From Pseudomonas hamedanensis (lineage in GTDB: Bacteria; Pseudomonadota; Gammaproteobacteria; Pseudomonadales; Pseudomonadaceae), in the NCBI RefSeq assembly GCF_014268595.2, contig NZ_CP077091.1, positions 4,446,001-4,510,000 of the forward strand: a stretch of DNA of 64,000 nt, read 5' to 3'. Below the pieces are notes generated by a model. That model saw nothing but the letters and a program-made list of their open reading frames with translations, did no database searches and was not told the origin of the DNA. Position numbers and translations under genes: made by a program. Positions 1 through 64,000 of the stretch are shown in pieces (position 1 is the stretch's first letter; each line of letters opens with the position of its first letter).

Positions 1-1
1 C

Positions 2-1489
2 CTCACCTCGCGCGTTTATGACGTTGCCGTAGAAACCCCGCTGCACAACGCTCGCCAGCTCTCCGAGCGGCTGGGCAACGACATCTGGCTCAAGCGCGAA
101 GACTTGCAGCCCGTGTTCTCGTTCAAGATTCGCGGCGCCTACAACAAGTTGACCCAACTGAGCGACGCAGAACGCGCCCGTGGCGTGGTCACTGCTTCGG
201 CGGGCAATCATGCGCAGGGTCTGGCTCTGGCGGCGAAAGTGTTGGGCGTCAAAGCCACCATCGTCATGCCCAAGACCACTCCGGAAATCAAGGTTGAAGG
301 CGTGCGCTCGCGGGGCGGCAAAGTAGTGCTGCACGGTGATTCGTTTCCCGAGGCGCTGGCCTACTCGCTGAAACTGGTCGACGAGAAAGGCTACGTCTAC
401 ATCCATCCCTACGACGATCCGCACACCATTGCCGGGCAGGGCACCGTGGCGATGGAGATTCTGCGTCAGCACCCGCAACCTCTGGACGCGATTTTCGTCC
501 CGGTCGGCGGCGGCGGGCTGATCGCCGGCATCGCCGCGTACGTCAAATATCTACGGCCAGACATCAAGGTGATTGGCGTCGAACCCGACGACTCCAACTG
601 CCTGCAAGCGGCCATGGCCGCCGGTGAGCGCGTTGTCCTGCCGACCGTGGGCATCTTCGCCGACGGCGTGGCGGTGGCGCAGATCGGCCAGCACACCTTC
701 GACATCTGCAAGGATTACGTCGATGAAGTGATCACCGTCAGCACTGACGAGATCTGCGCGGCCATCAAGGACATCTACGACGATACCCGCTCGATCACCG
801 AACCTGCTGGCGCGTTGGGCGTGGCCGGGATCAAGAAGTACGTCGAGCAGCGCGGTGTCAGCGGCCAGACCTTTGTCGCCATTGACTCCGGCGCCAACGT
901 CAACTTCGACCGTTTGCGCCACGTCGCCGAACGCGCCGAACTGGGCGAGGGTCGCGAGGCGATCATCGCTGTGACCATCCCTGAGAAAGCCGGCAGCTTC
1001 AAAGCCTTCTGCGAGGCCATCGGCAAGCGCCAGATCACTGAATTCAACTACCGCTACAACACCGGCAGCGAAGCGCACATCTTCGTCGGCGTGCAGACCC
1101 ACCCCGACAACGACCCGCGCAGCGCCTTGCTGGCGAGCCTGACCGAGCAGGGCTTCCCGGTGATCGACCTGACCGACAATGAGCTGGCCAAGCTGCACAT
1201 CCGCCATATGGTCGGCGGTCGCGCGGCGCAGGTGGTCGATGAAGTGGTGCTGCGCTTCGAATTCCCGGAACGTCCGGGCGCGCTGTTCAACTTCCTCAAC
1301 AAGCTCGGCGGGCGCTGGAACATTTCGATGTTCCACTACCGCAACCACGGCGCGGCGGACGGCCGCGTGGTCGCCGGCCTGCAAGTGCCCCATGACGAGC
1401 GTCATCTGGTGCCGGCGGCGCTGGCTGAAATCGGCTACCCGTACTGGGACGAAAGCGACAACCCGGCTTATCAGCTGTTTCTCGGCTGA
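2..1489 (+). CDS. ilvA: Biosynthetic threonine ammonia-lyase (5' end outside window)
   Basis: Deaminates threonine to 2-oxobutanoate, the first committed step of isoleucine synthesis, using PLP in the cytoplasm. The reading frame is open from base 2, and about 495 residues are present against about 504 in the family, so only around nine N-terminal residues are missing. The PLP lysine lies in SFKIRGAY (Lys codon at 125-127) and the phosphate-binding loop is GGGGLIAG near 507. Two C-terminal ACT-like regions (EKAGSFKAFCEAIGKRQITE and ERPGALFNFLNKLGG) mark the isoleucine-regulated biosynthetic form rather than the short catabolic TdcB. A membrane-protein gene follows after 41 bases. Confidence 0.96.
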   Translation, partial: LTSRVYDVAVETPLHNARQLSERLGNDIWLKREDLQPVFSFKIRGAYNKLTQLSDAERARGVVTASAGNHAQGLALAAKVLGVKATIVMPKTTPEIKVEGVRSRGGKVVLHGDSFPEALAYSLKLVDEKGYVYIHPYDDPHTIAGQGTVAMEILRQHPQPLDAIFVPVGGGGLIAGIAAYVKYLRPDIKVIGVEPDDSNCLQAAMAAGERVVLPTVGIFADGVAVAQIGQHTFDICKDYVDEVITVSTDEICAAIKDIYDDTRSITEPAGALGVAGIKKYVEQRGVSGQTFVAIDSGANVNFDRLRHVAERAELGEGREAIIAVTIPEKAGSFKAFCEAIGKRQITEFNYRYNTGSEAHIFVGVQTHPDNDPRSALLASLTEQGFPVIDLTDNELAKLHIRHMVGGRAAQVVDEVVLRFEFPERPGALFNFLNKLGGRWNISMFHYRNHGAADGRVVAGLQVPHDERHLVPAALAEIGYPYWDESDNPAYQLFLG

Positions 1490-1530
1490 GCGGCTACGCT
1501 GATGGGCATGGACCTACGGATGAGAACTGC

Positions 1531-1944
1531 ATGGAAACCCTGACTACCCTGAAAGTCCTTCACGTCGCGGCGACCGTAGTCATACTCGCGAGCGGACTGG
1601 GGCTTGCCGCCCTGACCTGGCGTAATCGCAGCGAAGGGGCGGCCAGCACGATGCAGCGGCCTTGGCTGTTTATCTGGTGTTTGATGCTGATCGCTATGCT
1701 CAGCATGCCGTTCACTGGCTGGTGGCTGGTGCACCTGGTTGGCTGGCCGTTGGGGCAATTGTGGATCCTGGGGTCCAGCGTGATCTATGCCGTGGCCGCG
1801 TTCAGTGCGGTCTGGCTGCTGGTTCGGCTGAATCGGCTGTGGACAAGCGGAAAGGGCAATCGGACATTCAATCTGGCGCTGGCGATTGTCAGCGGCGTCG
1901 GATTTGTCGCCATAGCGGCGTTGATGGGGGCCAAGCCGGTTTAA
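1531..1944 (+). CDS. DUF2269-like small integral membrane protein
   Basis: A 137-residue protein of unknown function with about four hydrophobic helices (near residues 7-27, 46-68, 75-98 and 113-134) and very short loops. Its length and the N-terminal pattern LKVLHVAATVVILASGLGLA resemble the DUF2269 inner-membrane family. It starts at ATG 1531, 41 bases after ilvA, and could be cotranscribed with it. It ends just before a REP pair that separates it from the convergent HAD phosphatase gene. Family assignment rests on recognition only. Confidence 0.75.
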   Translation: METLTTLKVLHVAATVVILASGLGLAALTWRNRSEGAASTMQRPWLFIWCLMLIAMLSMPFTGWWLVHLVGWPLGQLWILGSSVIYAVAAFSAVWLLVRLNRLWTSGKGNRTFNLALAIVSGVGFVAIAALMGAKPV

Positions 1945-1966
1945 GGCTTGAGACCGGGTTGGCCCG

Positions 1967-2031
1967 ATCGCGAGCAGGCTCACTCCTACATTTGAAATGC
2001 GTTCCCTTGTAGGAGTGAGCCTGCTCGCGAT
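1967..2031. repeat. REP pair (REPIN), TAGGAGTGAGCCTGCTCGCGA family
   Basis: Two inverted arms, ATCGCGAGCAGGCTCACTCC at the left and its complement at the right, are separated by about 17 bases. It lies between the convergent ends of the DUF2269 and HAD genes, where the hairpin could also end transcription. Confidence 0.9.
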
Positions 2032-2038
2032 AGCGATG

Positions 2039-2695
2039 TCAGCCGCGCAACGAAATCACCGGCCAGCCACGCTTCTCGGCTTCGGCGCGCAAATTCGGAT
2101 CCGGATCCACAGCAACGGGATTCGCCACCTGCTCCAGCAACGGCAAGTCATTCATCGAATCGCTATAGAAATAGCTGTCCTCAAGCGAATAACCAGTCTC
2201 TTCCAGCCAACGATTGAGCCGCGTCACCTTGCCTTCACGGAAGCACGGGATGTCAGTGCTGCGCCCGCTGTAGCGGCCATCGACCATCTCGCACTCGGTA
2301 GCGATCAGGGTTTCGACGCCCAGGCGCGCGGCGATCGGTGCGGTGACGAAGCGGTTGGTCGCGGTGATGATCACCAGTTTGTCGCCGGCGTCGCGGTGTT
2401 GCTTGAGCAACTCCAGCGCCTTGGGCAGCACAATCGGCTCGATGCAGTCGCGCATGTAATCGCTGTGCCATTGATCAAGCACGGCCATTTCGGTGCGGCC
2501 GAGAATTTCCAGGCAGAAGTTCAGGTAGGCGGCGTTATCCAGCTTGCCGGCCAGGTAATCCTGATAGAACTCGTCGTTGCGCGCCTTGTAGGCGATCGGG
2601 TCGAGGAAGCCGCGCTCGCACAGATAATCGCCCCAGGCGTGATCGCTGTCGCCGCCCAGAAGGGTGTTGTCCAAATCGAATAGAGCCAGGCGCAT
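2039..2695 (-). CDS. HAD-superfamily (SerB-like, subclass IB) phosphatase
   Basis: A 218-residue cytosolic phosphomonoesterase. All HAD motifs are visible: the nucleophile motif FDLDNT (Asp7, Asp9), motif II around IITATN near residue 118, and the metal-binding motif [12 protein letters not shown] near residue 178. The insert between motifs I and II is helical, as in SerB/HAD-IB enzymes. It is divergent from rppH, as in other pseudomonads. Homologues there have been annotated as histidinol-phosphatase or phosphoserine-phosphatase-like; the substrate cannot be decided from sequence alone. Confidence 0.88.
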
Positions 2696-2838
2696 TGCAG
2701 TTACCCGCTGAAAAGTCAGTAAAAAGGCGACAAGAATACGGTCTTTTCACAAGAGTGCACATAAGGTAGGAACCTTCGTTGCCGCCTGATCAAGCTTTGT
2801 GGAACAATGCGGCGACATGCGTTTGCGAGGTTGTTGCC

Positions 2839-3318
2839 GTGATCGACCCCGATGGTTTCCGCCCCAATGTCGGGATCATTCTGACGAATGACGCCGGCCA
2901 GGTGCTATGGGCTCGCCGTATCAATCAGGACGCCTGGCAGTTTCCGCAAGGGGGCATCAACCCCGAGGAGACGCCGGAAGACGCCTTGTACCGCGAGCTG
3001 AACGAAGAAGTTGGCCTGGAACGTGAAGATGTTGAAATACTGGCCTGTACCCGAGGCTGGTTGCGCTATCGTTTGCCGCAACGTCTGGTGCGTACCCACA
3101 GCCAACCGCTGTGCATCGGCCAGAAACAGAAATGGTTTCTCCTGCGCCTGATCTCCAACGAGCAGCGGGTGCGGATGGATTTGACCGGTAAACCGGAGTT
3201 CGATGGCTGGCGCTGGGTCAGCTATTGGTATCCGTTGGGCCAGGTGGTGACATTCAAGCGCGAGGTGTATCGCCGCGCCCTCAAAGAGCTTGCCCCGCGC
3301 CTTTTAGCGCGCGACTGA
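2839..3318 (+). CDS. rppH: RNA pyrophosphohydrolase (Nudix)
   Basis: Removes pyrophosphate from 5'-triphosphorylated mRNA, which triggers RNase E decay. I chose the GTG start at 2839 because it gives [13 protein letters not shown], the conserved N terminus of RppH, and the usual 159 residues. The frame is open further upstream but that extension is not RppH-like. The Nudix box runs from about residue 38 to 60 ([20 protein letters not shown] followed by VG). It lies 22 bases before ptsP, an arrangement conserved in gamma-proteobacteria. Confidence 0.95.
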
Positions 3319-3340
3319 CGACGGAGTTCGACCCCGAGCC

Positions 3341-5620
3341 ATGCTCAATACGCTGCGCAAGATCGTCCAGGAAGTTAACTCCGCCAAGGATCTCAAGGCG
3401 GCGTTGGGGATTATTGTGTTGCGCGTCAAAGAGGCCATGGGCAGCCAGGTCTGCTCGGTCTACCTGCTTGACCCCGAGACCAACCGCTTTGTCCTGATGG
3501 CCACCGAGGGCTTGAACAAGCGCTCGATCGGCAAGGTCAGCATGGCTCCCAACGAAGGTCTGGTCGGTCTGGTCGGCACGCGTGAAGAACCCCTGAACCT
3601 CGAAAACGCCGCGGATCACCCGCGTTATCGCTACTTCGCCGAAACCGGTGAAGAGCGTTACGCCTCGTTCCTCGGTGCACCGATCATCCACCACCGCCGC
3701 GTCGTCGGCGTGTTGGTCATCCAGCAGAAAGAGCGGCGCCAGTTCGACGAAGGTGAAGAAGCCTTCCTCGTGACCATGAGCGCGCAGCTCGCCGGCGTCA
3801 TCGCCCACGCCGAGGCCACCGGCTCGATCCGTGGTCTGGGCCGTCAGGGCAAAGGCATACAGGAAGCCAAGTTCGTCGGCGTGCCGGGTTCACCGGGTGC
3901 TGCCGTCGGTACTGCGGTGGTCATGCTGCCGCCGGCGGATCTGGACGTGGTGCCGGACAAGACCATCACCGACATCAACGCTGAGCTGGCGCTGTTCAAG
4001 ACCGCCATCGAAGGCGTGCGCGCCGACATGCGCGCGTTGTCCGCCAAGCTGGCGACCCAGTTGCGCCCGGAAGAGCGCGCGCTGTTCGACGTCTACCTGA
4101 TGATGCTCGACGATGCCTCGCTGGGCAGCGAAATCACCACCGTGATCAAGACGGGGCAGTGGGCTCAGGGCGCGCTGCGTCAGGTGGTCACTGAGCACGT
4201 CAACCGTTTCGAACTGATGGACGACGCCTACCTGCGCGAGCGTGCCTCGGACGTCAAAGACCTTGGCCGCCGTCTGCTCGCCTATCTGCAGGAAGAGCGT
4301 CAGCAGAACCTGGTCTACCCGGAAAAAACCATTCTGGTCAGCGAAGAACTGACGCCGGCGATGCTCGGCGAGGTGCCGGAAGGCACGCTGGTCGGTCTGG
4401 TCTCGGTACTCGGTTCGGGTAACTCCCACGTCGCGATTCTGGCCCGGGCCATGGGCATTCCGACGGTGATGGGCCTGGTCGACCTGCCGTACGCCAAGGT
4501 CGACGGCATCGAAATGATCGTCGACGGCACCCGTGGCGAGGTCTACACCAACCCGAGCGAAGTGCTGCGCAAGCAGTTCGCCGAAGTCGTCGAAGAAGAG
4601 AAACAACTGGCGCTGGGCCTCGACACCTTGCGCGACCTGCCGTGCGTGACCCTCGATGGTCACCGCATGCCGCTGTGGGTCAACACCGGCCTGCTCGCCG
4701 ATGTGGCGCGGGCGCAGAAGCGTGGCGCTGAAGGGGTCGGTCTGTACCGCACCGAAGTGCCGTTCATGATCAACCAGCGCTTCCCGAGCGAGAAGGAACA
4801 ACTGGCGATCTACCGCGAACAGCTCGCCGCGTTCCACCCGCAGCCGGTGACCATGCGCAGCCTCGACATCGGCGGTGACAAGTCGCTGTCGTACTTTCCG
4901 ATCAAGGAAGACAACCCGTTCCTGGGCTGGCGCGGTATCCGCGTCACCCTCGATCACCCGGAAATTTTCCTGGTGCAGACCCGCGCGATGCTCAAGGCCA
5001 GCGAAGGCCTGAACAACCTGCGGATTCTGCTGCCGATGATCTCCGGCACCCACGAACTCGAAGAAGCCCTGCACCTGATTCACCGTGCCTGGGGCGAGGT
5101 GCGCGACGAAGGCACCGACGTGCCGATGCCGCCGATCGGGGTGATGATCGAAATTCCCGCAGCCGTTTACCAGACCAAAGAACTGGCGCGAATGGTCGAC
5201 TTCCTGTCCGTCGGCTCCAACGACTTGACCCAGTATTTGCTGGCGGTCGATCGCAACAACCCGCGGGTGGCCGATCTCTACGACTACCTGCACCCGGCGG
5301 TGCTGCAAGCCCTGCAAACCGTGGTGCGCGACGCCCATGCCGAAGGCAAACCGGTGAGCATCTGCGGCGAAATGGCCGGTGATCCGGCGGCGGCGGTGCT
5401 GCTGATGGCGATGGGCTTCGACAGCCTGTCAATGAACGCCACCAACCTGCCGAAGGTGAAATGGATGTTGCGCCAGGTCAATCTGAGCAAGGCCCAGGCG
5501 TTGCTGGCTGAGCTGATGACCATCGATAACCCGCAAGTTATCCACAGCTCACTGCAGTTGGCGCTGAAAAATCTCGGCTTGGCCAAGATGAATCCGCCTG
5601 TGGTCACCAAGGCCCTCTAG
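3341..5620 (+). CDS. ptsP: GAF-domain phosphoenolpyruvate-protein phosphotransferase (EI-Ntr)
   Basis: First enzyme of the nitrogen PTS: autophosphorylates from PEP and passes the phosphate to NPr (PtsO) and EIIA-Ntr (PtsN). The 759-residue protein has an N-terminal GAF domain (about 15-155), the EI N-terminal region (about 175-390) with the phosphorylated His363 in SGNSHVAILARAMG, and the C-terminal PEP-binding barrel with catalytic Cys675 in SICGEMAGDP. The length matches PtsP and excludes the shorter PtsI. It probably shares a transcript with rppH and ends before a REP element. Confidence 0.96.
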   Translation: MLNTLRKIVQEVNSAKDLKAALGIIVLRVKEAMGSQVCSVYLLDPETNRFVLMATEGLNKRSIGKVSMAPNEGLVGLVGTREEPLNLENAADHPRYRYFAETGEERYASFLGAPIIHHRRVVGVLVIQQKERRQFDEGEEAFLVTMSAQLAGVIAHAEATGSIRGLGRQGKGIQEAKFVGVPGSPGAAVGTAVVMLPPADLDVVPDKTITDINAELALFKTAIEGVRADMRALSAKLATQLRPEERALFDVYLMMLDDASLGSEITTVIKTGQWAQGALRQVVTEHVNRFELMDDAYLRERASDVKDLGRRLLAYLQEERQQNLVYPEKTILVSEELTPAMLGEVPEGTLVGLVSVLGSGNSHVAILARAMGIPTVMGLVDLPYAKVDGIEMIVDGTRGEVYTNPSEVLRKQFAEVVEEEKQLALGLDTLRDLPCVTLDGHRMPLWVNTGLLADVARAQKRGAEGVGLYRTEVPFMINQRFPSEKEQLAIYREQLAAFHPQPVTMRSLDIGGDKSLSYFPIKEDNPFLGWRGIRVTLDHPEIFLVQTRAMLKASEGLNNLRILLPMISGTHELEEALHLIHRAWGEVRDEGTDVPMPPIGVMIEIPAAVYQTKELARMVDFLSVGSNDLTQYLLAVDRNNPRVADLYDYLHPAVLQALQTVVRDAHAEGKPVSICGEMAGDPAAAVLLMAMGFDSLSMNATNLPKVKWMLRQVNLSKAQALLAELMTIDNPQVIHSSLQLALKNLGLAKMNPPVVTKAL

Positions 5621-5633
5621 TCGCTGATGGGTC

Positions 5634-5768
5634 TGTGGCGAGGGAGCTTGCTCCCGCTGGAGTGCGAAGCGCTCCCAATCGGGCCAATGTCATCACATTT
5701 GTCTGTTGCGACTGCTGCGCAGCCGAGCGGGACGGTGCGACGATTCGACAAGCCTCCCTCGCCCCACA
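5634..5768. repeat. REP pair, TGTGGCGAGGGAGCTTGCTCCCGCT family
   Basis: The left arm TGTGGCGAGGGAGCTTGCTC is a hairpin in itself. The diverged right arm (AGCGGGA... CCTCCCTCGCCCCACA) lies about 70 bases on. It occupies the gap between the convergent ptsP and NRDE-protein genes. Confidence 0.8.
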
Positions 5769-5779
5769 TTGATGTCGCT

Positions 5780-6526
5780 TCAAATAGTGATCTCCACCTC
5801 ACCCAAGTGCCCGCCATACGGCCCGAAACTGCGCTCCACCATCCGCCGCGTCCCGTCCGCCTGCACAATCAACGCCGTACTCGCCCGCGTCCCGTAACTC
5901 TGGCTGGCAATGAATACACTCGACAGCAGCGATTCTGTCGCCAGCCCCACCCCGGTGTTCGGCAACTCGGCCTCCGGCGCGGTCTGCGCATCGCTCAACA
6001 ACGCCAACAGCCGCTCCGGCTGCGGATCGTCCAGCACCGCGTTCAACGCAGCCTTGGCCTTGAGCAGTTTAGGCCACGGCGTATCCAGCCCCGCGTTGGA
6101 TAACCCATAAATCCCAGGCTCAAGCATCACCGGCTCCGACGCCCGAGCATTGAAGTGCCACAGCTCATGGGCATTGCCGAGCAACAGGTTGAACCCGGCG
6201 TACTCCGCCGAACGACCGACCACATCGCGCAAATAATCATCAATCGACAGATCATCCACGAGAAACCGCGCCACCAGTTCGCCACGGGATTTGGTCGCCG
6301 GCGGCTGCTGCGGATCGCGGATATTCGTTAGCGCAGCAAAGCGCCCGTTGGCACCAATTCCCAGCCAGGTGCCGCCAGCTTCAAGATCACGCCCAGCCTG
6401 CACATGCGGCGCTTCCGGCCACGGCGCCAGCGGCAGGCTTGGCCGGGCGTAGAATTCGTCACGGTTGGCCGCGACGATCAGCGGCAGGGCATGGCCCGGG
6501 CGCCAGGCGAAAACAATCAGGCACAT
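5780..6526 (-). CDS. NRDE (TANGO2-like) family protein
   Basis: A 248-residue protein beginning MCLIVFAW, with the diagnostic motif AANRDEF at residues 19-25 that names the family. Cys2 is positioned like an N-terminal nucleophile. The family is related to eukaryotic TANGO2, for which a role in haem handling has been proposed; the bacterial function is not established. It is convergent with ptsP and divergent from the TauE-type exporter. Confidence 0.88.
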   Translation of the reverse strand: MCLIVFAWRPGHALPLIVAANRDEFYARPSLPLAPWPEAPHVQAGRDLEAGGTWLGIGANGRFAALTNIRDPQQPPATKSRGELVARFLVDDLSIDDYLRDVVGRSAEYAGFNLLLGNAHELWHFNARASEPVMLEPGIYGLSNAGLDTPWPKLLKAKAALNAVLDDPQPERLLALLSDAQTAPEAELPNTGVGLATESLLSSVFIASQSYGTRASTALIVQADGTRRMVERSFGPYGGHLGEVEITI

Positions 6527-6656
6527 AAGGCGGTCCTTGTGTGTTTTTTGCTCACTCTACGCATCCGGCGCCCGTGCATCCATCGCCAGTGGAGCAGAAG
6601 GCCGCGCATCCGTTACCATGCCGCTCCTGTTTCGGGGATGCGTCTGGGAGAAGGAC

Positions 6657-7439
6657 ATGGAATTTCTGCTCTATCTGGCGCTGGGCGCCTGCGCAGGCGT
6701 GCTGGCCGGGCTGTTCGGGGTTGGCGGCGGGATCATTATTGTCCCGGTGCTGGTGTTCAGTTTCACCTTGCAAGGCTTTGATCCGTCGATTCTCACGCAT
6801 CTGGCGGTCGGTACCTCGCTGGCGACGATCATTTTCACCTCGGTCAACGCCGTGCGTGAGCATCACCGTCGGGGCGCGGTGCGCTGGCCGATCTTCATGT
6901 GGATGACCGTGGGCATTCTGCTCGGCGCCGGGTTCGGTGCCTTGACCGCCGAGGCGATCTCCGGGCCGAACCTGCAAAAGATCATCGGCGTGTTCGCCCT
7001 GGTAATAGCCGTGCAATTGGCGCTGGATGTCAAACCCAAGGCCAGTCGAACGGTGCCGGGTAAACTCGGTCTGACCGTGGCCGGCAGCGTCATTGGCTGG
7101 GCGTCGGCGATTTTTGGCATCGGTGGCGGTTCGCTGACCGTGCCGTTCCTGACCTGGCGCAGTGTGCCGATGCAGCAAGCCGTGGCGACCTCGTCGGCCT
7201 GCGGTCTGCCGATTGCCTTGGCCAGTGCATTAAGTTTCATGATTCTGGGGTGGCACGATCCGTTGTTGCCGGCCCATAGTCTCGGTTTTGTGTATTTGCC
7301 GGCATTGCTGGGCATCGCCCTGACCAGCATGGTGTTCGCCCGTCTCGGCGCGCGTCTGGCGCACAGGTTGTCGCCGCGCTTGCTGAAGCGGCTGTTCGCC
7401 GCGTTGCTGTTTTGCGTAGGTTTGAGCTTCCTGCTTTGA
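6657..7439 (+). CDS. TauE/SafE-type sulfite exporter family membrane protein
   Basis: A 260-residue inner-membrane protein with about eight hydrophobic helices. Two related halves each start with a glycine-rich re-entrant-like motif: GVLAGLFGVGGGIIIVPVLV near residues 13-32, and GWASAIFGIGGGSLTVPFL near 146-164. This duplication is the signature of the TauE/SafE/YfcA family of anion exporters, whose substrates include sulfite, sulfoacetate and other organosulfonates. I chose ATG 6657, preceded by GGAGAAGG, over longer in-frame starts because it opens directly into the first helix. It sits 80 bases before lgt. Confidence 0.88.
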   Translation: MEFLLYLALGACAGVLAGLFGVGGGIIIVPVLVFSFTLQGFDPSILTHLAVGTSLATIIFTSVNAVREHHRRGAVRWPIFMWMTVGILLGAGFGALTAEAISGPNLQKIIGVFALVIAVQLALDVKPKASRTVPGKLGLTVAGSVIGWASAIFGIGGGSLTVPFLTWRSVPMQQAVATSSACGLPIALASALSFMILGWHDPLLPAHSLGFVYLPALLGIALTSMVFARLGARLAHRLSPRLLKRLFAALLFCVGLSFLL

Positions 7440-7519
7440 TCGCGCGGCAATCCTGGCTTAATCCTGAGGTGGCAGCGTCGCCCGGGAATTTTCGCTTTCA
7501 ACTCTAACGAGGAGTCGCA

Positions 7520-8335
7520 ATGCTGCCTTACCCGCAGATCGACCCGGTGGCCCTGGCCATCGGTCCGCTGAAAATCCACTGGTACGGTCTGATGTACCTG
7601 ATCGGCATTGGCGGCGCGTGGCTGTTGGCGTCGCGTCGGCTCAACCGCTTCGACCCGACATGGACCAAGGAGAAACTCTCCGATCTGGTGTTCTGGTTGT
7701 CGATGGGCGTGATTGTCGGCGGCCGTCTGGGTTACGTTCTGTTCTATGACCTGAGCGCGTACCTGGCCAACCCGACGCTGATTTTCGAGGTGTGGAAGGG
7801 CGGCATGTCGTTCCATGGCGGTTTCATCGGCGTGATGCTCGCGGCATTGTGGTTCGGCAAGCGCAATGGCAAGTCGTTTTTCCAGCTGATGGACTTCGTT
7901 GCGCCGATGGTGCCGATCGGTCTGGGCGCCGGGCGTATCGGCAATTTCATCAACGCCGAGCTGTGGGGCAAGGCCACCGACGTGCCGTGGGCGATGGTGT
8001 TCCCGCCGTTCAGCGATCCGGCGCAACTGCCGCGTCACCCGTCGCAGCTGTATCAGTTTGCCCTCGAAGGCGTGGCGCTGTTCCTGATCCTCTGGCTGTT
8101 CTCGCGCAAACCGCGCCCGACCATGGCCGTTTCCGGGATGTTCGCGTTGTTCTATGGCATCTTCCGTTTCATCGTCGAGTTCGTTCGCGTGCCGGATGCG
8201 CAGTTGGGTTATCTCGCGTGGAACTGGCTGACCATGGGCCAGGTACTGTGTGTGCCGATGATTGTCGGCGGGCTGTTCCTGATCTGGCTGGCCTATCGTC
8301 GCGCACCGGCAGCGCCGCTCGCCCCGACGGCTTAA
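7520..8335 (+). CDS. lgt: Phosphatidylglycerol-prolipoprotein diacylglyceryl transferase
   Basis: Attaches diacylglycerol to the lipobox cysteine of prolipoproteins at the periplasmic face of the inner membrane, the first step of lipoprotein maturation. The 271-residue protein has about seven membrane helices, the substrate-binding segment [11 protein letters not shown] and the Lgt signature [17 protein letters not shown], with its essential arginine and asparagine. It starts at ATG 7520 after GAGGAGT, and lies upstream of thyA as in most proteobacteria. Confidence 0.97.
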
Positions 8336-8343
8336 ACTACGAA

Positions 8344-8364
8344 CCCCGGCGCGCGACGCCGGGG
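8344..8364 (+). other. GC-rich stem-loop between lgt and thyA
   Basis: A perfect 8-bp stem (CCCCGGCG / CGCCGGGG) with a 5-base loop lies 9 bases after the lgt stop codon and about 20 bases before the thyA start. No U-run follows, so it is unlikely to be a full intrinsic terminator. It may reduce read-through or protect the upstream mRNA. Confidence 0.6.
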
Positions 8365-8385
8365 CTCAAAGGACACAGGTAACTC

Positions 8386-9357
8386 ATGAAGCAATATCTC
8401 GAACTGGTCTCGCACGTCATCCAGAACGGCACCAAACAGGCCAACCGCACCGGCATCAACACCATCAGTTTCCCCGGGGCGATGCTGCGTTTCGATCTGC
8501 AGGAAGGCTTCCCGGCGATCACCACGCGCAAGATGGCCTTCAAATCGGCCATCGGCGAGATGTGCGGCTTTCTGCGTGGCGTGAACAACGCCGCGCAATT
8601 CCGCGCGCTGGGCTGCAAGGTCTGGGACCAGAACGCCAACGAAAACGCGCAATGGCTGGCCAACCCGTTCCGTCAGGGCGACGACGACCTCGGCGAAATC
8701 TACGGCGTGCAATGGCGCAAATGGCCGGCGTACAAGCAGATCCCGCTGAACAACACTGCCGCCATCGAACAAACCTTGAGCATCGGCTACAAGCAGATTG
8801 CCCAAGGCGAAGAAGACGGTCAGGCCTACGTGGTGCTGTACAAAGCCATCGACCAGGTGCGCCAGTGCGTCGACACGATCATCAACGATCCGGGCAGCCG
8901 CCGCATCCTGTTCCACGGCTGGAACTGCGCCCAGCTCGATGAAATGGCCCTGCCGCCGTGCCATCTGCTGTACCAGTTCCACCCGAACGTCGAGACCAAA
9001 GAGATCTCGCTGACCCTGTACATCCGCTCCAACGACCTGGGTCTGGGCACGCCGTTCAACCTCACCGAAGGCGCCGCACTGCTGAGCCTGATCGGTCGCC
9101 TGACCGGCTATACGCCGCGCTGGTTCACCTATTTCATCGGTGATGCCCATGTCTACGAAAACCACTTGGACATGCTCAACGAACAGCTCAAGCGCGAGCC
9201 GTTTGCCATGCCGAAGCTGAAGATCTCTGACCGCGTGCCGGAGTTTGCCAAGACGGGTGTGTATCAGCCGGAGTGGCTGGAGTTGGTCGAGCCGAGCGAT
9301 TTCTCGCTGGAAGGCTATGAGCACCATCCGCCGATGACCGCGCCGATGGCGGTCTAG
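8386..9357 (+). CDS. thyA: Thymidylate synthase
   Basis: Converts dUMP to dTMP with methylenetetrahydrofolate. Catalytic Cys192 lies in [11 protein letters not shown], the arginine pair [11 protein letters not shown] precedes it, and the folate/dUMP region [16 protein letters not shown] follows. At 323 residues it is longer than the 264-residue E. coli enzyme. The extra residues are mainly an insertion between about residues 90 and 150 (including [20 protein letters not shown]), a form seen in several pseudomonads. It is probably cotranscribed with lgt. Confidence 0.96.
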
Positions 9358-9365
9358 TCACCATT

Positions 9366-9467
9366 GATCGTTCCCACGCTCCGCGTGGGTATGAATCCCG
9401 TGACGCTCTGCGCCACTTTGGACGCGGAGCGTCCATGGCGGCATTCCCACGCGGAGCGTGGGAACGA
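9366..9467. repeat. REP-like pair, GATCGTTCCCACGCTCCGCGTGGGAA family
   Basis: The outer arms GATCGTTCCCACGCTCCGCG and CGCGGAGCGTGGGAACGA are complementary, and each arm also folds on itself. An inner pair, GACGCTCTGCG.. / GACGCGGAGCGTC, is nested inside. The same unit recurs at 17353, 54255 and 62193. Confidence 0.88.
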
Positions 9468-9477
9468 GCTTCGCCCG

Positions 9478-9927
9478 TCAGTGGCCGTGGCTGCGGCCTA
9501 CGTGGGAATGCTCAACCTCCGTCGCAACAACCCCGCCACTCACTTCCAGCCGCTGCAAAATCCCGCATTGATCCGCCTCCGGCCCTTCGCCGCAACGCTG
9601 GCGCAGCTCGAGCAGTTGTGTCTGCAAGGCCAGTAACCCGTCAATCCGCGCCTTCACGTGTTGAATATGCTCGTCGATCAACGCGTTGACGCTCTCGCAC
9701 TGATCCTGCGGGCTGTCGCGCAGGGCGAGCAGGCTGCGGATTTCTTCGAGGGTCATGTCGAGGGTGCGGCAATTGCGGATGAAGGTCAGGCGCTCGGCGT
9801 GGGCCTGGGTGTAGACGCGGTAGTTGCCGTCGCTGCGGGCCGGTTCCGGCAGCAGGTTTTCGCGCTCGTAGTAGCGGATGGTTTCTACGGCGCAGTCGGT
9901 GAGTCTGGCCAGTTCTCCAATCTTCAT
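9478..9927 (-). CDS. cadR: Cd(II)/Pb(II)-responsive MerR-family regulator
   Basis: Metal-sensing activator of the divergent efflux ATPase gene. The 149-residue form starts at ATG 9927, which gives MKIGELARLTDCAVETIRYY, the canonical MerR winged helix. The longer upstream reading would run through the operator. The metal ligands of CadR/PbrR proteins are present: Cys77, Cys112 and Cys121, with the last in ADQCGI. The tail is histidine-rich (EHSHVGRSHGH), as in pseudomonad CadR. It lies 84 bases from cadA, with the shared operator between. Confidence 0.94.
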   Translation of the reverse strand: MKIGELARLTDCAVETIRYYERENLLPEPARSDGNYRVYTQAHAERLTFIRNCRTLDMTLEEIRSLLALRDSPQDQCESVNALIDEHIQHVKARIDGLLALQTQLLELRQRCGEGPEADQCGILQRLEVSGGVVATEVEHSHVGRSHGH

Positions 9928-9950
9928 CGCGGCAATCTCCAAAAGGGTGC

Positions 9951-9981
9951 TTGACCCTATAGTGGCTACAGGGTCTTTACT
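9951..9981 (+). promoter_or_regulatory. CadR operator within a 19-bp-spacer cadA promoter
   Basis: The -35 element TTGACC (9951-9956) and a -10-like TTTACT (9976-9981) are separated by 19 bp, the over-long spacing typical of MerR-activated promoters. The spacer region carries the dyad ACCCTATAG-TGG-CTACAGGGT (9954-9974). This suggests CadR untwists the promoter when Cd, Pb or Zn is bound. Confidence 0.85.
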
Positions 9982-10011
9982 TGGCAACAGGCACCTTCAT
10001 GGACGCGACCA

Positions 10012-12321
10012 ATGAGCGATTCCCTGCACACCCACAAGCCCGGCGACGGGCACGATCACAGTCATAAAGCGCAGCCCGTGCATAAACATGCGCATGGCGG
10101 CGACTCTTGCTGTGGTTCGAAAGCCGCTGCGCCGGCCCCGGTTCATTCGCACGAAGACGCCTGCTGCTCGTCGAAAGCCGCAGCGCCCGCGCTGGTGCAA
10201 CTGAGTGAAAAGACCAGCGCCGATGCACGGCTGAGCAGTTTCCGCATCGAAGCCATGGATTGTCCGACCGAGCAAACGCTAATCCAGAACAAACTGGGCA
10301 AATTGGCCGGCGTTCAGCAGCTGGAATTCAACCTGATCAACCGTGTACTCGGCGTGACCCATAACCTGGCGGACACCGCACCGATCACGGCGGCGATCAA
10401 ATCCCTCGGCATGCACGCCGAACCCTTGGAGGCGGGCGTCGACGCGCCGGCCCCGACGCCAGTGAAAAAGCACTGGTGGCCACTGGCGCTGTCTGGCGTG
10501 ACCGCGCTGGCAGCCGAAGTTATCCATTTTACCAACGCCGCGCCGGACTGGGGGGTGGCGGTCGTTGCACTGGTGTCGATCCTCAGCGGTGGCCTCGGCA
10601 CTTACAAAAAGGGCTGGATCGCCCTGAAGAACCGCAATCTCAACATCAATGCACTGATGAGTATCGCCGTGACCGGTGCAATTCTCATCGGCCAGTGGCC
10701 GGAAGCGGCGATGGTGATGTTTCTCTTTACCGCCGCCGAGTTGATCGAAGCGCGCTCGCTGGACCGCGCGCGCAATGCGATCAGCGGTCTTATGCAGATG
10801 ACCCCAGAGCAGGCGACGGTGTTGCAGGCCGATGGCAACTGGCTCGAACAGGAGGTGAAAAGCGTCGAACTTGGCGCCCGTGTGCGGGTGAAACCCGGCG
10901 AGCGCATTGCCCTGGACGGCGAAGTAGCCAGTGGCAGTTCGACCATCGACCAGGCGCCGATCACCGGTGAAAGCCTGCCGGTAGACAAGACCATCGGCGA
11001 CAAAGTCTTCGCCGGTACCATCAACCAGGCCGGTTCGCTGGAGTACACAGTTACCGCTGCGGCCAACAACTCGACCCTGGCGCGGATCATTCACGCGGTC
11101 GAACAGGCCCAGGGCGCGCGGGCACCGACCCAGCGCTTCGTCGATCAATTCTCGAAAATCTACACGCCGGTGGTGTTCGTCTTTGCCTTGGCCGTGGCGG
11201 TGATACCGCCGCTGTTCATGGGCGCGGCATGGTTTGACTGGATCTACCGGGCGCTGGTGCTGCTGGTGGTTGCCTGCCCGTGCGCACTGGTGATTTCCAC
11301 GCCGGTGACCATCGTCAGTGGCCTTGCGGCGGCGGCGCGCAAAGGCATTCTGGTCAAGGGCGGCGTGTACCTGGAAGGCGGTTTCAAACTCGATTACCTG
11401 GCGCTGGATAAAACCGGGACGATCACCCACGGCAAACCGGTGCAGACCGACTACCTGTCGCTCGACCCGACCGCCGATGCCACAGCGCCGGCAATTGCCG
11501 CTGCCTTGGCCGGGCGCTCCGATCACCCGGTTTCGCTGGCCATTGCCAACGCCGCTGTGGATAAAAATCTTGAAGTGCTCACTGTGGATAACTTCACAGC
11601 GCTTGGCGGTCGCGGCGTCAAAGGTGAGATCAACGGTCAGACCTATCACTTGGGCAACCATCGTCTGGTCGAAGAACTGGGGCTGTGTTCGCCGCAGCTG
11701 GAAGAAAAGCTGTTTGCGCTGGAGAAACAGGGCAAATCAGTGGTGTTGCTGTTGGACCCGTCCGGCCCGTTGGCGTTGTTTGCAGTGGCCGACACCGTCA
11801 AGGAAACCAGTCGTGAGGCGATTCGCCAATTGCATGAACTTGGGGTGAAAACCCTGATGCTTACCGGCGACAACGTCCACACTGCCCAAGCGATTGCCGC
11901 GCAAGTCGGTATCGACGAGGCGCGTGGCGATTTGTTGCCGACCGACAAACTGCAAGCCATCGAAAATCTGTACAAGCAGGGCCACCGGGTCGGCATGGTC
12001 GGTGACGGCATCAACGACGCTCCGGCACTGGCCCGCGCCGAGATTGGTTTCGCCATGGCTGCGGCCGGTACCGATACGGCGATTGAAACCGCGGATGTCG
12101 CCCTGATGGATGATGATATGCGCAAGATCCCGGCATTCATCAGCCTGTCGCGCAACACGGCCAGCATCTTGAAACAGAACATCGCCCTGGCTTTGGTGAT
12201 CAAGGCGATCTTTCTTGGGGTAACCTTCGCCGGACTCGCCACCATGTGGATGGCGGTGTTCGCCGACATGGGCGTGAGCCTGTTGGTGGTGTTCAACGGT
12301 TTGCGTTTGCTGCGCAAATAA
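10012..12321 (+). CDS. cadA: Heavy-metal P1B-type ATPase (Cd/Zn/Pb exporter)
   Basis: Pumps Zn(II), Cd(II) or Pb(II) out of the cytoplasm at the cost of ATP. The 769-residue protein has a His/Cys-rich N terminus (HTHKPGDGHDHSHK, DSCCGSK, EDACCSSK in residues 6-55). An HMA domain follows, with MDCPTE at 82-87 (one Cys, where the usual motif has two). Then come the transport motif CPC at 422-424, the phosphorylated Asp466 in DKTGT, an HP motif (SDHPVSLA) and the hinge GDGINDAPALA. The CPC motif plus His-rich tail indicate the divalent-metal rather than the copper subgroup. The LysR gene begins within 20 bases of its stop. Confidence 0.95.
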   Translation: MSDSLHTHKPGDGHDHSHKAQPVHKHAHGGDSCCGSKAAAPAPVHSHEDACCSSKAAAPALVQLSEKTSADARLSSFRIEAMDCPTEQTLIQNKLGKLAGVQQLEFNLINRVLGVTHNLADTAPITAAIKSLGMHAEPLEAGVDAPAPTPVKKHWWPLALSGVTALAAEVIHFTNAAPDWGVAVVALVSILSGGLGTYKKGWIALKNRNLNINALMSIAVTGAILIGQWPEAAMVMFLFTAAELIEARSLDRARNAISGLMQMTPEQATVLQADGNWLEQEVKSVELGARVRVKPGERIALDGEVASGSSTIDQAPITGESLPVDKTIGDKVFAGTINQAGSLEYTVTAAANNSTLARIIHAVEQAQGARAPTQRFVDQFSKIYTPVVFVFALAVAVIPPLFMGAAWFDWIYRALVLLVVACPCALVISTPVTIVSGLAAAARKGILVKGGVYLEGGFKLDYLALDKTGTITHGKPVQTDYLSLDPTADATAPAIAAALAGRSDHPVSLAIANAAVDKNLEVLTVDNFTALGGRGVKGEINGQTYHLGNHRLVEELGLCSPQLEEKLFALEKQGKSVVLLLDPSGPLALFAVADTVKETSREAIRQLHELGVKTLMLTGDNVHTAQAIAAQVGIDEARGDLLPTDKLQAIENLYKQGHRVGMVGDGINDAPALARAEIGFAMAAAGTDTAIETADVALMDDDMRKIPAFISLSRNTASILKQNIALALVIKAIFLGVTFAGLATMWMAVFADMGVSLLVVFNGLRLLRK

Positions 12322-12337
12322 ACGATGAGGGATGGTT

Positions 12338-13201
12338 GTGCTGAGTGCCGAGCTGAAAGCGTTTTACAGGGTCGCCCGCCTGGGCAGCATCACGCTGGCG
12401 GCAAAGAAACTCGGCCTCAGCCAACCGACCGTGACCACGCAGATCCGTAACCTGGAGAGCCAGTACTCGGTAGAACTGTTCTATCGCGGTGGGCGGCGCC
12501 TGAGTGTCAGCGATGAAGGTGCGCGCTTGCTGCCGATGGTCAAAGCGCTGTTGCAGCAAGAAGCGGACATCGAGTTCTTTCTGCGCAACAGCGGCCAGGT
12601 GCAGGGCACGTTGCGCATTGCCGCCACCGCGCCATATTACATCCTTGATCTGGTAAAAACCTTTCGCGAGCGTTTGCCGCAGGTGGAAGTGTCGGTGGAA
12701 ATCGGCAACTCGCAGCAGGTACTCGAGGCGCTGGAGGATTATCGCGTTGACGTCGCCGCTTCGTCGCAATTGCTCGACGATGCACGGTTGATTCGTCGGG
12801 TGCTGGGCACTGATCCGCTGGTGCTGGCGGTGCACCGTAATCATCCGCTGGCAGCGCACGAACATGTGGCGTTGAGTGCTCTGGCCGGGCATACGCTGTT
12901 GATGCGCGAATCGGGTTCGACCACGCGGCGGCTGACCGAAGAGTTGCTGGCCAGTGCCGGGGTGAGCTTCGGGCCGCTACTGGAGATCGGCAGCCGCGAG
13001 TCGATCCGCGAGGCGGTGCTGCGCAATATCGGCATCAGCATTATTGCCCGCCAGGAAGTGCCGCACGATCCGCAACTGCGCGTGCTGACCATCGAGAATG
13101 CGCCGCAGATTCCGGAGTATCTGTATTGCCTCAAGGAGCGCAAAGGGGCGCGGTTGCCGGCGGCATTCCTCGGCTTGGCCCAAGAGATGTCCCCGGCCTG
13201 A
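12338..13201 (+). CDS. LysR-family transcriptional regulator (candidate phosphonate regulator)
   Basis: A 287-residue LysR-type regulator: an N-terminal winged helix (AELKAFYRVARLGSITLAAK.. SQPTVTTQI) followed by a periplasmic-binding-like effector domain. I prefer GTG 12338, because GATGAGGG lies six bases upstream. An in-frame ATG at 12332 sits too close to that site, but cannot be excluded. The gene lies right behind cadA yet reads toward the putative 2-aminoethylphosphonate transporter operon. LysR genes commonly accompany such operons, so it more likely controls those genes than cadA. The effector is unknown. Confidence 0.85.
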   Translation: MLSAELKAFYRVARLGSITLAAKKLGLSQPTVTTQIRNLESQYSVELFYRGGRRLSVSDEGARLLPMVKALLQQEADIEFFLRNSGQVQGTLRIAATAPYYILDLVKTFRERLPQVEVSVEIGNSQQVLEALEDYRVDVAASSQLLDDARLIRRVLGTDPLVLAVHRNHPLAAHEHVALSALAGHTLLMRESGSTTRRLTEELLASAGVSFGPLLEIGSRESIREAVLRNIGISIIARQEVPHDPQLRVLTIENAPQIPEYLYCLKERKGARLPAAFLGLAQEMSPA

Positions 13202-13218
13202 ATTTTCGAGTGTGCCGA

Positions 13219-13299
13219 CTGGCCCCATCGCGAGCAGGCTCACTCCTACAGTTGGAATGCGTTCCCCTGTAGGAGTGAGCCTGCTCGCGATGGGGCCAG
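13219..13299. repeat. REP pair (REPIN), TAGGAGTGAGCCTGCTCGCGA family
   Basis: Inverted arms extended by CTGGCCCC / GGGGCCAG flank a short spacer. It sits between the LysR gene and the ABC operon, and could uncouple them. Confidence 0.9.
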
Positions 13300-13424
13300 G
13301 GCGGGCAACGCTTCATTTGAACGAAAATCCCCGAATACCACTATCGGCCGTTTTTGCCTCACTGCCACATGACGGACGCATTACAGCTCTAGGATTGGCC
13401 TCATCTGCTTGATGAGGTTTGTCC

Positions 13425-14501
13425 ATGAATCCTGCCATCGCCACTGCCCTGACCCATCCCGGCGCGCCGATGAAAGTGCGCGGCGTGCAAAAGCGCTTCG
13501 GCGCCTTCACCGCGCTGGATAATGTCTCCCTTGATGTCGCCGCCGGTGAACTGGTGTGTCTGCTCGGCCCGTCGGGCTGTGGCAAGACCACGCTGCTGCG
13601 TTGCATCGCCGGGCTGGAGAAGCAGGACAGCGGCGAGTTGTACCTGGGCGAGCGCGACGTTTCGCACCTCGCACCGCAGGCGCGGGATTACGGCATTCTG
13701 TTCCAGTCCTACGCGCTGTTCCCCAATCTGACCGTCGAAGCGAACATTGCCTACGGCCTCGCTGGCAGCGGTCGCGACGAAGTGCGCCGTCGCGTCGGTC
13801 AGATGCTGGAACTGGTCGGCCTCAGCGGCAGCGAGAAAAAGTATCCCGGGCAATTGTCCGGCGGCCAGCAACAGCGCGTTGCCCTGGCCCGAGCGTTGGC
13901 GCCGGCCCCGTCGCTGTTGTTGCTCGACGAGCCGATGTCGGCCCTCGATGCCCGTGTGCGCGAACATCTTTGCACCGAGCTGCGCCAGTTGCAGCGCAAT
14001 CTGGGCATCACCACCCTGATGGTCACGCACAATCAGGACGAAGCGATGCTGATGGCCGACCGCATTGCGGTGATGAACAACGGCCGCGTCGAGCAATACG
14101 CCACCCCGCAGGAAATTTACAACCGTCCGGCCACGCCGTTTGTTGCCGAGTTCGTCGGGCAGGGCAACTGGCTGCCGTTCCAGCGCAGCAGTGACAGCCA
14201 CGCCCAGGTCGGCGGCATGAATCTGCGCCTGGCCGATGGCAGCGTGCAGAGCGCGTCGGGCCGACTGTTTTGCCGCCCGGAAGCGATCAACGTCAATCCG
14301 CTGGTGCATGAAGAAAACCTGTTCCCGGCCAAGGTTCGCGAGATCACCTTCCTCGGCAACCGCTGCCGCATGAGCTTCGAACTTGATCAGTTGCCGGGCC
14401 ATGCGCTGCTCGCCGAATTGGCGCCCGAAGCCATGCCACGCCTCGGCGCCCAGCAGATCATGGTCGCCTTGCCGCCGCGCAGCTTGCAGGTGTTCGCCTG
14501 A
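13425..14501 (+). CDS. ABC transporter ATP-binding protein, putative 2-aminoethylphosphonate type (PhnT-like)
   Basis: Energises import through the next two genes' products. The 358-residue protein has Walker A (GPSGCGKTT), signature LSGGQQQR, Walker B (LLLLDEPMSALD) and a C-terminal regulatory TOBE-like domain, the layout of spermidine/iron/phosphonate importers. ATG 13425 follows GATGAGG by seven bases. The stop codon overlaps the permease start in TGATG, which implies translational coupling. The phosphonate assignment comes from the set of permease, binding protein and nearby FAD oxidoreductase; iron or another small solute remains possible. Confidence 0.85.
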   Translation: MNPAIATALTHPGAPMKVRGVQKRFGAFTALDNVSLDVAAGELVCLLGPSGCGKTTLLRCIAGLEKQDSGELYLGERDVSHLAPQARDYGILFQSYALFPNLTVEANIAYGLAGSGRDEVRRRVGQMLELVGLSGSEKKYPGQLSGGQQQRVALARALAPAPSLLLLDEPMSALDARVREHLCTELRQLQRNLGITTLMVTHNQDEAMLMADRIAVMNNGRVEQYATPQEIYNRPATPFVAEFVGQGNWLPFQRSSDSHAQVGGMNLRLADGSVQSASGRLFCRPEAINVNPLVHEENLFPAKVREITFLGNRCRMSFELDQLPGHALLAELAPEAMPRLGAQQIMVALPPRSLQVFA

Positions 14502-16225
14502 TGAGCGCCCCGATCGCCTTGCCGCTGCCGGACAAGCGGGTACGGCCGACGTCCCGCGCCGAGATCGGCGATCGCCTGTTCGTGGTCGGCGGCAAGCTTC
14601 TACTGCTGGTATTGCTCGGCCTCGCCGTACTGCTGCCATTGCTGGCAATCTTCTGGCGCGGCTTCAGCAATGACGCCGGGCAGGGCGGTGGCTGGCTCGC
14701 GGCGAAAACACTTCTGACCAGCGCGAATTTCCACTGGCTGCTCGGCAACAGCTTGAAAGTTTCCCTCAGCGTCGCCGCCATCGTCGTACCGCTGGCTTAC
14801 CTGTTTGCCTACGCGCTGCAACGCACGCTGATTCCGGCCAAGGGCGTCTGGCGCGGGATTTCCCTGCTGCCGCTGATGGCGCCGTCGATGCTGCCGGGCA
14901 TTGCCCTGGTCTATCTGTTCGGCAACCAGGGCCTGCTGCGCGGGCTGCTGTCGGACAACATCTACGGCTTCTGGGGGATTGTGCTGGGCGAGGTGATTTA
15001 TACCTTTCCCCATGCGCTGATGATTTTGCTCTCGGCGTTGTCGCTGGCCGATGCGCGGTTATTCGATGCGGCGTCGAGCATGGGCGCCAGTCCGGCCAAG
15101 GCGTTTCGCAGCATTACCTGGCCGGCGACGCGCCAAGCGGTGTTTGCCGCGTTCTGTCTGGTGTTCACCCTGACCATCACCGATTTCGGGGTGCCGGTGG
15201 TGGTCGGTGGCGACTACCAAGTGCTGGCGCTTGAGGCCTACAAAGCCGTGGTCGGCCAGCAACAGTTCGGGCGCGGCGCGTTGATCGGCATGGTGTTGCT
15301 GCTGCCGGCACTGTTCAGTTTTGGCGTCGATGCCTGGCTGCGTCGTCGACACGGCGATTCCATGAGCGGGCGCGCACAGGTGTTCAAACCGTTGCCGTCC
15401 AAGCTGCGCGATGGTTGCTATCTGGCGATTGTCTTGTTGATCAGCGCCGCGCTGTTGCTGGTGTTTGGCATGGCGGTGTTCTCATCCTTGGTGAAATTCT
15501 GGCCATACAATCTGTCGCTGTCGCTCAACCACTATCAGTTCAACGAGACCGCCGGCGGTGGCTGGCTCGCCTACAGCAACAGTTTGAAGATGGCGTTGGG
15601 CACGGCACTGATCGGCAGTGTGCTGATCTTCACTGGCGCTTATCTGATGGAGAAAACCCGCACCCAACCCGGGCTGAACCTGACCTTGCGCATGCTCAGT
15701 TTTGTACCGATGGCGGTGCCGGGTTTGGTGCTTGGGTTGGGTTACGTATTCTTCTTCAATCTCAGCGGCAACCCGTTGCACGTTCTATATGGGACGATGA
15801 CGCTGCTGATCGTCTGCACCATTGCGCATTATTTGACTACCGCGCAAATGACCGCGACCACCGCGCTGCGCCAACTCGACGCCGAGTTCGAAGCCGCCGC
15901 GCTGTCGCTCAAGGCGCCGCTGTACCGCCACTTCCTGCGCGTGACCGTGCCGATCTGCCTGCCGGCGCTGCTGGATATCGTGCGCTACCTGTTCGTCTCG
16001 GCGATGACCACGGTGTCGGCGGCGATTTTCCTCTACAGCCCCGACACCATCCTTGCCGCAGTGGCGGTGCTGAACATGGACGACGCCGGCAACGTTGGCG
16101 GCGCGGCGGCGATGTCGACTCTGATTCTGTTCACCTCGGCGGGCGTGTCGCTGCTGCTGGCGTGGGCTTCGCGCGGCTTGCTGCGCCGTTCCCAGGCCTG
16201 GCGGCAAACAGCGCCCGGTCACTGA
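14501..16225 (+). CDS. ABC transporter permease, fused two-domain, putative 2-aminoethylphosphonate type (PhnU-like)
   Basis: An inner-membrane channel of 574 residues with about twelve hydrophobic helices, made of two fused permease modules. Each module has an EAA-type cytoplasmic loop: SMGASPAKAFRSITWPATR near residue 190, and ALSLKAPLYRHFLRVTVPIC near residue 470. The fusion means a single polypeptide forms both halves of the channel. It overlaps the ATPase gene by one base and is followed 36 bases later by the binding-protein gene. Confidence 0.88.
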   Translation: MSAPIALPLPDKRVRPTSRAEIGDRLFVVGGKLLLLVLLGLAVLLPLLAIFWRGFSNDAGQGGGWLAAKTLLTSANFHWLLGNSLKVSLSVAAIVVPLAYLFAYALQRTLIPAKGVWRGISLLPLMAPSMLPGIALVYLFGNQGLLRGLLSDNIYGFWGIVLGEVIYTFPHALMILLSALSLADARLFDAASSMGASPAKAFRSITWPATRQAVFAAFCLVFTLTITDFGVPVVVGGDYQVLALEAYKAVVGQQQFGRGALIGMVLLLPALFSFGVDAWLRRRHGDSMSGRAQVFKPLPSKLRDGCYLAIVLLISAALLLVFGMAVFSSLVKFWPYNLSLSLNHYQFNETAGGGWLAYSNSLKMALGTALIGSVLIFTGAYLMEKTRTQPGLNLTLRMLSFVPMAVPGLVLGLGYVFFFNLSGNPLHVLYGTMTLLIVCTIAHYLTTAQMTATTALRQLDAEFEAAALSLKAPLYRHFLRVTVPICLPALLDIVRYLFVSAMTTVSAAIFLYSPDTILAAVAVLNMDDAGNVGGAAAMSTLILFTSAGVSLLLAWASRGLLRRSQAWRQTAPGH

Positions 16226-16261
16226 AATCACACCTTCAACGCTCAAGACAGGAATCCGCTC

Positions 16262-17287
16262 ATGTTCAAGCCTATGGCCCTGGCCGCTGCTGTGCTCGCG
16301 ACGTTCAGCCTGAATGCCTTCGCGGCAAAAACCGAGTTGACGGTGTACACCGCCCTCGAAGCCGAGCAACTGAAGTCTTACAAGGAAGCCTTTGAAAAGG
16401 CCAACCCGGACATCGGGATCAAATGGGTGCGCGATTCCACCGGAATCATCACCGCCAAACTGCTGGCTGAAAAAGCCCGGCCGCAGGCGGATGCGGTGTG
16501 GGGCCTGGCGGCGTCCAGCCTGGCGATCCTTGCTCAGCAAGGCATGCTGCAAAGCTATGCGCCGAAGGATCTGGGCAAGATCGGTGCGAACTACCGCGAC
16601 GCCGCCAACCCGCCGGCGTGGGTCGGCATGGATGTCTGGGCCGCGACGATCTGCTTCAATACCGTCGAAGCCGAGAAGCAGGGTCTGACCAAGCCAGTGA
16701 GCTGGCAGGACCTGACCAAACCTGAGTACAAGGGCAAGATCGTCATGCCCAACCCGGCCTCGTCCGGCACCGGTTTTCTCGACGTCAGCGCCTGGCTGCA
16801 AACCTTCGGCGAGCCGCAGGGATGGGCCTATATGGACGGTCTGCACCAGAACATCGGCCAGTACGTTCACTCCGGTTCCAAGCCCTGCAAACTGGCGGCA
16901 GCGGGCGAGTTTCCAATCGGCATCTCCTTTGAGTATCCAGCCGTACAGTTGAAGCGCCAGGGCGCGCCGCTGGACATCATCCTGCCGAAGGAAGGCCTGG
17001 GCTGGGAGATCGAAGCGACAGCGGTGATCAGAGGCACGCCGCATGAAGAAGCGGCGAAGAAACTGGCTGATTTTTCGGCGAGTGCCGAGGCGATGGATTT
17101 GTACAAAGAAAACTTCGCCGTGCTCGCCCAGCCGGGGATCGCCAAGCCGCAGACCGAATTGCCGGCCGATTATGAGCAGCGCCTGATCAAAAATGACTTT
17201 GCCTGGGCGTCGAAGAACCGCGATGCGATCCTGGCTGAATGGCGCAAGCGCTATGACGGCAAGTCCGAAAAGGTTGTCGCCAAGTAA
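16262..17287 (+). CDS. Periplasmic substrate-binding protein, putative 2-aminoethylphosphonate type (PhnS-like)
   Basis: A 341-residue secreted protein with a clear Sec signal peptide (MFKPMALAAAVLATFSLNAFA, cleavage near residue 21). Its mature part belongs to the iron/thiamine/2-AEP-binding class (ELTVYTALEAEQLKSYKEAF at the start; STGIITAKLLAEKARPQADA; NPASSGTGF). It is the third gene of the importer operon. The start is ATG 16262, after an AGACAGGA ribosome site. Ligand specificity is inferred from the neighbouring genes. Confidence 0.86.
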   Translation: MFKPMALAAAVLATFSLNAFAAKTELTVYTALEAEQLKSYKEAFEKANPDIGIKWVRDSTGIITAKLLAEKARPQADAVWGLAASSLAILAQQGMLQSYAPKDLGKIGANYRDAANPPAWVGMDVWAATICFNTVEAEKQGLTKPVSWQDLTKPEYKGKIVMPNPASSGTGFLDVSAWLQTFGEPQGWAYMDGLHQNIGQYVHSGSKPCKLAAAGEFPIGISFEYPAVQLKRQGAPLDIILPKEGLGWEIEATAVIRGTPHEEAAKKLADFSASAEAMDLYKENFAVLAQPGIAKPQTELPADYEQRLIKNDFAWASKNRDAILAEWRKRYDGKSEKVVAK

Positions 17288-17307
17288 GATCTCTATCGAC
17301 TGACAGG

Positions 17308-17337
17308 GCCCCTTCGCGAGCAGGCTCACTCCCACAT
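17308..17337. repeat. Solitary REP arm
   Basis: A single copy of GCGAGCAGGCTCACTCCCAC follows the binding-protein gene, with no partner arm nearby. It is directly followed by a second, different REP family. Confidence 0.75.
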
Positions 17338-17352
17338 TGGATCTTCAGTTCT

Positions 17353-17456
17353 GATCGTTCCCACGCTCCGCGTGGGAATGAATCCCGTGACGCTCCGCGT
17401 CACAAAGGACGCGGAGCGTCCTCGGCTGCATTCCCACGCGGAGCGTGGGAACGATC
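17353..17456. repeat. REP-like pair, GATCGTTCCCACGCTCCGCGTGGGAA family
   Basis: The outer arms GATCGTTCCCACGCTCCGCG / CGCGGAGCGTGGGAACGATC are perfect complements, with a nested GACGCTCCGCGTC / GACGCGGAGCGTC pair. It ends only 14 bases before the FAD oxidoreductase start. Confidence 0.9.
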
Positions 17457-17469
17457 ATAGAGGTGGTTC

Positions 17470-18618
17470 ATGACACACCACAAAGACCTGCTTATCATCG
17501 GCGCCGGCATCCTCGGCCTCTCTCACGCCTACGCCGCCGCCAAACGCGGTCTCAAAGTCGCGGTGTTCGAACGCACCGCCACCCCCCTCGGCGCCTCGGT
17601 GCGCAACTTCGGCCAGGCATTGGTCACCGGCCAGCCACCCGGCACGATGCTGGAACTGGCCAAGGCCAGCCGCGAAATCTGGGGCGACTGGGCGCAACTT
17701 GCCGGCCTGCAGATCAAGCGCAACGGCTCATACCTGTTCGCCCGTACCGAAGCCGAAGAGCAACTGCTTGAAGCCTTCTGCGCTGGCCGCGCAATCGAGC
17801 ACGGCTACAACGTTGACCTGCTGCGCGGCGCAGCGCTGCGCGATCTCTATCGCGGCCAGTTCAGCCATCACCGTGCAGCATTGCACGGCATTGACGATCA
17901 ACAGCTGTATTCGCGCGAAGCGATTCCGGCATTGGTCGACTACCTGCGGCGCGACCTCGACGTCGAGTTTCACTTTTCCACACTGGTGCGCGACGTTGAA
18001 TCGGGACGTCTGAGCAGCACTGCCGGCGACTTCACTGCGCCGCAAATCATCGTCTGTTCCGGCCACGACTATCAAACCCTGCTGGCCGAGCCGATCGCCG
18101 CGCTTGAGCCGCGAATCTGCCAGCTACAGATGCTCCGCGCAAAACCGCAAATCGAGCTGAATCTGCAACACGCTGTGCTCACCGGTTTGAGCTGTGTGCA
18201 CTACGGCGCGTTCGCCGATTTGCCGGAAGCAGCGGCGGTGCAGGCGCAGATCTGCCGCGGTCAGCCACACCTGCACGCCAACGGCATTCACCTGCTGATC
18301 AGCCCGACCCCCTATGGCGAACTGATCATTGGCGATTCGCATCATTACGGCAGCGATGTTTCACCGTTCAACGCCGAGCAGATCGACAACTGGATGCTCG
18401 AACTGGCCGAGCAGACGCTGGGCTGCAAGGTGCAAGTGGTCGAGCGCTGGCAGGGCGTCTATGGTGCTCGCGGGCCGGCGCCGTTTTCGTTCCTGCGCCC
18501 CGCACCGGGCTTGAGTGTGGCGCTGATGCACAGCGGCGTCGGCATGAGCGTCGGCCCGGCGCTGGCCGAGCGCAATATCGTGCAGCTTTTGGAGGAGGCA
18601 GAAACCACGCATAGATGA
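17470..18618 (+). CDS. FAD-dependent oxidoreductase (DAO fold) of phosphonate-associated TIGR03364 type
   Basis: A 382-residue amine/amino-acid-oxidase-like flavoprotein. The dinucleotide-binding motif LLIIGAGILGLSHAYAAAKR is at residues 7-26, followed by the acidic end VAVFER. The C-terminal SGVGMSVGPALAERN contacts flavin in this fold. Members of this group recur next to 2-aminoethylphosphonate genes, and some have been reported to oxidise 2-AEP or its N-methyl derivative to phosphonoacetaldehyde. Its position 183 bases behind a 2-AEP-type importer fits that role. No PhnW, PhnX or PbfA gene is in the window. Confidence 0.82.
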   Translation: MTHHKDLLIIGAGILGLSHAYAAAKRGLKVAVFERTATPLGASVRNFGQALVTGQPPGTMLELAKASREIWGDWAQLAGLQIKRNGSYLFARTEAEEQLLEAFCAGRAIEHGYNVDLLRGAALRDLYRGQFSHHRAALHGIDDQQLYSREAIPALVDYLRRDLDVEFHFSTLVRDVESGRLSSTAGDFTAPQIIVCSGHDYQTLLAEPIAALEPRICQLQMLRAKPQIELNLQHAVLTGLSCVHYGAFADLPEAAAVQAQICRGQPHLHANGIHLLISPTPYGELIIGDSHHYGSDVSPFNAEQIDNWMLELAEQTLGCKVQVVERWQGVYGARGPAPFSFLRPAPGLSVALMHSGVGMSVGPALAERNIVQLLEEAETTHR

Positions 18619-18678
18619 TCCCGCGCAGAGAAAGCGGCGCGACTGCTTGTGGGTAAGCCTCTGAACCGCGGTGCTGCA

Positions 18679-18753
18679 TTCGCGAGCAAGCTCGCTCCCA
18701 CAGGGTTTTGTGTTGTGACCACTATCCAATGTGGGAGCGAGCTTGCTCGCGAA
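18679..18753. repeat. REP pair, GTGGGAGCGAGCTTGCTCGCGAA family
   Basis: Inverted arms TTCGCGAGCAAGCTCGCTCC / GGAGCGAGCTTGCTCGCGAA are separated by about 28 bases. It lies between the convergent FAD oxidoreductase and GTPase genes. Confidence 0.9.
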
Positions 18754-18769
18754 GAGGCCAGACCAGTCG

Positions 18770-20146
18770 CTATAAATCTTTGGCCAACGCCTCAATCTGC
18801 TCCTGCCGCTCCGCCTGATTCAGTTTCGGATGCGGATTGAGCGATGACCACTGCGGATGCGCCCGGGCCTTGTTCAAGGCTTCGGGCAACTTGCCCTCGC
18901 GCCAGGTCTTGTCCACAGGCGTGGCCACCTGAATGCTGTCCAGCGCCGCATGCCCGCGCTGATCAAGCGCCAGCAACAGCTGCCGCTGGCGCAACGCCAA
19001 CAGGCGCAGCACCGCATCGTCCACCGTCAATTCCCGCTGACCCTTGATCTTGCCGAGCAGGCGGCTGCCATAACTGCGCGCCGTTTGCAGCGCGCCACCG
19101 GCAATCGCCCCGGCCAACGCCGCTGCGCCGAGGGTAATTCCGCCCACCAGCAAATCCACGCCAGCCCCGGCCGCTGCGCCGGCAGCAATACCGCCGCCAA
19201 CGCGTACGCCGAGTTGCTTCAGGGTCTCGGGGTTGAACAAGTCATCGCCCCAACGCCCATCAAGCAACGGCAGATCACTGGCGGCCGCGTCCTGTGGGCG
19301 GAACGCGTAGAGTTTGAGCAGCGCCTCGACACAACGCTGTTCGCGCTGACGCACCGCTTTGCGCAACTCACTGATCGCTTGCTGCTCCTGTTCGGCTTCG
19401 CTGATCACACTGCGCCGGCACGCGGCGCAGTCGATCAATAATTCGGCAATCAGGCGCGCCGCACTTTGCTGACGCGCCAGGCGCTGCGCCTGTTGGTCGG
19501 CAATCAAGCGCTCCAGCTGCGGCCGGGCGTTTTCCAGCAGCAGCGCGAGGCTTTCGTACAGCCGGCGCTCACCGTCCTCGGGCGGCGCAACGCTGTCAAA
19601 ACGCACCAGCGCATGCAGCCCCAGCCGCGCCAATGCTTCGCGCCAATCCGGCTCGCGATGGTTGGCACTGCTGACGAAATTCAGCACCGGCAGCAGCGGT
19701 TTGCCGCAACTGGCGAGCACTTCCAGTTCATCGCGATATTTAGCCAACACCGGTTCGCGGGCGTCGATCACATACAGGCCGGCATCCGAGGCGAGCAGTT
19801 GCCGCAGCACTTTGGCTTCCTGCTCGAAACGCTGGCGCGCCTCGCTGCCGTCGAGGAACCGCGCCAGTCGCGCCGGGCCGTCGAGGCGTTCGCCGGGGCG
19901 TTCCAGGCGCTCGAGAAAATCCAGCAGGGCGATGGCGTCTTCCAGCCCCGGCGTGTCGTAGAGGTCGAGCAACGGCTCGCCATCCACCGACAGCCTCGCT
20001 CCCTCGACGTGCCGGGTGGTGCTCGGTCGATGGGAGACTTCGCCGAAACCGACGTCGCGAGTCAGCGTGCGCAGCAGTGAGGTCTTGCCGACGTTGGTGT
20101 GGCCGACCACCGCGAGTTTCAGCGGTGCCTTGCGTGCATCAGTCAT
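18770..20146 (-). CDS. GTPase with DUF3482 C-terminal domain
   Basis: A 458-residue protein: an N-terminal Era/EngA-like G domain, with G1 in GHTNVGKTS (about residues 15-23) and G3 in DTPGLED, followed by a helical region and glycine/alanine-rich hydrophobic stretches (GGGIAAGAAAGAGVDLLVGG near 310-330) that may insert in the membrane. The usual G4 NKxD is not evident; the corresponding segment reads PVLNFVSSANH. Its start overlaps the end of the DUF2868 gene by eight bases, so the two form an operon. Function is unknown; a membrane-linked regulatory GTPase is likely. Confidence 0.85.
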   Translation of the reverse strand: MTDARKAPLKLAVVGHTNVGKTSLLRTLTRDVGFGEVSHRPSTTRHVEGARLSVDGEPLLDLYDTPGLEDAIALLDFLERLERPGERLDGPARLARFLDGSEARQRFEQEAKVLRQLLASDAGLYVIDAREPVLAKYRDELEVLASCGKPLLPVLNFVSSANHREPDWREALARLGLHALVRFDSVAPPEDGERRLYESLALLLENARPQLERLIADQQAQRLARQQSAARLIAELLIDCAACRRSVISEAEQEQQAISELRKAVRQREQRCVEALLKLYAFRPQDAAASDLPLLDGRWGDDLFNPETLKQLGVRVGGGIAAGAAAGAGVDLLVGGITLGAAALAGAIAGGALQTARSYGSRLLGKIKGQRELTVDDAVLRLLALRQRQLLLALDQRGHAALDSIQVATPVDKTWREGKLPEALNKARAHPQWSSLNPHPKLNQAERQEQIEALAKDL

Positions 20147-21512
20147 GTCCGCTCTCCAGCCAGTTCATCGGCGCGCAATCGGCGAACGGCAACTCCAGCT
20201 GTTGCAGCGCGACGTGCCAGTCACCCAGGCGTTCGGCGTCCAGGCCTTCGCCGGGTGGCGCTTGCAGCAGCCAGACCCGGGTGGCGCCGGCATTGCGCGC
20301 CAGTTCAGCGATCAAGGCGAGGCTGCCGCGATCCGGCGAGCGCCGCGGATCACACGCAATCGCCAACCGCGCCGGCGGGAAGCGGCTCAGTTGTTCGAGG
20401 AGCTTGTGGCGGGATTCGCGGCTGTCGAGGATGCCCGCATTGTTGACGTTTTTCGGCAGCGCGGGCGGCCATGGGCGCTGCTCGTCGAGTTCGATGGCGA
20501 CCAGCAGCGCGCCTTCGCTGGCCAGCTCGCCGGCCTGGCTTTCCACGCGATGCAATTGCGCCGGCTCCGGGTCGTTGACGCCGAGGCGTTCGCTGGTCGG
20601 CATCAGCCGCTCGCGCAGTTGTGCGTAACCGGGCAAATTCAGGTCCAGACGCAGCGAGGCTTTGCCGCGGTTCCAGCGCCAGAAACACAACAGCGCCAGC
20701 AGCAGTCGCGGCAGCACGCCGTACACCACCAGCACCCCGACCAGCCAGCTCGCCCAGGCCTGCCGGGCGCTTTCGATGTCGAGGGCGCCGTTGCCGCTGG
20801 CGCGGATCATCTCAACCGTCGGCACGTTGAAGCCCATCAGCGAAGGCAGATAGCCGAGGGCCTGGGTGATAGAGATAAACGTGTCGGCGCCGAGAATCGT
20901 GGTCTCCCAGACGAAGCCGTAGCGCCGGGTCGCCATCAGCGTCAGCAGCAGGATCAGCGCGCTGAACATCGCCAGTAGCCACAGGCCATTAACCAGCGCG
21001 CCGAGCGCCCAGCGGTTGAGTTTCTTGCGTTGCAGCATCAGCAGCAGGGCCGGCGCCAGTTGCGCGGCTTTGGCGTCGCGGGCAAGTTTTTCGCTGAGCC
21101 ACAACCACAAACGCCCGAGCGTGGCGCCGTGTTCGCCGGCAAAGATCAAGCCCAGCGCCCAGCTCAACAACAGAATCAGATTGATCCCGAGCAGGCTGCC
21201 TAAAGCCCAGAACACATTCACGGGCGTCTGCCCGAGTGCGGCGAAGGCCAGACCGGCGCCGCTCAGCACCGCGAAGATCATCAACAACACCAGCGCCAGA
21301 CGCGCGCCTTGCAGCCAGTGCTTGAGCGCAGCCGTCAGTCCGTCACGTTCGGCCAGCCATAACGCACGGCGCTGAATGCGGCCGGGCAGATCGCCGCCGG
21401 CCGCACGGGCCAGCCGATTGGCTTCCAGATCGTCCAAGGGGCCTGCGTGTTCTTCGCGCAGGCGCACGGTTTCAGTCAGCCAGAGGTTTTGCAATGGAGT
21501 CAGTTCAGTCAC
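20139..21512 (-). CDS. DUF2868 membrane protein
   Basis: A 457-residue inner-membrane protein of unknown function with four or five strong hydrophobic segments (around residues 70-90, 100-125, 175-200 and 265-285). A soluble C-terminal half contains LAIACDPRRSPDRGSLALIA. It is the first gene of the pair with the DUF3482 GTPase, and this pairing recurs in pseudomonads, which suggests the GTPase acts on or with this membrane partner. It is divergent from folA across 85 bases. Confidence 0.82.
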   Translation of the reverse strand: MTELTPLQNLWLTETVRLREEHAGPLDDLEANRLARAAGGDLPGRIQRRALWLAERDGLTAALKHWLQGARLALVLLMIFAVLSGAGLAFAALGQTPVNVFWALGSLLGINLILLLSWALGLIFAGEHGATLGRLWLWLSEKLARDAKAAQLAPALLLMLQRKKLNRWALGALVNGLWLLAMFSALILLLTLMATRRYGFVWETTILGADTFISITQALGYLPSLMGFNVPTVEMIRASGNGALDIESARQAWASWLVGVLVVYGVLPRLLLALLCFWRWNRGKASLRLDLNLPGYAQLRERLMPTSERLGVNDPEPAQLHRVESQAGELASEGALLVAIELDEQRPWPPALPKNVNNAGILDSRESRHKLLEQLSRFPPARLAIACDPRRSPDRGSLALIAELARNAGATRVWLLQAPPGEGLDAERLGDWHVALQQLELPFADCAPMNWLESGHD

Positions 21513-21597
21513 GCGGCGTCCCGTTGCTTGATCGAGCGCTGAGCATAACCGCTGTGGCGCTTATCGGGGTAAGCGCGGCTCTGGTATCCTCGCCGGC

Positions 21598-22110
21598 ATG
21601 ACTAAATCACTCCCTTTAAGCCTGATCGCAGCCCTCGGTGCAAACCGCGTGATCGGCGTCGACAACAGCATGCCCTGGCACCTGCCGGGGGATTTCAAAT
21701 ACTTCAAGGCGACCACGCTCGGCAAGCCGATCATCATGGGCCGCAAGACTTGGGATTCGCTCGGTCGGCCACTGCCGGGGCGCTTGAACATCGTCGTCAG
21801 CCGCCAGCCAGAGCTGGTGCTTGAAGGCGCCGAGGTTTATCCGTCGCTTGAGGCAGCAGTGGTTCGCGCCGAAGAGTGGGCGAAAGAGCAGGGCGTTGAT
21901 GAGTTGATGTTGATTGGCGGGGCGCAACTGTATGCGCAAGGCTTGGCACAGGCCGATCGGCTGTACCTGACCCGCGTGGCGCTGACCCCGGAGGGCGACG
22001 CGTGGTTTCCAGAGTTTGATTTGAGCGAGTGGAAGCTGGTCTCGAACGTGCCGAATCCGGCTGAAGGTGACAAACCGGCGTACAGCTTTGAGGTTTGGGA
22101 GAAGGCTTAA
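21598..22110 (+). CDS. folA: Dihydrofolate reductase
   Basis: Reduces dihydrofolate to tetrahydrofolate with NADPH. The 170-residue enzyme shows the chromosomal DHFR features: the Met20-loop region GVDNSMPWHLPGDFKYFKA, with the catalytic acidic residue in the PGDF segment, the NADPH motif MGRKTWDSLGRPLPGR, and IGGAQLY near residue 103. It supports the thyA reaction encoded about 12 kb upstream. A REP pair follows at once. Confidence 0.97.
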   Translation: MTKSLPLSLIAALGANRVIGVDNSMPWHLPGDFKYFKATTLGKPIIMGRKTWDSLGRPLPGRLNIVVSRQPELVLEGAEVYPSLEAAVVRAEEWAKEQGVDELMLIGGAQLYAQGLAQADRLYLTRVALTPEGDAWFPEFDLSEWKLVSNVPNPAEGDKPAYSFEVWEKA

Positions 22111-22114
22111 AAGC

Positions 22115-22180
22115 ATCGCGAGCAGGCTCACTCCTACAGGGGGAACGCATTCCAATTGTAGGAGTGAGCCTGCTCGCGAT
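22115..22180. repeat. REP pair (REPIN), TAGGAGTGAGCCTGCTCGCGA family
   Basis: Inverted arms with an 18-base spacer fill the gap between the convergent folA and tcyP genes. Confidence 0.9.
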
Positions 22181-22200
22181 AGCGGTTTGTCAGGCGCTAC

Positions 22201-23592
22201 TTATGCCTGCGCCAACTCCGCATGCTCATCGGCATCCAGCAATTCTTTATCAGTCTGCTGCATGACCTGGCTGGTAATCGCACCCGCGGTAATCGAGCCA
22301 CTCACGTTCAGCGCGGTACGGCCCATATCAATCAGCGGCTCGACCGAAATCAGCAACGCCACCAGTGACACCGGCAAGCCCATCGCTGGCAGCACGATCA
22401 GTGCGGCGAACGTCGCGCCGCCACCGACCCCGGCCACACCGGCCGAACTCAACGTGACAATCGCCACCAGCGTCGCGATCCACAGCGGATCCAGCGGGTT
22501 GATGCCGACCGTCGGCGCCACCATCACTGCCAACATCGCCGGATAGAGACCGGCACAACCGTTCTGGCCGATGGTCGCACCGAACGAAGCGGCGAAACTG
22601 GCGACCGACGACGGAATGCCCAGACGACGAGTCTGCGCTTCAATGCTCAGCGGAATGGTCGCCGCGCTGGAGCGGCTGGTGAACGCGAACGTCAGCACCG
22701 GCCAGATCTTGCGGAAGAAGCGCAGCGGGTTGATCCCGGCCGCCGAGACCAGCACGCCGTGCACCACGAACATCAGGCCCAGGCCGAGGTACGACACGAC
22801 TACGAAACTGCCGAGCTTGATGATGTCTTGCAGGTTGGAACCGGCGACCACTTTGGTCATCAGCGCCAGCACGCCGTACGGCGTCAACTTCATCACCAGA
22901 CGCACCAGACGCATCACCCAGGCTTGCAGGGTGTCGATGGCATTGATCACTTTCTGACCTTTTTCCACGTCGTCCTTGAGCAACTGCAGGGCAGCAACCC
23001 CGAGGAACGCTGCGAAAATCACCACGCTGATGATCGAGGTCGGCTTGGCCCGGGCCAGGTCGGCGAACGGGTTCTGCGGAATGAACGACAGCAGCAGTTG
23101 CGGCACATTCAGGTCGGCGACCTTGCCGGCGTAGTCGTTCTGAATGGTTTGCAGGCGAGCCATTTCCTGGGTGCCAGCGACCAGGCCTTCAGCGGTGAGG
23201 CCGAACAAATTGGTCAGGCCGATGCCGATCAATGCGGCAATGGCCGTGGTGAACAGCAGCGTGCCGATGGTCAGGAAACTGATTTTGCCCAGCGACGAAG
23301 CGTTATGCAGACGCGCCACGGCGCTGAGGATCGAGGCGAATACCAGCGGGATGACGATCATTTGCAGCAACTGCACGTAGCCGTTGCCGACCAGATCAAA
23401 CCAACTGATCGAGGCTTTCAGCACCGGATTGCCGGCACCGTAAATCGTGTGCAGCGCCACGCCGAAGGCCACACCCAGAACCAGCGCGAGCAGGACTTTT
23501 TTCGCCAGGCTCCATGAGGTGTGGCGGGTCTGCGCCAGGCCCAAGAGCAGGGCGAGGAACACCAGCAGGTTGAGAATCAACGGTAGGTTCAT
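22201..23592 (-). CDS. tcyP: L-cystine/dicarboxylate:cation symporter
   Basis: A 463-residue inner-membrane symporter of the DAACS family with about eight to ten hydrophobic helices. The re-entrant and substrate-binding motifs [15 protein letters not shown] and [15 protein letters not shown] are characteristic of the TcyP/YdjN cystine branch, as opposed to the glutamate (GltP) or C4-dicarboxylate (DctA) branches. It probably imports cystine as a sulfur source. It is convergent with folA, and 242 bases separate its start from the pchP start. Confidence 0.88.
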
Positions 23593-23834
23593 GAGGACTC
23601 CAGGAAAGACTGTGCCAACAGCCGTCCGGGGCTGCTGCGAACCGATAAGCCTAACAGCTTGATTTGCAATGAATTAATACCAAAATCGCAGGCTCTCCGT
23701 CGTTTTTGGAATAAGCGCGTGTCGTTCTCGGCAAAGCACCTGGCGTAAAACGGACGCGGACGGTCGCTGGCAGACGAAGTTCGTCATATCGATTTGTTAC
23801 GGTCGAGCTCTTTCAACGCGGGGAGTAGGGCCTT

Positions 23835-24896
23835 ATGAAGTTCGCACCGAAATATCTGGCTGTTGCGCTGAGTGTGGGTCTGGCCTTCGCCAGCCAGGCC
23901 TTTGCCACTGACCTCAAACACTGGCCGGCGGATCAGGCCAAGGCGCTCGACGCGATGATCGCCGCCAATGCCAACAAGGGTAACTACGCGGTGTTCGACA
24001 TGGACAACACCAGTTACCGCTACGACCTCGAAGAATCCCTGCTGCCCTTCATGGAAAACAAGGGCCTGATCACCCGCGACAAGCTCGATCCCTCGCTGAA
24101 ACTGATGCCGTTCAAGGACACCGCCGAGCACAAGGAAAGCCTGTTCAGTTATTACTACCGTCTCTGCGAAATCGACGACATGGTCTGCTACCCGTGGGTG
24201 GCGCAGGTGTTCTCCGGTTTTACCCTCAAGGAACTCAAGGGCTACGTTGATGAGCTGATGGCATCGGGCAAACCGGTGCCAGCGACTTACTACGAAGGCG
24301 ATGTGGTGAAGACGCTCGACGTCAACCCGCCGAAAATCTTCACCGGTCAGCAGGAGCTGTACAACAAGCTGATGGAGAACGGCATTGAGGTCTACGTGAT
24401 GACCGCGGCCTCTGAAGAGTTGGTGCGCATGGTCGCGGCGGATCCGAAGTACGGCTACAACGTCAAGCCGCAGAACGTGATCGGCGTTTCGCTGCTGCTC
24501 AAGGACCGCAAGAGCGGCGAACTGACCACTGCACGCAAGCAGATCACCGCCGGCAAATACGACGAGCAGGCTAACCTCGGCCTGGAGCTGACTCCTTACT
24601 TGTGGACCCCGGCCACCTGGATGGCCGGCAAGCACGCCGCGATCCTCACTTACATCGACGAATGGAAAAAACCGGTGCTGGTGGGTGGCGACACCCCGAC
24701 CAGCGATGGCTACATGCTGTTCCATGATGTCGACGTGGCCAAGGGCGGCATTCACTTGTGGATCAACCGCAAGGACAAGTACATGACCCAAATCAACGGC
24801 ATGATGGCCAAGCACGCCGCGGCCCAGGCCAAGCAAGGTTTGCCGGTGACGGCGGACAAGAACTGGGTGATCGTCAAGCCGGAGGATATTCAGTAA
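23835..24896 (+). CDS. pchP: Periplasmic phosphorylcholine phosphatase (HAD fold)
   Basis: Hydrolyses phosphorylcholine and related phosphomonoesters in the periplasm, releasing choline and phosphate. The 353-residue precursor has a Sec signal peptide (cleavage after SQAFA near residue 24). HAD motif I reads FDMDNTSYRYDLEE, which matches PchP of P. aeruginosa. Motif II is around VMTAASEE and motif IV at VGGDTPTSDGYM. In P. aeruginosa it acts with choline-generating phospholipases; no choline catabolic gene is adjacent here. It starts at ATG 23835, after GGGGAGTAGGG. Confidence 0.92.
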   Translation: MKFAPKYLAVALSVGLAFASQAFATDLKHWPADQAKALDAMIAANANKGNYAVFDMDNTSYRYDLEESLLPFMENKGLITRDKLDPSLKLMPFKDTAEHKESLFSYYYRLCEIDDMVCYPWVAQVFSGFTLKELKGYVDELMASGKPVPATYYEGDVVKTLDVNPPKIFTGQQELYNKLMENGIEVYVMTAASEELVRMVAADPKYGYNVKPQNVIGVSLLLKDRKSGELTTARKQITAGKYDEQANLGLELTPYLWTPATWMAGKHAAILTYIDEWKKPVLVGGDTPTSDGYMLFHDVDVAKGGIHLWINRKDKYMTQINGMMAKHAAAQAKQGLPVTADKNWVIVKPEDIQ

Positions 24897-24907
24897 TACC
24901 GCGTCGT

Positions 24908-24980
24908 CCCCATCGCGAGCAGGCTCACTCCTACAGATTGAAATGCGTTCCCCTGTAGGAGCGAGCCTGCTCGCGATGGG
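24908..24980. repeat. REP pair (REPIN), TAGGAGYGAGCCTGCTCGCGA family
   Basis: Inverted arms carrying CCCATCGCGAG / CTCGCGATGGG follow pchP, just before the ilvD terminator. The right arm has one T-to-C change (AGGAGCGAG). Confidence 0.88.
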
Positions 24981-25012
24981 GCCATCATGTTCACCAGCTA
25001 AATTAGTCAGGC

Positions 25013-25045
25013 AAAAAAATGCCCCGCACTTGGCGGGGCATTTTT
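25013..25045 (-). terminator. Intrinsic terminator of ilvD (bidirectional)
   Basis: A GCCCCGC / GCGGGGC stem with a five-base loop is flanked by seven A residues on the left (a U-run for minus-strand transcripts) and five T residues on the right. It is placed 15 bases beyond the ilvD stop and can also stop pchP transcription. Confidence 0.92.
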
Positions 25046-25059
25046 ATGACGCTTAAGAC

Positions 25060-26901
25060 TTACAAGCCGTCGAGCATCGCCTTGTTGCGCACCGCACCCT
25101 TGTCGGCGCTGGTCGCCAGCAGGGCGTAGGCCTTCAGCGCTGTGGTCACTTTGCGCGGACGCTGTTCGACCGGTTTCCAGCCTTTCCTGTCCTGCACGAT
25201 CCGGCGTGCCGCCAGTTCTTCGTCGCTGACCAACAGATTGATCGAGCGGTTCGGAATGTCGATCAGCACCTTGTCACCGTCCTGCACCAGGCCGATTGCG
25301 CCGCCGGCCGCAGCCTCTGGCGAAGCGTGACCGATGGACAGACCCGAGGTGCCGCCGGAGAAACGGCCGTCGGTCAACAGGGCGCAGGCTTTGCCCAGGC
25401 CTTTGGATTTCAGGTACGAGGTCGGATAGAGCATTTCCTGCATGCCTGGGCCACCTTTCGGCCCTTCGTAACGAATGATCACGATATCGCCGGCTTTCAC
25501 TTCGTCGGCAAGGATGCCGCGCACCGCGCTGTCCTGGCTTTCGAAGATTTTCGCATTGCCTTCGAAGACGTGGATCGACTCATCGACACCGGCGGTTTTC
25601 ACCACACAACCATCGAGCGCGATATTGCCGTACAGCACGGCCAGACCACCCTCTTTCGAGTAGGCGTGTTCGAAGCTGCGGATGCAGCCGTTTTCACGGT
25701 CGTCATCGAGGGTTTCCCAACGAGTCGACTGGCTGAATGCGGTTTGCGTCGGAATGCCCGCAGGACCTGCCTTGAAGAAGTGATGCACGGCTTCGTCGGT
25801 GGTCTGGGTGATGTCCCACTTGGCGATGGCTTCTTCCATGCTGCGGCTGTGCACGGTTGGCAGGTCGGTGTGCAGCAGGCCGCCGCGGGCCAGCGAGCCG
25901 AGGATGCTGAAAATGCCGCCGGCGCGGTGCACGTCTTCCATGTGGTACTTCTGGATATTCGGTGCGACTTTGCACAGCTGTGGAACGCTGCGCGAGAGAC
26001 GGTCGATGTCGCGCAGGTCGAAATCGATTTCGGCCTCCTGGGCGGCAGCGAGCAAGTGCAGGATGGTGTTGGTCGAACCGCCCATGGCGATGTCGAGCAT
26101 CATTGCGTTTTCAAACGCCTTGAAGTTGGCGATGTTGCGCGGCAGTACCGACTCGTCGTTCTCGCCGTAGTAACGCTTGCACAGCTCGACAATGGTCCGG
26201 CCGGCCTGCAGGAACAGCTGTTCGCGGTCGCTGTGGGTGGCGAGGGTCGAACCATTGCCCGGCAAGGCCAGGCCCAGCGCCTCGGTCAGGCAGTTCATTG
26301 AGTTGGCGGTGAACATGCCGGAGCACGAACCGCAGGTCGGGCAGGCGCTGCGCTCGTACTCGGCGACTTTCTCGTCGGACGCGCTGGAGTCGGCGGCGAT
26401 CACCATGGCATCGACGAGGTCGAGACCGTGGGCGGCGAGCTTGGTCTTGCCGGCTTCCATCGGACCGCCGGAAACGAAGATCACCGGAATGTTCAGGCGC
26501 AAGGCCGCCATCAGCATGCCCGGGGTGATCTTGTCGCAGTTGGAAATGCAGACGATGGCGTCGGCACAGTGGGCGTTGACCATGTACTCGACGGAGTCGG
26601 CAATGATCTCGCGGCTCGGCAGCGAATAAAGCATGCCGTCGTGGCCCATGGCGATGCCGTCATCCACGGCGATGGTGTTGAATTCCTTCGCTACGCCGCC
26701 GGCGCGCTCGATTTCGCGGGCGACCAGTTGGCCCAGGTCCTTGAGGTGCACATGGCCCGGCACGAACTGGGTAAACGAGTTGGCAATGGCGATGATCGGC
26801 TTCTTGAAGTCGTCATCTTTCATCCCGGTGGCGCGCCACAGTGCGCGGGCGCCGGCCATGTTGCGGCCGTGGGTGGATGTTTTCGAGCGGTAATCTGGCA
26901 T
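25060..26901 (-). CDS. ilvD: Dihydroxy-acid dehydratase
   Basis: Dehydrates 2,3-dihydroxy acids to the 2-keto acids of isoleucine and valine synthesis, using an iron-sulfur cluster. The 613-residue protein begins [20 protein letters not shown] and has the cluster cysteines in [12 protein letters not shown] and [19 protein letters not shown], plus the C-terminal signature [14 protein letters not shown]. The length matches the long E. coli-like type. It acts downstream of the ilvA product in the same pathway, though the genes are 25 kb apart. Confidence 0.97.
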
Positions 26902-27156
26902 GGAGCACTCCGGGCGGCTAATCAGGTACTTAAGGGGAGTGAGCTTCTGTTGACCTCAGGGACACTCAGAAATGGCCGTGTGTCCGGAAGTTGCCGATGA
27001 CGTTGCGGGATCGCCGCTGGTCTCAGCCTGAGCTCATAAACCCGCCGGGGATGAATGGCGATGAATCCAGCGATTCTACACCGCTGGCGTCTGGAGGGAA
27101 TGGCGCAACGTGTTGTTCCCCCGCTGTCACGGTGTGCGGGATGACGACCGGCAGGT

Positions 27157-28389
27157 TTATGGGCGTCTCGGTTGCGCAACGCCCTGGCCGGCCAGGTGTG
27201 TTCGGCGGCGGCTGATCCACTGGTTCAGCAGCAGCGCCACGCCGCTGAGCAGCAGGAAACTGCACGCCAGGGTCGATTGAAGGTTGGTGGGGCTCAGGCT
27301 GATCAGCGCGCTGATCAAACCGCCGCAGATGAAAATGATGATGCTGCCCGCCGAAGCCGAGGTGCCGGCGATGTGTGGAAAAATATCCATGGCCCGCGAG
27401 GTGGCGGCCGGGCGAGCAATGGTGGTGCCGGCGGTACAGATCAGCATGGGAATCAGCACGCTGGTGATGGTCAAGGTGAAAGCCGACGACAGGATCAGCA
27501 TCACCAGCCCTGACAACAGAATCAGACTCAGCCCTGCGACGATTTGCTCCTCGGGGTTCATCCGTCGGCTCAATACCGTGGCGACCAGGCCGCCGACGAC
27601 GTAGGCCGCACCGTAAGCCAGCAGAACCAGCGAGAAGTCATACGGCGCCAGTTGCAGTTGATCCATGAAAATCAGCGGCGATATCACGATGAACGAGAAG
27701 TGGCAGGCGAATGCAAAAGCCGAGATCAGCCAGTAGCCGACAAACTCGCCGTTGCCCAGCACTTTGCGATAAGACTGAATGAAACCCAGCGGCCTGTCCC
27801 GGTGTGTCGGGCGGTCGTTGTGCAGAAACCACCAGGCTTTAAGCCATACCAGCGCCGCCAGCAGCGTGAACAGCCAGAAACTGCCACGCCAGCCGAGGGT
27901 GGCCTGTAAAAAGGTGCCGGCCAGTGGCGAGACCGAGATGAAGATCCCTGTGGCCGTGACCATCAGGATGCGCAGGCGGTCACGTTCCTCGCCTTCGAAC
28001 AGATCCTGGACCAGCGCCTGGGACAGGACGAAGCAACCGCAACCCAGCGCCTGCACCACCCGAAAGATCAGGAACACGGTGTAGTCGCTGGTCACCACGC
28101 AGCCAAGGGCACCGACCATCGAGACCGTCATGCCGGTCAGTAACAAGCCTTTGCGGCCAATGGCGTCGGACAGCGGGCCAATCAGCAACTGGGCGAACGC
28201 GATGCCCAGGGCGAACAGGCTGATGGACAGCGCTATGTCCGCCGGGGTGTGGTGAAAGTGAGCGGCCAGGGCTGGAAAGGAAGGCAGCAGCACATCCAGT
28301 GGAAACACCCCCAGCAAGACCATCGCCAACAAGAGACTGACCGCCCCGCGTTTTTGCCGCGAGGTGACCGCAGAGCTGTTTTCATTCAT
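27157..28389 (-). CDS. MFS exporter (Bcr/CflA-like), last gene of peptide-linked operon
   Basis: A 410-residue inner-membrane drug:proton antiporter-type protein with about twelve helices. The MFS loop 2-3 motif is GPLSDAIGRKGLLLTG (residues 78-93), and motif C is seen in helix 5 (GIFISVSPLAGTFLQ). It resembles the Bcr/CflA multidrug-resistance branch. Its start lies inside the end of the AurF-like gene (8-base overlap), so it belongs to the same transcript as the di-iron oxygenase and SagB-like genes. It plausibly exports the pathway product or gives self-protection. Substrate unknown. Confidence 0.87.
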   Translation of the reverse strand: MNENSSAVTSRQKRGAVSLLLAMVLLGVFPLDVLLPSFPALAAHFHHTPADIALSISLFALGIAFAQLLIGPLSDAIGRKGLLLTGMTVSMVGALGCVVTSDYTVFLIFRVVQALGCGCFVLSQALVQDLFEGEERDRLRILMVTATGIFISVSPLAGTFLQATLGWRGSFWLFTLLAALVWLKAWWFLHNDRPTHRDRPLGFIQSYRKVLGNGEFVGYWLISAFAFACHFSFIVISPLIFMDQLQLAPYDFSLVLLAYGAAYVVGGLVATVLSRRMNPEEQIVAGLSLILLSGLVMLILSSAFTLTITSVLIPMLICTAGTTIARPAATSRAMDIFPHIAGTSASAGSIIIFICGGLISALISLSPTNLQSTLACSFLLLSGVALLLNQWISRRRTHLAGQGVAQPRRP

Positions 28390-29359
28390 CGATCAGTCCC
28401 GCCTTGGCGAAGAGTTTGCAGTTGTTGGGCAAGGCGAAAAAACCGGCCTTTTTCAATGCATCCAGGGTCGCGATGGCGCCGTTTCTGGCGCGCAGGCGTT
28501 TGGCTTCCCGGTGGGTCAGGCTGGCGAGAATCTCCTTGATCGCTTCGTCGGCGATGCCGGCCCCGCGCAGGCTTTGCTGCAACCAGCCTTCGTCGACCTC
28601 GAAGAAAATTCCGAGGATGTCCACCAGCGCCCGGGCCGCAAATGTGCGCCGCCGGGCGTTCAGGGTCAGCCACAGGTAATGGAACACTTCGCTGAAATAG
28701 CGGCTGTGCCGCGCCTCGTCGGTCAGGTGGTCGCGCAGCATGTCGCTGACGCTGGACACCAGACTGTCCCGGCACACATCCAGCAATTCCCGGGCGATGA
28801 TGGTTTCCGAGACAAAGCCCAGCAGAAACCAGGCCAGCGGGCGATGGCTTTCGGGCGTGCGGGCGATCAGGGCGTTGAGTCGGGTGATCCGCAACGGCAT
28901 GACTGGTCGCCCGGTGAAACCGTAAAAACCGGCAATCCGTTCGGCAAGACGATTGGAGAAAAGTGCGTGGTAGCCCTCGTCGGTGTACAGCTGCAGGGCG
29001 GCGGTTTTCATTTGCGCCGGAACGAACATTGGCAGTTCTTCGTGAACGATGACTTCGACGGCACGATTGACGATGCGGTGTTCGAGCAGCGTCGTGTAAT
29101 CGAGAAAATGCACCAGATGATTGGCGCACAGGCGATGCGCCACTGCGCTGCCGGCGGCGACGACGGCCGGATGGGCCAGATAGGGCAGGAACGCTGGCGG
29201 AAACCAGAACCGTGCTTGCAGTTGTTCCTGCAGGTCGTCCGGCAACTGGTAGTCGTGTTGGCTGTTACGCACCGAGGCGCGACGGTCCCAGTCACCCAAA
29301 GTGAATCGCAGGGCCCAGGAAACAGGCGGCGTATCCTGAGCGTCGGTGAGTGTGCTCAT
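28382..29359 (-). CDS. AurF-like di-iron N-oxygenase
   Basis: A 325-residue ferritin-like non-haem di-iron enzyme. All seven metal ligands of the AurF (p-aminobenzoate N-oxygenase) fold can be placed with near-identical spacing: Glu93 (LLEH), Glu128 and His131 (TDEGYH), Glu185 (SETI), His211, Glu215 and His218 (DHLTDEARH). AurF enzymes oxidise amines to hydroxylamine, nitroso or nitro groups; related family members hydroxylate carbon. Neighbours are a SagB-like flavin dehydrogenase (4-base ATGA overlap upstream) and an MFS exporter (8-base overlap downstream). No synthetase gene is nearby, so the substrate may be the small peptide encoded first in the operon. That last step is inference. Confidence 0.88.
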   Translation of the reverse strand: MSTLTDAQDTPPVSWALRFTLGDWDRRASVRNSQHDYQLPDDLQEQLQARFWFPPAFLPYLAHPAVVAAGSAVAHRLCANHLVHFLDYTTLLEHRIVNRAVEVIVHEELPMFVPAQMKTAALQLYTDEGYHALFSNRLAERIAGFYGFTGRPVMPLRITRLNALIARTPESHRPLAWFLLGFVSETIIARELLDVCRDSLVSSVSDMLRDHLTDEARHSRYFSEVFHYLWLTLNARRRTFAARALVDILGIFFEVDEGWLQQSLRGAGIADEAIKEILASLTHREAKRLRARNGAIATLDALKKAGFFALPNNCKLFAKAGLIDE

Positions 29360-30438
29360 GGTTGCGACTCACAGGGCTGTCGCTGCAACAACTCGCGCAT
29401 TTCCAGGCACATCGCTTCGCCGTCGCTTTCGCCGCAGCCGACAAAAAACAAGGGCTGTTCTGCGCGGCCGGCAACCTTCAGCAACGCCTCGACCTGCGCG
29501 TCGGCGAAAGCCCCTGTCAGCCAGGTGCCGAGGCCGAGCGCCGTGGCGACCATCTGCAGGGTTTGTGAAAGGTGGCCGGCCTCGACGAAGGCCATTCGAT
29601 AGGCGCGCGAATGTTGGTATTTCCACCATAGCTTGTCGAATCGGGCGGTGATGAACAGCCCCAGCGGCAGGTTATTGATGAAATGCTGCCCACCCAGCAA
29701 CAGGCCGAGCGGAGACTGCAGCGAAGGGCTCACCGCTGTCAGAACATGCCTGTCGGGGTGGTAAGCGTAAACCCCCGGCTCCAGGCCATCGACATGCTGG
29801 GCGAGGACAAAGCATTCGCAGGCGTTCAAGCCGCCGCCTGAAGGACTGCTGCGTCGTGCTTCGAGGCCTTCGGCGATGCCGTCGCCGGAAGGATCGCGCT
29901 CACGCAGATAGCCGAAAGACCAATACAGCAGGGTGCTGGCATCGACGAGTGAAACGGCGCGACCCGTGAATGAGCGACAGGTTTTCCGTCGGGTCAGCAC
30001 GTCGGTCAGGCTGTCAGGGTCCGGGATGGCGGGTGTGGGGAGGGCGATGGTTTCACCCAAGGGGTTGGGCAGGCGAGCGGTATCAGGCGCAGGGCTGGCC
30101 AGCACGTCGTTGCAGTGTTGGAGGTATTGCCTGGCCCATTCATCGATCGTTTGCGGGTTTTTTTGGCTGGGGATGTTTTGTGTACCGATATGAAAGATTC
30201 TCGACAGTTCATCCCAGCCCCATGGCGGAGTATCCGTCTTTTGCGAAGTTAATATGCCGGCATCCAGTAGTTGCAGATCTATGTTGTTCTGTTCGTCGAA
30301 CAGGTCGGGGTTGTTGATGAGTTCGCCGAGGCGTGACGAATGTTCCAGATCCAGCTCGTACTGAACATGGTCTTTATAGTTCCAGACGATTTGGGCAGGC
30401 GTGCGCGGTAATATAAATAAATAAGGATTGACGTGCAT
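29356..30438 (-). CDS. SagB-like FMN-dependent peptide-maturation dehydrogenase (nitroreductase fold)
   Basis: A 360-residue flavoprotein. Residues from about 140 on form a nitroreductase fold with FMN-binding TRRKTCRSFTG (149-159), the SagB-type motif RRSSPSGGGLNACECF (195-210) and the C-terminal helix and loop ALGLGTWLTGAF. The first 130 residues are a separate N-terminal domain containing IDLQLLDAGIL, a pattern I associate with small winged-helix peptide-binding modules of RiPP enzymes (weak inference). SagB proteins oxidise azolines to azoles in thiazole/oxazole peptides, but no SagC/SagD cyclodehydratase is present. The ribosome site is weak, unlike that of the peptide gene 71 bases upstream. 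Confidence 0.84.
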   Translation of the reverse strand: MHVNPYLFILPRTPAQIVWNYKDHVQYELDLEHSSRLGELINNPDLFDEQNNIDLQLLDAGILTSQKTDTPPWGWDELSRIFHIGTQNIPSQKNPQTIDEWARQYLQHCNDVLASPAPDTARLPNPLGETIALPTPAIPDPDSLTDVLTRRKTCRSFTGRAVSLVDASTLLYWSFGYLRERDPSGDGIAEGLEARRSSPSGGGLNACECFVLAQHVDGLEPGVYAYHPDRHVLTAVSPSLQSPLGLLLGGQHFINNLPLGLFITARFDKLWWKYQHSRAYRMAFVEAGHLSQTLQMVATALGLGTWLTGAFADAQVEALLKVAGRAEQPLFFVGCGESDGEAMCLEMRELLQRQPCESQP

Positions 30439-30468
30439 GTTGGAGAGTCACTCTGGTTGAATGTCTTG

Positions 30469-30502
30469 TAGACGCCGGATTGCCGGCACTCTCCGGCGTC
30501 TA
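30469..30502 (-). other. Stem-loop between peptide gene and SagB-like gene
   Basis: A perfect 10-bp stem (TAGACGCCGG at 30469-30478, CCGGCGTCTA at 30493-30502) encloses a 14-base loop. It begins seven bases after the peptide stop codon in the direction of transcription. No U-run follows, so it is probably a partial terminator or an RNA-stabilising barrier that would leave more peptide than enzyme mRNA. Confidence 0.75.
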
Positions 30503-30509
30503 GACGTGC

Positions 30510-30581
30510 TTAGCGGGCTTTAGGCGCTACCAGAAATGCCAGGTTTGCGATTTTGTTGCTTTCCATAGAAATAACTTTCAT
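30510..30581 (-). CDS. 23-residue candidate precursor peptide
   Basis: A complete small gene: ATG at 30579-30581 on the minus strand, a perfect AAGGAG eight bases upstream and TAA at 30510-30512. The product reads MKVISMESNKIANL followed by AFLVAPKAR: a polar, basic head, a short hydrophobic stretch and a basic tail. It has no Cys, Thr or Tyr, and its only Ser residues are at positions 5 and 8. A strong promoter precedes it and the SagB-like, AurF-like and MFS genes follow on the same strand. Its size is like PqqA, but the Glu/Tyr pair of PqqA is absent. It is likely the substrate of the operon's enzymes; a regulatory leader peptide is the main alternative. Confidence 0.7.
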   Translation of the reverse strand: MKVISMESNKIANLAFLVAPKAR

Positions 30582-30613
30582 AGCATGAACTCCTTGTTCG
30601 TTTGATAGTTGAA

Positions 30614-30629
30614 GTCGCCTCGTGGCGAC
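30614..30629 (-). other. Small hairpin in the 5' leader of the peptide gene
   Basis: A GTCGCC / GGCGAC stem with a TCGT loop would lie at the very 5' end of the transcript started from the promoter at 30636-30663. Hairpins in this position can stabilise mRNA. Confidence 0.55.
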
Positions 30630-30635
30630 AACTCA

Positions 30636-30663
30636 ATAATAGTTTGTAATGGAATATTGGCAA
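30636..30663 (-). promoter_or_regulatory. Predicted sigma-70 promoter of the peptide operon
   Basis: Read on the minus strand, TTGCCA (30658-30663) and TATTAT (30636-30641) are each one base from consensus and are 16 bp apart. Transcription would start near 30628, about 47 bases before the peptide start codon. Confidence 0.65.
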
Positions 30664-30688
30664 GCGGATATTAAGTAGGAATATTCCA
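30650..30688. promoter_or_regulatory. Inverted TGGAATATT repeat overlapping the promoter
   Basis: TGGAATATT (30650-30658) and AATATTCCA (30680-30688) form a 9-bp inverted repeat. The right copy is part of the perfect palindrome GGAATATTCC. The pair brackets the -35 element, a layout that suits a repressor or activator site. No regulator gene is adjacent. Confidence 0.55.
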
Positions 30689-30820
30689 ACGATTTTGTCG
30701 GACTTGTCGTGCGTCGAGCGTTAACTTGTAGGATAAGTTTGAATAATTAATTATGCAGGGAAATTTCCTGCGTTCCGGTGGGAAACTAATGTAGGAAGTT
30801 GCCAGTTGGGAGGGGCGCGC

Positions 30821-30847
30821 AAAAAAAAGGGGAGCCGCTGGCTCCCC
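30821..30847 (-). terminator. Intrinsic terminator of rlmI
   Basis: A perfect 8-bp GGGGAGCC / GGCTCCCC stem with a 3-base loop is followed by eight U residues on the minus strand. It isolates rlmI from the peptide operon downstream. Confidence 0.93.
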
Positions 30848-30864
30848 GTTCAATCGCGTGTCAA

Positions 30865-32061
30865 TCAGCTGTTGGGCAGCAGACGGCAGGTGATGCTCTT
30901 GATGTAGCGCGTTTCGGCGATGGCCGGGTGTACCGGGTGATCCGGACCCTGGCCACCGCGCTCGAGCAGCTGGATATTACGATCCAGGTGGCGGGCGCTG
31001 GTCAGCAGACTGTTCTGCAGGTCATCTTCCGGCAAATGCATGGAGCACGAAGCGCTGACCAGAATGCCGTCCTTGTTGAGCAGGCGCATGGCTTGCTCAT
31101 TGAGGCGGCGGTAGGCGCCTTCGCCGTTTTTCATGTCCTTCTTGCGTTTGATGAACGCTGGCGGATCGGCCACGATGACGTCGAAACGCTCTTCGCTGGC
31201 CTTCAGTTCTTTCAAGGCTTCGAACACGTCGCCTTCGATGCAGGTCATCTTGTCGGCAAAGCCGTTCAGGGCAGCGTTGCGCTCGACACCATCGAGGGCG
31301 AACGCCGATGCGTCCACGCAAAACACTTCGCTGGCGCCGAATGCGGCAGCCTGCACGCCCCAGCCGCCGATGTAGCTATAAAGGTCGAGAACGCGTTTGC
31401 CTTTGGCGTAAGGCGCCAGGCGCGCGCGGTTCATGCGGTGGTCGTAAAACCAGCCGGTTTTCTGCCCTTGAATGACCGGTGCTTCGAACTTCACGCCGTT
31501 CTCTTCCAGCGCGACCCATTCCGGGACCAGACCGAATACGGTTTCGACGTAGCGGTTGAGGCCTTCGGCGTCACGAGCGGCGGAATCGTTCTTGAACAGA
31601 ATGCCGCTTGGCTTGAGCACTTGGGTCAGCGCGGCGATCACGTCGTCTTTGTGCGCTTCCATGGTGGCAGAGGCGATCTGCACCACCAGGATATCGCCGA
31701 AACGGTCGACAACCAGGCCCGGCAGCAGGTCGGAGTCACCGTAGACCAGGCGATAGAACGGTTTGTCGAACAGGCGCTCGCGCAGCGACAGCGCAACGTT
31801 CAGGCGGTGCACGAGCAGGGATTTGTCCAGCGCCACTTTAATGTCGCGCGACAGCAGGCGGGCACAGATCAGGTTGTTCGGGCTCATCGCAACGATGCCC
31901 AGCGGCTTGCCGCCGGCGGCTTCGAGGATGGCTTGATCGCCGGCGTTGAAACCGTGCAGCGGCGTGGCGGCGACATCGATTTCGTTGCTGTAGACCCACA
32001 AGTGGCCGTTGCGCAGGCGACGGTCGGCGTTGGCTTTGAGGCGCAGGCTAGGCAGGGACAT
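30865..32061 (-). CDS. rlmI: 23S rRNA (cytosine-C5)-methyltransferase RlmI-like
   Basis: A SAM-dependent RNA methyltransferase that modifies a cytosine of 23S rRNA (C1962 in E. coli). The 398-residue protein has an N-terminal PUA domain (about 1-75, LRLKANADRRLRNGHLWVYS), an EEHEE-like linker and a Rossmann domain with SAM motif LDLYSYIGGWGVQAAA and catalytic motif VADPPAFIK. The second motif SASCS lies near residue 335. It is followed by a strong terminator. Confidence 0.92.
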   Translation of the reverse strand: MSLPSLRLKANADRRLRNGHLWVYSNEIDVAATPLHGFNAGDQAILEAAGGKPLGIVAMSPNNLICARLLSRDIKVALDKSLLVHRLNVALSLRERLFDKPFYRLVYGDSDLLPGLVVDRFGDILVVQIASATMEAHKDDVIAALTQVLKPSGILFKNDSAARDAEGLNRYVETVFGLVPEWVALEENGVKFEAPVIQGQKTGWFYDHRMNRARLAPYAKGKRVLDLYSYIGGWGVQAAAFGASEVFCVDASAFALDGVERNAALNGFADKMTCIEGDVFEALKELKASEERFDVIVADPPAFIKRKKDMKNGEGAYRRLNEQAMRLLNKDGILVSASCSMHLPEDDLQNSLLTSARHLDRNIQLLERGGQGPDHPVHPAIAETRYIKSITCRLLPNS

Positions 32062-32128
32062 GACGTCGCTCCGGAAAAAAGAGCGGGAGTATAGCGTGTT
32101 GCTCGGCCTGTTTGGCCGGTGAATGGAC

Positions 32129-32260
32129 CTGTGGCGAGGGAGCTTGCTCCCGCTGGGCTGCGTAGCGGCCCCAAACCATTACATGGCCGGCCAGTGAAAG
32201 CCGGGTCGCAGGGTTTGCGTCTGCTGCGCAGCCGAGCGGGAGCAAGCTCCCTCGCCACAG
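32129..32260. repeat. REP pair, TGTGGCGAGGGAGCTTGCTCCCGCT family
   Basis: The arms CTGTGGCGAGGGAGCTTGCT and AGCAAGCTCCCTCGCCACAG are perfect complements. The inner parts GCTGCGTAGCGGC and GCTGCGCAGCCGA also pair. Confidence 0.92.
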
Positions 32261-32269
32261 GTGGGCATG

Positions 32270-32809
32270 TTACGCCGCCAGCGCTTCAATCAAGGCCTGA
32301 CTGAACGCCGGCACATCGTCCGGCTGGCGGCTGCTGATCAGATTGCCGTCCTTGACCACCTCTTGATCGACCCAGTTCGCACCGGCGTTGACCAGATCGT
32401 CCTTGACTGTTTTATAGCTGGTCATGGTTTTGCCATTGACCAGGCCCGCCGAGATCAGCAGCCAGCTGCCATGACAGATCACGGCAATCGGTTTGCCGGC
32501 CGAGGCGGCAGTCTTGACCAGATGCTGAGCGTCCTGATCGATGCGAATGGTGTCTGAGTTCTGCACACCGCCCGGCAGTAGCACGGCATCGTATTGATCG
32601 ATGCTCACGGCCTGGAAGGTGTTGGCGACCGGAAAATCGTCCGCCGGTTTGTCATGGTTCCAGCCTTTGACCGTGCCGGCCTCGGCCGAAAGAATATCGA
32701 CCTGCGCGCCAGCCTGTTCGAGGGCGTCCTTGGGACCTGTCAATTCAATCTGCTCGAAACCGTCGGTTACCAAAAAAGCGACGCGTTTGCCGCTGAGGGA
32801 AATTGCCAT
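32270..32809 (-). CDS. pfpI: DJ-1/PfpI-family protein (PfpI-like)
   Basis: A 179-residue class I glutamine-amidotransferase-like protein. The nucleophile elbow AVICHGSWLL (Cys near residue 107, followed by His) and an acidic residue near the N terminus (DGFEQIELTGP) match PfpI/YhbO proteins, which are linked to stress protection, protein deglycation claims and, in P. aeruginosa, antimutator effects. ATG 32809 follows GGAGC; longer in-frame starts extend past the conserved N terminus MAISLSGKRVAFLVTDGFE. Confidence 0.9.
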   Translation of the reverse strand: MAISLSGKRVAFLVTDGFEQIELTGPKDALEQAGAQVDILSAEAGTVKGWNHDKPADDFPVANTFQAVSIDQYDAVLLPGGVQNSDTIRIDQDAQHLVKTAASAGKPIAVICHGSWLLISAGLVNGKTMTSYKTVKDDLVNAGANWVDQEVVKDGNLISSRQPDDVPAFSQALIEALAA

Positions 32810-32981
32810 CGGTAAGCTCCTGAGTCTGTGGGAGTTTGCTTCGCGCCGGACCACAACGGTGCGACGCGCCCTACAGAGTCCGAAGCCTGCGCGCGGATGA
32901 AAGTTCCAGCGATGTGCCTGCCGGTGTGTCGCCCTGCGGTTTCAGCGGTTAGAATCGCCGCCTGTCCCAGAGTGTGTACTT

Positions 32982-33848
32982 ATGTCCCAAGAGCTGACCA
33001 CCGAACAGATTCAACAATCGCTGCAAGGCATCAGTGTGCCGGCGCAACCGCAGATCATGGTGGATCTGCAAATGGAGCAGTACATGCCCGACCCGGACCT
33101 GGAGGTGATCGCCAGGCTGATCTCCCAGGATCCCGGCCTGTCCGGCGCGCTGCTGAAAATCGTCAACTCGCCGTATTACGGCCTGAGCAACAAGATCACC
33201 TCGATCCAGCGCGCGGTGAACCTGCTGGGCAGCCGTTCGATCATCAACCTGATCAACGCGCAGTCGATCAAGGGCGAGATGAATGACGACACCATCGTCA
33301 CCCTCAACCGTTTCTGGGACACCGCGCAGGATGTGGCAATGACCTGCCTGACCCTGGCCAAGCGCATCGGCACCCAGGCCGGCGACGAAGCCTACGCGTT
33401 GGGCCTGTTCCACGACTGCGGCGTGCCGTTGATGCTGCAACGCTTCCCCAATTACATGACCGTGCTGGAAGAGGCCTACGCCAGTGCCAGCCCTGACTGC
33501 CGGGTGGTTGATACCGAGAACCGCGTGTTCAACACCAACCACGCCGTGGTCGGTTACTACACCGCCAAGTCGTGGCGCCTGCCGGAGCATGTCAGCGCCG
33601 CCATCGCCAACCACCACAACGCACTGGCGATTTTCAGCGACGAATCGTCGAAGAACAGCCAGCTGAAAAACCTCTTGGCGATCCTGAAAATGGCCGAGCA
33701 CATTTGCGCCTCGTACCGGGTGCTGGGCAACCAGACCGAGGATTTCGAATGGCAGGCGGTCGGCCCGCTGGTGCTCGATTACGTCGGTCTGTCGGACTAC
33801 GACTTCGAAACCCTCAAACAAACCATCCGCGACCTCGGCGCGCATTGA
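32982..33848 (+). CDS. HDOD-domain signalling protein
   Basis: A 288-residue protein almost entirely made of an HDOD domain (about 20-215), a catalytically silent relative of HD phosphohydrolases: LISQDPGLSGALLKIVNSPYYG, INLINAQSIKG and LGLFHDCGVPLML. Such proteins act as output or scaffold modules in signalling and stress responses in pseudomonads. It lies 12 bases before mutM, so both may be on one transcript. No other domain is visible. Confidence 0.88.
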   Translation: MSQELTTEQIQQSLQGISVPAQPQIMVDLQMEQYMPDPDLEVIARLISQDPGLSGALLKIVNSPYYGLSNKITSIQRAVNLLGSRSIINLINAQSIKGEMNDDTIVTLNRFWDTAQDVAMTCLTLAKRIGTQAGDEAYALGLFHDCGVPLMLQRFPNYMTVLEEAYASASPDCRVVDTENRVFNTNHAVVGYYTAKSWRLPEHVSAAIANHHNALAIFSDESSKNSQLKNLLAILKMAEHICASYRVLGNQTEDFEWQAVGPLVLDYVGLSDYDFETLKQTIRDLGAH

Positions 33849-33860
33849 TCCGAGGACGCC

Positions 33861-34673
33861 ATGCCTGAATTGCCGGAAGTCGAAACCACCCGCCGGGGCA
33901 TTGCTCCGCATCTGGAGGGCCAGCGCGTCAGCCGGGTGATTGTGCGTGACCGGCGGTTGCGCTGGCCGATCCCCGACGATCTCGATGTGCGTCTGTCGGG
34001 GCAACGTATCGTGCTGGTCGAGCGGCGCGCCAAGTACCTGCTGATCAATGCCGAGATCGGCACGTTGATCAGCCACTTGGGCATGTCGGGTAATCTGCGA
34101 TTGGTGGAGGTCGGCTTGCCGGCGCTCAAGCATGAGCACGTCGATATCGAACTGGAGTCGGGGCTGGCCCTGCGCTACACCGACCCGCGGCGTTTCGGTG
34201 CAATGCTCTGGAGTACCGACCCGCTCAACCACGAATTGCTGATTCGTCTCGGGCCGGAGCCACTGACCGATCTATTTGATGGCGAGCGCTTGTTCCAGCT
34301 GTCGCGCGGGCGCTCGATGGCGGTCAAGCCGTTCATCATGGATAACGCGGTGGTGGTCGGGGTGGGCAATATTTACGCAACCGAAGCGCTGTTCGCCGCC
34401 GGGATTGACCCGCGTCGCGAGGCCGGGGGGATTTCCCGGGGGCGTTACCTGAAGCTGGCGATCGAGATCAAACGCATCCTCGCCGCGGCCATCGAGCGTG
34501 GCGGCACGACGCTGCGGGACTTTATCGGCGGTGACGGCCAACCGGGGTATTTCCAGCAGGAACTGTTTGTTTACGGCCGAGGCGGTGAACACTGCAAAGT
34601 CTGCGGTACCGGGCTGCGGGAAGTGAAGCTGGGCCAGCGTGCCAGCGTGTTTTGCCCGCGCTGCCAGACCTGA
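33861..34673 (+). CDS. mutM: Formamidopyrimidine-DNA glycosylase
   Basis: Excises 8-oxoguanine and formamidopyrimidines and nicks the abasic site. The 270-residue enzyme starts [14 protein letters not shown], with catalytic Pro2 and Glu3. It has the conserved lysine in ERRAKYLLI near residue 57, the helix-two-turn-helix [17 protein letters not shown], and a C-terminal zinc finger (CKVCGTGL.. CPRCQ) with four cysteines. Its start follows the HDOD gene by 12 bases. Confidence 0.97.
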
Positions 34674-34729
34674 AAAAATCCTCCGGTCTATAGTGAGAAG
34701 TCTCACTGTACAGCCCGAAGGATCGTGCC

Positions 34730-35053
34730 ATGAAAGTCCTGCAAGTCTTCTTCATCACTGCGCTGCTGTGTTCCAGCCTGCTGGCTCAGGCTTCGGAAAG
34801 CGGCAGCGGTGATCCGCGCTACACCATCCAGAATCCTCCGGCTTATGCCATGCTTGGCGACTTGCTGATTGCCCGACCTTTGCTGGTAGTGGCGACGGTG
34901 ATTGGTGCGGGGGCGTTTTTGGTGTCTCTGCCGTTTACCGCGTTGGGTGGCGGAGTAGGCGATGCAGGGCAGGCGCTGGTGGTGGATCCGGCGAAGGCGG
35001 CGTTTGTGCGGTGTCTGGGGTGTACGGGGGAGGGGTTTGAGCGGCGCGAGTGA
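34730..35053 (+). CDS. Small exported membrane-anchored protein of unknown function
   Basis: A 107-residue protein with a signal peptide ([21 protein letters not shown], cleavage near residue 21) and one central hydrophobic segment ([20 protein letters not shown], about 48-67). The C-terminal part is short and contains CLGC. Similar small proteins occur beside mutM in pseudomonads and have been loosely labelled multidrug transporter, a label the sequence does not support. An ACCGGAGG-free leader precedes it; AAGGATCGTGCC is the probable ribosome site. Confidence 0.75.
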
Positions 35054-35089
35054 GCTGATCAGGGATTTGTGGGTGCTGCTGATTGCCTC

Positions 35090-35154
35090 ATCGCGAGCAG
35101 GCTCACTCCTACAGTTGAAACCCGTTCCAATGTAGGAGTGAGCCTGCTCGCGAT
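35090..35154. repeat. REP pair (REPIN), TAGGAGTGAGCCTGCTCGCGA family
   Basis: Inverted arms ATCGCGAGCAGGCTCACTCC and complement, 18-base spacer, between convergent genes. Confidence 0.9.
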
Positions 35155-35178
35155 AGCGTCGGTAAAGGCGCTGAAGGC

Positions 35179-35469
<291 letters not shown>

Positions 35470-35530
35470 TCAATGCGCGCAATTGTGCCGCATTGGCGCT
35501 CGCAGTGCACGCGGGGGCGATCAAGGGCAC

Positions 35531-35578
35531 TCGGCTGCGATCATTTCAGGATCGAAAGATCGTCTGATCGCAGCCCGA
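35531..35578. repeat. REP-like inverted repeat, GGCTGCGATC family
   Basis: TCGGCTGCGATCA at the left and TGATCGCAGCCCGA at the right enclose GGATCGAAAGATCG, itself a small hairpin. It lies between coaD and the ferredoxin gene and could act as a terminator for coaD. Confidence 0.75.
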
Positions 35579-35592
35579 GCCTTCGGCAGCGC

Positions 35593-36159
<567 letters not shown>

Positions 36160-36187
36160 CTATAGACGATGGCAATATCGCGAAAAT

Positions 36188-37783
36188 TCATGGGTTTTGC
36201 AGCCGGTCGACAAGCGCCGTGGCCAGTTGCGCGGTCAGGCCATACACCGACAACTGCGGGTTGGCGCCGATGCTGGTGGGGAACAGCGAGCCGTCGTGAA
36301 TCGACAGATTACTGAGCTGATGATGGCGACCGAGGCTGTCGGTGACCGCGTTTTTCGGGTCCTCGCCCATCGTGCAGCCGCCCATGACGTGGGCGCTGCC
36401 CAGTCGCGTGCGGTACAGCTCGAGACTCAGGCCATCGATCAGGGTGCGAGCTTCGCCAAGGGTCTTCACGTAACGCGCATCGGCGTGCATCGGCATTACC
36501 GATTGCGCGCCACCGGCGAACTGGATTTCGGCCATGACGTGAAAGGCCCGACGCAGCCCCTCCCAGGCGTAGGGCGAAACCTGATAGTCGAGCACTGGCG
36601 AACCGTCGCTGCGCAATTCAACCGAGCCACCAATGCTGTCAGGGTGAAAACCGTCGCGCAGCAACGCGAGCATCGCGTGGGTGTGTGGCAGATCGCCCAT
36701 GTGTTGTGCGTTTTCCTGACCAAAACCACCGAGTAAGGTGGCCGCGAGCGCCGGGTGCAGCGGCGGTACTTCCAGCTTGAACGCCATCGGTCCGGTGGTG
36801 CCGTCCTTCCACTGAAAATGGTCGGAATAAATCGATTGCGGCGCGCCGTAAAACGGATTGACCACATCGGCGAAGCGCGCGGCGGACATGTTCACCGGAT
36901 GCAGAAAGGTTCGCTTGCCCAGGCATTTATGCGGATCCGGGGCATCTGAGCGCAGCAACAGCGCCGGGCTGTTGATGCCGCCGCCGGCCAGTACGTAGTG
37001 CCGCGCCTTGACCGTGATGCGGCGTCCGGTCGGTTCGACGCAGCGTTCGTCCATCGCCACGCAATGCAGGCCGGAGACCTTGTCGCCGCTGATCAGCAGC
37101 TTTTCCACCCGCGCCAGATACAGTAGCTCGCCGCCCTTTTCCAGCGTTGCGGGGATGGTCGTGACCATCATCGATTGCTTGGCGTTGCTCGGGCAGCCCA
37201 TGCCGCAATAACCGAGGTTCCAGCAGCCGCGTACGTTGCGCGGAATCACGTGCCAGCTGTAGCCGAGCTGTTCGCAGCCTTTGCGGATCACGTCATTGTT
37301 GGCGTTGGGCGGAACCCTCCACGGGGCCACGCCCAAGCGCTGTTCCATCTTTTCGAACCACGGCGCCATCTCTGCCGGGCTGTGGCCTGTGACGTTGTGT
37401 TCTTTGGCCCAGTGTTCGAGGGTCGGCTCGGGCGTGCGGAAACTCGACGTCCAGTTGATCAGCGTCGTGCCGCCGACTGCGCGGCCCTGCAGGATGGTGA
37501 TCGCGCCGTCCTTGCTCATGCGGCCGATGCCTTCCTGGTAGAGGCTGCTGTAGGCCTCGTCTTCGAGCAGTTTGAAGTCGGAACTGGTTTTCAGCGGGCC
37601 TTCTTCGATCAACAGGACCTTATAGCCGGCCGCGCTGAGGATTTCCGCCGTGGTGCCACCGCCGGCGCCGCTGCCGATGATTGCCACATCGGCTTCAAGG
37701 CTGAGGTCGTCGGTCAGTTGCGCGCCGTTGTAAGTTTTCCAGCCTCGGGCGAGGCCTTCGCGGAAGGGGTCGGGTACGGGCAT
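36188..37783 (-). CDS. GMC-family FAD-dependent oxidoreductase
   Basis: A 531-residue flavoprotein of the glucose-methanol-choline family. The FAD motif DVAIIGSGAGGGTTAEILS is at about residues 33-51. The C terminus has HVMGGCTMGEDP and the GMC signature SIGANPQLSVYGLTAQLA, and a cysteine-rich stretch CWNLGYCGMGCPSNAK lies near 190. This resembles long-chain alcohol or membrane gluconate-type dehydrogenases. The next genes upstream are a Tat-exported small protein and coniferyl aldehyde dehydrogenase, which suggests an alcohol to aldehyde to acid pathway. It has no signal peptide; it might be co-exported with the Tat partner. Confidence 0.86.
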   Translation of the reverse strand: MPVPDPFREGLARGWKTYNGAQLTDDLSLEADVAIIGSGAGGGTTAEILSAAGYKVLLIEEGPLKTSSDFKLLEDEAYSSLYQEGIGRMSKDGAITILQGRAVGGTTLINWTSSFRTPEPTLEHWAKEHNVTGHSPAEMAPWFEKMEQRLGVAPWRVPPNANNDVIRKGCEQLGYSWHVIPRNVRGCWNLGYCGMGCPSNAKQSMMVTTIPATLEKGGELLYLARVEKLLISGDKVSGLHCVAMDERCVEPTGRRITVKARHYVLAGGGINSPALLLRSDAPDPHKCLGKRTFLHPVNMSAARFADVVNPFYGAPQSIYSDHFQWKDGTTGPMAFKLEVPPLHPALAATLLGGFGQENAQHMGDLPHTHAMLALLRDGFHPDSIGGSVELRSDGSPVLDYQVSPYAWEGLRRAFHVMAEIQFAGGAQSVMPMHADARYVKTLGEARTLIDGLSLELYRTRLGSAHVMGGCTMGEDPKNAVTDSLGRHHQLSNLSIHDGSLFPTSIGANPQLSVYGLTAQLATALVDRLQNP

Positions 37784-37828
37784 CGATCAGGTTCTCTTTA
37801 TTATTTTTGGATGCTGCGGTGTGCGGCT

Positions 37829-37902
37829 GGCCCCTTCGCGAGCAAGCTCGCTCCCACAGGAGAATGCATTCAAATGTGGGAGCGAGCCTGCTCGCGAAGG
37901 CC
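37829..37902. repeat. REP pair, GTGGGAGCGAGCYTGCTCGCGAA family
   Basis: Inverted arms GGCCCCTTCGCGAGCAAGC and GCCTGCTCGCGAAGGCC lie between two genes of the GMC group transcribed in the same direction, so it may set their relative expression. Confidence 0.88.
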
Positions 37903-37913
37903 GCGCCTCGGTC

Positions 37914-38459
37914 TCAGACCTTCGGCGGCCCGGGATAACCGCAATGAGCCCAGGATTCGGCGCGGGTATACCAGGCCATCATCACCATCTGCTGTAACGA
38001 GCTATGGCCCATGCGCAGCAGGCTCAACGAACTGTTTTCCCAGCGCTCGAGAAAACTGCGCATCGCTTCGGGACTGGCATTTTCCCAACTGCCCCAAATG
38101 CCGGTCAGCGGCCCACGGGTCACGGCCATGCCCAGCACGTCGAACAATTGCCGGGTGAGCTTGAGCATTTCCGGCGACAGGCGATCAAGGCTGTAGTCCA
38201 GCGACTTGAGCGTGCCGTCCACCGCAGCGGGCATGTTCGCCGCGACCACGGCGCCCTCAAGCATCACCGGGATCAGTGCGCGCAAAAACAACAGGTCGCC
38301 GTCGCGCAGCGCGACGAAGCCGTTGGCCATAACGCTTGAAGAGCAGCCGCTGAGGCTCGCCCCAAGCCCGGCGGTGGCGAGAAACGCCGTGGCGCCGAGG
38401 CTGAATTTCAGCAGGCCACGGCGCGACAGGGCAGGTGTTTCGGTCAGGCTTGGGTGCAT
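37914..38459 (-). CDS. Tat-exported lipoprotein-like small subunit of a GMC dehydrogenase
   Basis: A 181-residue protein with a twin-arginine signal (SRRGLLKFSLGATAFLATAG), followed by a lipobox-like LSGC, so it is probably folded before export and lipid-anchored. The mature part is helical, with no cofactor motif. Its placement between the GMC oxidoreductase and an aldehyde dehydrogenase recalls the Tat-targeted small subunits of gluconate and sorbitol dehydrogenases, which escort the flavin subunit out of the cell. That role is inferred from context. Confidence 0.8.
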   Translation of the reverse strand: MHPSLTETPALSRRGLLKFSLGATAFLATAGLGASLSGCSSSVMANGFVALRDGDLLFLRALIPVMLEGAVVAANMPAAVDGTLKSLDYSLDRLSPEMLKLTRQLFDVLGMAVTRGPLTGIWGSWENASPEAMRSFLERWENSSLSLLRMGHSSLQQMVMMAWYTRAESWAHCGYPGPPKV

Positions 38460-38489
38460 TGTTTTTATTACCCGGGCAGTAACAGCTAT

Positions 38490-39920
38490 TTAGCGGATGA
38501 ACAGCTTCTGGATCAGCTTCTGGATCGATGTGCCGTACGGCGGGTAAATCAATCGCGCCGCGTTGAAGCGCTGTTTGATCAACACACCTTTGGCCTTGCT
38601 GAAAGTCAGAAAACCTTCGTGGCCGTGGTAATGCCCCATGCCTGAAGGGCCGATGCCGCCAAACGGCATGTCGTCTTGTGCCACGTGCAGCAGGGTGTCG
38701 TTGAGGCACACGCCGCCGGAATGGGTTTCGTGCAGCACCCGCTGCTGTTCGCGTTTGTCGTAGCCGAAGTAGTAAAGAGCCAGAGGACGAGGCCGCTGAT
38801 TGATGTAAGCGAATGCCTGTTCCAGATCGCGATACGGCACGATCGGCAGCAGCGGACCGAAAATTTCGTCCTGCATCACGGTCATCTCGTCGCTGACATT
38901 CAGCAGCACGCTGTGCGGCATGCGTCGGCCCTGGCCTTGCTCGAACAACGGAATCAACAGCGCCCCCTTGCTGGTCGCGTCGCTGACATAGCCGTTGAGG
39001 CGCGCCAACTGGCGGTCGTTGATGATCGCGGTGTAATCGGCGTTGTCCGCCAGGCTTGGGTAAAAACCCTGCACGGCCAGGCGATAGGCCTCGACGAAGG
39101 CCCCGACGCGGTCTTCCGGCACCAGCACGTAATCGGGGGCGACGCAGGTCTGTCCGGCATTGAGGGTTTTGCCGAAGGCGATACGCTCGGCGGCGTCCTT
39201 GAGGGGGACATCGCGGGACACGATGGCCGGGGACTTGCCGCCCAGCTCCAGGGTGACCGGGGTGAGGTTTTCTGCGGCGGCGCGCATGACATGTTTGCCG
39301 ACGCTGGTGGAGCCGGTGAACAGCAGGTGATCAAAGGGCAGGCGCGAGAACGCCACGCCGACATCGGCTTCGCCGAGCACTACACAGACCAGGTCTTCGG
39401 GGAAGATTCGCGCGAACAATTGCTTGAGCAGCAGTCCGGTGGCCGGGGTCGATTCGCTGAGCTTGAGCATCACCCGATTGCCTGCCGCCAATGCGCCGAC
39501 CATCGGGCCGACGGCCAGGTACAACGGGTAATTCCACGGCACGATCACACCGACCACCCCCAGCGGTTGATACACCACTTTCGCTGAAGCGGGCTGGAAA
39601 GCGGCACCGACCTTGCGTCGCGACGGTTTCATCCAGCCTTTGAGGTGGCGGCTGGCGTAGTGAATGCCGTGCAGGCTCGGCATCAGTTCGGCGAGCAGGG
39701 TTTCATCGGCGCTGCGATGGCTGAAGTCGGCGCTGATGGCCTCGATCAATGCCTGACGCTCGCTGCTCAACAGTTCGCGCAATGCCTTCAGCCATTGCTG
39801 GCGCTGTGCGGCGGGTGGCATCGGGTTGAGTGCATAAGCTGCGCGTTGCGCTTCGAACAACCGATCCAGCTCGTCCAGTGGCTGTTGCAACGTCTGCAGA
39901 TAAGCAATGTCGGCGGTCAT
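38490..39920 (-). CDS. calB: Coniferyl aldehyde dehydrogenase
   Basis: NAD(P)-dependent oxidation of an aldehyde; homologues in Pseudomonas oxidise coniferyl aldehyde to ferulate. The 476-residue protein has the aldehyde dehydrogenase motifs VVGVIVPWNYPLYLAVGPM, LELGGKSPAIV (general-base Glu) and catalytic cysteine in NAGQTCVAPDYV. The C terminus is hydrophobic and basic, like class 3/membrane-associated ALDHs. It is divergent from the TetR gene, with a large palindrome between. Confidence 0.9.
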   Translation of the reverse strand: MTADIAYLQTLQQPLDELDRLFEAQRAAYALNPMPPAAQRQQWLKALRELLSSERQALIEAISADFSHRSADETLLAELMPSLHGIHYASRHLKGWMKPSRRKVGAAFQPASAKVVYQPLGVVGVIVPWNYPLYLAVGPMVGALAAGNRVMLKLSESTPATGLLLKQLFARIFPEDLVCVVLGEADVGVAFSRLPFDHLLFTGSTSVGKHVMRAAAENLTPVTLELGGKSPAIVSRDVPLKDAAERIAFGKTLNAGQTCVAPDYVLVPEDRVGAFVEAYRLAVQGFYPSLADNADYTAIINDRQLARLNGYVSDATSKGALLIPLFEQGQGRRMPHSVLLNVSDEMTVMQDEIFGPLLPIVPYRDLEQAFAYINQRPRPLALYYFGYDKREQQRVLHETHSGGVCLNDTLLHVAQDDMPFGGIGPSGMGHYHGHEGFLTFSKAKGVLIKQRFNAARLIYPPYGTSIQKLIQKLFIR

Positions 39921-39949
39921 CGAAGGCTCCGGATTTTATTGTAGTGGAG

Positions 39950-39988
39950 GACTTTTTAGAGTCTATACTCTAGAAAGTCAAATGACTT
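39950..39988. promoter_or_regulatory. Candidate TetR operator, two overlapping palindromes
   Basis: GACTTTTTAGAG-TCTATA-CTCTAGAAAGTC (39950-39979) is a 30-bp dyad with one arm mismatch. AAGTCA-AA-TGACTT (39975-39988) overlaps it. It lies 30 bases upstream of calB, in the divergent gap with the TetR gene, so the regulator may bind here to control both directions. Confidence 0.7.
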
Positions 39989-40068
39989 CCCGGCACAGCA
40001 GTGTTTTATCCATTTCCGGTTAGGTCGTAAGATGCTCCGTCTACGCACTCTGAATTAAAGCTCAAGCC

Positions 40069-40740
40069 ATGGCCCCACGAATAAAAACCAGCGAGCGCAT
40101 CGTGCAGAACAGCCTGGAGCTGTTCAATCAACAGGGCGAGCGCAGCATCAGTACCAACCACATCGCCGCGCACATGGAGATTTCTCCGGGCAACCTGTAC
40201 TACCACTTCCCTAACAAGCAGGCGATCATCGCTGTGTTGTTCAGCGAGTACGAAGCGCTGGTAGACAGCTTCCTGCGGCCGCCGCAGGGGCGCGCGGCAA
40301 CCGTCGAAGACAAGCGTTTCTATCTCAAGGAATTGCTGTCGGCGATGTGGCGTTACCGCTTTCTGCACCGCGACCTCGAACATCTGCTCGACAGCGACCC
40401 GGAACTGGCCGCGCGTTACCGGCGCTTTTCCCAGCGCTGCGTGATCCAGGGCGCGGCGATCTACGAAGGTTTTGTCGCCGCCGGGATTCTGAAAATGGAT
40501 CGCGTGCAGATCGAATCGCTGACCCTCAACGCCTGGATCATCCTGACGTCGTGGGTGCGTTTTCTGTGCACCACCCGGGAGAATTCCAATCATCTCAGCG
40601 AACAGGCGGTAAAGCGTGGCGTGTACCAGGTGCTGGTGCTGGAGGCGGGATTCGTCACCGAGCAGGCGCGTGAGCAAGTCAATGCCCTGTTCGACGAGTT
40701 CTACGTACCGCTGGCCCAGGCCCTCGAAGACGTGCAATAA
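40069..40740 (+). CDS. TetR-family transcriptional regulator
   Basis: A 223-residue regulator: an N-terminal helix-turn-helix (TSERIVQNSLELFNQQGERS then ISTNHIAAHMEISPGNLYYHFPNK, about 6-52) and an all-helical ligand domain. Divergent orientation to calB and the palindromes between them point to control of the aldehyde dehydrogenase/GMC group, probably as a repressor released by an aldehyde or lipid ligand. The rhodanese gene follows 33 bases later on the same strand. Confidence 0.9.
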   Translation: MAPRIKTSERIVQNSLELFNQQGERSISTNHIAAHMEISPGNLYYHFPNKQAIIAVLFSEYEALVDSFLRPPQGRAATVEDKRFYLKELLSAMWRYRFLHRDLEHLLDSDPELAARYRRFSQRCVIQGAAIYEGFVAAGILKMDRVQIESLTLNAWIILTSWVRFLCTTRENSNHLSEQAVKRGVYQVLVLEAGFVTEQAREQVNALFDEFYVPLAQALEDVQ

Positions 40741-40773
40741 ACCGTAGTGTTGAAAGCCACCAGGAGCCCCGTT

Positions 40774-41628
40774 ATGCCGATAGCGCAATTGATCAGCCCG
40801 CAAGCCCTCGATGCCCGCAAAGAGCAGCCGGGGCTGGTGATTCTCGATTGTCGTTTCGCCCTCGAAGATCCGGACTACGGCCAACGCAGCTACGCCGAAG
40901 GGCACATTGCCGGGGCGAGCTTTGCGGACCTGGAGCGTGACCTCAGCGGTAAGGTCGAGAAGGGCGTAACGGGTCGCCATCCATTGCCGGAGCCGGCAGC
41001 CTTGATCGAGCGCCTGCAAGCCTGGGGCATCAGCAATGACAGCGAGGTGGTTTTGTATGACGACGGTCCGGGCGCATATGCCGCGCGGGCGTGGTGGTTG
41101 CTGGCGTGGCTGGGCAAGCGTGACGGTGTGTTTATCCTCGATGGTGGGCTCAAGGCCTGGCACGCGGCTGGCCTGCCGCTGAGCCTGGATCCGCCAAGCG
41201 TGACGCCGGGCAGTTTTACCGGTCAGCCTGACATGCGCCTGCTGCTCAGCGCCGAACAATTGCAGCAACGCCTCGGCCAGCCAACGCTGACCCTGCTCGA
41301 CGCCCGCGCGCTGCCGCGTTTCAAAGGCGAGGTCGAACCGATTGATCCGGTTGCCGGACATATTCCCGGTGCGCAATGCGCGGCATTCACCGACAACCTC
41401 GGGAGCGACGGGCGATTCCTGCCGGCGGCGCAACTCAAGCAGCGCTTTGCGGAGAAACTGGGCGACCGCTCGCCGGCTGATCTGGTCGCCTATTGCGGCT
41501 CCGGGGTGACGGCGTGTCACAACTTGTTTGCACTGTGCCTGGCGGGTTATCCGTTGGGATCTTTGTATGCCGGGTCGTGGAGCGAGTGGATCAACGAGCC
41601 TTCGCGCGGCGTTGCCACCGGCGCATAA
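40774..41628 (+). CDS. sseA: 3-Mercaptopyruvate/thiosulfate sulfurtransferase (two-domain rhodanese)
   Basis: Transfers a sulfane sulfur from 3-mercaptopyruvate or thiosulfate to an acceptor. The 284-residue protein has two rhodanese domains. The N-terminal one is inactive and the C-terminal one carries the loop YCGSGVTACHN, with the CGSGVTA form typical of mercaptopyruvate sulfurtransferases. I chose ATG 40774, preceded by CAGGAG, over a longer upstream frame. Confidence 0.88.
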   Translation: MPIAQLISPQALDARKEQPGLVILDCRFALEDPDYGQRSYAEGHIAGASFADLERDLSGKVEKGVTGRHPLPEPAALIERLQAWGISNDSEVVLYDDGPGAYAARAWWLLAWLGKRDGVFILDGGLKAWHAAGLPLSLDPPSVTPGSFTGQPDMRLLLSAEQLQQRLGQPTLTLLDARALPRFKGEVEPIDPVAGHIPGAQCAAFTDNLGSDGRFLPAAQLKQRFAEKLGDRSPADLVAYCGSGVTACHNLFALCLAGYPLGSLYAGSWSEWINEPSRGVATGA

Positions 41629-41641
41629 CCACCACAAACCT

Positions 41642-41867
41642 CCTGTAGGAGTGAGCCTGCTCGCGATAGCGGTTTGTCTGTGAATTCAGCGCTGATTGAC
41701 ACACCGCTTTCGCGAGCAAGCCCGCTCCCACATAGTCTCGTGCGACATGGCAAAATCTGATCAAAGCGCAAATCCGTGTGGGAGCGGGCTTGCTCGCGAA
41801 GGCGTCCTGTCAGGCATTGATTTTTAACTGACGAACCGCTATCGCGAGCAGGCTCACTCCTACAGGG
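41642..41867. repeat. Nested REP array: one REP pair inside another
   Basis: The outer arms TGTAGGAGTGAGCCTGCTCG (left) and CGAGCAGGCTCACTCCTACA (right) extend inward through GCGATAGCGGTTTGTC / GACGAACCGCTATCGC with one mismatch. Inside lies a complete pair of another family (41709-41800), TTCGCGAGCAAGCCCGCTCC and complement. Two families are thus stacked between the convergent sseA and hydrolase genes. Confidence 0.9.
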
Positions 41868-41879
41868 GGGATGCGGTGT

Positions 41880-42875
41880 TCACAGGCAGGCGGCGGCCAG
41901 CCACTGCGGAATACGCCGCTCCAGGTAATACCCGGGCTGACGAATCGAGCCGTCGACGAAACCGACGTGACCGCCACGCGCCTGCAATTCGAACTGCGTA
42001 CAGTCCGACAGCTCAGCCGCTTGCGGCAGGCTGTGGGAAAACACGAACGGATCGTCCGCGGCCTGAATGATCAGGGTCGGCGTGCGAATCTCGCCGAGGT
42101 AGTAGCGGCTTGAAGCGCGGCGGTAGTAATCCTCGGCGTCGGTGAAACCGTGCAGTGGCGCCGTCACCCGGCCGTCGAAGTCCCAGAACGTGCGCATGTT
42201 TTCCAGCGAGCCGAGCGCCGCCAGTTTTGCCAGCCCGTCCTCACGCCCGTCATGCTGGAACTGGCGCTGCTTGTTCTTGATGTAAGCGACCATCTCGCGC
42301 ATGAAGTGCGCCTGATAGACCCGGGAAAATCCTTGGCCGATACGGTCGGCACACTGATCGAGGCGGAACGGCACCGACACCGCCACCGCGCCGAGTACGC
42401 CGCTGGCGCTGCCGGTTTCGCCCAGATGTTTGAGCAGTACATTGCCGCCCAGTGAATAGCCAACCGCGTACAGCGGTGCCAGCGGGCGCTTGGCGCGCAG
42501 GTGTTGGATGGCTTCGGCAAGGTCTTCGCTGGCGCCTGAGTGGTAGCTGCGTGGCAACAGGTTCGGTTCGCCGGAACAACCGCGCCAGTTCAGCGCGACG
42601 CTGGCCCAGCCCTGATCGGCCAGCGCCTTTTGAATGCCCGCCACGTAGGGCGAATTGGACGAACCCGTCAGACCGTGCAGCACCAGTACCAGTGGCGCCT
42701 CGGCACTGTGCGGGCCGTGCCAGTCGAGGTCGAGAAAGTCGCCATCTTCGAGCCATAAGCGCTCTCGTTCACGTTCGATATGCACCGTCTTGCGCCACAG
42801 CGGCCCCCACAAGGTTTGCAAGTGTGGATTGCCGAGGCCGAAGGCGGGGATAAACCGTTCTGAAGAGGCGGACAC
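41880..42875 (-). CDS. YheT-type alpha/beta hydrolase
   Basis: A 331-residue serine hydrolase. The oxyanion region VLVLHGLTGSSNSPY, nucleophile elbow AVGYSLGGNVLLKHLG (Ser), the acidic residue in QAADDPF and the catalytic His in ARGGHVGFVD are visible. These mark the YheT/ABHD1-3 branch, probably acting on esters or lipids. I set the start at GTG 42875, giving MSASSERFIPAFGLGNPHLQ as in relatives; longer in-frame readings run into a REP element and are unlikely. Confidence 0.87.
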   Translation of the reverse strand: MSASSERFIPAFGLGNPHLQTLWGPLWRKTVHIERERERLWLEDGDFLDLDWHGPHSAEAPLVLVLHGLTGSSNSPYVAGIQKALADQGWASVALNWRGCSGEPNLLPRSYHSGASEDLAEAIQHLRAKRPLAPLYAVGYSLGGNVLLKHLGETGSASGVLGAVAVSVPFRLDQCADRIGQGFSRVYQAHFMREMVAYIKNKQRQFQHDGREDGLAKLAALGSLENMRTFWDFDGRVTAPLHGFTDAEDYYRRASSRYYLGEIRTPTLIIQAADDPFVFSHSLPQAAELSDCTQFELQARGGHVGFVDGSIRQPGYYLERRIPQWLAAACL

Positions 42876-42947
42876 GATGGTTCTCGATGCAGCGATGTGA
42901 TGAGGCCCACAAGGCCGATAGTCAGTTTTCAGAATACACAGGCTCAT

Positions 42948-43055
42948 TGTGGCGAGGGAGCTTGCTCCCGCTGGGCTGCGCAGCAGTCCCCTGCTTTTGA
43001 GTAGAAAAAGAGGGGCCGCTTCGCGACCCGGCGGGAGCAAGCTCCCTCGCCACAG
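42948..43055. repeat. REP pair, TGTGGCGAGGGAGCTTGCTCCCGCT family
   Basis: The arms TGTGGCGAGGGAGCTTGCTC and GAGCAAGCTCCCTCGCCACA are perfect complements around a spacer containing CCCCTGCTTTT / AAAAAGAGGGG. It separates rsmD from the hydrolase gene, both read on the minus strand. Confidence 0.92.
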
Positions 43056-43073
43056 GTACTTGCTCGCCTTGGA

Positions 43074-43688
43074 CTAATCGGCGATGTCTGCCGTGCGCTG
43101 CCACAGCGCGTAATAAACCCGCCCCGATTTCTGTTCACGGTGCAGGCGCCAGTTCCCCGGCAGGCCCAGAGTCGAGGGCGCTGTCTCGCTTTCAGTGTAG
43201 ATCCACGAATCCGCCGCCAGCCACTGACGTTCTTCCAGCAATGTGCAAACCGCTGGCAGCAGGTTCTGGTTGAACGGCGGGTCGAGGAACACCAGGTCGA
43301 ACGGCGTCGCGGTCTGGGTTTCCAGATAGCGCAGCGCGTCGGCGGTCTGTACCTGACCGTTGGTGCAGCGCAGGGTGCCGAGGTGTTCTTTGAGGCTGGA
43401 GACGGCAATGTTACTGGCATCCAGCGCTTGGCCCATGGCCGCGCCACGGGACAACGCTTCGAGAAACAGCGCGCCGCTGCCAGTGAACGGGTCCAGCACT
43501 TTCGCCCCTTCAACGTACGGCGCGAGCCAGTTGAACAGGGTTTCACGCACGCGATCCGGCGTCGGGCGCAGGCCTGGTGCGTCAGGGAAGCTCAACTTGC
43601 GGCTGCGCCACTGGCCGCCAATGATGCGCAGCTGATTGACGCCGTTATGCACGTTATGCGCAGGTTTTTTCGCTGGTCGAGTGGCCAT
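43074..43688 (-). CDS. rsmD: 16S rRNA (guanine966-N2)-methyltransferase
   Basis: Methylates G966 of 16S rRNA in assembled 30S particles. The 204-residue protein shows the start RIIGGQWRSRKLSFPDAPGL, RPTPDRVRETLFNWL, the SAM motif VLDPFTGSGALFLEALSRGA and the catalytic motif LDPPFN. Its start overlaps the stop region of the M16 gene by one base, so it is cotranscribed with the peptidase pair. Confidence 0.95.
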   Translation of the reverse strand: MATRPAKKPAHNVHNGVNQLRIIGGQWRSRKLSFPDAPGLRPTPDRVRETLFNWLAPYVEGAKVLDPFTGSGALFLEALSRGAAMGQALDASNIAVSSLKEHLGTLRCTNGQVQTADALRYLETQTATPFDLVFLDPPFNQNLLPAVCTLLEERQWLAADSWIYTESETAPSTLGLPGNWRLHREQKSGRVYYALWQRTADIAD

Positions 43689-45175
43689 TAATGCTCCGGA
43701 ACCCCGAGCGGTTGCTCGGCAGGTTTGTCAGATGGGGCCGGTAACGGCTCTTGCGGCACGGTCGGGCCGGCGGTAACGATGACCATTTTATCCGTGCTCA
43801 GGTGTTTGTTCAGGGCCTCGCGGACTTGTTCCACGGTCAGGCTCTGGGACTGACGCATGAAGTCGTCCAGATAGCTCAGCGGCAGATTATAGAAGCCCAT
43901 GGCGCCGAGTTGGCCAACGATATCGGCATTGCTCGCGGTGGACAGCGGGAAACTGCCGGCCAGCTCGCGTTTGGCGTCGTCGAGTTCTTTCTGCGTCGGC
44001 CCGCTTTTCAGGTAATCGGCGAGTACGTCCTGCACCAGTTTCAGCGTGCCTTCGCTCATTTGCGCGCGGGTCTGCAGGTTGATCATGAACGGGCCGCGGG
44101 CTTGCATCGGGCTGAACGCCGAATACACACCGTAGGCCAGGCCACGTTTCTCGCGCACTTCGCTCATCAGGCGCGTACCGAAACCGCCGCCACCGAGAAT
44201 CTGGTTGCCCATCGACAGCGCCGCATAATCCGGATCGTCACGGTCGATGCCCAGTTGCGCGAGCATCAGGTTGGTTTGCTTGGACGGGAATTCGATGTGG
44301 CTGACGCTGGCCTTCGGTTCCTGCGGCTGAGCGATCGGCGCCAGCGCCGGGCCCTTCGGCAGGGCGGAGGAGACCTGATTGGCAATCGCCTCGGCTTCTG
44401 CTCGCGACAAATCACCTACCAGCGCAATCACCGCATTACCTGCGGCGTAGGCCTTGGCATGGAATGCACGCATTTGCGCGACGGTGATCTTCGGCACGCT
44501 CTGCGGGTTGCCGTCGCTCGAATGCGCGTACGGGTGATCGCCATACAAGCGCTTCATCAGCTCCAGGCTGGCGAGTTTCCCGGGGTTCTGTTTCTGGTAT
44601 TCGAAACCGGCGAGCATCTGGTTCTTGATGCGCGCGAAGGAGTCCGCCGGGAAGGTTGGTTTGCCGACCACTTCGGCGAACAGCTTCAGCGCCGGTTCAC
44701 GTTTATCGGCGGCACTCAGGCTGCGCAGGGAGGCCAGCGCCATGTCCTTGAACGCACCATTACCGAAATCGGCACCGAGGCCTTCGAAACCCTGAGCGAT
44801 CGCGCCGACGTCTTTACCGGCGATGCCTTCGTTGAGCATGGCGTTGGTCAGCACGGCGAGGCCAGGGGCGTTGCCGTCCTGACTGCTGCCGGCGGCGAAG
44901 ATCAGGCGCATGTCGAACATCGGCAGCTCATGGGCTTCGACGAACAGCACTTTGGCGCCTTCAGCGGTGTTCCAGGTCTGCACGTCTAGCTTGCGGCTGG
45001 CGGGGGCCTTGCCGTCGAGCTCGGCGAGCGATTGCAGTTTCTGGCTGGTTTTGGCGTTATCCAGTGCTTCGCTGGCCTGGCTGTCAGCGCTTGGCGACAA
45101 GTACACCGCGGCAGAGCCGATCACGGCCACGCCGATCAGGCCGAGCAACAGGCGTGGGGATGTGCGCTTACTCAT
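43688..45175 (-). CDS. M16-family peptidase homologue lacking the zinc motif
   Basis: A 495-residue protein with an N-terminal hydrophobic anchor (LLLGLIGVAVIGSAAVYLS, about 9-27) and the two-domain M16 fold. Where active M16 enzymes have HxxEH, it reads LAVLTNAMLNEG, so it is probably the non-catalytic partner. The catalytic-type gene lies directly upstream, with an 8-base overlap, matching the active/inactive subunit pairs known for mitochondrial processing peptidase and PqqF/G-like proteins. Confidence 0.88.
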   Translation of the reverse strand: MSKRTSPRLLLGLIGVAVIGSAAVYLSPSADSQASEALDNAKTSQKLQSLAELDGKAPASRKLDVQTWNTAEGAKVLFVEAHELPMFDMRLIFAAGSSQDGNAPGLAVLTNAMLNEGIAGKDVGAIAQGFEGLGADFGNGAFKDMALASLRSLSAADKREPALKLFAEVVGKPTFPADSFARIKNQMLAGFEYQKQNPGKLASLELMKRLYGDHPYAHSSDGNPQSVPKITVAQMRAFHAKAYAAGNAVIALVGDLSRAEAEAIANQVSSALPKGPALAPIAQPQEPKASVSHIEFPSKQTNLMLAQLGIDRDDPDYAALSMGNQILGGGGFGTRLMSEVREKRGLAYGVYSAFSPMQARGPFMINLQTRAQMSEGTLKLVQDVLADYLKSGPTQKELDDAKRELAGSFPLSTASNADIVGQLGAMGFYNLPLSYLDDFMRQSQSLTVEQVREALNKHLSTDKMVIVTAGPTVPQEPLPAPSDKPAEQPLGVPEH

Positions 45176-46523
45176 GAGTCGTCTCCAGTGGCAGGACGTG
45201 GGCGACGCTGAGACGTTCGCGGGTGAAATACTTTTTCGCGGCGTTCTGGATGTCTTGCGGAGTCACGCTTTCCAGATCGGCCAGTTCAGTGTCCATCAAC
45301 TTCCACGACAGACCGACCGTTTCCAGTTGACCGATAGCGGTGGCCTGGCTGGTGATCGAATCACGTTCGTAGACCAGACCGGCGATGACTTGGGCGCGCA
45401 CGCGCTCCAGCTCTTCGGCAGACGGCGCGGTGGTTTTCAACTGCTCGAGCAGCTTCCACAAGCCGGCCTCAGCCTGAGCGAGGGTCTTTTTCTTCTGCGT
45501 GTTCGGCGTCGCCGACAAGGTGAACAGGCTGTCGCCACGGGTGTAGGCGTCATAGTCCGACGAGCCGCCGGAGACCAGTTCTTCGCCGCGCTCCAGTTGT
45601 GTCGGGATGCGCCCGCTGTAGCCGCCGTCGAGCAGAGCGGAGATCAGGCGCAAGGCGTTCACCGAACGCTTGTCTTCGGCAGTGGCAATGCTCGGTACGT
45701 TGAAACCGAGCATCAGGCTCGGCAGCTGGGTTTGCACGCGCAGGGTGATCTGGCGTTCGCCGGGCTCGGCCAGTTCCAGCGGCTTTTTCGCCGCCGGCAC
45801 GTCGCGCTTGGCGACCGGACCGAAATAGCGCTGGGCGAGGGTTTTCACTTCGTCCGGGGTGACGTCACCGACCACCACCAGCGTTGCGTTGTTCGGCGCG
45901 TACCAGGATTGGTACCAGTGGCGCAGCTCTTCGACCTTCATGCGTTCCAGGTCGGCCATCCAGCCGATGGTCGGCGTGTGGTAGCCGCTGGCCGGGTAGG
46001 CCATGGCCTTGTAGCGCTCGTAGGCCTTGGACATCGGCTTGTCATCGGTGCGCAGGCGGCGCTCTTCCTTGATGACTTCGATTTCCTTGGCGAACTCGTC
46101 GGCCGGCAGGCGCAGATTGGCCATGCGGTCGGCTTCCAGCTCGAAGGCCACGCCGAGGCGGTCGCGGGCCAGCACTTGGTAATACGCCGTGAAGTCGTCG
46201 CTGGTGAACGCGTTCTCTTCGGCACCGAGGTCGCGCAGGATCAGCGAGGCTTCGCCGGGGCCGACTTTTTCGCTGCCCTTGAACATCATGTGTTCGAGCG
46301 CGTGGGACAGGCCGGTCTGGCCCGGGGTCTCATAGCTGGAGCCAACCTTGTACCAGATCTGCGAGACAACCACCGGCGCACGATGGTCCTCGCGCACGAC
46401 AACCTTTAGGCCGTTGTCCAGGGTGAATTCATGAGTCGGTTGCGGGTCGGCCGCCAGGGCCGAAAGGGGCAGGCAGACTGCGCTGAGCAGCAGGCCGGCA
46501 GCGCGGCGGGCTAGAGCATTCAT
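45168..46523 (-). CDS. M16-family zinc metallopeptidase (catalytic type)
   Basis: A 451-residue envelope peptidase with a signal peptide (AAGLLLSAVCLPLSALA, cleavage near residue 25) and the inverted zinc motif HALEHMMF (HxxEH), with the downstream glutamate about 76 residues on in the helix FELEADRMANL. It forms an operon with the motif-less homologue and rsmD. The pair probably degrades peptides in the periplasm. It is divergent from ftsY. Confidence 0.9.
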   Translation of the reverse strand: MNALARRAAGLLLSAVCLPLSALAADPQPTHEFTLDNGLKVVVREDHRAPVVVSQIWYKVGSSYETPGQTGLSHALEHMMFKGSEKVGPGEASLILRDLGAEENAFTSDDFTAYYQVLARDRLGVAFELEADRMANLRLPADEFAKEIEVIKEERRLRTDDKPMSKAYERYKAMAYPASGYHTPTIGWMADLERMKVEELRHWYQSWYAPNNATLVVVGDVTPDEVKTLAQRYFGPVAKRDVPAAKKPLELAEPGERQITLRVQTQLPSLMLGFNVPSIATAEDKRSVNALRLISALLDGGYSGRIPTQLERGEELVSGGSSDYDAYTRGDSLFTLSATPNTQKKKTLAQAEAGLWKLLEQLKTTAPSAEELERVRAQVIAGLVYERDSITSQATAIGQLETVGLSWKLMDTELADLESVTPQDIQNAAKKYFTRERLSVAHVLPLETTHE

Positions 46524-46867
46524 TCGTTTTTCAACCTGTTGGGCTGCCCGCTTGGTCTTAGCCTAGGCGGGCGAGGAGGTGCTAGGATACTGATCCGTTT
46601 TACCGGCGACCACGTCTATCAGACCTCAAGGGTTGATAAGGCTGTATAGGTTCGCGGCGCAAAGCAGTGTTTTTCCCACTAAACTCCGCGTTTTCGCCGA
46701 TTTTTGCCGGTATAGACCATCGTTAAAACGATCCTTGAGGTGCCTTACGTGCCTCGACAAAATGTTGCGCGTGAACAAGCTGGATGAAACACAGTCTGTT
46801 CTGCATCGAATATTTATTTGCCGGGGCGCCCTGTTGGCGCGTCGCTACCGTGAGATAGCCGTCCTCC
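46524..46867. other. Divergent intergenic region between M16 peptidase and ftsY
   Basis: These 344 bases hold no convincing gene. I see a weak GCCCGC / GCGGGC inverted repeat at 46546-46572 and AT-rich stretches near 46660-46730, where promoters for either direction could lie. No clear -10/-35 pair or RNA gene stands out. The ribosome site before ftsY is poor. Confidence 0.5.
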
Positions 46868-48361
46868 ATGTTTGGTTCCAACGACGACAAGAAGACCCCA
46901 GCTGCGGCTGGCGAGAAGAAAAGCCTGTTCGGATGGCTGCGGAAGAAACCGCAGGAAACCGTCGTCGAACAGCCGCCCGCGATTCCTGAGCCGGCTCCGG
47001 CGCCAGCACCTGCAATAGAAGAAGAGCTGGCACCGATTGTTCTGCCGATCGCCGAGCCGGTGCTGCAACCGCAGGCAGAAGCCGAGCCTGAAACGCCGGC
47101 CGCTGCCGAGTTGCCGCTGACGTCCGCCGCCGAGCCGAGGCCGAGCTTGCCGGTAGCGGAAGAGCCGGCTGCCTTCGTCGAAGAAGCTGCGCCGCAGGTG
47201 ACGCCAGTGACTCCAGCGCCGGTTGCCGTGGTTGCTGTGGAGCCTGAGCCTGCACCGGTTGTTGAGCAAGCGCCGGCGATTTCCGAGCCGAACACACGGG
47301 TTGCCCAGCCGTCCGAGCCTGAGCCTGCACCGATTGCCGCTGCGTCAGTTACCCCGGTTGCGACTGCAGTCGTGCCGGTTGAAGCCCTCGTAGAAACGCC
47401 GGTCGAAACCCCGCGCAGCGAAGAAACCAAGGCCGGTTTCTTCGCCCGCCTCAAGCAGGGCCTGTCGAAGACCAGCGCCAGCATCGGCGAGGGTATGGCC
47501 AGTCTGTTCCTCGGCCGCAAGACCATCGACGATGAACTGCTCGACGACCTCGAAACCCGCCTGCTCACTGCTGACGTAGGCGTCGAAGCCACCACGCAAA
47601 TCATTCAGCGCCTGACCCAGAAGGTTGCGCGCAAAGAGCTGGCTGACGCCGACGCGCTGTACAAATCCCTGCAGGCCGAGCTGGCAGCAATGCTCAAACC
47701 AGTCGAACAGCCGCTGAAAATCGCCTCGCAGAACAAGCCGTTCGTGATCCTGGTGGTTGGCGTCAACGGCGCCGGCAAAACTACCACCATTGGCAAACTG
47801 GCGAAGAAGCTGCAACTCGAAGGCAAGAAAGTCATGCTGGCCGCCGGCGATACCTTCCGTGCCGCGGCCGTGGAGCAATTGCAGGTCTGGGGCGAGCGCA
47901 ACAAGATCCCGGTGATCGCCCAGCACACCGGTGCTGACTCCGCTTCGGTAATCTTCGACGCTGTGCAAGCGGCCAAGGCCCGCGGCATCGATGTGCTGAT
48001 CGCAGACACCGCCGGGCGGCTGCACACCAAAGACAATCTGATGGAAGAGCTGAAAAAGGTTCGCCGGGTCATCGGCAAGCTCGACGCCGACGCGCCGCAC
48101 GAAGTGCTGCTGGTGCTCGACGCCGGTACTGGCCAGAACGCCATCAACCAGGCCAAGCAATTCAACCAGACCGTCGAGCTGACCGGGCTGGCGCTGACCA
48201 AGCTCGACGGCACCGCCAAGGGCGGGGTGATCTTTGCCCTGGCCAAGCAGTTCGGCCTGCCGATCCGCTACATCGGTGTCGGCGAGGGCATCGACGATTT
48301 GCGTACCTTTGAAGCCGAACCCTTTGTCCAGGCACTGTTTGCCGAGCGGGAGCGTTCATGA
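46868..48361 (+). CDS. ftsY: Signal recognition particle receptor
   Basis: SRP-receptor GTPase that docks ribosome-SRP complexes at the Sec translocon. The 497-residue protein has a long acidic, Ala/Pro/Glu-rich N-terminal A domain (about 1-190, rich in EPAPAPA and EPEPAP repeats), then the N domain, and the G domain with GVNGAGKTTT, DTAGR and TKLDG. Its stop overlaps the ftsE start by four bases (ATGA). The low-complexity A domain is of variable length in pseudomonads. Confidence 0.97.
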   Translation: MFGSNDDKKTPAAAGEKKSLFGWLRKKPQETVVEQPPAIPEPAPAPAPAIEEELAPIVLPIAEPVLQPQAEAEPETPAAAELPLTSAAEPRPSLPVAEEPAAFVEEAAPQVTPVTPAPVAVVAVEPEPAPVVEQAPAISEPNTRVAQPSEPEPAPIAAASVTPVATAVVPVEALVETPVETPRSEETKAGFFARLKQGLSKTSASIGEGMASLFLGRKTIDDELLDDLETRLLTADVGVEATTQIIQRLTQKVARKELADADALYKSLQAELAAMLKPVEQPLKIASQNKPFVILVVGVNGAGKTTTIGKLAKKLQLEGKKVMLAAGDTFRAAAVEQLQVWGERNKIPVIAQHTGADSASVIFDAVQAAKARGIDVLIADTAGRLHTKDNLMEELKKVRRVIGKLDADAPHEVLLVLDAGTGQNAINQAKQFNQTVELTGLALTKLDGTAKGGVIFALAKQFGLPIRYIGVGEGIDDLRTFEAEPFVQALFAERERS

Positions 48362-49029
48362 TTCGTTTCGAACAGGTCGGTAAGCGCTACCCGAACGGTC
48401 ACGTCGGCTTGCATGAGCTGAGCTTTCGAGTCCGTCGTGGCGAGTTCCTTTTTGTCACCGGCCATTCCGGCGCCGGTAAATCCACGCTGTTGCGCCTGTT
48501 GTTGGCGATGGAGCGTCCGACCAGCGGCAAGTTGCTGCTCGCCGGGCAAGACCTGAGCACCATCAGCAACGCGCAGATCCCGTTTCTGCGCCGGCAAATC
48601 GGCGTGGTGTTCCAGAATCACCAGTTGCTGTTTGATCGCACGGTGTTCAACAACGTCGCCTTGCCGCTGCAGATTCTCGGCCTGTCCAAGGCCGAAATCG
48701 CCAAGCGCGTCGATTCGGCGCTGGAGCGCGTGGCGCTGTCGGATAAAACCGATCTGTACCCGGGCGACCTGTCCACTGGTCAGCAACAGCGCGTCGGCAT
48801 TGCCCGCGCCATTGTTCACCGCCCGGCCTTGCTGCTGGCGGATGAGCCGACCGGTAACCTCGACCCGCGTCTGGCCGCCGAAATCATGGGCGTGTTCGAA
48901 GACATCAACCGTCTGGGCACCAGCGTGCTGATTGCCAGTCACGACCTGGCGCTGATCGCGCGCATGCGTCATCGCATGCTGACTCTGCAACGCGGCCGCT
49001 TGATCGGCGACGGGGAGGCCGGGGTATGA
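48358..49029 (+). CDS. ftsE: Cell-division ABC ATPase FtsE
   Basis: ATPase that, with FtsX, links the divisome to activation of peptidoglycan hydrolases. The 223-residue protein has Walker A GHSGAGKST, signature LSTGQQQR, Walker B LLADEPTGNLD and the H-loop SHD. It overlaps ftsY by four bases upstream and ftsX by four bases downstream, so translation of the three is coupled. Confidence 0.97.
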   Translation: MIRFEQVGKRYPNGHVGLHELSFRVRRGEFLFVTGHSGAGKSTLLRLLLAMERPTSGKLLLAGQDLSTISNAQIPFLRRQIGVVFQNHQLLFDRTVFNNVALPLQILGLSKAEIAKRVDSALERVALSDKTDLYPGDLSTGQQQRVGIARAIVHRPALLLADEPTGNLDPRLAAEIMGVFEDINRLGTSVLIASHDLALIARMRHRMLTLQRGRLIGDGEAGV

Positions 49030-50051
49030 GTGCAACACGCAGTCCGAAGGTTTCCGAGCGCGTGGCCCCGAAGGCCGCCGACCCGCAACCGCAGAAAAAG
49101 AAAAAACATGACGATGACGACGGTCCGGACTTTGCCACGCTGTTCCGCGCCTGGATTGAAAGCCATCGCGCCAGCCTGCTCGACAGCCTGCGCCGTCTCG
49201 GCAAACAGCCGATCGGCAGCTTCTTCACCTGCATGGTGATGGCCGTTGCGTTGAGTCTGCCGATGGGGCTTTCGCTGTTGCTTAACAACGTCGAGCGTCT
49301 CGGTGGCTCCTGGCAGCGCGCGGCACAGATTTCGCTGTACCTGCAACTCGACGCCAGCCCGGAGCAGGGCGAGTCGCTGCGTGAGCAGATCAAAGGCATG
49401 CCCGGCGTCGCTGATGCCGAATATGTCGGTCGCGATCAGGCACTGGAAGAGTTCCAGCAACAGTCCGGCCTGGGCGAAGCCCTGCGTGAGTTGCCTGAGA
49501 ACCCTTTGCCGGGTGTGGTTTTAGTCACACCGAACGAAGTCGACAAGCCGACACTCGAAGCATTAAGACAAAAACTTTCCGAGCTGCCCAAGGTACAACA
49601 GGCGCAACTTGATCTAGTCTGGGTCGAGCGTCTGGCCGCCATCCTCAAGCTGGGCGACCGCTTTGTCTTCGGTCTGACTGTGCTTTTGGTGTCTGCATTA
49701 CTTTTGGTGATAGGCAATACCATTCGTCTTCATATTGAAAACCGCCGCACCGAGATAGAAGTGATTAAACTCGTCGGCGGCACTGACAGTTATGTGCGCC
49801 GCCCTTTCCTTTATATGGGCGCGTTGTATGGCTTCGGTGCAGGGCTGTTGTCCTGGGGCGTTTTGGCGTTCGGCCTGAACTGGCTGAACGACGCGGTGGT
49901 TGGACTGGCCGGCTTGTACGGCAGTGATTTCGCCCTGGCCGGCGTGCCAGTGGCCGACGGTCTGTCGCTCTTGCTTGGCGCGGTGCTGTTGGGTTATATC
50001 GGTGCATGGATTGCAGTCGCACGTCATCTCAGGGAGCTGGCGCCGAAGTAG
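49026..50051 (+). CDS. ftsX: Cell-division membrane protein FtsX
   Basis: Membrane partner of FtsE. The 341-residue protein has a charged cytoplasmic N terminus (QPQKKKKHDDDDG), a first helix near residues 65-85, a large periplasmic domain (about 90-205) that contacts the hydrolase activator, and three further helices, the last ending in ELAPK. The layout matches the four-helix FtsX topology. Confidence 0.96.
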   Translation: MSATRSPKVSERVAPKAADPQPQKKKKHDDDDGPDFATLFRAWIESHRASLLDSLRRLGKQPIGSFFTCMVMAVALSLPMGLSLLLNNVERLGGSWQRAAQISLYLQLDASPEQGESLREQIKGMPGVADAEYVGRDQALEEFQQQSGLGEALRELPENPLPGVVLVTPNEVDKPTLEALRQKLSELPKVQQAQLDLVWVERLAAILKLGDRFVFGLTVLLVSALLLVIGNTIRLHIENRRTEIEVIKLVGGTDSYVRRPFLYMGALYGFGAGLLSWGVLAFGLNWLNDAVVGLAGLYGSDFALAGVPVADGLSLLLGAVLLGYIGAWIAVARHLRELAPK

Positions 50052-50166
50052 AATCTTTTTTGCGCGTGATTGACCTTGCGGTTTTTATGGGAACTTGTAC
50101 CTGAGTTCCCGGTCAATTTTTCGCAGTGCCGAGAGGCACGAGTATGTGAGTGGGAGGTTTTTTCGT

Positions 50167-51021
50167 ATGACCAATTCTTTGCAACCTGCGTATGCGTTGG
50201 TTCCGGGTGCGAACCTGGAAGCTTACGTGCACACCGTCAACAGCATTCCATTGCTGACGCCGGAGCAGGAGCGTGAACTGGCCGAGAGTCTCTACTATGA
50301 GCAGGATTTGGGGGCGGCTCGGCAGATGGTGCTCGCCCACCTGCGTTTTGTCGTACACATTGCCCGTAGCTATTCCGGCTACGGTCTGGCTCAGGCTGAC
50401 CTGATCCAGGAAGGTAACGTCGGCCTGATGAAGGCCGTGAAGCGCTTCAACCCGGAAATGGGTGTGCGTCTGGTGTCGTTCGCCGTGCACTGGATCAAGG
50501 CGGAAATTCACGAGTTCATCCTGCGCAACTGGCGCATTGTGAAAGTCGCGACCACCAAGGCCCAGCGCAAGCTGTTCTTCAACCTGCGCAGCCAGAAGAA
50601 ACGTCTGGCGTGGCTGAACAACGAGGAAGTCCACCGTGTGGCGGAAAGCCTCGGTGTCGAGCCGCGGGAAGTGCGCGAGATGGAAAGTCGTCTGACCGGC
50701 CATGACATGGCCTTCGACCCGGCTGCAGAGGCCGACGATGACAGCGCTTTCCAGTCGCCGGCCAACTATCTGGAAGACCACCGGTACGACCCGGCGCGTC
50801 AACTGGAAGATGCCGACTGGAGCGACAACTCCAACACCAACCTGCACGAAGCCCTCGAAGTGCTGGACGAGCGCAGCCGTGACATCCTCTACCAGCGTTG
50901 GCTGGCAGAAGAAAAAGCCACGCTGCACGACCTGGCGCAGAAGTACAACGTGTCGGCCGAGCGAATCCGTCAGCTCGAGAAGAGCGCGATGAACAAGCTC
51001 AAGTTGTCGATCGCCGCATAA
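50167..51021 (+). CDS. rpoH: Heat-shock sigma factor RpoH
   Basis: Sigma-32, which directs RNA polymerase to chaperone and protease promoters. The 284-residue form starts at ATG 50167, nine bases after GGGAGG. Region 2 ([20 protein letters not shown]), the RpoH box ([16 protein letters not shown]) and region 4 ([20 protein letters not shown]) are present. Regulation in E. coli involves mRNA melting and DnaK/FtsH; whether the leader here folds over the start is not clear from inspection. A strong terminator follows. Confidence 0.97.
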
Positions 51022-51043
51022 CTGGCGAATCAGTAACAAAAAA

Positions 51044-51073
51044 CGCCCCGATCAGCGATGATCGGGGCGTTTT
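51044..51073 (+). terminator. Intrinsic terminator of rpoH
   Basis: An 11-bp stem CGCCCCGATCA / TGATCGGGGCG with a four-base loop is followed by TTTT. Upstream A residues make it work for the opposite strand too. Confidence 0.92.
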
Positions 51074-51098
51074 GATTTCCGGCTCCACACAAATCCCC

Positions 51099-51187
51099 TG
51101 TAGGAGTGAGCCTGCTCGCGATAGCGGTGTATCAGGCAACCTCTTCGTTACTGACAAACCGCTATCGCGAGCAGGCTCACTCCTACA
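51099..51187. repeat. REP pair in tail-to-tail orientation, TAGGAGTGAGCCTGCTCGCGA family
   Basis: The left arm reads TGTAGGAGTGAGCCTGCTCG and the right arm CGAGCAGGCTCACTCCTACA, the reverse of the order in most copies here. About 40 bases separate the arms. Confidence 0.88.
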
Positions 51188-51201
51188 CTGGTTCTTCAGT
51201 G

Positions 51202-51924
51202 TTATTCCGACCAAGGCGCGCGACGCGAATCGTTGAGCCCCAGCAAGTAACTGTCCCCACCCAACTGACTCATCTGCTGACGAATCCAACCAGCCCGGCG
51301 AGACACATAACCGGTCGGATGACTCGCGCTCCACACCCGCGGATTGGGCAGCACCGCCGCCAGGTAACTCGCCTGCTGGCGCGACAAAGACCTCGCGCTC
51401 ACGCCAAAGTGATGCCGGGCCGCCGCTTCAGCGCCAAACACGCCGTCATCCCATTCGACGCTGTTCAGGTACACCTCAAGAATTCGCTGCTTGGGCCAGA
51501 ACACCTCGATCAGCGCGGTGAACCACGCTTCCAGGCCCTTGCGCAGATAGCTGCGGCCAGACCACAGAAACAGGTTTTTCGACACTTGCTGACTCAAGGT
51601 GCTGGCGCCGCGAATCGAGCCGCCCAGTTCGTTATGGGCCAGTGCGGCCTGGATCGCGCGCAGATCGAAGCCCCAATGCTCGGGAAATTTCTGGTCCTCG
51701 CCGGCTATCACCGCCACCTTGAGGTCGTCGGAGATCTCGTCCCACGGCTTCCAGCTGCGTTGCAGATCGATCGGCTCACCGTCGACCCAGGACTCGATCT
51801 TGCGTTCGACCATCAACGCCGTTCCCGGCGGTGGCACAAAGCGAAACACCAACACCAGCAAGACACTGCCACCGGCGAACCAGAGCAGGGCCTTCGTGAG
51901 ACGACGGAAAATTGAACGCAGCAT
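51202..51924 (-). CDS. mtgA: Monofunctional peptidoglycan glycosyltransferase
   Basis: Polymerises lipid II into glycan strands at the outer face of the inner membrane. The 240-residue GT51 enzyme has one N-terminal membrane helix (about 12-32) and the catalytic glutamate in AGEDQKFPEHWGFDLRAIQAAL. Further GT51 motifs are GASTLSQQVSKNLFLW and RKGLEAWFTALIE. No transpeptidase domain follows. It is convergent with rpoH and divergent from the DUF423 gene. Confidence 0.95.
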   Translation of the reverse strand: MLRSIFRRLTKALLWFAGGSVLLVLVFRFVPPPGTALMVERKIESWVDGEPIDLQRSWKPWDEISDDLKVAVIAGEDQKFPEHWGFDLRAIQAALAHNELGGSIRGASTLSQQVSKNLFLWSGRSYLRKGLEAWFTALIEVFWPKQRILEVYLNSVEWDDGVFGAEAAARHHFGVSARSLSRQQASYLAAVLPNPRVWSASHPTGYVSRRAGWIRQQMSQLGGDSYLLGLNDSRRAPWSE

Positions 51925-51998
51925 AGAGATGGCTTGGCCGAACCCGTGGAGCGGGCCATTATACAGACCCTGCCGAACGCGTCTGACTGGAGTTCCCC

Positions 51999-52379
51999 AT
52001 GCTGCGTGGCTTTTTGATGCTGGCCGCTTTTTTCGGATTCACCGGTGTTGCGCTGGGCGCCTTTGCCGCCCATGGCCTTAAAAACCGTCTGACCCCGGAG
52101 TACCTGGCGATTTTTCACACCGGCGTCACCTACCAATTGGTGCACACCTTGGCATTGTTCGGCGTGGCATTGCTGGCCACGCAGATTCAAGGCCGGCTGG
52201 TCGCTTGGGCCGGCGTTTCCTTCGCCGTGGGTATTCTGCTGTTCTCGGGCAGCCTGTACGTGCTGACTATCACCGGTATCAGCAAACTCGGCATTATTAC
52301 GCCGTTCGGTGGCCTGGCGTTTCTGCTCGGTTGGGTCTGCCTCGGCCTCGCCGCCTGGCGCTTGCAGCTAACCGCTTGA
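51999..52379 (+). CDS. DUF423 small membrane protein
   Basis: A 126-residue protein with four hydrophobic helices and the conserved start FLMLAAFFGFTGVALGAFAAHGLKNRL, plus FHTGVTYQLVHTLALFGVAL, typical of the DUF423/YgdD family of unknown function. It precedes thiS by 71 bases. Confidence 0.87.
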   Translation: MLRGFLMLAAFFGFTGVALGAFAAHGLKNRLTPEYLAIFHTGVTYQLVHTLALFGVALLATQIQGRLVAWAGVSFAVGILLFSGSLYVLTITGISKLGIITPFGGLAFLLGWVCLGLAAWRLQLTA

Positions 52380-52450
52380 CGCTTGGTGCTGACCTTTAGG
52401 TCATGATCGGGCTAGAATGCCAGCCCCTAAAAATGATGGCGGCGTTGTGC

Positions 52451-52651
52451 ATGCGCATTCAGTTGAACGGTGAGTCCTTTGAATTGCCCGACGGTGAAAC
52501 CGTTGCGGGCCTGATCACCCGTCTGGATCTGACCGGACGCCGGGTGGCGGTCGAGCTCAATCTGGACATCGTCCCGCGCAGCCAGCATGCCGATACCCCA
52601 TTGAACGATGGCGATAATGTCGAAGTGGTGCACGCCATCGGCGGCGGCTGA
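52451..52651 (+). CDS. thiS: Sulfur carrier protein ThiS
   Basis: Ubiquitin-like sulfur carrier for thiazole synthesis. The 66-residue protein starts MRIQLNGESFELPDGETVAG and ends in the required Gly-Gly (VVHAIGGG), which is adenylated and thiocarboxylated. I chose ATG 52451, because the upstream in-frame start would add residues outside the conserved fold. It lies 61 bases before thiG. I see no TPP-riboswitch-like sequence in the short leader. Confidence 0.95.
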   Translation: MRIQLNGESFELPDGETVAGLITRLDLTGRRVAVELNLDIVPRSQHADTPLNDGDNVEVVHAIGGG

Positions 52652-52712
52652 TCGCCCTCGGCCCGCAAGGGCAAGCATTCTGCAAGACCCTCACCCTTGA
52701 AGAGGATTCCCC

Positions 52713-53507
52713 ATGAGCATCGTTCGTAACGACAAGCCTTTTGTGCTGGCCGGTCGTACTTACCAGTCGCGTTTGCTGGTCGGTACCGGCAAGTACCGTG
52801 ACATGGAAGAAACCCGCCAGGCCATCGAAGCCTCGGGCGCCGAGATCGTCACCTTCGCCGTACGCCGCACCAACCTGGGCCAGATCGAAGGCGAGCCGAA
52901 CCTGCTCGAAGTGCTGTCGCCGGATCGCTACACCTTCCTGCCGAACACCGCCGGTTGCTACGACGCCATCGAAGCCGTGCGCACCTGCCGCCTCGCTCGT
53001 GAGCTGCTCGATGGCCACAACCTGGTGAAGCTGGAAGTGCTGGCCGACCAGAAAACCCTGTTCCCCAACGTGATCGAAACCCTCAAGGCCGCCGAAACGC
53101 TGGTCAAGGAAGGCTTCGACGTGATGGTCTACACCAGCGATGACCCGATCATTGCCCGGCAACTGGCGGAAATCGGCTGCATCGCCGTGATGCCACTGGC
53201 CGGTCTGATCGGTTCCGGTCTGGGCATCTGCAATCCGTACAACCTGCAGATCATCCTTGAAGAAGCGAAGATCCCGGTGCTGGTCGATGCCGGCGTCGGT
53301 ACCGCTTCCGACGCGACCATCGCCATGGAACTGGGCTGCGACGCCGTACTGATGAACTCGGCCATCGCCCACGCCCAGCAGCCGGTAATGATGGCCCAAG
53401 CCATGCAACACGCGATCGTCGCGGGCCGTCTGGCTTACCTCGCCGGCCGCATGCCGAAAAAACTCTATGCCAGCGCCTCTTCGCCGCTGGATGGTCTGAT
53501 CAAGTAA
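52713..53507 (+). CDS. thiG: Thiazole synthase
   Basis: Builds the thiazole phosphate of thiamine from 1-deoxyxylulose 5-phosphate, ThiS thiocarboxylate and a glycine-derived imine. The 264-residue TIM-barrel protein shows [20 protein letters not shown], the Schiff-base lysine in [10 protein letters not shown] and the phosphate loop [20 protein letters not shown]. It starts after GAAGAGG and is followed nine bases later by trmB. Confidence 0.97.
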
Positions 53508-53516
53508 GAGCCATTG

Positions 53517-54242
53517 ATGACTGAATCGAACGACACGCCTGTCCAGCCGGACGAAGGCGACGAGCGCCAACACCGCCGCATCAAGAGTTTCGTGATGCGC
53601 GCCGGGCGCATGACCGAAGGCCAGCAACGCGGCCTGGATCAGGGCGCGCCGCTGTACGTGCTGCCGCTGGCCGATGCGCCGGTCGATTACGACCAGGTGT
53701 TCGGCCGCTCGGCACCGCGCTCGCTGGAAATCGGTTTCGGCATGGGCCACTCGCTGCTGGAAATGGCCGCGGCGGCGCCGGAGCAGGATTTTATCGGCGT
53801 TGAAGTGCACCGTCCGGGTGTCGGCGCGCTGCTCAATGGCGTACTGACCCAAGGTCTGACCAATCTGCGGGTCTACGATTGCGATGCTATCGAAGTGCTC
53901 AACCGCTGCATCGCCGACAACAGCCTCGACCGCCTTATGCTGTTCTTCCCCGATCCGTGGCACAAGAGCCGCCACCACAAGCGCCGAATCGTCCAGGCCT
54001 CGTTTGCCGAACTGGTGCGCAGCAAGTTGAAGGTCGGCGGTATTCTGCACATGGCCACCGACTGGGAACCGTACGCCGAATACATGCTGGAAGTGATGAA
54101 CGTCGCCCCGGGCTACCGCAACCTCGCCGAAGACGGCAAGTGCGTGCCGCGCCCGGCCGAACGCCCGATCACCAAGTTCGAACGCCGTGGCGAACGTCTC
54201 GGCCATGGCGTGTGGGATCTGAAGTTCGAAAAGATCGCTTAA
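53517..54242 (+). CDS. trmB: tRNA (guanine46-N7)-methyltransferase
   Basis: Methylates G46 in the variable loop of tRNAs. The 241-residue protein has the SAM motif [15 protein letters not shown] and the signature [16 protein letters not shown], followed by [15 protein letters not shown] use ATG 53517; a TTG lies directly before it in frame. It shares a transcript with thiS-thiG, as in other pseudomonads. Confidence 0.95.
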
Positions 54243-54254
54243 GCATCACGCAAT

Positions 54255-54360
54255 GATCGTTCCCACGCTCTGCGTGGGAATGCAGCCCGGGACGCTCCGC
54301 GTCCCAAAGCGGACGCAGAGCGTCCATTGAGGCATTCCCACGCGGAGCATGGGAACGATC
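54255..54360. repeat. REP-like pair, GATCGTTCCCACGCTCTGCGTGGGAA family
   Basis: Outer arms GATCGTTCCCACGCTCTGCG / CGCGGAGCATGGGAACGATC with an inner GGGACGCTCCGCGTCCC hairpin, between the convergent trmB and DUF3392 genes. Confidence 0.88.
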
Positions 54361-54377
54361 ACAAAAAAACCAGCTCT

Positions 54378-54701
54378 TTAGCGGCGATCAGCAACCACGC
54401 CAATCAACACCAGCACCACCAGCAACACCGGCGCCAGGCTGTAGTTGTTGAACTGGCTCAAACCCTTCACTACCCACGGCGTGGCGTAGATCAGCGCGGC
54501 GCCGCTGCCTATCACACACAGCAGGGCCATCAGTGGCACGCGCAGGGCGCCGGCGATGCTGCCCAGGCGTTGCTCGACCCAGCCTTTGAAATCGGCGCCG
54601 AACAGCACCAGCAGGCAACCGACCAGCGCCAGAGCGATTTCCGAGAGGTTGCTGCGGCTCCAGCGGGAGACAGTGGCGAGCAGGTCGAGTATCAAATCCA
54701 T
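54378..54701 (-). CDS. DUF3392 small membrane protein
   Basis: A 107-residue protein with three hydrophobic helices (about 20-36, 52-75 and 88-104) and the pattern GCLLVLFGADFKGWVEQRLG seen in the DUF3392 family of unknown function. It is the last gene of the minus-strand run that starts at metX, 33 bases behind hemW. Confidence 0.8.
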   Translation of the reverse strand: MDLILDLLATVSRWSRSNLSEIALALVGCLLVLFGADFKGWVEQRLGSIAGALRVPLMALLCVIGSGAALIYATPWVVKGLSQFNNYSLAPVLLVVLVLIGVVADRR

Positions 54702-54734
54702 GGGTTTTCCTTGGGCTGCCGTTCGGGGTTGGGC

Positions 54735-55940
54735 TCAGTTCAGAAATTGTTGCAGCAAATCGTTGAGGAACAGCTGGCCGCGTTCGGTGGCCGCCAGACG
54801 TGACGGTTCGACCTGCAACAGACCGCTTTGTTCGGCCTCGCGCCGGCCTTCGGCAAGCGTGTCCAGAGACAGACCGGTACGCTCGCTGTACAGGCGCGAG
54901 TCCACCCCGGCGGTAAGACGCAGGGCATTCATCAGGAATTCGAACGGCATTTCCTCATCGGTCAGCGATTTCTCGCCGGCCTGAAAGCTTTTCGCCGGAT
55001 TCAGATAGTCTTTCGGCAGGCGGGTCTTCCAGGTCCGCACAATGCGCCCGTCCGGATGACTCAACTTGCCATGCGCACCGGCGCCGATGCCGATGAAATC
55101 GCCGAAGCTCCAGTAATTGAGGTTATGCCGCGCCGGCCGTCCGGCCTGGGCATACGCCGACACTTCATATTGCGCGTAACCATGCTCGGCCAGCAGCGCC
55201 TGCCCGGCCTCCTGAATGTCCCACAGCGTGTCGTCTTCCGGCAGCACCGGCGGCTGATTCCAGAACACCGTGTTCGGCTCCAGCGTCAGCTGGTACCACG
55301 AGATATGCGTCGGATTCAGCGCGATGGCCTGACGCAGGTCGCTCAACGCATCGTCCAGCGATTGATCGGGCAAACCGTGCATCAAGTCGAGGTTGAAGTT
55401 GTCGAACCCGGCCTGCCGCGCCATGCCGGCAGCGCGCACCGCTTCGTCGCCGTTGTGGATGCGGCCCAGCGCCTCAAGCTTTTCCTGCTGGAAACTCTGG
55501 ATGCCGATCGACAGGCGATTGATGCCCAACTGACGGTACGCCACGAACTTCTCTTGTTCGAAGGTGCCCGGGTTAGCCTCAAGGGTGATTTCGATATCGC
55601 TGGCGAACGGGATGCGCTGCTCGACACCCTTCAGCAAGCGTCCGAGCGCCTCGGCACTGAACAGACTCGGCGTGCCACCACCGAAGAAAATCGAGCTGAT
55701 TTCACGGCCGTAAACAGCGTGCAGATCCTGATCGAGATCGGCCAGCAACGCGTCGACGTATTCCTGCTCCGGCAGCACGGGACTGGCGGTGTGCGAGTTG
55801 AAGTCGCAATAAGGGCATTTGCGCACACACCACGGGATGTGGATGTACAGCGCCAGGGGCGGCAAGGTTGCCAGCGGCGCCCGAGGCGAAGACGCGGCGC
55901 CGCCGAAGATCAGCGACGACGCGGAAGAATCAGTGGTCAT
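54735..55940 (-). CDS. hemW: Radical SAM haem chaperone HemW
   Basis: A 401-residue radical SAM protein, formerly annotated as oxygen-independent coproporphyrinogen III oxidase but shown in several bacteria to bind and deliver haem. The cluster motif is [13 protein letters not shown], followed by [10 protein letters not shown] and the typical HemW sequence [19 protein letters not shown]. It lacks the extra N-terminal region of HemN. It overlaps rdgB by four bases. Confidence 0.94.
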
Positions 55941-56533
55941 TTCAGGCCCAGACGCTGGCGCAGCAGATCCATTGCACGGGCGCGGTGGCTGATCTGGTTC
56001 TTGTCGGCCGGGCTTAACTCGGCACTGGAGCAGTCGCGCTCCGGCACCCAGAACAACGGGTCATAACCGAAACCGTGTGCGCCGCTGGCAGCGGTGAGGA
56101 TGCGCCCGTGCCACAGACCTTCGCAGAGGATTGGCAGCGGATCGTCGGCATGCCGCACCAGCGCCAATACGCAAACGAATTGCGCGCCACGCTCGGCTTG
56201 CGGCACGTCTTTCAGCGCCTCGAGCAGTTTGGCGTTGTTGGCTGCATCGCCCTTGCCGTCGGCATAACGCGCCGAGTAAATACCCGGCGCGCCGCCGAGG
56301 AAATCCACCGCCAGCCCGGAATCGTCGGCCAGTGCCGGCAAACCGGAAATGCGCGCGGCGTTGCGTGCCTTGAGAATCGCGTTCTCGACGAACGACAGGC
56401 CGGTTTCTTCCGGCTCGACCTTGCTCCACTCGCCAATCGAACGCAGTTGCACCGATTCGCCGAGCATGGCCTGGAGTTCTTTGAGTTTGCCGGCGTTATG
56501 GCTGGCCAGTACGAGCTGCTTGATGTTCATCAT
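55937..56533 (-). CDS. rdgB: dITP/XTP pyrophosphatase
   Basis: Hydrolyses non-canonical purine triphosphates so they are not built into DNA. The 198-residue protein has the signature [18 protein letters not shown], then [20 protein letters not shown] and [12 protein letters not shown]. It overlaps the DUF4426 gene upstream and hemW downstream by four bases each. Confidence 0.96.
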
Positions 56534-56964
56534 TCGCCGGGAAAGAGTTCTTGGTTGAAGTGGATAGTGTGGGTCTTGTCGCCGTTCTGCACCTTGATTT
56601 CAAAGGTGCGGGTTTCCTGCTGCGGCACCGGGTACTGGGCGATGTAGTAGATCGCGCCCTGCTCGGTGACCTGGCGAAAACTCAGCGGCACGCTTTGGCT
56701 GGTCAGGTCTTTGACCGTGCCGGTGACGCTGGCGATCAGCGGTTTGCCGTGCTTCATCACTGAAACGTTGATCACGCCCTGGTTCTTGCTGCGGATCAGC
56801 TCGGCAGCCTTGGCGATGTCTGGTTGCAGGAACGTCGAATTGAAGGTGTTGTAGTGCACCGTGATGTCGCCAAAGGTTTCCTTGCGTTCACCCTTGATGA
56901 CGTCCGCCGCGATGGCGCCAGCGCTCAGGCAGGCAGTGAGTAACAACAACGCTAGACGACTCAT
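56530..56964 (-). CDS. DUF4426 exported protein
   Basis: A 144-residue protein with a signal peptide ([16 protein letters not shown], cleavage near residue 19). The beta-rich mature part contains [20 protein letters not shown], the family's conserved segment. Function unknown. It sits between metW and rdgB in the same transcription unit. Confidence 0.84.
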
Positions 56965-56990
56965 GTTCGTGCTCCTCGAAATGGCTCGGC

Positions 56991-57611
56991 TCAGACCGCG
57001 ACCTTGTGGTCCGCCAGTTGCGGGCTGCTGACGCGGTAGATACCGATTTCACCTAACAGATTAGGCCATAGCTTACTGGCCCACCCGTGGCGGTGCTGTT
57101 GATCCACGGCAAGCCGATCAATGACCTTCGCATCACGTTCGCGGCACAGTTCTTCGAAATCCTCGAACGTGCAGAAGTGGATGTTCGGCGTGTTGTACCA
57201 GGTGTAAGGCAGAAATTCCGACACCGGCATGCGGCCCTTGCTCGCCAGATACCAGCGGCAGCGCCAGTGGCCGAAGTTCGGGAAAGTGATGATGCACTGG
57301 CGGCCGACGCGAAGCATTTCGTCGAGGATCTTGTCCGGGTAATGCACGGCTTGCAGGGCCTGGGTCATGACGACGATGTCGAAACTGTTGCTGGCGAAGT
57401 TGCCCAGCCCTTTGTCCAGATCCTGCTCAATGACGTTGATGCCCTTGGCCACGCACTCGGCGATGTTCTCGGCGTCGTTTTCCAGGCCATAACCGGTGAC
57501 GTTCTTGTTGTCGCGCAGCCAGGTCAGCAGTTCGCCGTCACCGCAACCAAGGTCGAGGACGCGGCTGCCGGCGGGGATCCATTCCTGGATGATTTCCAGA
57601 TCAGCTCTCAT
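56991..57611 (-). CDS. metW: Methionine biosynthesis protein MetW
   Basis: A 206-residue class I methyltransferase-fold protein with the SAM-like motif VLDLGCGDGELLTWL and FDIVVMTQALQAVHYPDKIL. MetW is found next to homoserine acyltransferase genes and has been reported to be needed for MetX activity in pseudomonads, rather than acting as a proven methyltransferase. It begins seven bases after the metX stop. Confidence 0.93.
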   Translation of the reverse strand: MRADLEIIQEWIPAGSRVLDLGCGDGELLTWLRDNKNVTGYGLENDAENIAECVAKGINVIEQDLDKGLGNFASNSFDIVVMTQALQAVHYPDKILDEMLRVGRQCIITFPNFGHWRCRWYLASKGRMPVSEFLPYTWYNTPNIHFCTFEDFEELCRERDAKVIDRLAVDQQHRHGWASKLWPNLLGEIGIYRVSSPQLADHKVAV

Positions 57612-57618
57612 GGCTTTC

Positions 57619-58758
57619 TCACAACGAAATGCGGTTCATGTAATTGCCGAACGCCTGCAAATAACGCGGGATCGGAATCAGGAAGGCGTCGTGGCCCTGC
57701 GGCGCGTCGATTTCCAGGTAACTGACGTCTTTGCGCGCGGCCATCAGCGCGTCCACCAATTCCCGCGAACGGGCTGGGGAGAAGCGCCAGTCAGTGGTGA
57801 ACGACATCACGCAGAATTTCGCCGTGGCGTTTTCGAAGGTTTTTGCCAGATCATCGTCGAAGTTCGCCGCCGGATCGAAGTAGTCCAGCGCCTTGGTCAT
57901 CAACAAGTACGTATTGGCATCGAAACGACCGGAGAACTCCTCGCCTTGATAACGCAGGTAGCTTTCAACCTGGAACTCGACACTGTGGAAGTCATAGTTG
58001 AGCTTTTCGCTCTTCAGGCCCCGGCCGAATTTCTCACCCATGGAGTCGTCGGACAGGTAGGTGATGTGCCCAACCATGCGCGCCAGCATCAGGCCGCGCT
58101 TGGGGATCACGCCCGCTTCCTGGAACGAACCGCCATGGAATTCCGGGTCGGTGAGGATCGCCTGACGCGCGACTTCGTTGAAGGCGATGTTCTGTGCCGA
58201 CAGCTTCGGCGCCGAAGCGATGGCCAGGCAGTGACGCACGCGATCCGGGTAGGTGATGGTCCATTGCAGCGCCTGCATGCCGCCGAGGCTGCCGCCGATC
58301 ACCGCCGCCCACTGGCCAATGCCGAGCACGTCAGCGAGACGCGCCTGGCTGTGCACCCAGTCTTCCACGGTGAGCACCGGGAAGTCGGCGCCGAACGGCT
58401 TGCCGGTCTCCGGGTTGACGCTGCTCGGGCCGGTGGAGCCGTTGCAGCCGCCGAGGTTGTTCAGGCTGACCACGAAGAACTTGTTGGTGTCGATCGGCTT
58501 GCCGGGACCGATGCAGCTGTCCCACCAACCGGGCTTGCGGTCGTCGACGCTGTGATAACCGGCGGCGTGATGATGGCCGGACAGGGCGTGGCAGATCAGC
58601 ACGGCGTTGCTCGCCTGCGCATTGAGCGTGCCGTAGGTTTCGTAGATCAGGTCATAGGCGGCCAGCGAACGACCACAGGCCAGCGCCAGCGGTTCGCTGA
58701 AATGCGCGGTTTGCGGCGTTACCAGACCAACAGAATCGGGGGGAAAGGCAGTTGGCAT
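57619..58758 (-). CDS. metX: Homoserine O-succinyltransferase (MetX)
   Basis: Acylates homoserine in methionine synthesis. The 379-residue alpha/beta-hydrolase-fold enzyme has the nucleophile elbow [12 protein letters not shown], the segment [19 protein letters not shown] and catalytic His in PQGHDAFLI. MetX was long named an acetyltransferase, but pseudomonad enzymes use succinyl-CoA; I infer that here from the genus. It heads the metX-metW unit. Confidence 0.95.
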
Positions 58759-58861
58759 CGACCCTGCTCTCGTTGAAATGAGGCGTAAGTCTAAAGACCG
58801 GGGGGGTTAGCGGCAAGCAACGATCGGGTCTGCGTTTATTCAGCTATATCGAGGTGCGCCC

Positions 58862-58926
58862 ATCGCGAGCAGGCTCACTCCTACAGGGGGAACGCATTCC
58901 AAATGTAGGAGTGAGCCTGCTCGCGA
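58862..58926. repeat. REP pair (REPIN), TAGGAGTGAGCCTGCTCGCGA family
   Basis: Inverted arms with an 18-base spacer between the YggT and metX genes, both on the minus strand. It separates two transcription units in tandem. Confidence 0.9.
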
Positions 58927-58963
58927 AAAGCGCGACTCGGTCAGTCAGACCGAACGCACCATC

Positions 58964-59554
58964 TCACATCAGCAAACGCAGAATCTCCGGCATCATCGTC
59001 ATCGCCGCCAGATTGTTGATGACCAGCATGTCGATCAATTTCAGCGCGAGGAAAGCGAAGATCGGCGACAGGTCCAGGCCGCCCAGGTTCGGCAGGAAGC
59101 GGCGGAACGGCGCCAGTGCCGGTTCGCAGATCTGGTTGACCAGTTCGGCGCCCGGATTGTGGCTGCCCGGTGCGACCCACGACAGGATCACGCTGATGAT
59201 CAGGGCGAAGAAGAAAATCTTCAGGAACAGCGCGGTGACGCCGATCAGCGACCAGATCAACAGTTGCAGCGGATTGCCGGTGGTGCCATAGGTCAGCAGC
59301 AGGGTCAGCGCCATCAGCAGCAGTTGCACCAGGATCGCCAGCACCAGCGACGACATGTCGAGGCCGAACAGGCTCGGGATGATCCGGCGCAGAGGCTTGA
59401 GCAGCGGCTGGGTGGCTTTGACGATGAACTGGCACAGCGGGTTATAGAAGTTCGCCCGCACCAGTTGCAGGACGAAGCGCAGCAGCACGATCAGCAAATA
59501 CAGGCTGCCGAGGGTTTGCAGCACGTAAACCGCTGCGGTGTTCAATCCGATCAT
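58964..59554 (-). CDS. YggT-family membrane protein
   Basis: A 196-residue inner-membrane protein with two YGGT repeats. Each has a hydrophobic pair of helices around a conserved loop: NPLCQFIVKATQPLLKPLRR near residues 37-56 and GAELVNQICEPALAPFRRFL near 133-152. The family is linked to osmotic and K+ homeostasis in some bacteria. It lies ten bases behind proC in the conserved yggS-proC-yggT order. Confidence 0.9.
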   Translation of the reverse strand: MIGLNTAAVYVLQTLGSLYLLIVLLRFVLQLVRANFYNPLCQFIVKATQPLLKPLRRIIPSLFGLDMSSLVLAILVQLLLMALTLLLTYGTTGNPLQLLIWSLIGVTALFLKIFFFALIISVILSWVAPGSHNPGAELVNQICEPALAPFRRFLPNLGGLDLSPIFAFLALKLIDMLVINNLAAMTMMPEILRLLM

Positions 59555-59564
59555 GAAAGGCTCC

Positions 59565-60383
59565 TTATTTGCCCAGTTGTTCGGCCATTTCGGCCGAGCG
59601 GTGCGCGGCGGCGCCGAGTGCGGTTTCGACCAGCGCTTCGAAGCCGCCAGCCTGGAATGATTTGATCGCCGCTTCCGTCGTGCCGTTTGGCGAGGTCACG
59701 CGGCGGCGCAGTTCGGCGGCGTCAACGTCGCTGGACACCGCCATGTGCGCGGCGCCCAGCGCGGTTTGCGCGGTCAGCTGTTCAGCGATTGCCTTGGGCA
59801 GGCCGAGTTTCACGCCGGCAGCGGTCATGGCTTCGATCAGCAGGAAGAAGTACGCCGGGCCAGAGCCTGAGACCGCCGTGACTGCGTCGAGTTGCTGCTC
59901 TTCTTCCAGCCACAGGGCGATGCCAACGGCGGACAGCAGCTCTTCGGCTTGCTGACGCTGCTCGGCGGTTACCTCGTCGGTGGCGTACAAGCCGCTGACG
60001 CCCTGACGCAGCAGCGCCGGGGTATTGGGCATGCAGCGCACGATCGGCTGCTCGCCGAGCCACGCGGTCATGCTCGCACAGGTGATGCCGGCGGCAATCG
60101 ACACCACCAGTTGATGCGGCTTCAGGCTCGGGCGGAGCGCCTCGCACACGGCTTTCATCGCCTGTGGCTTGACCGCCAGCACGATGACATCGACGCCGTC
60201 GATGGCCTGGGCATTCTCGGCAAAGGTTTCGATGCCGTGTTCGGCGCTGACTTTGGCGCGGGTTTCTTCGCCCGGATCGCTGGCGCGAATCTGCGCCGCT
60301 TCCAGACCCTTGGCGCGCAAGCCGCCAATCAGACTGGCCGCCATGTTGCCCGCACCGATAAACGCAATACGTGTGTTGCTCAT
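59565..60383 (-). CDS. proC: Pyrroline-5-carboxylate reductase
   Basis: Final step of proline synthesis, reducing pyrroline-5-carboxylate with NAD(P)H. The 272-residue protein has the Rossmann motif IAFIGAGNMAASLIGGL and the C-terminal signature SGSGPAYFFLLIEAMTAAGV, followed by TSPNGTTEAA. It starts 23 bases after the yggS stop. Confidence 0.96.
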   Translation of the reverse strand: MSNTRIAFIGAGNMAASLIGGLRAKGLEAAQIRASDPGEETRAKVSAEHGIETFAENAQAIDGVDVIVLAVKPQAMKAVCEALRPSLKPHQLVVSIAAGITCASMTAWLGEQPIVRCMPNTPALLRQGVSGLYATDEVTAEQRQQAEELLSAVGIALWLEEEQQLDAVTAVSGSGPAYFFLLIEAMTAAGVKLGLPKAIAEQLTAQTALGAAHMAVSSDVDAAELRRRVTSPNGTTEAAIKSFQAGGFEALVETALGAAAHRSAEMAEQLGK

Positions 60384-60406
60384 GTGTGGTCCTTATCTGG
60401 AAACGT

Positions 60407-61093
60407 TCAAGACTGGGAGTAATCTCTGGCGCCAAACAGCGCGGTACCGATCCGCACCCAGGTGGCGCCTTGGGCGATGGCCGACTCGAGGTCGTGGCTC
60501 ATGCCCATGGACAATGTGTCGAGTGGCAGATTGAGGCTCGCCTGCAATGTCTGCACGGCGGCGAAGGCAGCATCTTGCTCGGCGCGCGCTTCGGTCGGCT
60601 CGGGAATCGCCATCAAACCGCGCAAGTGCAAACGCGGCAGTTGGCTGATGGCCTCGGCCAGCGCGGGCAGATCGGCCGGGTTGCAGCCGGATTTACTCGC
60701 TTCGCCGCTGACATTCACCTGGATGCAGATGTTCAGCGGCGGCAGCTCGGCCGGGCGTTGTTCGGACAGGCGTTGGGCAATTTTCAGGCGATCCACGGAG
60801 TGCACCCAGTCGAAATGCTCGGCAATCGCGCGAGTCTTGTTCGATTGAATGGGGCCGATGAAGTGCCAGATCAAGGGCAGGTCGGCCAGCTCCAGCTGTT
60901 TGCTCAAGGCCTCCTGCAGGTAGTTCTCACCGAAGTCGCGCAGGCCGGCGGCGTAGGCTTCACGCAGGGCCTGGGCAGGTTTGGTCTTGCTCACGGCGAG
61001 TAGCTGGACGCTGTTTTCAGGTCGTCCGGCAGCGGCAGTCGCGGCCTGAATGCGTGAACTAACGAGGGCGATGTTGTCTGCTATCGTGGACAT
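60407..61093 (-). CDS. yggS: YggS-family PLP homeostasis protein
   Basis: A 228-residue PLP-binding protein (PLPBP family) that buffers the B6 cofactor and affects amino-acid metabolism; it has no proven catalytic activity. The PLP lysine lies in LLAVSKTKPAQALREAY, followed by GENYLQEALSK and IQVNVSGEASKSG. ATG 61093 is preceded directly by a TTG in frame. It is divergent from pilT across 56 bases and heads the yggS-proC-yggT unit. Confidence 0.94.
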   Translation of the reverse strand: MSTIADNIALVSSRIQAATAAAGRPENSVQLLAVSKTKPAQALREAYAAGLRDFGENYLQEALSKQLELADLPLIWHFIGPIQSNKTRAIAEHFDWVHSVDRLKIAQRLSEQRPAELPPLNICIQVNVSGEASKSGCNPADLPALAEAISQLPRLHLRGLMAIPEPTEARAEQDAAFAAVQTLQASLNLPLDTLSMGMSHDLESAIAQGATWVRIGTALFGARDYSQS

Positions 61094-61149
61094 CAAGAGG
61101 CGCCGGCGGTCTGTAGGTTCGCGGCATTCTACTGGAATTGAGGGACGCT

Positions 61150-62184
61150 ATGGATATCACTGAACTGCTGGCCTTCAGCGCCAAACAGGGCGCTTCCGAC
61201 CTGCACCTGTCGGCCGGCCTGCCGCCGATGATCCGTGTCGATGGTGATGTGCGGCGGATCAATCTGCCAGCGCTGGACCACAAGCAAGTACACGAACTGA
61301 TCTACGACATCATGAACGACACCCAGCGGGTCGACTTCGAGAAAAATCTGGAAACCGATTTTTCCTTCGATGTGCCCGGTGTCGCGCGGTTTCGGGTCAA
61401 CGCGTTCAACCAGAACCGTGGCGCTGGCGCGGTGTTCCGCACCATTCCGTCGAAAGTGCTGAGCATGGAAGACCTCGGCATGGGCGATGTTTTCCGCAAG
61501 ATCACCGATGCGCCGCGCGGGCTGGTGCTGGTGACCGGGCCGACCGGCTCCGGCAAATCGACTACGTTGGCGGCAATGATCGATTACCTGAACACCCATC
61601 GGCATCATCACATCCTGACCATTGAAGATCCGATCGAATTTGTTCATGAATCGCGCAAATGCCTGATCAATCAGCGCGAAGTTCATCGCGATACCCGCAG
61701 TTTCGCCACGGCGCTTCGTTCGGCGCTACGTGAAGATCCGGACGTGATTCTGGTTGGCGAGATGCGCGATCTGGAAACCATTCGCCTGGCGCTGACCGCC
61801 GCTGAGACCGGACATCTGGTGTTCGGCACGTTGCACACGACCTCGGCGGCCAAGACCATCGACCGCGTGGTCGACGTGTTTCCCGGGGACGAGAAGTCGA
61901 TGGTCCGCTCGATGCTCTCGGAGTCATTGCTGGCGGTGGTGTCGCAGACGCTGATCAAGAAGATCGGCGGCGGGCGGGTGGCGGCGCACGAAATCATGCT
62001 CGGCACGTCGGCGATCCGCAATCTGATCCGCGAAGACAAGGTGGCGCAGATGTATTCGGCGATTCAGACCGGCGGGTCGTTGGGCATGCAGACACTGGAC
62101 ATGTGCCTGAAGGATCTGGTGACCAAGGGCTTGATCAGCCGCGAGCACGCTCGGGAGAAGGCGCGTACCCCGGATAATTTCTGA
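61150..62184 (+). CDS. pilT: Type IV pilus retraction ATPase
   Basis: Hexameric motor that depolymerises type IV pili and drives twitching. The 344-residue protein shows an N-terminal PAS-like domain, Walker A GPTGSGKSTT, an Asp box around ILTIEDPIEFVHE, Walker B VGEMRDLETIRLAL and the C-terminal AIRNLIRE motif needed for retraction. ATG 61150 follows AGGGACG. The usual neighbour pilU is not present downstream; a REP element follows instead. Confidence 0.97.
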   Translation: MDITELLAFSAKQGASDLHLSAGLPPMIRVDGDVRRINLPALDHKQVHELIYDIMNDTQRVDFEKNLETDFSFDVPGVARFRVNAFNQNRGAGAVFRTIPSKVLSMEDLGMGDVFRKITDAPRGLVLVTGPTGSGKSTTLAAMIDYLNTHRHHHILTIEDPIEFVHESRKCLINQREVHRDTRSFATALRSALREDPDVILVGEMRDLETIRLALTAAETGHLVFGTLHTTSAAKTIDRVVDVFPGDEKSMVRSMLSESLLAVVSQTLIKKIGGGRVAAHEIMLGTSAIRNLIREDKVAQMYSAIQTGGSLGMQTLDMCLKDLVTKGLISREHAREKARTPDNF

Positions 62185-62192
62185 GGGACGGT

Positions 62193-62302
62193 GATCGTTC
62201 CCACGCTCTGCGTGGGAATGCAGCCCGGGACGCTCTGCGTCCCTGCCGAAGCGGACGCGGAGCGTCCATTGATGCATTCCCACGCGGAGCGTGGGAACGA
62301 TC
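62193..62302. repeat. REP-like pair, GATCGTTCCCACGCTCTGCGTGGGAA family
   Basis: Outer arms GATCGTTCCCACGCTCTGCG / CGCGGAGCGTGGGAACGATC and an inner GGACGCTCTGCGTCC / GGACGCGGAGCGTCC pair fill the gap between the convergent pilT and C40 peptidase genes. Confidence 0.9.
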
Positions 62303-62311
62303 AATCGCGTG

Positions 62312-62929
62312 TTAGCGCTGAACTACGCGCAACTGCTGTTGCTCTTTCGGCAACACCCGCTTGGCCACGACGTAGTGCTTCTGCCAGTACGGTTTGTTCA
62401 GCGTGTCGATGCTTACCGCTTTGCCGCGGCGCGGGGCGTGGATGAAGCGGTCGTTGCCCAGGTAGATGGCAACGTGATTGACCCGACGGCTCTTGATGTT
62501 GAAGAAAATCAGGTCGCCCGGCTTCAGATCCTTGCGTTCGACTTTCTCGCCGTGACCGCTGGCCATGGCATTGGAGGTGCGTGGCAGGTCGAAGGTGGCG
62601 TCGTTGAACGCGTATTTCACCAGGCCGCTGCAATCAAAGCCTTTACTTGGGCTGCTGCCGCCCCAACGATAAGGTGTACCGAGAACGTTCACCGCACGGC
62701 TCAGCACGTTACTGCTTTCCTTGCTCGCCATCGGTGGCACCAGCTTGCTGTGGCTCTTGCTGCTCAGCGTGGTGGTTTTGCTCTTGCTGCTTTTGCTCGA
62801 AGGAGCCGAAGCATGGGATTTAGGGGTGAAGCCGTTGACGTTGGGAAGACGTTGCTCACGATTGGTGGCGTGGGCGGCCAGTGGCATTAATAGGCAAATA
62901 GTTAGCCATGTCTTGAAAAATGGTCGCAT
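62312..62929 (-). CDS. NlpC/P60 (C40) peptidoglycan endopeptidase
   Basis: A 205-residue exported cell-wall hydrolase. ATG 62929 gives a signal peptide (MRPFFKTWLTICLLMPLAAHA, with cleavage near residue 21), then a Ser/Lys-rich linker (SSKSSKSKTTTLSSKSHSK). The NlpC/P60 domain has catalytic Cys in SKGFDCSGLVKYAF and His in VNHVAIYLGNDRFIHAPRRG. It likely cleaves stem peptides. A longer frame upstream lacks a signal and is not used. Confidence 0.9.
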   Translation of the reverse strand: MRPFFKTWLTICLLMPLAAHATNREQRLPNVNGFTPKSHASAPSSKSSKSKTTTLSSKSHSKLVPPMASKESSNVLSRAVNVLGTPYRWGGSSPSKGFDCSGLVKYAFNDATFDLPRTSNAMASGHGEKVERKDLKPGDLIFFNIKSRRVNHVAIYLGNDRFIHAPRRGKAVSIDTLNKPYWQKHYVVAKRVLPKEQQQLRVVQR

Positions 62930-63177
62930 TAGGCGTGGCTCTTGAGTGGTAGCGCGCAACTTTATAACAGCTTTTTTTGCCGCTCCGAGGCCGTTCATCG
63001 ATTCCTTCGGCTTGCTACGGAACCAAAAAAGCACAAAAAGTACGCAATTGTCCGACAGAAGTCAGGTTCTACAAGGGTTTCGCGCTAGCAACGGTAACAT
63101 TTGCCATACGTCGGGCACCTGTAAAAAAGTCACAAAGAAATGAAGAATATTTATCTATCGAGTGCAATGAGGTTTTA

Positions 63178-63612
63178 ATGAACAGCTATCAGCTACCCCG
63201 TGTGCAGGAAAAAGACACCCACAGCAAAGTCATCGGCTATCTGCTGTGGATTTTCGGCTTCACCGGCGCGCACCGCTTTTATTACGGCAAGCCGGTGACC
63301 GGGACGGTCTGGTTTTTCACCTTCGGTTTGCTGGGGATTGGCTGGCTGATCGACGTGTTTCTGATCCCGGCGATGGATCGCGAAGCAGACCTGCGCTTTA
63401 CCGCCGGGCCAATCGAGTACAACGTCGCGTGGATCCTGCTGACCTTCCTCGGTGTGTTCGGCGTGCACCGGATGTATCAGGGCAAATGGATCAGCGGTTT
63501 GCTGTATCTGCTGACGGGAGGGTTGTTCTTTCTGGGCGTGCTGTATGACTTCTGGACGCTGAACGATCAGGTGTCGGTGCGTAACGCGCAGAAGCGCGGC
63601 GCCTTCCAATAA
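63178..63612 (+). CDS. TM2-domain membrane protein with two TM2 units
   Basis: A 144-residue protein with two copies of the TM2 helix pair. The first is VIGYLLWIFGFTGAHRFYYG (about 18-37) with GIGWLIDVFLIPAM; the second is WILLTFLGVFGVHRMYQGKW (about 84-103) with LGVLYDFWTLND. The aromatic-rich G-x-H-R-F/M-Y loop repeats in each half. The function of this bacterial family is unknown. ATG 63178 follows ATGAGG, and a longer frame upstream lacks homology. Confidence 0.85.
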   Translation: MNSYQLPRVQEKDTHSKVIGYLLWIFGFTGAHRFYYGKPVTGTVWFFTFGLLGIGWLIDVFLIPAMDREADLRFTAGPIEYNVAWILLTFLGVFGVHRMYQGKWISGLLYLLTGGLFFLGVLYDFWTLNDQVSVRNAQKRGAFQ

Positions 63613-63613
63613 G

Positions 63614-63747
63614 TTGTGGCGAGGGGATTTATCCCCGTTGGGCCGCGAAGCGGTCCTGAATCTGAGAACGCGGTGGATATGATCCACCGCGCGCGATGGC
63701 TTCGCGACTGCTTCGCAGCCGAACGGGGATAAATCCCCTCGCCACAA
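63614..63747. repeat. REP pair, TTGTGGCGAGGGGATTTATCCCCGTT family
   Basis: The arms TTGTGGCGAGGGGATTTATC and GATAAATCCCCTCGCCACAA are perfect complements. A second hairpin, CGCGGTGGATATGATCCACC followed by GCG, sits in the middle. It is the only copy of this variant in the window. Confidence 0.9.
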
Positions 63748-63763
63748 GTTCCTCAGCAGCAGG

Positions 63764-64000
63764 TTATGCCTGGTGGGTGATCCGCCCATCCACCAGCGTA
63801 TAGCGCACCACCCCCGGCAGACTGTGACCGATGAACGGGCAGTTCTCGCCCTTCGACAGCCACTGCTCACCTGCCACCGTCGATGCCTTCGGATCGAACA
63901 ACACGATATCCGCCGCACCGCCTACTGCCAGTTTGCCCGCCGGCAAGCGCAGCGCTTGCGCCGGGCCTGCGCTAAGACGCGCCAGCAGCGTCGGCAGATC
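63764..64000 (-). CDS. Dihydroorotase-like protein, C-terminal part (5' end outside window)
   Basis: Seventy-eight C-terminal residues are visible, in frame to the last base of the window (DLPTLLARLSAGPAQALRLP onward). The end GGAADIVLFDP.. GVVRYTLVDGRITHQA is the typical beta-sandwich closing segment of dihydroorotases. In pseudomonads the gene at this position is the pyrC-like partner of aspartate transcarbamoylase (often non-catalytic). Catalytic residues lie outside the window, so activity cannot be judged. Confidence 0.85.
   Translation of the reverse strand, partial: DLPTLLARLSAGPAQALRLPAGKLAVGGAADIVLFDPKASTVAGEQWLSKGENCPFIGHSLPGVVRYTLVDGRITHQA

Follow-up and report, generated by a model that had tools for sequence, protein, structure and literature searches.

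A compact Pseudomonas operon with a conserved 23-codon peptide gene points to a probable family of very small RiPP pathways

Results

A four-gene operon between ilvD and rlmI

The window, i.e., the whole 64,000-nucleotide stretch of the Pseudomonas hamedanensis genome analyzed here, carries four minus-strand genes between ilvD and rlmI, encoding, in this order, a 23-codon precursor peptide (MKVISMESNKIANLAFLVAPKAR; 30510-30581), a SagB-like FMN-type dehydrogenase (sag; 29356-30438), an AurF-like diiron oxygenase (aur; 28382-29359) and a Bcr/CflA-type MFS exporter (27157-28389). The sag and aur genes overlap by 4 bases and the aur and MFS genes by 8 bases, and none of the four encodes a protease. 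The ATG of the peptide gene lies 8 bases beyond a Shine-Dalgarno sequence, AAGGAG, readable on the minus strand (30590-30595). Further upstream are a candidate sigma-70-like promoter on the same strand (TTGCCA-16-TATTAT; 30636-30663), recognized by pattern match only, and, upstream of the latter, the terminator-like hairpin of rlmI (30829-30847). The original prediction of a four-gene operon with 4- and 8-base overlaps and a tiny first gene behind a strong ribosome site is thus borne out; of its proposed extent, 27157-30688, the part covering the genes is correct, and the end at 30688 takes in untranslated leader.

The peptide gene is conserved and under selection

Scanning upstream of homologous operons for a conserved short ORF had been proposed as a means of refuting the original prediction. 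It failed to do so: the small ORF is present in each of the 121 aur locus rows in which the start of sag can be placed, corresponding to 91 distinct upstream DNA sequences; it lies 123-163 bases upstream of sag and encodes 21-26 amino acids. Of these, 120 were identified through the start motif and one (L141) by eye; three further aur loci (L068, L078 and L080), in which sag is missing or too broken for its start to be placed, are outside the peptide table. The motif search fixes positions 1, 2, 4, 6 and 7 and leaves positions from 8 onwards free, so that conservation at the fixed positions is partly due to the selection of sequences. In an unbiased listing of short ORFs, the peptide was found in 23 of 24 loci, and the one missed there (L071) was recovered by the motif search. 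AGGAG or a similar sequence precedes the peptide in the relatives listed, the KIANLAFLVA pattern occurs only once in the genome, and one relative (L093) carries a precursor in tandem-repeat form. The peptide and the gene trio are co-conserved down to ~34% AurF identity.

Across 85 distinct sequences, nonsynonymous differences per site amount to 0.42 of synonymous ones (uncorrected proportions). By segment, this ratio is 0.44 for codons 1-7, 0.79 for the nearly free codons 8-10, 0.18 for codons 11-14 (IANL), which are the most constrained, and 0.37 for codons 15-21. Judging from these patterns, the peptide is under protein-level selection. Moreover, the gene arrangement, as far as sequence comparison goes, is not due to chance, because the trio repeats in the same order in related loci, the peptide recurs at a similar distance from sag in aur loci, and its codons, above all those of IANL, show a depressed nonsynonymous-to-synonymous ratio.

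Matches of at least 140 bits to the AurF-like protein were present in 83 of 298 Pseudomonas genomes. Among 369 genomes of the class searched with profile A1 (E 1e-30), 5 of those outside Pseudomonas matched, all over part of the profile and with at most 146.7 bits. Three genomes from other families matched among 244 genomes of the order (G730, G848 and G817), and no aur match was found in the 14-kb stretch read for any of the three. In the phylum sample, 23 of 398 genomes, those of the own genus included, matched profile A4 (E 1e-20); at the locus read from these matches, that of G933 (L128), no peptide was found. Locus L081 encodes an AurF that is only 26% identical and contains no sag.

A structured element between the peptide gene and sag

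Folding and covariation indicate an RNA hairpin with GCCGGC in its loop between the peptide gene and sag (30470-30501, minus strand), ending ~30 bases before the sag start. Its folding z-score is -4.04 in the window, and the mean over 89 distinct intergenic regions is -2.86, with 80 of the 89 below -1.5. Two-sided changes were observed in 9 of 10 base pairs among 23 sequences hand-picked from aur loci; all of these were picked with GCCGGC, and the invariance of the loop in this alignment is thus by choice. When every aur row is counted, including duplicates, TGCCGGC is found in 96 of 120. Among the controls, that for further pair types was the weakest, with 39 of 500 shuffles scoring as high. 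The only Rfam match in the interval 30380-30860 had an E-value of 2.9 and scored far below its gathering threshold.

The two enzymes and the exporter

The dehydrogenase matches PF00881 (63.3 bits; cut-off 23.5) and the SagB-family model TIGR03605 (117.9 bits; cut-off 78.4) and contains a Lys273-Tyr274 pair that is invariant in 68 of 68 aligned rows, which places it in the SagB family. The best-scoring family model was TIGR04511, for SagB-related peptide maturation dehydrogenases, yet its 159.4 bits are below the 240-bit cut-off. The N-terminal region (approximately residues 1-70) forms a putative peptide-clamp-like domain, with predicted strands and helices, and aligns with ThcOx and BmdC. A Pfam search with residues 1-70 of 11 such enzymes yielded nothing credible. 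The structural model, predicted with moderate confidence (pLDDT 79.4), aligns with ThcOx from ThcOx residue 117 onwards; the whole-length match has an rmsd of 13 A, and the alignment outside residues 126-342 is barely tested. The second peptide-clamp domain of ThcOx, within which this alignment starts, comprises residues 87-194, and its site is buried (PMC5108345).

The second enzyme matches PF11583 (73.2 bits; cut-off 29.6). E93, E128, H131, E185, H211, E215 and H218 are conserved in 76 of 76 full-length rows and, by alignment to 3chh, lie at the positions of the seven AurF iron ligands. By these two features, the sequence qualifies as an AurF-like diiron oxygenase. The fold is shared with AurF and CmlI arylamine N-oxygenases (TM scores, by query length, of 0.77 to 2jcd_B and 0.72 to 5hyh). 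However, its score against the 4-aminobenzoate N-oxygenase model NF045603 is only 65.2 bits versus a 620-bit cut-off and, unlike the genes of those enzymes, aur lies beside sag and the gene of a peptide. AurF enzymes are known to act on arylamines and are not known to act on amides. The exporter matches TIGR00710 (205.3 bits; cut-off 200.9), a multidrug-efflux subfamily.

Peptide sequence varies with the enzyme content of the locus

In related loci, the MKxIxLE peptide start and the dehydrogenase are constant, whereas the second enzyme varies, being AurF, a carbamoyltransferase or none. Seven aur-less loci at the same ilvD-rlmI site retain the peptide and sag, with a related MFS gene after sag. 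The peptide of the type without aur is MKTVILESKELAAFSLIGMPK, and peptide sequence in general varies with enzyme content. Asn13 is present in all 65 distinct aur-locus peptides, even in L164, where Ala12 is replaced by Glu, and in 0 of 16 peptides without aur (15 distinct motif-matched ones and the L126 candidate, which fits the start motif in part). In all of the 70 distinct peptides counted, residue 14 is Leu, Phe, Trp, Met or His, none of which is beta-branched; the count leaves out L126 and the seven loci of the carbamoyltransferase group; the latter have Ser14 and, instead, an Ala-Tyr pair at positions 17-18. The motif search yielded no peptide in 12 of 31 rows without aur (L091 and L095, at one site; L105 and L128, at one site; L110, L114-L117, L120, L125 and L126).

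Leu14 mostly reflects shared ancestry. As few as 2 changes on the SagB tree account for the aur label, with one independent pair on the starred branches, and a single clade of aur loci is not rejected (p-AU 0.113). Thus, the co-occurrence of Asn13 with AurF may represent just one or two evolutionary changes, and we do not regard it as a statistically independent association.

Discussion

A conserved precursor gene adjoins a putative modifying enzyme, as expected of a RiPP locus, and we infer that the enzymes modify the peptide. The best reading of the sequence data is that the locus encodes a RiPP pathway of very small size, belonging to a new family. It seems fairly likely that it encodes a minimal pathway in which the dehydrogenase and the AurF-like enzyme act on the 23-residue peptide and the product leaves the cell through the MFS protein. 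The MKxIxLE motif would serve as a mini-leader, gripped by the clamp-like N-terminal domain of the dehydrogenase itself. Working without a cyclodehydratase, the dehydrogenase would probably remove two hydrogens across an alpha-beta bond in IANL, most likely desaturating residue 14 (Leu here), and the AurF-like enzyme would probably oxidize Asn13, placing oxygen on the side-chain amide, the adjacent backbone nitrogen or the beta carbon. General proteases would trim the peptide before its export, and the hairpin after the peptide gene probably holds expression of the peptide above that of the enzymes. The original proposal of a self-contained pathway acting on a ribosomal peptide gains support from the ORF present in every testable aur row, the dependence of peptide sequence on enzyme content, the tandem repeat in L093 and the clamp-like domain. 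Counting against the preferred reading are the one or two evolutionary changes that may underlie Asn13 with AurF, the shared ancestry behind Leu14 together with Ser14 in the carbamoyltransferase group, the arylamine substrates for which AurF enzymes are known, the lack of a protease gene, the moderate confidence of the dehydrogenase model with its poor whole-length fit to ThcOx, and the buried site of the second ThcOx clamp.

More tentatively, and with somewhat less than an even chance of being correct throughout, the loci could form a modular micro-RiPP class. Its members would share a constant clamp-bearing dehydrogenase that desaturates residue 14 and a precursor that carries a leader of seven residues and measures ~21-26 residues, or more in some branches. 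The tailoring enzyme would be exchangeable, being AurF-like, a carbamoyltransferase or a TPR-methyltransferase, or would be lacking altogether, and the AurF version would yield an N-oxygenated or hydroxylated Asn beside a dehydro-residue.

The peptide might instead be a scaffold from which one or two modified residues, e.g., Asn13-Leu14, are cut out and exported by the MFS protein as a small molecule, as PQQ is excised from a modified peptide. The multidrug-efflux affiliation of the exporter, the far stronger constraint on IANL than on its flanks and the lack of a dedicated protease in the operon are all compatible with this scenario, but residues 15-21 are under selection as well, although none would be required in a tail that is thrown away, and we consider this scenario rather unlikely. 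Very unlikely, in our assessment, is a regulatory leader peptide, the translation of which would control the enzyme genes through the downstream hairpin, the substrate of the enzymes being a small molecule unrelated to the peptide. Although a conserved, covarying hairpin does lie in the appropriate place, it stops short of the sag start, the peptide contains no run of same-amino-acid codons, and neither the covariation of its sequence with enzyme content, nor the tandem-repeat form, nor the clamp-like domain on the dehydrogenase fits such a role.

The least credible alternative, which we regard as extremely improbable, is an azole/azoline (TOMM) pathway with a cyclodehydratase encoded elsewhere. 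The dehydrogenase shares its fold, the Lys-Tyr pair and an above-cut-off TIGR03605 score with the azoline oxidases SagB, McbC, ThcOx and BmdC, Ser, Thr or Cys is common at peptide positions 5 (54%) and 8 (65%), and the genome does contain one YcaO gene. However, this sole PF02624 match lies at 0.49 Mb of the 6.05-Mb contig, versus 4.48 Mb for the operon, and at positions 9-21 Cys, Ser and Thr reach at most 18% of the 65 distinct peptides and are invariant nowhere. Azoles are therefore unlikely, since the linked cyclodehydratase of the known systems is missing from this genome and their conserved heterocyclizable residue from the peptides, and the azole maturation originally associated with the SagB homology is a poor fit here.

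A close parallel to the preferred reading, a RiPP-type pathway, is the Pseudomonas pfl/pos system, in which a YcaO-independent nitroreductase domain makes Z-dehydroPhe, a desaturation of -2 Da (PMC12636437). As proposed for the locus studied here, a YcaO-free nitroreductase-family domain, there in the MNIO-nitroreductase fusion PflD, acts on a ribosomal peptide and is paired with an iron oxygenase; the authors term nitroreductases of YcaO-less RiPP clusters rare and functionally uncharacterized (PMC12636437). The systems differ in that the pfl/pos precursor (Os17) has 85 residues (PMC7726476), versus 21-26 in the aur loci, and in that a fused protein of 650 aa, along with MNIO and HEXXH enzymes, is found in place of the 360-aa dehydrogenase and the AurF-like enzyme. 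Among the literature matches listed, as in the original prediction, no described pathway has this gene set, and the parts of those sources available mention no N-oxygenated or hydroxylated Asn beside a dehydro-residue.

If the proposed pathway is correct, it would add a very short ribosomal precursor family to those of the widespread genus Pseudomonas and provide an AurF-type enzyme with a peptide substrate, as well as many natural variants pairing a different second enzyme with a different peptide. The locus is a small system, consisting of two enzymes and a candidate substrate of 23 residues.

Organization of the operon

Reading the window sequence bore out the original prediction of four minus-strand genes at the ilvD-rlmI site, positions included: a 23-codon peptide gene (30510-30581), with an AAGGAG motif ending 8 bases before its start, is followed by sag (29356-30438), aur (28382-29359) and mfs (27157-28389). 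Family searches assigned the enzymes to the SagB-family dehydrogenases and AurF-family oxygenases and the exporter to the Bcr/CflA type, and returned no match for the peptide. Purely as pattern matches, a terminator-like hairpin of rlmI lies upstream of the operon, with a promoter-like site between them; thus, the operon could be transcribed independently.

Conservation of the peptide

When short ORFs upstream of sag were listed without any sequence motif, the peptide was present in 41 of 41 loci of a first set and in 23 of 24 of a second, the peptide of locus L071 being recovered later. A later search, with the motif restricted to positions 1-7, found it in 120 of 121 rows with aur, which represent 91 distinct upstream DNA stretches, as some loci were fetched twice; in the remaining row, L141, the peptide starts MIAINLESKALANWTQ. 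The consensus is MKaItLEtnkIANLaFLVapKaR, and a degenerate pattern built on KIANLAFLVA has a single occurrence in the genome. Asn13 is invariant among the 64 distinct peptides matched by the motif, Ala12 occurs in 63 (the exception has Glu), Glu7 in 63 and Lys2 in 62; the lone Gln at position 7 (E7Q) belongs to L071, where sag is interrupted.

Most nucleotide differences in the peptide gene are synonymous (pN/pS 0.42 for 85 distinct sequences, codons 1-21). In the same sequences, a conserved start (codons 1-7, pN/pS 0.161/0.362) is followed by a nearly free spacer (codons 8-10, 0.419/0.531), a tightly held IANL segment (codons 11-14, 0.073/0.412) and a moderately held tail (codons 15-21, 0.236/0.632).

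A hairpin between the peptide gene and sag

Between the peptide stop and the sag start, a hairpin (30470-30501) has a z of -4.04 in the window, and the mean z over 89 distinct intergenic regions, each compared with 50 mononucleotide shuffles, is -2.86. Two-sided changes occur in 9 of its 10 pairs among 23 chosen sequences, and the covariation score was reached by none of 500 shuffles, slid versions scoring well below. The hairpin probably uncouples enzyme expression from that of an abundant precursor. Its TGCCGGC loop is kept in 96 of 120 aur rows while the stem covaries, and an Rfam search gave no credible match for the region.

Distribution and genomic context

Of 298 Pseudomonas genomes, 83, counting that of the window, have a match to the AurF-like protein of 140 bits or more, a few of these matches being fragments or containing stops; the next-scoring genome reached 60.5 bits. 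All eleven named loci found are from Pseudomonas, and in the best 120 rows of each of three protein-database searches the named organisms were likewise Pseudomonas, unnamed metagenomes aside. The order sag, aur, mfs holds in the loci read, and the 4- and 8-base overlaps generally recur. Among fetched loci of at least 6,500 bases with a placed sag start, ilvD and rlmI are both present at 41 with aur and 7 without, and neither lies within the stretch read at 12 with and 12 without; L051 has ilvD only and L164 rlmI only.

Some copies are interrupted, in aur (L011, L080) or in sag (L015, L021, L049, L066 and L071, among others), and these mostly adjoin a still readable peptide. It is as if the operon were frequently lost, sequencing errors being another possible source of such copies. 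Two genomes carry two loci each, both aur-type in G053, and one aur-type and one carbamoyltransferase-type in G235.

Enzyme models and proposed chemistry

The structure model of the AurF-like protein (pLDDT 90.5) matches AurF and CmlI, and the seven positions that correspond to the iron ligands of AurF are invariant in the AurF-like proteins. In the dehydrogenase model (pLDDT 79.4), three strands and two helices make up the N-terminal part, alongside a nitroreductase domain; ThcOx, BmdC and McbC are among the best structural matches of the model. Its alignment with ThcOx starts at ThcOx residue 117, although over the full length the two superpose poorly (rmsd 13 A) and the comparison program cautions that this part is hardly tested. 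Residue 117 falls inside what the ThcOx authors describe as the second peptide-clamp domain (residues 87-194), the binding site of which, they add, is buried in ThcOx (PMC5108345).

According to PMC12636437, the nitroreductase domain of PflD, an MNIO-nitroreductase fusion, converts Phe to Z-dehydroPhe without a YcaO protein, and its authors raise the possibility that further nitroreductases of this kind produce other dehydroamino acids. Residue 14 of our peptides would fit as a PflD-like target: with the carbamoyltransferase group described below and L126 set aside, all 70 distinct peptides have Leu, Phe, Trp, Met or His there and none has a beta-branched residue, while Ile or Val does occur at the hydrophobic positions 4, 11, 17 and 18. 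The carbamoyltransferase group has Ser at residue 14 and an Ala-Tyr pair at 17-18. We therefore propose that the dehydrogenase would desaturate residue 14 and that the AurF-like enzyme would carry out an AurF-type oxidation of Asn13.

All 65 distinct aur-type peptides have Asn13, and the 16 peptides of aur-less loci (15 motif-matched plus L126, which is uncertain) all lack it; L164 has lost Ala12 and kept Asn13. Because two changes of the aur label suffice on the SagB tree and a single clade of aur loci is not rejected (p-AU 0.113), this association is suggestive and does not amount to independent statistical proof.

Related loci with other partner enzymes

Among the literature matches listed, none described a pathway that unites a precursor peptide with SagB and AurF. 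The pos cluster in its Os17 version, described in PMC7726476, is a different system from the peptide-sag-aur-mfs operon.

At a threshold of E 1e-55, 113 of 398 Pseudomonas genomes matched a sag profile; from these genomes, 20 loci were fetched, picked to include loci without aur, with genome G233 in addition. Seven loci at the ilvD-rlmI site carry the peptide, sag and an MFS gene with no aur match: L129 (peptide MKTVILESKELAAFSLIGMPK), L159 (MKKVQLEKNLAVHHHAMLSTPK), L160, L161, L162, L171 and L172. Two further groups were delineated by Pfam for some members and by resemblance of sequence starts for the others: L165, L166 and L170 combine sag with a carbamoyltransferase and an MFS gene (peptides such as MKRVTIEPTLNNQSNDAYQTPHFS...), and L167-L169 combine it with a TPR-methyltransferase and a carbamoyltransferase (peptides such as MRKINLQTRLTALSNNAYNTLITP...). 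SN(D/N)AY is common to the peptides of both groups. L127 (MT837218.1), a contig of faecal origin that was submitted under the name 'Bacteriophage sp.' and is probably bacterial DNA, carries a carbamoyltransferase-type locus whose peptide is identical to that of the Pseudomonas locus L166.

More distantly, L093 pairs sag with a LysE-type exporter and a peptide of two tandem units MKKVEVEMKKFCALMPVMKKSNVETKKFCALMPVMQKK, L094 has the peptide MKRVYIEDTAPYALGVAVAVYTTC, and a Maritalea plasmid carries sag and an MFS gene. In G817, from another Pseudomonadales family, a SagB-like gene (7458-8567 of locus L095) lies directly 3' of a gene (8586-9320), both on the minus strand, for a 244-residue protein with 19 tandem PASPFM units close to its end, perhaps a many-core precursor.

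Across these relatives, then, what stays constant is the peptide start and the dehydrogenase. We regard the carbamoyltransferase and TPR-methyltransferase loci as sister pathways that merit separate study.
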